Part shown: positions 1 to 20,474 of the stretch, piece by piece | Position numbering within the stretch: position 1 is the stretch's first letter | How the letters are laid out: every line of letters starts with the position of its first letter | From: a virus | Virus record (IMG/VR): IMGVR_UViG_3300025770_000103 | Coordinates: 1 to 20,474 of that record | Direction: 5' to 3' (one strand) | DNA length: 20,474 bases | Notes under the pieces: model-generated | Seen by the model: the letters and a program-made list of their open reading frames with translations, nothing else | Told to the model about the DNA's origin: nothing | Databases searched by the model: none | Program-made: the position numbers and the translations under genes

Positions 1-149
1 TGGCTGGAGTCGCAACCGGTGCTATTACCGAAGCTGGTATATTCGATGCGGCAAGTGCGGGGAATATGCTTAGTAGAACAACTTTCGACGTTGTTAATAT
101 AGGATCTTCTGATTCTATGTCAATCACATGGACTATAACAGTCTCTTAA
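1..149 (+). CDS. Virion structural protein, C-terminal fragment (5' end outside window)
   Basis: An open frame enters from the left edge (first full codon at position 3) and ends with TAA at 147-149. It encodes about 48 residues. The visible tail contains the motif EAGIFDAASAGNMLSRTTF and ends in SITWTITVS. From memory, this pattern (EAGxFDA, then LxRTxF, then ITWTITV) is a recurring C-terminal end of phage tail and fibre-associated structural proteins, but I cannot name the exact gene. The gp8-like gene starts one base after the stop, so the two are very likely co-transcribed and translationally coupled. Too little is visible to assign a role beyond virion structure. Confidence 0.6.
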   Translation, partial: AGVATGAITEAGIFDAASAGNMLSRTTFDVVNIGSSDSMSITWTITVS

Positions 150-150
150 T

Positions 151-1755
151 ATGTCTAATGCTAAAATAACACCGCAATTTCATTATTCGATTGCTAAATC
201 AGTATTTGATGATATAGCAACGAATACAGGTCATTATAATTATTTCGTTTCCGATACAACGCCATGGGACGACCTTGCCAATGTTCCCGAGTACAGTATT
301 TCTGTTAGTTCGGAAACCGATATTCGATCGAATATGGTATCAACCAAAAAGGTTAATATCAGCGACGTATCTTTTGTTGTGCCGGATAATCAATGGGCAT
401 CCGGTGAAATTTTTGATATGTATGATGATGTAGTAGACATGAGCACAAAGAAATTCTACGCTATCTCCAATAACAGAATATACAAATGCTTAAATAATAA
501 TGGGGGTGTTGCATCAGTAACACGACCAACCGGAACTGAATTATTCAACATTTCAACCCCTGAAGGTTATATCTGGAAATATATGGCAGATATACCAACG
601 GGTTTTATCAATAAATTTGCCGGATCTGGAATGATCCCCATAACAAGGCAGATTCATAATCCTTATTATTCTGCAGGTAATATACTAAACGAAAATGTAA
701 CCATCGTAACAGCGGGCACAGCTTATGATGACCAATCTTACCTGGTTATAGCTGGGGATGGAACTGGTGCAGATGGAACGGGAACTGCTACTGCTACTGC
801 TACACTAGACGGTAATGGAGCTGTGTCCGCTATTACTATTACTGATGCAGGGAAGGGTTATACCTATGCCGATTTAACCATAGTCAAAGGGGCCAATGAT
901 ACTGGAAGCGGTGCTACATTTGAAATTAGCGTAGGTGATTATGGTAATCTAGATACTAATCAAGCTGTAGTCGAGGATGCTGCTGTCGATGGGTCAATAT
1001 CAACGATCATTATAGAAAATGGTGGTTCAGGATATGATATACCAGGTAATGTAACTGCAACAGTTGTAGGAGATGGGACTGCAGGTGCTATTAGTTTAAC
1101 TATAACTGATGGGGTTATAACAGATCTAATAATTGATAATTATGGTTCGGGATATCATTACGCCACTATATCTATAACAGATTCTTCTCCGCAACAAAAA
1201 GGCAGTGGTGCATCACTCAGAGTTATATTATCTCCTCGAGGGGGGCATGGCTATGATCTCCCTAGAGAGTTAAAATCGACAACTCTCTGTTTATTTAATT
1301 CCCTAGACGAAGATAAAAATCACGGTATCATAGTAAATAATGATTACAATCAAATAGGATTGATCAAAGGTATAGAACAATATGGTGTAACATCAAAGTT
1401 CTCTGGTGCAATTGGTACGACATGTTATTTAATTGATGCATCCAGTATTTCTCCGTCCGTAGTTATTAATACAGTTATCTATATGGGTACAAAGACATTT
1501 AGAGTTATAAGTTATGATGGATCTAAAGTCTTATTACAGTCAATACAGCATAACACAGATCCTTCTGGAACTTTATTTTTAGATTCGGATGCAACAAATA
1601 CAGCACTCACAGTTACTTCAATATTACTTTCCCCCACTATAAATAGATATTCTGGGGATATTATTTTAGCGGAAAATCGGATAACATTTTCTGTGACAGG
1701 TGATATCAATTCGGGTAATCAGGGAGTTAAGTTTAAATCTTACATATCATTCTAA
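151..1755 (+). CDS. gp8: Baseplate wedge subunit, T4 gp8-like
   Basis: Probable baseplate wedge component, homologous to T4 gp8. Residues about 77-93 (VVPDNQWASGEIFDMYDD) and 139-149 (GYIWKYMADIP) match landmarks of marine T4-like gp8, and GDIILAENR near residue 503 matches its C-terminal end. The protein has 534 residues against 334 in T4. The extra length is largely a Gly-rich beta-repeat region (about residues 180-370) with recurring G-x-G-Y units near residues 187 (a weaker AGTAY), 236, 293, 333 and 366. Similar repeats occur in marine phage baseplate proteins. The start follows the upstream stop by one base with no clear Shine-Dalgarno site, so translation is probably coupled. The following DUF4815-type genes fit a baseplate operon. 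The gp8 call rests on motif recall, not a search. Confidence 0.78.
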   Translation: MSNAKITPQFHYSIAKSVFDDIATNTGHYNYFVSDTTPWDDLANVPEYSISVSSETDIRSNMVSTKKVNISDVSFVVPDNQWASGEIFDMYDDVVDMSTKKFYAISNNRIYKCLNNNGGVASVTRPTGTELFNISTPEGYIWKYMADIPTGFINKFAGSGMIPITRQIHNPYYSAGNILNENVTIVTAGTAYDDQSYLVIAGDGTGADGTGTATATATLDGNGAVSAITITDAGKGYTYADLTIVKGANDTGSGATFEISVGDYGNLDTNQAVVEDAAVDGSISTIIIENGGSGYDIPGNVTATVVGDGTAGAISLTITDGVITDLIIDNYGSGYHYATISITDSSPQQKGSGASLRVILSPRGGHGYDLPRELKSTTLCLFNSLDEDKNHGIIVNNDYNQIGLIKGIEQYGVTSKFSGAIGTTCYLIDASSISPSVVINTVIYMGTKTFRVISYDGSKVLLQSIQHNTDPSGTLFLDSDATNTALTVTSILLSPTINRYSGDIILAENRITFSVTGDINSGNQGVKFKSYISF

Positions 1756-1763
1756 TATAAATA
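1756..1763 (+). promoter_or_regulatory. T4-type late promoter core TATAAATA
   Basis: A perfect match to the T4 late-promoter -10-like element lies immediately after the stop of the gp8-like gene, in a 34-bp gap that is almost entirely A/T. It ends 26 bases before the ATG at 1790, with a weak purine-rich AAGAGA between. In T4 this element is read by RNA polymerase carrying the gp55 sigma factor. An 8-mer of this composition is expected once or twice per strand by chance in a window this AT-rich, so the intergenic position is the main support. Confidence 0.55.
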
Positions 1764-1789
1764 TAATATATACCTAAAAGAGAATTATT

Positions 1790-4700
1790 ATGTCTTACAA
1801 TTTTAATACAGATCCTTATTTTGATGACTATGATGAGTTAAAGGATTATTTGAGAATATTGTTTCGCCCTGGCACTGCTGTGCAAGCGAGAGAATTAACA
1901 CAAATACAATCAATACTACAGAATCAAGTTAACTCTATAGGGAAACATTTATTTAAAAACGGTTCTCCTGTTGTTGATGGTAGACTTAATTATTCTCCCC
2001 GAACAGATTATGTTAAAATAAATGCCCCTTCTACGGGGGTGGTATTATCTGATTCAGAGGGGTTAGTATATACTGGGGCTACTTCGGGTGTTACAGGAAA
2101 AGTTGTTCATACCGAGATAGCAGATTCGACTGATACGAATGATGTACTTTATGTTAGGTATATTTCATCCGGCACTTCTGGTCAAAAAACATTTCAGGAA
2201 GGAGAGAATATAACTTCTAGTGGAAGTGGAACTCCACTTACTGTACAATCTGAAGGATATTCTGACGGAGTTGTTTCCGGTCTTGGTTCAATGCTATCTA
2301 TAGCTAATGGTATATATTATATAGATGGATTTTTTGTTAAAGTAGTTCAGTCTAATCTTATATTAAATAGATACGATTCAATACCATCATTTACGTGTGG
2401 TATTGAATGGGATCATGACATAACAACCTCTGCTACGGATTTAACTCTAAATGATAATGCAACAGGTTCTCCAAATTATGCTGCTCCAGGTGCCCATAGA
2501 TATTCAATATCTACGAATTTCGTAAAATATCCGCTGACCGTTAATTCGGAAGGGAATTTAACCAATACAGAATCTAAACCAAGATACCTAGAATTATATA
2601 GGGCTGAGGCTGGTGTTACTCGCTTAATGCAAGATACCCCTAATTATAGTGTCATTGAACACGAACTAGCTAAACGAACATATGATGAATCCGGCGATTA
2701 CGTTGTAAGGGATTTTAAATTAAATCTTCTCGAGGATCGTGACAACTTTGTAGAAACTTGGGTAGCGGAAAAAGATTATCTAATCGGTGACGTCATTAGA
2801 GAAGATGTTGGCGGACTGGGGTTAACTTACACATATAAATGTGTAAAGTCTGGAACATCGGGAGCAAATAAACCTACATTCTTAACAACATTTTCAACTT
2901 TTACGGATGGTACTGTAACGTGGCAATTTGTTAAAAACGTTCATTTAAATTCTGGTGCATATCCTGCTATTCCTCCTGTTACAGACCCAGTTACATATGC
3001 TGGTCAAGAAGACAAATATATTGTAGAAATTTCAAATGGTATAGGTGTAGTAAAGGGGTTTTCCCATACACAAACAGGAAAATTAAGATTAAAGAATGAC
3101 AGAGCTCGAGATGTAGCAAGAGAAGATGGGTCTAGTATTGCTGTATCTACTCCAAAATACATATTGATCGATCTTCCGTCAACACTACCCTCGCAAATGG
3201 GTTCTGATTTTATCGACTTTGATATATACGACGAATTCAGTGTTAGTGCGGGGACTAATGTCGGTACTAAAATAGGAACTTGTAAATCAAGGTGGATTGA
3301 AAGGGATAACGGTACATTGGGTGGTACCGAATATCGTGTTTATATTCATGATATGTCGATTGATTCTGGATACACCTTTTCTAAAAATGCTAAATGTTTA
3401 TATATTGACAGTGCTAATACAATAGGATCGGTTAATTTCACTGGTAATATTGCTCAAGTTCACGATAGGTTAATGGGAGCGATAAACGGTACTATCGGAT
3501 CAACCACTATTACAGGTATCGGTACAGATTTTATAGGAGATCTCAAGGAAGGGGATTATATAACTGCAGATCCATCTGACCCGCTTGAGAAGTATAAAAT
3601 TACTAACATAACATCGAACGAATTAACGGTTGGTGCCAACATAACTGCTGCCATAACATCATCTATATTTTATGTCTTAAATTCTTACATAGCCAATAAT
3701 GCTAATACCGCAGTTTATAAATTACCCCATAACTTTATTAAAGATCTGAAGGAGGATGATGGAACTAGTTCTGATACCAAATATTTTATAACAAGAGAGT
3801 TGGGTGATACTAGCACAGGATCTAACACATTCCTAGAGATTTCCATTGCAAGCCTAATACAATATTGGAGCGGTGATGGAGTGTTCGCACCAATAACCCC
3901 ACAAAATTTTACCGTGATTGAGACGAGCGGCAGTAATGCAGGAACTATAATAAGTCCGGCCACAATTGAGTTGACATCCCCTACTTCAATTAAGGTAGAG
4001 AATTTGTCCTCAAATACGCACTATACTGTATTCGGGACCATCGAAAGATCTAACGCTGTTCCAGCAACAAAAGAGCTGTCGGTAGAAACTTTTGATTTAA
4101 CTACTACAAACGTTATTAATATATCAAAAATATTATTAGGTAAAGCAGATTGTACAAAATTATTATCAGTTAAAGTAGCTCCTGCATTTGGTGCTATAGG
4201 CTCCAGCAATGATGCCACTAAAGACATCACATCACAATACAAATTAAATTCTGGGCAAACCAGTTTATATTATGGTATAGGATCGATTGAACGAAATACT
4301 GCTTCCGATTTAACTGGATCTATTCGAGTAGCTTTTGAATATAATACTCATTTCTTCACCAATAATCCAGACTTTTTCTCTGTTGAATCATATGACAATT
4401 CAGCTGATTATACAAATATACAACCAAATCTCAGAGATTCGATTGATTTTAGACCAGTACAAAACGATAATGGCATTGGATTTAAAAATGTCAATTTTGG
4501 TATATTAAAATACGATAATCCTATTTCAGTAGATTATTCATATTATCTTCCGAGAATGGATGGAATTGTATTAACCCCCAAGAAAGAGATTAAAATTATT
4601 AAGGGTGAATCATCATTAACCCCCCAAATGCCGGCACTACCAGAGGGATCTATGTTATTATATACTCTAGGAAATGTGCCTTACGGTGGGGTCTTACCTT

Positions 4701-5230
4701 CTTCTGTTAAAGTTAAGCGGAAAAATAACCGTCGATATACCATGAGAGATATCGGTAAATTGGATAAACGGATTGATAATTTAGAATATTATACATCTTT
4801 AAATCTGTTAGAAATGGAAACGTCTACAACAGAAGTAAAAGATCCTGATGGATTCAGTCTATTCAAAAATGGATTTATTGTTGATTCTTTTAATGATATG
4901 GGCGTAGGTGATTTAACTAATCCTGATTATAAGTGTTTTATAAACACCGGTATCGGAGAATTAACATCACCAATAATAGAATCTCATATTAAATTAAAAG
5001 AATATGGAACAAGGTCCCAAAGGGAGGGAAATAACTATGTCGTAAATGATACTATAGTAACATTACCTTTTACGGAGATTGAATATGTTGGAAATTCTAA
5101 TAGTTCTAGAGTATCAAATGTTAATCCATTCGCCGTAGTTTCGTTCATTGGTGTCGGAGAATTAACACCCGAATCTGATATATGGATTGACACCGAGACA
5201 CTTCCTGTTATTAGAGATTCAAACTATTAA
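1790..5230 (+). CDS. DUF4815-type virion structural protein, N-terminal part
   Basis: Large (1146 residues) structural protein, probably at the baseplate or peripheral tail. The N-terminus (FNTDPYFDDYDELKDYLRIL, then FRPGTAVQARELTQIQSILQ, residues 5-44) is the signature I associate with DUF4815-containing proteins of marine T4-like phages. Residues about 324-381 form an inserted module (W-x5-Y-x-GDVI, YKCVKSGTSG, P, DGTVTWQ) resembling small carbohydrate-binding-like modules in phage tail proteins. Residues about 980-1000 (RRYTMRDIGKLDKRIDNLEY) look like a helical segment. The C-terminus contains NVNPFAVVSFIGVGELTPES. In related phages, as I recall, sequence like that of the next gene follows in the same polypeptide; here a real stop, an 17-base gap and a new start intervene. 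A late-promoter core lies upstream. Exact location in the virion is inferred. Confidence 0.75.
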   Translation: MSYNFNTDPYFDDYDELKDYLRILFRPGTAVQARELTQIQSILQNQVNSIGKHLFKNGSPVVDGRLNYSPRTDYVKINAPSTGVVLSDSEGLVYTGATSGVTGKVVHTEIADSTDTNDVLYVRYISSGTSGQKTFQEGENITSSGSGTPLTVQSEGYSDGVVSGLGSMLSIANGIYYIDGFFVKVVQSNLILNRYDSIPSFTCGIEWDHDITTSATDLTLNDNATGSPNYAAPGAHRYSISTNFVKYPLTVNSEGNLTNTESKPRYLELYRAEAGVTRLMQDTPNYSVIEHELAKRTYDESGDYVVRDFKLNLLEDRDNFVETWVAEKDYLIGDVIREDVGGLGLTYTYKCVKSGTSGANKPTFLTTFSTFTDGTVTWQFVKNVHLNSGAYPAIPPVTDPVTYAGQEDKYIVEISNGIGVVKGFSHTQTGKLRLKNDRARDVAREDGSSIAVSTPKYILIDLPSTLPSQMGSDFIDFDIYDEFSVSAGTNVGTKIGTCKSRWIERDNGTLGGTEYRVYIHDMSIDSGYTFSKNAKCLYIDSANTIGSVNFTGNIAQVHDRLMGAINGTIGSTTITGIGTDFIGDLKEGDYITADPSDPLEKYKITNITSNELTVGANITAAITSSIFYVLNSYIANNANTAVYKLPHNFIKDLKEDDGTSSDTKYFITRELGDTSTGSNTFLEISIASLIQYWSGDGVFAPITPQNFTVIETSGSNAGTIISPATIELTSPTSIKVENLSSNTHYTVFGTIERSNAVPATKELSVETFDLTTTNVINISKILLGKADCTKLLSVKVAPAFGAIGSSNDATKDITSQYKLNSGQTSLYYGIGSIERNTASDLTGSIRVAFEYNTHFFTNNPDFFSVESYDNSADYTNIQPNLRDSIDFRPVQNDNGIGFKNVNFGILKYDNPISVDYSYYLPRMDGIVLTPKKEIKIIKGESSLTPQMPALPEGSMLLYTLGNVPYGGVLPSSVKVKRKNNRRYTMRDIGKLDKRIDNLEYYTSLNLLEMETSTTEVKDPDGFSLFKNGFIVDSFNDMGVGDLTNPDYKCFINTGIGELTSPIIESHIKLKEYGTRSQREGNNYVVNDTIVTLPFTEIEYVGNSNSSRVSNVNPFAVVSFIGVGELTPESDIWIDTETLPVIRDSNY

Positions 5231-5247
5231 ATTAAACGAGAATATCA

Positions 5248-8200
5248 ATGACCGCTAACGTAGAATCAAAATTACAATATGAAATTACTGCAGAAGAATC
5301 AACTGCTGCATTAGTTCAAGCTGCAGTGGAATATAATGCCGCGAATCCGGACACTGCTGTTCCTATCGAATGGGATACCATATCGAATGGAATAGCATCA
5401 AATGACCCCGTTGTTATGGGTATTATTGGAATGGCGAATCATCATTCACTTGACAATGAAATCGCGCAGGAGGAAAATAGCTCAGTTGTCGAAACAGCGC
5501 TGACATTGACAAAGGGTGAACTAGATAATGAAGTACTATCCCACGCCGCGAAATTTACACAATCATTTACGGATGCATATAATACTGCAAATGGAACTGA
5601 ATTTGCAGTATCAACAAATGTCGAATTTGGCACCGAAGCTATTACAGCACCGCATGACCCGTCTGGATCGACATTAACTTATCCCGTAATCAATAATTCA
5701 ACGTGGACACATCCAATTGACGAAAATTTTGATATATCTGGAGTTCCACCCGAAAATGTTATATATGGAAGTGGTCCTTCTGTTACAGAAACAGTTGCAA
5801 CATATGTAACACAAAATGTTTCATATCAAGTCGCACATACTACATATGAAACGAGAGCTGAATATTCTGAAGAAAAAACATCAAAAATAACATCAAGTTT
5901 AATTCCGTATATGAGGGCGGCAACCCTAAAGTATGTAGTAACGGGATTAAAAAGAGATTCAGATTTTAATGTATTTGTTGATAAAATTAATTTATCGGGA
6001 CACCTTACTCCAGCAACCGAATTAACTGTATCTGTAACATCTGGAACATTTGACGCAAAGAGTGTTGCTGGATCAGAGGATGCTGATATTCGAAAAGTTG
6101 ATGGAAATAAGGTAACAGCATTAAATGTTGGGGATGTTATAACTGGTGTAACATCTTCTGCAACAGCTGTTCTATTGGGTATAGAGAAAACTACAGGGTC
6201 AGACATTATACTATTCGTATCAAATGTTAAAGGTACTTTCGCCGCATCTGAAGATATTACGGGATCGATATCAACTGCAACTGCAAAGATAACTACTGTA
6301 AACACACCTACTACAACAAAATCATCTGCCTACGGTAATCTCTACGGGTTATTATCAATCCCTAACGAGGGAAATAAAAAACTATTTGTCGGCGGCAAAG
6401 AAATAATCTTTACAACATCTGGTATATCTGATCTATTTTCAGAATCCTTTGCCATTGTTGATTTTACTTCAACTGGTACATTGATGTCCACCCAACCCAA
6501 AATAACCAGTATTAGGAATTGGGTAGAATATCCGGTTACTACCTATACAACCCAATCAAAAACAATACAAGTTCGAGGTGAAGACAAAGTTGTCACTAGA
6601 GAGGGAGAACCAGTTGCAACTGGTGTAACTTCCGCAACAGCTCAATGGGTATGTCCAGTAGATCCTCTATGCCAAACATTTTTCGTTGAAGATGAGACGG
6701 GTATATTTGTAACAGCTGTGGACTTATACTTCGGACAAAAAGATACATCTAATATTCCTATATACGTTTCAATAGTAGAAACGATTAATGGATATCCCGG
6801 ACCCAATTCGTTCCCGTTATCAGAAGTTTACGTTAATGCTGATGATGTTCAGGTAGATACAGAGAATACAACTACAATAGATTCTAGACCGTATGGAAAT
6901 CCTGCAAATACCCCAACTAATATAAAGTTTCGTGCTCCGGTTTACCTCGAGGGTGGTAAAGAATATGGTATATATATTAAATCGGATTCGGAAAAATATG
7001 TTGTATGGACATCATATATGGGTGATGATGATTTAAGCGGTGGAGGTTCTATACAAACACAACCTCTCCTTGGATCTTTATTCAAATCTCAGAGTGCATC
7101 CGTTTGGACAACCGATCAATATGAAGATCTAACATTCAAACTATACAGAGCTGAGTTTGATACCGGTGTCGGTACTTTCAAACTTGTTAATGATGATATT
7201 CCCGAGAGTGATGTTTCTCATGTATTTGGTAGAACTAAAGACAATTCATCATTAATTAGAATATCATTACCAAATAACGGACTTAATAATGGGGATTCCA
7301 TTAAAATTTCTGGTCTTGAAGCTGGCACTTATGCTGGTACTATTCAAGACACCCATATAAACGGAATACATACTGTATCTAATGTAGAGAATGATTTCTT
7401 TGTCATAGATACTGGTGTACTTGCTACAAGTTCGGAATATCTAATACAGAAATTTGGTCTTAAAATAACAAAGAATATTAAAATTGATGTTATAAAACCG
7501 GCATTCAAAGATAAAATTATACCTGGAACTAATCTCGAATACGAGTACAAGCACCACAGTGATACATTACCTACAAAATTAGTAAATAGACTCAATAAAT
7601 CTACTCCATCTACTATCTCAGTTCTTAATCCTGTTGGGGAAGATGCACAAGGGACAAGTTTCCATTCGTTAGAATTTACTGCAAAGTTATCAACGGAAGA
7701 TGCAAGAGTATCACCAATAATTAACATTGCTGGTATTGATGCACTATGTTCTACAAACAGGATTAATTCACCAGATGTTGACGATATCAGTACGGATCTA
7801 GATGTATCGACATTTACAGCAACCGCATTGACACACCCAACGCTCTCGTCTATAACAACTACTAATGCAACAACTACAACGGAATTTGGTAAATTTAAAA
7901 TTGGAATGAACCTTCATATATATGATGGCACATCGAGTGGTACAGATCTTGGTAACTTTATCATAACAGATATATCTGATGATAAGACTACCGTGACAGT
8001 AGATTCTGAATTTACTATGACAGGAACAATCCTATACATAGTATATAATACTAGATATCTAGATGAAATAGCACCAATGGGTTCTACATCAGTTTCGAAG
8101 TATGTTTCAAGACCACTTCAATTTGTTAATATTTCAACGGGGTTTAAGCTATTCTTTACATATAACCAACCCTATAACACTAACATAGATTTTTATTACA

Positions 8201-8430
8201 GAACATCTAATTCTGGTATTGAGGGAGTAAATCACAAATCCTTAAAATATACAAAAATTGATAACATCGGAACAAAATCATCTAATAATAAGGGTGGATT
8301 TTTTGAGGGTAATACCACTGTAACTGGTGTAGATGATTATGATATCATTTCGGTTAAGATAGTTTTTAATTCTGCGGATTCTAACAAAACTCCTAGACTT
8401 AGAGATTTTAGAATTGTGGCAGTAGCATAA
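5248..8430 (+). CDS. DUF4815-type virion structural protein, C-terminal part
   Basis: Large (1060 residues) structural protein that looks like the continuation of the preceding gene's family. Landmarks are IPYMRAATLKYVVTGLKRDS (about residues 218-237), a GD-x-I-x-G beta-repeat region (about 250-350), and DPLCQTFFVEDETGIFVTAV (from about 472), followed by DLYFGQKD, a segment characteristic of the C-terminal half of the giant marine T4-like tail protein. The C-terminus RLRDFRIVAVA is typical of a beta-sandwich end. The N-terminal 200 residues are Ala/Thr/Glu-rich and I do not recognise them. Spacing from the upstream stop is 17 bases with a weak ACGAG ribosome site. The two proteins probably assemble together at the baseplate or fibre junction; that is inferred from family and position. 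Confidence 0.72.
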   Translation: MTANVESKLQYEITAEESTAALVQAAVEYNAANPDTAVPIEWDTISNGIASNDPVVMGIIGMANHHSLDNEIAQEENSSVVETALTLTKGELDNEVLSHAAKFTQSFTDAYNTANGTEFAVSTNVEFGTEAITAPHDPSGSTLTYPVINNSTWTHPIDENFDISGVPPENVIYGSGPSVTETVATYVTQNVSYQVAHTTYETRAEYSEEKTSKITSSLIPYMRAATLKYVVTGLKRDSDFNVFVDKINLSGHLTPATELTVSVTSGTFDAKSVAGSEDADIRKVDGNKVTALNVGDVITGVTSSATAVLLGIEKTTGSDIILFVSNVKGTFAASEDITGSISTATAKITTVNTPTTTKSSAYGNLYGLLSIPNEGNKKLFVGGKEIIFTTSGISDLFSESFAIVDFTSTGTLMSTQPKITSIRNWVEYPVTTYTTQSKTIQVRGEDKVVTREGEPVATGVTSATAQWVCPVDPLCQTFFVEDETGIFVTAVDLYFGQKDTSNIPIYVSIVETINGYPGPNSFPLSEVYVNADDVQVDTENTTTIDSRPYGNPANTPTNIKFRAPVYLEGGKEYGIYIKSDSEKYVVWTSYMGDDDLSGGGSIQTQPLLGSLFKSQSASVWTTDQYEDLTFKLYRAEFDTGVGTFKLVNDDIPESDVSHVFGRTKDNSSLIRISLPNNGLNNGDSIKISGLEAGTYAGTIQDTHINGIHTVSNVENDFFVIDTGVLATSSEYLIQKFGLKITKNIKIDVIKPAFKDKIIPGTNLEYEYKHHSDTLPTKLVNRLNKSTPSTISVLNPVGEDAQGTSFHSLEFTAKLSTEDARVSPIINIAGIDALCSTNRINSPDVDDISTDLDVSTFTATALTHPTLSSITTTNATTTTEFGKFKIGMNLHIYDGTSSGTDLGNFIITDISDDKTTVTVDSEFTMTGTILYIVYNTRYLDEIAPMGSTSVSKYVSRPLQFVNISTGFKLFFTYNQPYNTNIDFYYRTSNSGIEGVNHKSLKYTKIDNIGTKSSNNKGGFFEGNTTVTGVDDYDIISVKIVFNSADSNKTPRLRDFRIVAVA

Positions 8431-8612
8431 TGAAGATCGAATCAAATCCGAACCTAGATAAAAATAAGTTCGGATTAATCGTTAATTCAAATAAAAATGA
8501 TTACAATAAGTATATGGAAGATAAGAAAATTAGAATTAGAATGAATAAATTAGAATCAGACATAAATAGTATTAAAGATATGTTAACACAATTATTGAAC
8601 AAGGAATCATAA
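8430..8612 (+). CDS. Small coiled-coil protein of unknown function
   Basis: A 60-residue, highly charged, Lys/Asn-rich protein. Residues about 34-57 (IRMNKLESDINSIKDMLTQL) show a heptad pattern of I/L/M positions, suggesting a short coiled coil. No signal peptide or membrane segment is visible. It begins within the TAATG overlap with the preceding gene's stop and ends in another TAATG overlap with the next gene, so it is translated as part of the same unit. It is kept as real because of this precise coupling on both sides. It might be a small trimerising or accessory tail factor, but nothing in the sequence proves it. Confidence 0.6.
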   Translation: MKIESNPNLDKNKFGLIVNSNKNDYNKYMEDKKIRIRMNKLESDINSIKDMLTQLLNKES

Positions 8613-8806
8613 TGACTGAACTTTATCTCAGACAGGGAACCGTTTTAGCCGAACCCGCTAACTCAGACCCAAAGAATAGCCCCCTAACCAATGTAGAAGT
8701 TGATTCTAATTTCGTTAATCTTAACACTGGTGTTACAAATGCACAATCGACAGCTGCGACAGCTTCGGGATCAGCAGTCGCAATGGCAATAGCCCTCGGA
8801 GGATAA
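8612..8806 (+). CDS. Short fibre-anchor-like protein
   Basis: A 64-residue protein with MTELYLRQGTV near the start, then NSPLTNVEVDSNFVNLN and an Ala/Ser/Thr-rich end. The LTN-x-E-x-DxNFxNLN motif is one I associate with the N-terminal, particle-attached part of long tail fibres in marine T4-like phages. Here it ends after a short Ala-rich stretch rather than continuing into a shaft. It may be a free-standing adaptor or the remnant of a longer fibre whose distal part was lost. The gene is coupled to the preceding one by TAATG. Its last codons contain GGAGGA, which acts as the ribosome site for the gene at 8808. Confidence 0.6.
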   Translation: MTELYLRQGTVLAEPANSDPKNSPLTNVEVDSNFVNLNTGVTNAQSTAATASGSAVAMAIALGG

Positions 8807-8807
8807 T

Positions 8808-9131
8808 ATGGCAAATTCATTTAAAAACGCGGGTATAGCAGTACTAGATACGAGAACACCACTCTATGGTCCGGTACCCGTAGATACGGCAGCTGTTATA
8901 CACGCATTATATATTTCAAATGTAGGTAGTGCCCCCGCTAACGTTGATATCGAAATAACCGTTGATGGTGGGACAACATATCGATATATAGGAAAGGGTC
9001 TTTCCGTACCAGAAGACTCTACATTAGTACTAGATAAACCGATTAATTTAGAGGCAGAGGATAAATTGGAATTAACGGCATCGGCCGTAGGCCATATAGA
9101 AGCAGTTTGCGCTGTATTAGAAATAGATTAG
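8808..9131 (+). CDS. Small beta-rich virion protein
   Basis: A 107-residue protein with alternating hydrophobic/polar strands typical of a small beta-sandwich: HALYISNVGSAPANVDIEIT, then a Gly-containing turn region, and HIEAVCAVLEID at the end. Similar short proteins of this shape sit beside tail and fibre genes in marine myophages, so a decorative or fibre-base structural role is likely. It lacks a signal peptide and catalytic motifs. The start is preceded by GGAGGA within the end of the upstream gene, a strong ribosome site. No named family is claimed. Confidence 0.6.
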   Translation: MANSFKNAGIAVLDTRTPLYGPVPVDTAAVIHALYISNVGSAPANVDIEITVDGGTTYRYIGKGLSVPEDSTLVLDKPINLEAEDKLELTASAVGHIEAVCAVLEID

Positions 9132-9140
9132 GACTAAAAT

Positions 9141-9746
9141 ATGTCATATTTAGGAACTAGAACTGGTGGTAGAGGAGTATTTATATCTTCGGATTTTAAC
9201 TCCGTATCATTTATCGGAGATGGAGGATCAAGAGTATACCCTTTACCAGAAACAATTATTCAAGATGATGCATCGGTACTTGTTCATATAGATGGGGTTA
9301 AACAGCATACATCCGCATATTCTGTTTCTGGCACTTCATTAACTTTTACGGATGCACCACCAAACACATCCAATATAGAAATTATAATATTTGGTGTAAA
9401 ATCAGCTGATACTGTGATTACATATAATCCGAACTCAATTTCGATTATGGAGCTGGACACTCTTGATGGCGATCCTGGTCAAGTATTAACAACGGATGGT
9501 GCAGGTAATTTAAGTTTCAGTTCTAAATCTACAGAAACTTTGTTTTCTATGGGAGTCACAGTATCAGCAACAGAACTGAATTATGTTGGTGGTATTACTA
9601 GTAATATTAATACTCAACTCCTATCTAAGCAAGACACCTTAGTATCTGCTACTAATATAAAATCGATTAATGGAGATTCTATATTAGGTTCGGGGGATTT
9701 GGCAATAACAGGGTGGTCATATGCAACAACCCTTAAGTTTGCATAA
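9141..9746 (+). CDS. Fibre-base / short tail fibre protein, cassette 1
   Basis: A 201-residue fibre protein. Residues about 24-95 form a beta domain with HIDGVKQHTSAYSVSG, matching INGIKQHGSAYSLES in the gene at 11944. Next comes LDTLDGDPGQVLTTDGAGNL, a shaft motif shared with that gene, then a stalk segment with ATELNYVGGITSNINTQL and NIKSINGDSILGSGDL. The last motif is common in phage fibre shafts and recurs in the gene at 18888. The protein ends soon after it (WSYATTLKFA), so it lacks a large distal domain; the distal part may come from the next genes. It opens the first host-recognition cassette. The first 16 bases of the gene are identical to those of the gene at 11944. Confidence 0.7.
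   Translation: MSYLGTRTGGRGVFISSDFNSVSFIGDGGSRVYPLPETIIQDDASVLVHIDGVKQHTSAYSVSGTSLTFTDAPPNTSNIEIIIFGVKSADTVITYNPNSISIMELDTLDGDPGQVLTTDGAGNLSFSSKSTETLFSMGVTVSATELNYVGGITSNINTQLLSKQDTLVSATNIKSINGDSILGSGDLAITGWSYATTLKFA
9475..9517 (+). repeat. 43-bp dispersed repeat, copy A (pairs with 12281-12323)
   Basis: It encodes the GQVLTTDGAGNLS shaft motif. Copy B at 12281-12323 differs at one position (9497 T, 12303 C). Identity at the nucleotide level inside otherwise diverged genes suggests recombination between fibre genes. Confidence 0.85.
9639..9702 (+). repeat. 64-bp dispersed repeat, copy A (pairs with 19113-19176)
   Basis: 61 of 64 bases match 19113-19176. It encodes the NIKSINGDSILGSGDL stalk motif in two different fibre genes 9.5 kb apart. 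Confidence 0.85.
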
Positions 9747-9767
9747 TATAATTAATAAGGAATACAA

Positions 9768-11039
9768 ATGGCTGACAACGTAAAAGTCTTTACACACATA
9801 GACGCACAAACAACCACAGGTGATATAAGCATAGTGACAACCGATGCTGAAACGCAAGCAGTTGTTAAAGATGTAATATTTAAGGGTAAATCAACTCATT
9901 ACCCAACAGAAATGACATTAAAACTTAATGATATATTATTAGGTGAAACTTATACTTCCGGCCCAGATGAGGAGTTGAATGTAGGTTTAAGTGGAAACCT
10001 AATAATGGATGCGACTTCTATTCTTAAAGTAAGTATACCAACAGTACCACAAGTAGATTATGTTGCTAAATTAGATGCAGTAATATTCAGTGATAATTAT
10101 AACCAAACGCTGAGAGATATAAACCTTACACCAATCGAATCAACTACTCCTTACACAAACACGGATGTTGAATCTCATTTACAAGCGACGGGACAAGGGG
10201 GTACTAATAACCCTGCAAACTGTGCTTTCGCTGTTATTAGAAACTCTGAGGTACAATACTTTAGGTACTGGGAAGGCGACCTATTTAGACATCATGATGG
10301 TGCAGCACCAGCAGAAACTGCAATCACTGTACTTGATGGGAGTGGAAATGCCGTAAGTAGTTATAGTATGTGTACTGATGGCACATTCTTCTATGAGAAA
10401 TCGAGTAGTACAAGTACAGAGATAAGAGTTTATAACGTCTCTGATTATGTCCCACAAACTTCAATCACCACAGATGTTTCCTACTCAGGACAGGCAAGTA
10501 ATCAAGGGTCATATATGCTTACGCATGGTGGTTATATTTATACTAAACATCTTTCTGTAGATACTATTATATACAAGACCAATATCGAAGATGGGACAAC
10601 CACCACAATAAATGTTAATTCTGTAGGTAATTATTCGGGGGGTGCTGTTATAACGAGAGGTTCAGATACTGAATTTTACCTAGTGGAAAAGGGTAGTAAT
10701 GGGTGGTACAAAGTTAATCTAGCTACTGATTTAGTAGTGAATTATGCGGGCAATGGCGGTATGAACGAAACCACAGAGTATGGGAACAATGCGTTTGAAA
10801 TCTCTGGTGGTTATGTTGGTGTTATTGACGGCCTCAATATAGTTGTTATTAATGTAGTAGAAGGAACTTATGCTCGTACCTCTGGTAATGGATCTACAAA
10901 CGGAGGGTACTTTTCTAGCATTAGCAATACCTTTGGATCAAAGAGTGCAGTTGCGGCTTTGTCAATATCAGCGAATTTTGACAGTAGACCGCATGGCTTA
11001 AATTACAGTATATATGCCTCTGGCGTAGAAATTACATAA
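9768..11039 (+). CDS. Putative receptor-binding/fibre protein with propeller-like repeats
   Basis: A 423-residue protein I do not recognise by family. The N-terminal roughly 120 residues (MADNVKVFTHIDAQ, then a beta-rich stretch ending near SILKVSIP) would suit an attachment domain. The rest consists of Tyr-, Ser- and Gly-rich beta segments with repeated tyrosine-strand patterns such as YFRYWEGDLFRHHDG, GGYIYTKHL, TEFYLVEKGSNGWYKVNL and VGVIDGLNIVVINVVEGTY. These resemble blades of a beta-propeller or another repetitive beta fold. It sits between a fibre-base protein and a fibre chaperone and carries a good ribosome site (AATAAGGAATACAA). A distal adhesin role is inferred from position and fold-like texture only. 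Confidence 0.55.
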   Translation: MADNVKVFTHIDAQTTTGDISIVTTDAETQAVVKDVIFKGKSTHYPTEMTLKLNDILLGETYTSGPDEELNVGLSGNLIMDATSILKVSIPTVPQVDYVAKLDAVIFSDNYNQTLRDINLTPIESTTPYTNTDVESHLQATGQGGTNNPANCAFAVIRNSEVQYFRYWEGDLFRHHDGAAPAETAITVLDGSGNAVSSYSMCTDGTFFYEKSSSTSTEIRVYNVSDYVPQTSITTDVSYSGQASNQGSYMLTHGGYIYTKHLSVDTIIYKTNIEDGTTTTINVNSVGNYSGGAVITRGSDTEFYLVEKGSNGWYKVNLATDLVVNYAGNGGMNETTEYGNNAFEISGGYVGVIDGLNIVVINVVEGTYARTSGNGSTNGGYFSSISNTFGSKSAVAALSISANFDSRPHGLNYSIYASGVEIT

Positions 11040-11054
11040 TCGGAGAATAACATA

Positions 11055-11549
11055 ATGTTAGAAAATAAAACATCATCCCCAACAGTAGTAGAATCAACAA
11101 ACATAGTATTTGATTCTGGATGGAAAAGAGTATCAGGAAGGGGTATTAATCTCCCTACAAATCTGTATTCAAATAACACTGAAAGAATGCTCATGTGGTC
11201 TTTCGAGATGATATCTATTCGCAATAGCCCAACTTGGGCTATGTTCCATCCCCAACTTCTTGACCTATCCGCGTCTCTGATTGCTGTGGACACAGATTAC
11301 GCATGGACTGCTAATAAGGGGCCATCCTTTTCTACGATCGGTGCCGATTGGTGGGTGTTGGATAGTGCTTCTGCTGCGATAGGGAAATATAGGTTTTCTT
11401 CGACTACGGGGAATGGAAAATGGAATATGCTGCCGGCGGGGTTTAGTGTCAGAATATATTCTGACAGCAGCTTTCAGTCAAATCACGTTGTAGATTATAA
11501 ATTGACTGTCGTTGAAGCAGATACATCATTACTTGTAAACAGGAATTGA
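11055..11549 (+). CDS. Unrecognised cassette-1 protein, possible fibre tip
   Basis: A 164-residue protein with no family that I recognise. It is rich in Ser, Trp and aromatic residues (FDSGWKRVSGRGINLP, PTWAMFHPQL, GADWWVLDS) and ends with a beta-strand-like VVDYKLTVVE. There are no catalytic motifs, membrane spans or signal peptide. A clear ribosome site (CGGAGAATAAC) precedes the ATG. It lies directly upstream of the assembly chaperone, the usual place for a fibre tip or adhesin, so a receptor-binding or tip role is plausible but not shown. Confidence 0.5.
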   Translation: MLENKTSSPTVVESTNIVFDSGWKRVSGRGINLPTNLYSNNTERMLMWSFEMISIRNSPTWAMFHPQLLDLSASLIAVDTDYAWTANKGPSFSTIGADWWVLDSASAAIGKYRFSSTTGNGKWNMLPAGFSVRIYSDSSFQSNHVVDYKLTVVEADTSLLVNRN

Positions 11550-11550
11550 T

Positions 11551-11934
11551 ATGTATTTATTTATAGGGGAACTAGGGGAAATACTTAAAGGTAGTTATGA
11601 AGAGGTTACAGATATAGAAGTTGCTGATACTTTTTTCCATACCTACCCTTCTTTTTGCTGGAGGGTAGTAGACGGTGTTGTAACTTTAAAAGATGATGCA
11701 GATGATATTCTTGAAGCTCACCACGAAAAGGAAAAATCTACTCGATTACAGTCTTTAGAGGATGAAGCTTTAAAAGTAGTTAGAGCGCAACGAGGCCGAC
11801 TTCTCGCTGAAACCGATCATTATGCCCTACAGGATGTTGACTTGACTGAAGAAATGACTACATACCGTCAAGCACTTAGAGATTTACCGGAGACAGTTGA
11901 TATAAATAACATCATATATCCAGAGAAACCATAG
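11551..11934 (+). CDS. Tail fibre assembly chaperone, cassette 1
   Basis: A 127-residue protein resembling small phage tail/fibre assembly chaperones. It has a variable N-terminal half, a charged helical middle (about residues 55-85) and a C-terminal block with RGRLLAETDHYALQDVDL followed by TTYRQALRDLPETVD. The pattern R-x-x-LL-x-x-TD ... YRQALRDLP is the hallmark of the phage tail assembly chaperone family. Such proteins help fold or trimerise the fibre encoded just upstream and are not usually in the virion. The last 28 codons are identical in DNA to those of the chaperone at 16096, while the N-terminal halves are unrelated. The start follows the previous stop by one base, with AGGA as ribosome site. 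Confidence 0.7.
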   Translation: MYLFIGELGEILKGSYEEVTDIEVADTFFHTYPSFCWRVVDGVVTLKDDADDILEAHHEKEKSTRLQSLEDEALKVVRAQRGRLLAETDHYALQDVDLTEEMTTYRQALRDLPETVDINNIIYPEKP

Positions 11935-11939
11935 AGAGC
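11851..11939 (+). repeat. 89-bp exact direct repeat, left copy (pairs with 16459-16547)
   Basis: Identical over 89 bases to 16459-16547; with one mismatch (11940 A, 16548 G) the match continues through the start codon of the next gene (to 11946/16554). It covers the last 28 codons of the chaperone, its stop, a TATAAATA element and the GAGAG ribosome site. Sequence upstream of the repeat diverges abruptly, so the two copies bracket a 4608-bp unit. Confidence 0.95.
11901..11908 (+). promoter_or_regulatory. T4-type late promoter core TATAAATA, left repeat copy
   Basis: A perfect TATAAATA lies inside the end of the chaperone coding sequence (codons for D-I-N), 35 bases upstream of the ATG at 11944. 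That distance leaves room for a transcript start and the GAGAG ribosome site. It is part of the duplicated 89 bp. A chance match within coding sequence is possible. Confidence 0.45.
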
Positions 11940-11943
11940 AATA

Positions 11944-12417
11944 ATGTCATATTTAGGAAAGGCTGAATTAAAGGCTTCAAAAATTAAAAAGTGGACTGGT
12001 TATGCGACGACTGTGGATGGCGTGTCCTTTGTACCATATAGCAGCACAGGTATGGGTTTCACCCCTTTTAATGAAAATTCAACTTGGGTTACTATCAATG
12101 GTATTAAACAGCACGGATCTGCATATTCATTAGAGTCTACACAATTATCATTTGCTTCGGTAGTATCAACAAATGACGAAATTGAAGTGGTTTGTATATT
12201 TGATGTTGGTGTTCCAACATACGTCGATGTAATAGAAAATACCGTTGATGTTGCGGCACTGGACACTTCTGATGGTACAGCTGGTCAAGTATTAACAACG
12301 GACGGTGCAGGTAATTTAAGTTTTTCATCGGCTGGATTGGGTGATATAGATGGAGGAGATTCGGCGACTGTATATTCAGTCGCAGACATAATAATAGATA
12401 GCGGAGGAGCCACATAA
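11944..12417 (+). CDS. Fibre-base / short tail fibre protein, cassette 2
   Basis: A 157-residue protein related to the product of 9141. Both begin MSYLG, and the domain around INGIKQHGSAYSLES and the shaft motif LDTSDGTAGQVLTTDGAGNL match that protein. The region between residues 6 and 55 and the C-terminus (DIDGGDSATVYSVADIIID) differ. It lacks the NIKSINGDSILGSGDL stalk. It begins immediately after the left 89-bp repeat and ends in a TAATG overlap with the next gene, whose ribosome site (GGAGG) lies in its final codons. The likely role is to connect the second set of adhesins to the particle, as its paralogue would for the first set. Confidence 0.68.
   Translation: MSYLGKAELKASKIKKWTGYATTVDGVSFVPYSSTGMGFTPFNENSTWVTINGIKQHGSAYSLESTQLSFASVVSTNDEIEVVCIFDVGVPTYVDVIENTVDVAALDTSDGTAGQVLTTDGAGNLSFSSAGLGDIDGGDSATVYSVADIIIDSGGAT
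12281..12323 (+). repeat. 43-bp dispersed repeat, copy B (pairs with 9475-9517)
   Basis: Second copy of the GQVLTTDGAGNLS-coding segment, one mismatch from copy A, at an offset of 2806 bp. Confidence 0.85.
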
Positions 12418-13076
12418 TGGCCACAATATTAAGACAACGTAGAGATACAGCAGCAAATTGGTCATCAGCAAATCCTGTAATACCAGACGGACAATTGTGT
12501 TTCGATACAACAAATAATACTTTTAGAGTTGGTGACGGAACTACAAATTACTCGAGCCTATCCATACAATCTGGACTACCCGGAGAGATGAGCGGTGCTA
12601 ATAATCTATCAGAAATAGTTACTCCTGCAACTGCTCGAACCAATTTAGGGTTGACAATAGGTACTGATGTTCAAGCCTTTGATGTAAATACAACAAAAAA
12701 TGATGTTGCGAATGCCTTTACTGCAGCTAATACCTTTACCGAAACGACATTTATTGAAACATCAGAAACAGTACACGAACTTGTGGATCTTGATATTGAT
12801 CCTGCACATGGTAGTAAGCAGTATAAAACCCTAACGGCAGCTCCAGTTTTTACTTCATCTATTACAGATGGTCAATCAGTACGTCTACGCATTGTCGGAG
12901 GTGATACATATTCTGTTACATGGCCAGATCCAGCAGTTACAGCTAATAACATTACATCTGTAAAATGGGTTACATCTGCAGGTAATGTACGGCCAACTGC
13001 TACTGCAGATGATGTATTTGTCATAGAAATGGAAGATTCTACTTTATACATTTATTATCTCGGTAGTGCTGTATGA
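12417..13076 (+). CDS. Tail fibre protein with Mtd-N-like N-terminal domain
   Basis: A 219-residue fibre protein. Residues 1-50 (ILRQRRDTAANWSSANPVIP, then GQLCFDTTNNTFRVGDGTTN) match the pattern of the major-tropism-determinant N-terminal domain found at the base of many phage fibres (RRDTAANW ... G-x-L-x-F-x-T ... VGDGTT). A shaft follows with ARTNLGLTIGTDVQAFD and DVANAFTAANTF, both common fibre motifs. The C-terminal beta domain (about residues 130-219: VRLRIVGGDTYSVTWPDP, KWVTSAGNVRPT, LYIYYLGSAV) is a small tip domain seen in other tail proteins. The start overlaps the previous stop (TAATG) after GGAGG; the stop overlaps the next start (ATGA). Confidence 0.72.
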   Translation: MATILRQRRDTAANWSSANPVIPDGQLCFDTTNNTFRVGDGTTNYSSLSIQSGLPGEMSGANNLSEIVTPATARTNLGLTIGTDVQAFDVNTTKNDVANAFTAANTFTETTFIETSETVHELVDLDIDPAHGSKQYKTLTAAPVFTSSITDGQSVRLRIVGGDTYSVTWPDPAVTANNITSVKWVTSAGNVRPTATADDVFVIEMEDSTLYIYYLGSAV

Positions 13077-16072
13077 GTATGAAGGAGTTAATGGCTGCAG
13101 GTAACTCCTTATCTTTAGGTGAACCTGACCCAGAGGGTGTTAGCTTTGATGGGACGAATGATTATTTGAGTCGGAGTTCTGACCTGTCAGGTAACACGGA
13201 TTCTAAGACGTTTACTTTTAGTGCATGGGTTTATCTTGGTCACACTGGTAGTGGGTCATCAAATAGTCAATACGGAAAACTATACTTCAATAATAACGGT
13301 ACATACGGTCTTATAATAGAAACAACGTCTTTAGGGGAAATAAGAGTTAGACTACCGCTTGTTGCGGGAAATGACATTACTTTTGAAACCCCAGATACAC
13401 AGTATGGGTTTTTCTTTGGGTGGACACACTTTCTCATTTCGTTTGATATAGAGAACATGTCATACAGGTCTATGTATATCAATGACAGACTGGTGTCCAC
13501 TATCTATGGTGCTGGTTGGACTACAACTTCATCAGCTAATATTGATTTTACAGCGTCTGTTCATTATGTGGCATACTCCCCAACTACTAATCCGTCGGGT
13601 GGGGGTGCGGCTGACGGTAGATTACACGGTAGACTAGCACACACTTTCCTAGACTACACATATCGCGACCTATCTATAGAAGCTAACCGCAGATTGTTCA
13701 TCACTGCTGACGGTAAGCCAGCTACTGGTCAGAGTAGTGTTGATAAGTATCTTAGTGAGAAGTTTGACGCCAACCAAGAGGGAGCAAGCACAAGAGGAAT
13801 TCAATTTAATAGTACGGGCAGTAAGATGTATTTACTATCTTATGGTAATGGTACTGTATTCCAATACTCCCTATCGATAGCGTATGACATAACCTCAGCT
13901 AGTTATGATGGAGTCTCCAAACAGTTAACTGAAGCGATTCAGCCCAACAGCTTGACGCTGAATGATGATGGAACCAAGTTCTTTGTTTGTGATGACTCCT
14001 CCAACTCCGTAAAAGAATACACGATGTCCTCCGCATACGATTTGAGCACAGCAGCGTATTCTACGACGTTTAGCGTCACATCCCAAACCACAAACCCAAC
14101 GGCGCTAGAGTTCAACGCAAGTGGGAGTAAGATGTTTGTCGCGGATCGGACAACAGGGACGGTGTACGTGTATGACTTATCAACTGATTTCTTAGTATCG
14201 TCAGCCTCCTATAATTCAGTCAATAAGGTGTTGAATGTCACTAATCTTTATGGGATGCTCTTTAGTCCTGATGGGACAACATTAGTTATTAGTAGATCTG
14301 ACAACGATACTATTGCCTCTTACTCTTTAAGTGTAGCTTACGATGTTACAACTTGCACCCTAGGAAGTAGTTTCTTTGTTGGTGATTTGGATTCGACGCC
14401 CACTTCTATAGAATGGAATTCAGACGGTTCAGTAATAATTCTTGCTGGCTATGCCACAGCTTCAGTCTATGCCCTCAACCTATCCACCCCCTATGACATA
14501 AGCACAGCCTCGTATGGTGAGGCAGAAGGTACACCCCAAGCTCCCATTATCTACCTACCCATGAAAGATGCAGCTACAGCAGGGGAAAATTTAGGATCGG
14601 GTGGTTCTCAAAATAACTTCTCGGTGAATGGAATACTGGATACGGCTGGTCGTGGACCGAATCAATGGAACTGTTCTGCATCGAAGTTTGATGGGGCGAA
14701 TGATTATTTGCAAATTAGCGGCAACCTTGGAGCGTCTGATGGTAAACTAATTACATATTCTGGTATATTAAGGGCTGATGGTACTACAGGGGGTAATGTT
14801 GGTAATACTATACGTGGCTTTAAAAGTACTGGAAGCGCAAATGTAATTACTGGTCACACCATATCTTTTGGTAGAATATCATGTGCCGTACAGCTTACCG
14901 ATGAAACTGGAGTTAACTTCACATACGATTACAATAATAATACATCACTACCCTACCACGGAAGATACTGGCATGTCTCATACTCTATAGATGTTTCAGA
15001 CAATAATAAGAGAACAGTTATTATAAACGGTGTAAATGTGACAGCCGAAGTTACTTGGACATCATACTCTAATTTATTAGATATACATTTCTCATCGATT
15101 GTTGCATATAGTTATTCAGCAAATAATATCACACCGACAGCATGGGACGAGCAAACTATAGGTGAAGTGTATCTTGATAATACCTACACCGACCTATCCA
15201 CAGACAACCCATTCTGGGATGCAGATGCTAACCGACCTAAACCAGTTCGACAAGTCATCTCAGAAACAGGAACAACACCACTGATTGCAATGCCACTACG
15301 GGCTGATGATGCTGGGAATAATCTAGGTAGCGGTGGTGATTTTATTGTGTACTCTGGCCCATTCACAGGGGCGAGGGGTGGGTCTGAGTTTTGGGCTAGG
15401 AGTGTAAAGGGTAATGGTTCAAGTTCTTATCTAAACGGGAGCACAGGGACAAGTAACAGCAGCGTACATACTCTTGCTTTCGCCATTAATCGAGTTGGCA
15501 TAACACAGTCTAAGCCGATAATTAACACAGGTGGAGTCAATTTTACAGGCAGCGCTAGTGGTGCTTATAATTTATTCTTAGACAACCAGAACCTAAAATT
15601 ACACGCAAATAACGGATCTTTAAATTGGGAGACCACCGACAGTAGTGTTGTAGGCGATCAATGGAACATAATACTGTTATCTTACAATGGTATCTCATAT
15701 GATTTATATATCAACGGCGTTGTCCCTTCTGTGTATACGACATCAAGTGGGACTCCACTATTCCCGTTTAACAATCTAGACATACTTTATAACGGGGGTA
15801 CTGATGTTTACGCTGACAGCTCTATAGGTTTTTTATGGGCGGATGACAGCTACATAGACTTCTCCCAAGAAAGTAACCGTAACCTATTCGTAGACCAACT
15901 TGGATACCCTAAAGACTTAACCCCAGCAATCGAAGCTGGCACTATCGCAGACCCACTCATTTACATGAAATTCGATGACACATCTAGCTTAGGCGCTAAC
16001 TCAGGCACAGGTGTAGATTTCTCCGTCAACGGTACAGTAATCGCTGGTGCTGATGTAGGCCCTAACGCATAA
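13073..16072 (+). CDS. Large LamG/beta-propeller adhesin
   Basis: A 999-residue likely receptor-binding protein. Three modules resemble LamG/concanavalin-like lectin domains: residues about 17-225 (VSFDGTNDYLSRS ... YRDLSIEANRRLFITADGKP), 490-720 (KFDGANDYLQISG ... TYTDLSTDNPFWDADANRP) and 736-955 (KGNGSSSYLNGS ... SYIDFSQESNRNLFVDQLGY). Between the first two, about residues 224-480, are five repeats of roughly 50 residues of the form NxxGSKMYL ... YSLSIAYDITSASY, resembling beta-propeller blades. The C-terminus (PLIYMKFDDTSSLG ... DFSVNG) is the beginning of a fourth module that stops short. Binding to host surface glycans is inferred from the lectin fold. The start overlaps the previous stop (ATGA); in-frame ATGs at 13079 and 13091 (the latter just after AAGGAG) are alternatives. 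Part of the gene is clearly more GC-rich than the baseplate genes. Confidence 0.72.
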   Translation: MSMKELMAAGNSLSLGEPDPEGVSFDGTNDYLSRSSDLSGNTDSKTFTFSAWVYLGHTGSGSSNSQYGKLYFNNNGTYGLIIETTSLGEIRVRLPLVAGNDITFETPDTQYGFFFGWTHFLISFDIENMSYRSMYINDRLVSTIYGAGWTTTSSANIDFTASVHYVAYSPTTNPSGGGAADGRLHGRLAHTFLDYTYRDLSIEANRRLFITADGKPATGQSSVDKYLSEKFDANQEGASTRGIQFNSTGSKMYLLSYGNGTVFQYSLSIAYDITSASYDGVSKQLTEAIQPNSLTLNDDGTKFFVCDDSSNSVKEYTMSSAYDLSTAAYSTTFSVTSQTTNPTALEFNASGSKMFVADRTTGTVYVYDLSTDFLVSSASYNSVNKVLNVTNLYGMLFSPDGTTLVISRSDNDTIASYSLSVAYDVTTCTLGSSFFVGDLDSTPTSIEWNSDGSVIILAGYATASVYALNLSTPYDISTASYGEAEGTPQAPIIYLPMKDAATAGENLGSGGSQNNFSVNGILDTAGRGPNQWNCSASKFDGANDYLQISGNLGASDGKLITYSGILRADGTTGGNVGNTIRGFKSTGSANVITGHTISFGRISCAVQLTDETGVNFTYDYNNNTSLPYHGRYWHVSYSIDVSDNNKRTVIINGVNVTAEVTWTSYSNLLDIHFSSIVAYSYSANNITPTAWDEQTIGEVYLDNTYTDLSTDNPFWDADANRPKPVRQVISETGTTPLIAMPLRADDAGNNLGSGGDFIVYSGPFTGARGGSEFWARSVKGNGSSSYLNGSTGTSNSSVHTLAFAINRVGITQSKPIINTGGVNFTGSASGAYNLFLDNQNLKLHANNGSLNWETTDSSVVGDQWNIILLSYNGISYDLYINGVVPSVYTTSSGTPLFPFNNLDILYNGGTDVYADSSIGFLWADDSYIDFSQESNRNLFVDQLGYPKDLTPAIEAGTIADPLIYMKFDDTSSLGANSGTGVDFSVNGTVIAGADVGPNA
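13145..13168 (+). repeat. 24-bp intragenic repeat (pairs with 14687-14710)
   Basis: The codons for FDG-x-NDYL at the start of the first and second LamG-like modules match in 23 of 24 bases, supporting duplication or shared origin of the modules. Confidence 0.7.
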
Positions 16073-16095
16073 TAGCAGACAAAGGAGAAATAACA

Positions 16096-16542
16096 ATGCT
16101 ATATCTAAAAGCAATCAATAACAAAGTAGAGAAATATCCATATACACTTGGTCAATTGAGAAAAGACAATGTAAACACAACATTTCCAAAGCAACCCAAT
16201 CTAGAGACATTAAGTGCATTCAATATGTACCCAGTGACAGAAGTAACACCAACGCTTGCAGATGGTGAGAAGTTAGTTAAAGTCTGGACACCAGAACTGG
16301 TATCTGGTCACTGGATTCTGCCACACCAAGCAGTCGCCAAGACAGAAGAAGATTTAGCTACGGAGTCGGAAGTCGCTTGGGATAATCTCAGAGAGCAACG
16401 AAATAAGCTACTCGGGGAAACAGATTTCCACGCATTATCTGATGTAAATATGCCGGAGGAAATGACTACATACCGTCAAGCACTTAGAGATTTACCGGAG
16501 ACAGTTGATATAAATAACATCATATATCCAGAGAAACCATAG
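16096..16542 (+). CDS. Tail fibre assembly chaperone, cassette 2
   Basis: A 148-residue protein of the phage tail assembly chaperone type. The N-terminus (YPYTLGQLRKDNVNTTFPKQ, residues about 15-34) is a pattern seen in other phage fibre-associated small proteins. A middle segment with VWTPELVSGHWILPHQAV is followed by a charged helix. The C-terminal block REQRNKLLGETDFHALSD plus TTYRQALRDLPETVD matches the cassette-1 chaperone. The last 28 codons are identical in DNA to those of that gene, but the N-terminal part differs completely, as expected if the N-terminus is specific for its own fibre. A strong ribosome site (AAAGGAG at 16081-16087) precedes the ATG by 8 bases. It presumably folds or assembles the adhesin at 13073. 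Confidence 0.72.
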   Translation: MLYLKAINNKVEKYPYTLGQLRKDNVNTTFPKQPNLETLSAFNMYPVTEVTPTLADGEKLVKVWTPELVSGHWILPHQAVAKTEEDLATESEVAWDNLREQRNKLLGETDFHALSDVNMPEEMTTYRQALRDLPETVDINNIIYPEKP

Positions 16543-16547
16543 AGAGC
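16459..16547 (+). repeat. 89-bp exact direct repeat, right copy (pairs with 11851-11939)
   Basis: Right copy of the perfect direct repeat. It ends just before the gp13 start; the ATG and flanking bases also match the left copy apart from 16548. Confidence 0.95.
16509..16516 (+). promoter_or_regulatory. T4-type late promoter core TATAAATA, right repeat copy
   Basis: The same TATAAATA, 35 bases upstream of the gp13 ATG, at the end of the fibre cassettes and the start of the neck block. A late promoter here would give gp13-gp14-gp15 expression independent of the fibre genes. Confidence 0.5.
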
Positions 16548-16551
16548 GATA

Positions 16552-17355
16552 ATGGCATTAACAACAAAATCAGAATTATCTGAATATTGTCTTCGAAGAC
16601 TCGGTAAACCAGTTGTCGATATTAATGTCGATATTGATCAAATCTCAGACAGAATAGATGATGCGCTTGAATATTTCAATCAATTTCATTATGATGGGAT
16701 TGAAAGATTATATCTATCTCACACAATAACTCAGGCCGACCTTGATCGTGCGGTGGGTGTTAATTCTGAAACGGCAACAGAAGATTCAGTTTCATCGGTT
16801 TGGACGAATCAAAATAATTGGATCGCCATACCAGATTCGGTTGTATCAATTGTTAATGTATATCATCCATCCACAGCATTCGGATCTAATTGGTATAATC
16901 AAGCAGCAATGATACGGTCGGGTTTGATTGATTTAAACCCTGCGGCAGATCTTGTTTCCACTTCAATGGCTCGGGAAAAATTAGACATGATTGATACTAT
17001 GTTCAATACGCAAGTGTCAATTAGATTTAATCATTTAAGTTCTAAACTGTACTTCGATAATACTTGGTCGGAAACTTTTAAAGTTGATGATACTATACTT
17101 ATTGAATGCTATAGAAAAACCGATCCCTCTGTAGCAGTAAGACTTTATAATGATATGTTCCTCAAGAGATATGCTACAGAACTCATCAAAAGACAATGGG
17201 GTCAAAACCTCCAGAAATTCAAAGGCATCGCGATGATTGGTGGTGTTGAAATTGATGCGGATACTATATATACTCAGGCACAAGAGGAAATTGAAAAACT
17301 AGAAGAAAAAATAATATCTACATATCAAGCACCGCTTGATTTTATGGTGGGGTAG
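16552..17355 (+). CDS. gp13: Neck protein, T4 gp13-like
   Basis: Head-completion/neck protein homologous to T4 gp13, which with gp14 forms the connector between the DNA-filled head and the tail. The N-terminus SEYCLRRLGKPVVDINVD (residues about 9-26), followed by DQISDRIDDALEYFNQFHYD, is the conserved start of gp13 in marine T4-like phages. The length is 267 residues against 309 in T4. A long C-terminal helix (QAQEEIEKLEEKIIST) is visible. It lies immediately upstream of gp14- and gp15-like genes, as in the T4 order 13-14-15. A GAGAG ribosome site and the right TATAAATA element precede it, both within the duplicated 89 bp and its one-mismatch extension. Confidence 0.85.
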   Translation: MALTTKSELSEYCLRRLGKPVVDINVDIDQISDRIDDALEYFNQFHYDGIERLYLSHTITQADLDRAVGVNSETATEDSVSSVWTNQNNWIAIPDSVVSIVNVYHPSTAFGSNWYNQAAMIRSGLIDLNPAADLVSTSMAREKLDMIDTMFNTQVSIRFNHLSSKLYFDNTWSETFKVDDTILIECYRKTDPSVAVRLYNDMFLKRYATELIKRQWGQNLQKFKGIAMIGGVEIDADTIYTQAQEEIEKLEEKIISTYQAPLDFMVG

Positions 17356-17358
17356 AGC

Positions 17359-18090
17359 ATGTCTACTTCACCGTTTTTTAATCAGCACTACAGGCCGGAA
17401 TCGAGACTCTACGAAGAAATAATCATAGAGCAGATTAAGGCGTTTGGTACAGATGTTTATTACCTTCCGCGCAAATTAGTTCGAGAAGATAAATTATTTG
17501 GAGAAGATATTTTATCGGAATTCAATGATGCATATGTCATTGAGATGTATTATGAAAATGAATCAATTGGTGCTGGGGAAGCAGATGCCCTTTCTAAGTT
17601 TGGATTAGAACTTAGAGATGAAGCTAAATTTCAAGTCGCTAAATTAAGATTTGAACAACTTATATCACTTGATCAAAATCTGATATCCTCTACTCGTCCA
17701 AATGAAGGCGATTTAATATACTTTCCTTCTCAACACAGAAAGAAATTATTTGAAATCACCTTTGTAGAGGAAGAAGAATTTGAAAGGCTTCATAACATTC
17801 CGGTATTTACATTAACTTGTAAACTCTTCGAATATTCTAACGAAGCTCTTGATACTGGTGTTGCCGAAATAGATGTAATCGAGGATCTTCACTCAACGAA
17901 CTCAATCGATTTTTATGATATACTACTTGAAGATGGTTCTGGGGAATTATTGTTTGAAAATGGATTTAATATGATACAGGAAAGTTATTCTATAGATAAT
18001 ATAGATAAGGGTTCTATCAATGACTGGCTTCAAGGTGAGTCAGATGGGATAATAGATTTTACGGATTCTAATCCGTTTGGAGAAATATAA
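17359..18090 (+). CDS. gp14: Neck protein, T4 gp14-like
   Basis: Neck/head-completion protein homologous to T4 gp14, partner of gp13 in the head-tail connector. Diagnostic stretches are DVYYLPRKLVREDKLFGED (residues 32-50), EFNDAYVIEMYYEN and a segment with LSKFGLELRDEAKFQVAKLR (about 78-97), matching marine gp14 proteins. The length is 243 residues against 256 in T4. The C-terminal third is acidic (IEDLHSTNSIDFYDILLEDG). It starts three bases after the gp13 stop and ends in a TAATG overlap with the gp15-like gene, consistent with coordinated synthesis of neck components. Confidence 0.85.
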   Translation: MSTSPFFNQHYRPESRLYEEIIIEQIKAFGTDVYYLPRKLVREDKLFGEDILSEFNDAYVIEMYYENESIGAGEADALSKFGLELRDEAKFQVAKLRFEQLISLDQNLISSTRPNEGDLIYFPSQHRKKLFEITFVEEEEFERLHNIPVFTLTCKLFEYSNEALDTGVAEIDVIEDLHSTNSIDFYDILLEDGSGELLFENGFNMIQESYSIDNIDKGSINDWLQGESDGIIDFTDSNPFGEI

Positions 18091-18860
18091 TGTTGGGTGC
18101 TGATCCTTACTATCACGAAATACTGAAAAGAACCGTCATCGGTTTTGGTTCCATGTTCAATGAGATTTACCTGATTCGAAAAGATAAGGGTGGTGTCATT
18201 AAACAGAAAATGAAAATACCATTATCCTATGGACCAAAGGAAAAATTTCTCACACGGTTGAGAGAGGATCCAAATCTTACTAAGTCCGTGGCGATATCTC
18301 TTCCACGAATAGGGTTTGAACTTGGTTCATTTAGTTATGATTCTGCAAGAAAACTTAATAAAATCAACACAGTAAAGATTCCTAAAGTTGGTGATACTAA
18401 GGGAGTAAGTAAGCAATTCTCCCCTGTACCTTATAATGTGAGTTTTGAATTATTTGTAATGGTAAAGAATTCGGATGATGGTATACAAATCATTGAGCAA
18501 ATATTACCGACATTCTCTCCTTCATATACAATGACAATAAAAGATTCGTCAGAATTAAAAAATAGTCAGGATGTGCCTATTGTACTCGATTCCGTAAGCT
18601 ACGAAGACTCGTATGAGGGGGATTTTGCAACAAGAAGAGCTATAATATACACCCTAAGTTTTACTGCTTCTGTCCAATTATATGGTCCAGTTACATCATC
18701 TGGTATCATCAAGAAAGTTGATACCTCAATGTATGCTGATGTACCTGTTAATTCACCAAATAGAAAACAAACATATACGGTTGAACCAGATCCCGTGGGA
18801 GCTACAGAGAATGATGATTTTGGATTCGAGGATTCTTGGAGTAATTGGGAAGATGCATAA
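18090..18860 (+). CDS. gp15: Tail sheath stabilisation/completion protein, T4 gp15-like
   Basis: Homologue of T4 gp15, the protein that caps the finished tail tube and sheath and connects the tail to the neck. Regions aligning with T4 gp15 by eye are YGPKEKFLTRLRED (residues about 47-60; T4 has YASKEHFMMKL), LPRIGFELGSFSYDSARKLN (71-90; T4 LPRINLHLVDFSYNAPFKTN) and FELFVMVKNSDDGIQIIEQI then LPTFSPSY (119-146; T4 YELSIFTRYEDDMFQIVEQI, LPYFQPHF). The length is 256 residues against 272 in T4. The C-terminus is acidic. It begins in the TAATG overlap with gp14. Confidence 0.88.
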   Translation: MLGADPYYHEILKRTVIGFGSMFNEIYLIRKDKGGVIKQKMKIPLSYGPKEKFLTRLREDPNLTKSVAISLPRIGFELGSFSYDSARKLNKINTVKIPKVGDTKGVSKQFSPVPYNVSFELFVMVKNSDDGIQIIEQILPTFSPSYTMTIKDSSELKNSQDVPIVLDSVSYEDSYEGDFATRRAIIYTLSFTASVQLYGPVTSSGIIKKVDTSMYADVPVNSPNRKQTYTVEPDPVGATENDDFGFEDSWSNWEDA

Positions 18861-18887
18861 CAATCTAAATCGAAAAAGGAAACAGAA

Positions 18888-20474
18888 ATGGCATTAACTA
18901 AAATAAAAAATACCAGTCTAGATGATGCAGATTTAGTTACCCTAGCAGATAATGGTGTAGGTACTGGGGCGAACCAAATTGTTCAGAGAGATGGATCTGG
19001 TGATATTCCAGGTGTTCTCAGGTCGTCAGACGCTGGTACCACATTCGTTGCCCCAACTGGGGATGGGTCCAATTTAACCGGTGTTCTTAAACCTGGTGAC
19101 GCCCACGATGTATTAGTATCTGGTACAAATATAAAATCGATTAATGGCGATTCTATATTAGGTTCGGGGGATTTGGGAGTTGGGGATAAAGATGTTTTTA
19201 GCATCTTGAAAAAAATTGACGTACCCATTGGTCTGTGTCCGAATCATTATAATGATAATGTCGATTTTAAATATTGGACAACAACTAATTTAATAATAGT
19301 ACACAATCCTAGTCCCAATAAGATATATGTTATTAATAAATTGGATCCCGAAGGAGAGGTAAAGACCTATACTTATTCAGGATTAGTAGCATTTGACATC
19401 ATAAGTGATACACTTGCTCTTGCTACTACATTCGATACATCAGGATCATCAGGATCAAATCCTAGTGTGGTATTCAAAATAGAGATATCAGGAACCACAT
19501 TTACTAAGGGTGCAGATAGTAATATCCTGGCTACCGCTATGAGCAGTAGTTCATACAGTAGTACTACATGGTCTAATAGTAGCTCGACTTATGATTCTAA
19601 CCACCAAGTCAATGGTATGATCGTCACTAGTCCTGATCAAGCCTTCATCGATGTCATGGCAAGTCGCACCGCCTTTGGGATAACCTACTACGCGAGTGGT
19701 TCTTGTGCGGTCGATATAAATGGCACTAGCCTAAACGATGCTCCAATTATTGGGACTCCGTCCGATCCCGACGAAGAGTGTTCAGGTTTCAAGACTTTTA
19801 AAAAGGTAAGTCCAAATCAATGCATTGTATCTTATAGACCCGGGGCGGGGGGATATGCCTCTATGTGGTTATTGAGCATTGATGGAAATAATGCTACCTC
19901 AGGTGATAGAATTAAGATACTAAAGAGTCTTCAATTAGATGCTGATGAGGATGGCAATTTGCAGCATTCTCATCCATGGCCATATGGATTTTGTGTCGAA
20001 AGTAATATGTATCAAGAAGGATCCCTCGGAGAAGGATATGCTAGTAATATTTTCACTTTCGATATACACGCAAGTTCTTCAGAAGCGTCGACACACAAAC
20101 GACATTCCTGGCTAGAAATAGTTGGGGCAAACACCATCCTGAATTTAGTAACTGCGACAATCGAAAGTAACTCTTTAGCTGGATCCGTTACTTTCGCTAG
20201 GGATAGAAAAAATGTTAACGCCTCCTCCGGTGGCGTATCTGATTATGCGGTCCCATACAGAATTATCAAAGGCGTTCGCGATGATGAGATATGTCTGTGT
20301 TATCTCGACTCCGCGATAGGGGGAAAATATGCAATTCGATATTGGCACTGGGATCAAGCAGGTAGTAATGGCCTCACAAGTCAACTGAACAGTTCTTCGA
20401 GTACCCCAGCTTCTTTGGACCTTCCATACAGTTATGCGATGGCTGGGGGTTCCCCAAGTCATATGTCAAGAATA
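18888..20474 (+). CDS. Tail fibre protein, 3' end outside window
   Basis: An uninterrupted frame from ATG 18888 runs to the right edge (529 codons, no stop). AAAAAGGAAACAG is the ribosome site. The N-terminus MALTKIKNTSLDDADLVTLA, with NQIVQRDGSGDIPG following, is a fibre base typical of marine myophages. VAPTGDGSNLTGV and the stalk NIKSINGDSILGSGDL (about residues 78-95) come next. The stalk DNA is nearly identical to that in the gene at 9141. From about residue 105 on is a large beta-rich distal region (Ser-, Tyr-, Gly- and Trp-rich, for example KYWTTTNLIIVHNPSPNKIY and YAIRYWHWDQ) that I cannot assign, probably the receptor-binding part. It lies after gp15, where T4 has gene 16. Confidence 0.75.
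   Translation, partial: MALTKIKNTSLDDADLVTLADNGVGTGANQIVQRDGSGDIPGVLRSSDAGTTFVAPTGDGSNLTGVLKPGDAHDVLVSGTNIKSINGDSILGSGDLGVGDKDVFSILKKIDVPIGLCPNHYNDNVDFKYWTTTNLIIVHNPSPNKIYVINKLDPEGEVKTYTYSGLVAFDIISDTLALATTFDTSGSSGSNPSVVFKIEISGTTFTKGADSNILATAMSSSSYSSTTWSNSSSTYDSNHQVNGMIVTSPDQAFIDVMASRTAFGITYYASGSCAVDINGTSLNDAPIIGTPSDPDEECSGFKTFKKVSPNQCIVSYRPGAGGYASMWLLSIDGNNATSGDRIKILKSLQLDADEDGNLQHSHPWPYGFCVESNMYQEGSLGEGYASNIFTFDIHASSSEASTHKRHSWLEIVGANTILNLVTATIESNSLAGSVTFARDRKNVNASSGGVSDYAVPYRIIKGVRDDEICLCYLDSAIGGKYAIRYWHWDQAGSNGLTSQLNSSSSTPASLDLPYSYAMAGGSPSHMSRI
19113..19176 (+). repeat. 64-bp dispersed repeat, copy B (pairs with 9639-9702)
   Basis: It matches 9639-9702 in 61 of 64 bases and encodes the same stalk motif in the fibre gene downstream of gp15. 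Confidence 0.85.

Follow-up and report, generated by a model that had tools for sequence, protein, structure and literature searches.

Genomic context of the fibre region

The window analysed here, that is, the whole stretch of 20,474 nt, is a complete IMG/VR record and a fragment of an uncultured T4-like marine phage of the Kyanoviridae type. Its genes follow the order baseplate wedge gene, two large phrog_358-type proteins, fibre region, gp13, gp14 and gp15, and the last three correspond in PHROGs to the head-tail adaptor, head closure and tail sheath stabiliser proteins. The gp13 neck gene (16552..17355, + strand), identified by phrog_211 and by its relatives, is the downstream border of the fibre cluster. 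Its nearest cultured counterparts are found in Methylophilales phage Melnitz and the Pelagibacter phages Mosig and HTVC008M, all Kyanoviridae, at 43-45% identity; the comparison of the window DNA with phage records gave no DNA match.

One baseplate-side protein, w358b, is 33% identical to the annotated VrlC of HTVC008M. In pelagimyophages and cyanomyophages, the interval from the VrlC-type baseplate gene to the neck gene is described as the host recognition cluster (HRC; PMC7029224), and in the window variable fibre genes lie between exactly these two genes, as in a Kyanoviridae-type HRC. The content of the fibre region varies among relatives, and the annotated regions of Melnitz, Mosig and HTVC008M show the same island. 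The related locus L003 shares 93-97% DNA identity with the window over gp13-gp15, yet only 39% in the bodies of its L999-type adhesin.

Two tandem fibre cassettes

Eight genes on the + strand make up the two cassettes. Cassette 1 comprises the base protein B1 (9141..9746, 201 aa), the proteins A423 (9768..11039, 423 aa) and A164 (11055..11549, 164 aa) and the tail-fibre chaperone C1 (11551..11934), and cassette 2 the base protein B2 (11944..12417, 157 aa), M219 (12417..13076, 219 aa), the adhesin L999 (13073..16072, 999 aa) and the chaperone C2 (16096..16542). The original prediction of two tandem cassettes built on one plan, each closed by a chaperone, is borne out by the open reading frames, by the PF16778 domain in both chaperones and by the gene order of a relative, G003 (contigs L013/L023), in which a B1-type base, a 661-aa adhesin, a chaperone, a B2-type base, a chaperone and gp13 follow one another as in the window.

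The two bases had also been called paralogous, with shared motifs. This holds for residues 42-128, where B1 and B2 are 45% identical over 87 residues (E of about 7e-19 in the window set and 1.9e-19 in the window record), and fails for the first 40 residues, which differ beyond the common MSYLG start. The motifs KQH-x-SAYS and GQVLTTDGAGNLSFSS are indeed present in the bases. The second is very common in phage fibres: at least 232 relatives of B2 were obtained in a viral scan, and of the 80 that were retained most match just the GQVLTTDGAGNLSFSS stretch. B1 combines the MSYLG start with a DUF4183-like domain and linker motifs; it matches DUF4183 and a tail-fibre PHROG weakly, found no match in phage records, and among proteins aligned from the first residue is nearest to the N-terminus of L023_692 (47%). 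B2 belongs to a set of B2-type bases, formed with L023_549, L007_321 and L115_546, that are 48-63% identical in pairwise comparisons. The base-domain tree had no well-supported branch, and our comparison of the bases therefore uses pairwise identities and gene order only.

The linker motif GQVLTTDGAGNLSF is widespread in phages. At the DNA level, the B1 and B2 copies of the linker motif are 88% identical over 65 nt, and another stretch of B1 is 95% identical over 64 nt to F3, a third fibre-type gene (18888..20474, + strand) that runs off the window. Neither form of the linker DNA was found exactly in the other loci compared, the matching loci being the window itself. Since near-identical copies exist inside the genome and their exact forms are absent from the other loci compared, the linkers were probably exchanged within this lineage.

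M219 carries an Mtd_N domain at residues 7-43 (PF18454, 36.8 bits) and a conserved C-terminal domain. Although it had been listed among the adhesin candidates, it is better read as the trunk of the second base. A single 321-aa ORF of L007 (606-1571) matches both B2 (over residues 1-122 or 1-129) and residues 49-219 of M219, and a 692-aa ORF of L013/L023 has a B1-like start and an M219-like end. Because of these fusions, cassette 2 is best read as one fibre, in which B2 plus M219 form a putative base and trunk, L999 occupies the distal position and C2 serves L999 as chaperone. The Mtd_N domain also raised the idea of a target of a diversity-generating retroelement, which was rejected, as no reverse transcriptase match was found among the 18 window proteins scanned against PHROGs.

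The distal proteins of the two cassettes are unrelated, as had been proposed: the 423- and 164-aa proteins on one side and the 219- and 999-aa proteins on the other have no similarity to each other. A423 found no match in Pfam, PHROGs, viral contigs or phage records, and A164 none in Pfam, PHROGs, viral contigs or six related records. Both look like real genes by codon usage, with frame-0 correlations of 0.87 (A423) and 0.66 (A164) against at most 0.19 in the other frames. The GC3 of A164 is 0.37, compared with 0.22-0.28 in the baseplate and neck genes, and single-sequence structure prediction of A423 gave no readable fold (mean pLDDT 35.6). These orphans are adhesin candidates by position, and A164, the last gene before C1, is by position the candidate tip.

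Chaperone N-termini track the adhesin family

Both chaperones pass the Pfam gathering score of PF16778 (Phage_tail_APC; 26.6 bits), C1 with 49.4 and C2 with 37.3 bits. Their C-terminal 51 aa are 78% identical and their N-termini are unrelated. The same division was observed in relatives, where the C-terminal 55 residues are common to most chaperones and the N-termini form families. We found 38 loci of the L999 family (duplicates included), 33 of them with a next ORF. A C2-type N-terminus is encoded by this next ORF at 26 of the 33 loci (25 at 52-88% identity and one at 31%) and is absent at seven. Among 11 chaperones located behind other proteins, a single one matches the C2 N-terminus, and only weakly (27%). 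A second adhesin family, formed by proteins of 661, 667 and 662 aa that are 41-43% identical to each other, is followed by chaperones of a second N-terminal family (64, 44 and 41%).

These data indicate that the chaperone N-terminus tracks the adhesin family, which makes C2 the cognate of the L999 family. What the genomes show is this pairing; help in folding the fibre encoded upstream would be the expected role of a PF16778 chaperone. This pairing by family agrees with the structure from phage Pam3, in which the variable N-terminal domain of the chaperone is reported to bind the fibre and the conserved C-terminal domain to trimerise (PMC9608196).

Module exchange in the L999 adhesin family

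L999 contains three LamG-like bodies between conserved connectors and a propeller at about residues 230-487, with matches to Pfam Laminin_G_3 and Lactonase. The score against PF13385 is just over the gathering score (28.0 against 27.6 bits); in the family, LamG matches were obtained for four of nine members at E 0.01, L146 reaching 47.7 bits and L128 having no Pfam match. In the AlphaFold2 model of L999, the propeller alone is well predicted (pLDDT mostly 80-93 over about residues 240-480); five four-stranded repeats can be counted in it from the strand list, and the bodies are predicted sandwiches of low confidence. The best PDB match of the model is neurexin LNS1-6 with a TM of 0.12, which hints at the kind of repeat and not at its arrangement.

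Members of the family occur in other phage types. The contig of L104 encodes a lambda-type J protein, a tape measure protein and an integrase and resembles a temperate siphophage, and that of L109 encodes a phrog_1216 portal protein. Among named viral matches of L999, the best is a protein of Lentibacter phage ICBM2, where a full-length match to the C2-type chaperone adjoins the L999-like gene. A search of the genome contigs with the nine-member family alignment (A1) found no relative.

In A1, mean pairwise identity is 0.75-0.81 for the four connectors, compared with 0.21-0.27 for the three bodies. An alignment of 29 sequences (the 38 loci minus six flagged duplicates and four proteins of at most 550 aa, plus the window) gave 0.62-0.76 for the connectors and 0.20-0.28 for the bodies. 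The pattern is also present in the DNA of the nine-member set, with 0.35-0.43 in the bodies, low in every pair, and 0.60-0.90 in the connectors. Seven pairs have a body more than 50% identical; six of these share just one body and the pair L128/L134 all three. Between L146 and L155, the DNA of body 3 is 98-100% identical and that of the body 2 core 33-43%, and L151 and L152 have body 1 in common (91-93%), bodies 2 and 3 not. Since the best match between bodies of different slots is 40%, against 97% within a slot, the exchange of bodies seems to be slot-specific. The beta-propeller behaves as an optional module, being cleanly present or absent: it was found in three of the 29 members, and L128 has a propeller of 274 residues that L134 lacks, the remainder of the two genes being 79-99% identical in DNA. 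From these comparisons, the bodies of the L999 family are putative sugar-binding parts that were swapped singly between phages, a likely route to the recognition of new bacteria.

The 89-nt repeat and a late-promoter-like element

The ends of the two cassettes are marked by an exact direct repeat of 89 nt on the + strand, with copies at 11851..11939 and 16459..16547. Each copy covers the last codons of the chaperone gene, the stop codon and some of the spacer that leads to the following start. The motif TATAAATA is contained in both, at 11901-11908 in the first and at 16509-16516 in the second, and stands at a distance of 43 nt from B2 and gp13, respectively. An invertible fibre segment of the Mu G or P1 C type was rejected, since the inverted repeats between positions 8600 and 16600 are at most 22 nt long and 73-88% complementary and the 89-nt repeat is direct.

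We examined 20 relatives bearing gp14, 18 of which contain the gp13 start. The motif TATAAATA lies 37-43 nt before gp13 in 14 of these 18 contigs (at -43 in 11, -37 in two and -39 in one). With L019, where it occurs at -64 and -13, a copy within 110 nt is present in 15 of 18; the three remaining contigs (L005, L006 and L020) have no TATAAATA before gp13, and Melnitz has none there either. When a chaperone gene directly precedes gp13 (the window, L003, L009, L013, L022 and L115), the protein ends in DINNIIYPEKP, encoded by the same DNA. The extended element was also detected with no chaperone frame reading into it, in L012, L014-L018 and the second copy of L007, although L012 and L014-L018 are close to one another at the element and represent few independent cases. 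Because the same element precedes gp13 in relatives that have no chaperone there, the last codons of the chaperone overlap the promoter-like element of the next gene. The window, L013 and L007 have further copies where one cassette meets the next, and L007 also has a variant 39 nt upstream of its B2-type base. An exact pattern scan of viral contigs revealed the element in six contigs, two of them with two copies.

The motif stands upstream of late genes on the coding strand, as expected of a T4-type late promoter. The proportion of copies located 15-90 nt before a same-strand ORF is 8/12 for Melnitz, 7/9 for Mosig, 6/7 for HTVC008M, 8/11 for G004, 8/15 for G003 and 3/7 for the window. Positions of this kind account for 6-10% of the + strand (7-10% in the Melnitz, Mosig and HTVC008M regions), and 1% in G003, whose genes are mostly on the - strand. 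The number of motifs in the window is not unusual in itself (seven found, a shuffle mean of 4.04, and seven reached in 10 of 100 shuffles). In marine T4-like cyanophages, NATAAATA late promoters have been reported (PMC2984593), and the placement agrees with them; for pelagimyophages, late-promoter prediction is reported as unsuccessful (PMC7029224). Mosig carries an annotated late sigma factor gene. We infer that the element is a late promoter, from which gp55-RNA polymerase would start transcription just downstream. Sigma-70 promoters and terminators were also sought and showed no excess over shuffles. In cassette 1, no TATAAATA was found before B1 or before the o107 gene, so that this cassette would depend on read-through and the claim of an own promoter holds only for cassette 2.

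Proposed stacking of cassettes and alternative explanations

The explanation that we consider probable is that fibre cassettes are stacked by recombination, with exchange of modules in the tip, in the host-recognition cluster of a T4-like phage, as a new variant of the known modular phage adhesins. The sequences show that each cassette consists of a base, one or more distal proteins of its own and a chaperone of PF16778; the N-terminus of this chaperone varies according to adhesin family, and its C-terminus is common to the cassettes. At the end of a cassette is a copy of the element upstream of gp13 (TATAAATA plus leader), read as the last chaperone codons where a chaperone is present. The sequences also show that, within the tip, the L999 family is a mosaic in which three LamG-like bodies, each exchanged within its own slot, and an optional propeller stand between conserved connectors. 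If the element is a late promoter, a stacked cassette would start its own late transcript. Fibres may be added, removed or re-tipped by homologous recombination, both at the element and in the connectors.

The placing of both fibre types on the virion, with different receptors, would give the phage two receptor options, which is plausible. Two options, as originally predicted, is an undercount, since F3 at 18888 is a third fibre-type gene and may provide a third; in relatives, the slot after gp15 also holds fibre-type genes. A wider proposal, for and against which we see about equal chances, is that unrelated marine phages share a three-slot lectin rack, in which LamG-like bodies and an optional propeller are exchanged via connector DNA together with a cognate chaperone, and that in the T4-like lineage the last codons of the chaperone would also act as late promoter for the gene that follows, which would let cassettes be stacked and expressed without a break in the operon.

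The proteins of both cassettes could instead join through their related base domains in one composite or branched fibre, a single receptor-binding organelle. B1 and B2 do share residues 42-128 and linker DNA, and branched fibres of several proteins are described in DT57C (PMC4728585) and in Ackermannviridae (PMC11721090, PMC8432352). However, each set has its own chaperone, the two base types differ in their first 40 residues, and relatives carry other numbers and mixes of cassettes. We consider a single fibre unlikely, and a branched virion with two tips would still have two receptor options. Two separate fibres are favoured because of the cognate chaperones and the two retained base types.

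Stacking also has to be weighed against a transient state, in which one cassette arrived recently, only one is used or retained, and the repeat will delete the other. The exact 89-nt repeat brackets cassette 2, which one crossover would remove. The ends of the C1 and C2 genes agree at 86 of the last 87 nt, whereas the C2 end of the window agrees with those of L009, L022 and L007 at 84, 82 and 79; with the C2 end of L003 all 87 agree, so that the shared end is about as close inside the genome as to the nearest relative, which suggests a recent exchange at the joint. L115 has a chaperone with a C1-like C-terminus (84%) directly before gp13. Against a transient state, every gene is intact and has good codon usage, and two cassettes stand in a comparable order in G003, which leaves it rather improbable. 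That the junction between C1 and B2 is an assembly artefact, two strains having been joined through the repeat, appears very improbable. The source is an IMG/VR fragment, and at a short, exact repeat two strains could be misjoined by a metagenome assembler, but another contig (L013/L023) has the same order of chaperone with element, B2-type base, chaperone with element and gp13. Its tandem layout has no long exact repeat, and the two chaperone ends differ outside a short shared core. Stacking by recombination remains our preferred reading.

Comparison with known systems

The region resembles the described HRC in its place, its hypervariability and its several fibre genes; the tandem base-adhesin-chaperone cassettes and the putative promoter at their joints are features of the region described here and are absent from the part of the HRC description considered (PMC7029224). 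For the fibre-chaperone pair gp24/gp25 of Pam3 and for the Tfa of phage Mu, the same division of the chaperone is reported, the N-terminal part being variable and binding the fibre and the C-terminal part being conserved (PMC9608196). Here, unlike in those systems, the last codons of the chaperone also carry the late-promoter-like element and would serve as the cassette joint, an arrangement known in this case from the genes. In the open literature searched, nothing was found on LamG racks or on a chaperone end doubling as a late promoter.

For ocean phages, host range is difficult to infer from sequences. Should adhesin parts be exchanged at the connectors and the promoter joint, binding modules could be excised from metagenomes according to a rule, sorted by slot and assayed for the sugars that they bind. 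The arrangement, if true, would also explain how a fibre set can be added just before the essential neck gene without cutting off its late transcription.

L999 and the T2-type gp38 adhesins, for which Trojet 2011 is reportedly cited, both alternate conserved frames with hypervariable segments. In gp38, the hypervariable binding segments are described as alternating with conserved glycine-rich frames and as changing receptor specificity (PMC12892980). L999 was rejected as an adhesin of this type, since by eye the A1 connectors are not polyglycine repeats; the units exchanged in the L999 family are complete LamG-like bodies, each about 150 aa long, instead of polyglycine-sandwich loops, and phages unrelated to one another carry members of it. 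In the Alteromonas phages A5, V22 and P24, a fibre and its cognate chaperone are reported as common to distantly related phages, with whole modules homologous (PMC10579305). The L999 family likewise spreads a fibre with its cognate chaperone across distant phages, and differs from the modules described there in that the exchange also takes place inside the adhesin, body by body.

Composition of the cassette genes and fibre genes of relatives

Analysis of the cassette genes revealed that GC3 reaches 0.33–0.37 in the orphan protein A164 (window 11055–11549) and in the adhesin L999 and its chaperone C2 (13073–16542), as compared with 0.22–0.28 in the baseplate and neck genes, which is what would be expected of imported parts. 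In the L999 family, the ORF that follows the adhesin lacks a C2-type N-terminus at loci L142, L143, L144, L147, L158, L161 and L162, and the chaperone that serves these adhesins may be of a different type.

Adhesins about 660 aa long at L013:4759–6744, L019:144–2147 and L108:4202–6190 make up a second family, and the L013 member matches DUF7483 (308.9 bits). In the relative represented by L013, the 692-aa base-trunk fibre protein (2684–4759) carries an internal protease domain, Matrixin (Peptidase_M10), at residues 336–504 (51.7 bits).

A third fibre-type gene, F3, is located downstream of gp15 (window 18888–20474). Its 22-aa start (MALTKIKNTSL...) is shared with genes of relatives, both in the same slot and in others. 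By eye only, its distal part appears propeller-like.

Follow-up and report, generated by a model that had tools for sequence, protein, structure and literature searches.

An 89-nt direct repeat carrying a putative late promoter marks the cassette boundaries of a tail-fibre island in a marine T4-like phage

The window analysed here is an entire IMG/VR record, a metagenomic fragment of 20,474 bp from a marine T4-like phage. In it, a full tail-fibre gene set is bracketed by two identical 89-nt stretches. The relevant features are as follows:

1756..1763, plus strand: additional TATAAATA, 34 nt before the ATG at 1790; the same sequence occurs in the L009 contig
9141..11549, plus strand: body of cassette 1 (open reading frames for fibre base 1, an adhesin-like protein and a small protein)
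11551..11934, plus strand: chap1, tail-fibre assembly chaperone of 127 aa, ends cassette 1 (PF16778, E 4e-13; phrog_4912)
11851..11939, plus strand: repeat copy 1, the 84-nt end of chap1 plus 5 nt of leader; identical to copy 2
11901..11908, plus strand: putative late promoter motif TATAAATA within chap1, 43 nt before the fb2 ATG
11944..12417, plus strand: fb2, fibre base protein (MSYLGKAELK...), with homologues in L009, L015 and L070
12417..13076, plus strand: Mtd-N-like fibre protein (PF18454, E 4e-9), with homologues in L015 and L012
13073..16072, plus strand: LamG-type adhesin of 999 aa with a beta-propeller-like stretch (PF13385, Laminin_G_3, E 3e-6; PF10282)
16096..16542, plus strand: chap2, tail-fibre assembly chaperone of 148 aa, ends cassette 2 (PF16778, E 2e-9)
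16459..16547, plus strand: repeat copy 2, the 84-nt end of chap2 plus 5 nt of leader; identical to copy 1
16509..16516, plus strand: putative late promoter motif TATAAATA within chap2, 43 nt before the gp13 ATG
16552..17355, plus strand: gp13, neck or head-tail adaptor, right flank of the fibre island (phrog_211, E 1.5e-39)

Family searches agree with the gene calls of an initial annotation made from the sequence alone, returning Mtd_N, Laminin_G_3, Phage_tail_APC twice and a gp13-type adaptor. Both chaperones carry the C-terminal Phage_tail_APC domain of PF16778 and are placed after a fibre or adhesin gene. The body of chap1 is nearest to the chaperone that abuts gp13 in the related contig L070, while chap2 shares 75-90% amino acid identity with its counterparts in L015, L003, L011, L012, L051 and L052. 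For the product of 12417-13076, only the N-terminal domain of Mtd was matched, and no reverse transcriptase was found among the family matches of the window. Within the body of cassette 1, weak family matches were obtained for fibre base 1 only, and the relatives have no counterpart of the cassette 1 body apart from segments of the fibre base. The homologue search with fb2 returned mostly distant fibres, matched through a common linker. Homology between fibre genes also exists within the genome: 9639-9702 and 19113-19176 are 95% identical over 64 nt, encoding a linker (TNIKSINGDSILGSGDL) common to fibre base 1 and to the fibre gene that follows gp3, and 9453-9517 and 12259-12323, in fibre bases 1 and 2, are 88% identical over 65 nt (GQVLTTDGAGNLSF). 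The LamG adhesin gene (13073-16072) is a mosaic with respect to L003, L012 and L015, in which patches of DNA with ~76-91% identity alternate with unalignable stretches; this pattern suggests domain shuffling within the adhesin.

Exact repeat comparison of the contig showed that 11851-11939 and 16459-16547 are identical at 89/89 nt. The 90th position is an A/G mismatch, followed in both copies by ATAATG, which includes the start codon of the next gene. The repeat thus comprises the last 28 codons (84 nt) of chap1 or chap2 and 5 nt of leader. As the next exact direct repeat by length in the contig of 20,474 bp measures only 28 bp, a chance origin is excluded. Removal of one unit between the copies would delete exactly 4608 bp and leave an intact chap1 directly before gp13, with all reading frames kept. 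On each of these points, namely the exact repeat, its extension with one mismatch to the next start codon and the geometry of the deletion, the initial annotation was right. Its further statement that the sequence upstream of the copies diverges at once is accurate for the DNA, where chap1 and chap2 are ~56% identical, but not for the proteins, which are homologues (PF16778, E 4e-13 and 2e-9). The fold predicted for the repeat was no better than that of shuffled sequences (z 0.10), giving no sign of a stem-loop or terminator, and an Rfam search returned zero matches. No near DNA match to the window was found in cultured phages.

What the repeat contains escaped the initial annotation: it is likely the late promoter of the gene that follows, together with its leader. 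An exact TATAAATA is present in both copies and is read in frame within the chaperone tail DINNIIYPEKP, such that the final 11-12 codons (DINNIIYPEKP-stop) double as TATAAATA and a large part of the leader of the following gene. T4 and KVP40 use TATAAATA as their late promoter, and cyanophage S-PM2 uses NATAAATA (PMC2984593). Across the window and three related contigs (four in all), 24 of the 40 occurrences of TATAAATA are followed by a gene start within 70 nt, compared with ~1.2 expected. A relative, G006 (gp13 91% aa identity), encodes the T4-type late sigma factor gp55 (phrog_234, E 5.5e-51) as well as gp46, and in the nearest isolate, Melnitz, TATAAATA is found ahead of structural genes. 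Based on its position, its enrichment and the machinery represented by gp55, TATAAATA in the repeat is likely a late promoter of the following gene, and we infer that transcription starts from it.

The boundary box (TATAAATAAYAYMATATATCCAGARAAACYATAGAGA) is conserved as DNA. When five chaperone lineages were compared pairwise, codons specifying the same amino acid differed in 54% of cases upstream of the repeat and in 52% in the 5' part of the repeat, but in only 3% in the core. The corresponding counts are 82/151 upstream and 4/120 in the core (Fisher 8e-25, a value that is merely indicative because the lineage pairs are not independent). The core, of 36 nt, is 94-100% identical across all nine chaperones compared. 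Core and leader also occur as non-coding DNA before gp13 in L004, L005, L006, L007, L008, L010 and L015, where 40-44/46 nt of the element are identical (L004-L008, L010 and the last cassette of L015); in L013 and L014 the element before gp13 is shortened, with TATAAATA kept. These non-coding elements resemble scars left by lost chaperone genes whose promoter was retained. Chaperone relatives without TATAAATA were found in L051, in the temperate L052 and as pre-terminase copies (L009 at 13514, and L014), and terminate in NPVYPEKP or NPVFPDKP. The temperate contig L052 (7770-10450) has an integrase-like gene and carries a LamG adhesin (47% aa) with a chaperone similar to chap2 (75% aa); this type of cassette thus crosses phage groups, with the late promoter motif absent.

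The flanks of the island are well conserved among relatives. To its left, the window and L070 share 92% identity as far as ~9125, and to its right gp13-gp14-gp3 continue at 80-93% in several relatives. The island of L070 holds other genes, with a single fused fibre, and gp13 is directly preceded by a chap1-like chaperone; L070 has the chap1 type in common with the window but not the rest of cassette 1, and its inner cassette begins without a box. Of the three fibre sets in L072, which lies on the 52.5-kb contig of L009, two end in a chaperone and box; the two boxes are 77% identical over the last 84 nt, and the longest exact match between them is 27 bp. The same contig encodes a 692-aa fibre protein with a matrixin-type metalloprotease domain (L009 3490-5568; PF00413, E 1e-13). 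In L015, the order is fb2, Mtd-like protein, LamG, chap2 (90% aa), another fibre set, box and gp13, which places the cassette type of the window one position farther from gp13; the second fibre set has no recognised chaperone of the PF16778/chap type. L003 and L012 have LamG, chap2 and gp13, L005 and its kin have a single giant fibre protein, and in the more distant L043 a fibre set is absent at the island position. Cassettes that differ in number and type therefore end at the same boundary (L070, L072, L015, L003 and L005), and the repeat is supported as a cassette boundary. It should be noted that in L005-type phages the break lies just upstream of the promoter, so that the box is not the sole breakpoint. 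Among the relatives examined, none was found with the same cassette 1 and no cassette 2.

The left edge of the repeat coincides with a change in ancestry. Over the 42 nt just upstream, chap1 is 76% identical to the L070 chaperone and 57% to chap2. Across the 48 nt with which the repeat opens, by contrast, chap1 matches chap2 and L003 completely (100%) and L070 at 77%; DNA ancestry therefore changes at ~11851. The L003 chaperone shows an equal step, from 69% identity to chap2 before the repeat to 100% inside it. Since the body of chap1 is L070-like and its final 84 nt are the same as in chap2 and L003, recombination at the chaperone/leader boundary is well supported. Further, the leader of copy 1 (AGAGCAATAATG) resembles gp13 junctions (L003, L015) and not the fibre junction of L009 (AGAATTATAATG), which fits either duplication of a chaperone/gp13 junction or conversion reaching the start codon. 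The proposal of the initial annotation that cassette 2 was gained by duplication of this junction is thus plausible, given the gp13-type leader and the chap1-like chaperone that sits on gp13 in L070. UvsX was not found on the related contigs searched, all of which are fragmentary.

We consider it quite probable that the repeat is a promoter-bearing boundary module of a fibre cassette island whose parts are joined by general recombination. Each cassette would end in a chaperone gene that also supplies the late promoter and much of the leader for whatever gene follows. General homologous recombination at the box could then link any cassette to any follower, because each product would retain chaperone, promoter, leader and reading frames. 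Cassette 2 may have been placed beside chap1 by such an event, recently enough for the boxes to remain identical.

A different history, somewhat unlikely in our estimation, is gene conversion between long-standing tandem chaperones, with recent copying of one 3' end onto the other, in which case the repeat would date the conversion and not the gain of the cassette. Strong divergence of chap1 and chap2 upstream with identity over 89 nt is what conversion would produce, and the equally sharp step in L003, with the same 84 nt, is consistent with it. So is the two-box architecture of L072, whose older boxes imply that cassette stacking is not new in the group. However, the gp13-junction type of the copy 1 leader and the chap1-like chaperone on gp13 in L070 are explained directly by junction duplication, although a conversion tract extending to the start codon would likewise account for the leader.

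It is improbable that the arrangement is an assembly chimera in which reads of chap1-box-gp13 and chapX-box-cassette 2 were merged through the common 89 bp. The contig is a metagenomic fragment, an exact repeat of 89 bp is within reach of typical assembler k-mers, and L003, another phage, shares both the 26-nt probe and the 84 nt. However, stacked cassettes are also present in L072, an independent contig of 52.5 kb whose boxes, with a longest match of 27 bp, are too different to be confused, and in L015 the cassette type of the window precedes another fibre cassette. Moreover, relatives in culture, with closed genomes, show exchange of fibre blocks.

These relatives are the Methylophilales phages of the Melnitz group, the nearest isolates to the window (gp3-like protein, 56% aa). 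Melnitz-3 and Melnitz differ by two replaced fibre blocks whose flanks are 99.8-100% identical. The end of the first replaced block coincides exactly with that of a chaperone gene (L171 8870/8871; identity resumes in L172 at 9553) and the second starts ~26 nt past the stop codon of the next chaperone. As both phages are cultured and their genomes are deposited as circular, exchange of fibre blocks at chaperone ends does not depend on metagenome assemblies. The likeness to the window thus lies in fibre blocks exchanged between near-identical genomes, one block ending at the chaperone end (PMC9004378). The difference is that the chaperone tails of Melnitz are without an embedded TATAAATA, and the block boundaries still fall at chaperone ends. 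In L172 (Melnitz), two chaperones (10401-10709 and 22200-22583) have closely similar 3' ends of ~60 nt and differ in the remainder.

That the two copies are identical solely through constraint on the chaperone tail and promoter is very improbable. Conservation of the core in nine chaperones is in keeping with constraint, but the 48 nt that precede the core show 62-77% identity among diverged relatives and 100% among chap1, chap2 and L003, and synonymous differences between chap1 and chap2 number 0/15 in the 5' part against 6/14 just upstream. Pure constraint is rejected as the cause of identity in the 5' half of the repeat and holds for the core only.

The initial annotation had also raised a reversible host-range switch, with phase-variation-like excision and reinsertion of the cassette. 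The geometry permits clean excision with frames kept, but such a dedicated switch is highly doubtful, since family searches detected no recombinase among the genes of the window, the repeats are direct and the repeat search of the window found no inverted repeats flanking the cassette, and deletion by general recombination is neither targeted nor reversible by itself; a site-specific switch is rejected on these grounds. Further, the one published host-range test found on such near-isogenic relatives gave identical host ranges, on the panel used, for Melnitz variants that differ in their fibre blocks (PMC9004378), which cautions against reading each fibre swap as a host-range switch.

Modular shuffling in T4-type phages is known; the variant described here has promoter-bearing homology at the joint. 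T4-type phages have mobile regulatory cassettes known as PeSLs (Arbiol 2010; Comeau 2014, as described in PMC4503421), and the element described here is likewise repeated between shuffled modules. However, PeSLs, as presented there, consist of early promoters and stem-loops, whereas the present motif is of the late type, has no predicted stem-loop and lies inside coding sequence, and the modules are tail-fibre cassettes. With a late-type motif and no significant fold in place of an early promoter and stem-loop terminator, the repeat differs from PeSLs in make-up. In marine T4-like pelagimyophages, the host recognition cluster is similarly a hypervariable fibre island in the structural region, situated just before the neck genes and ahead of gp14, whereas the island here is ahead of gp13; in the passages of PMC7029224 that describe the cluster, the authors report failed late-promoter prediction and no boundary element was found. 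T-even phages swap tail-fibre modules between conserved motifs (Tetart 1998, cited in PMC3797505). The likeness is that recombination at conserved segments exchanges adhesin modules. In T-even phages the motifs reportedly lie within genes of the distal tail-fibre locus, whereas the joint here consists of a chaperone tail and promoter, and whole cassettes are stacked.

As a more speculative extension, which we put forward with considerable reserve, the chaperone tail may have been selected into a dual-coded joint of protein end, late promoter and leader, which would allow cassettes to be stacked, lost or exchanged while all products stay transcribed and in frame. Natural populations would then hold standing variation in cassette number, providing a general route to variation in host recognition that needs no recombinase. 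The results also advise caution with exact repeats in fibre islands, which may represent conserved regulatory DNA and recent recombination and not switches. The box could serve as a DNA tag for locating cassette junctions in metagenomes, and the modularity of phage fibres would be turned into a testable rule, with boundaries at one DNA element of ~45 bp. A joint that combines the chaperone end with the promoter and leader of the next gene would provide a concrete molecular reason for clean one-point cassette swaps in this group of phages, and would explain how cassettes can be swapped or stacked without breakage.
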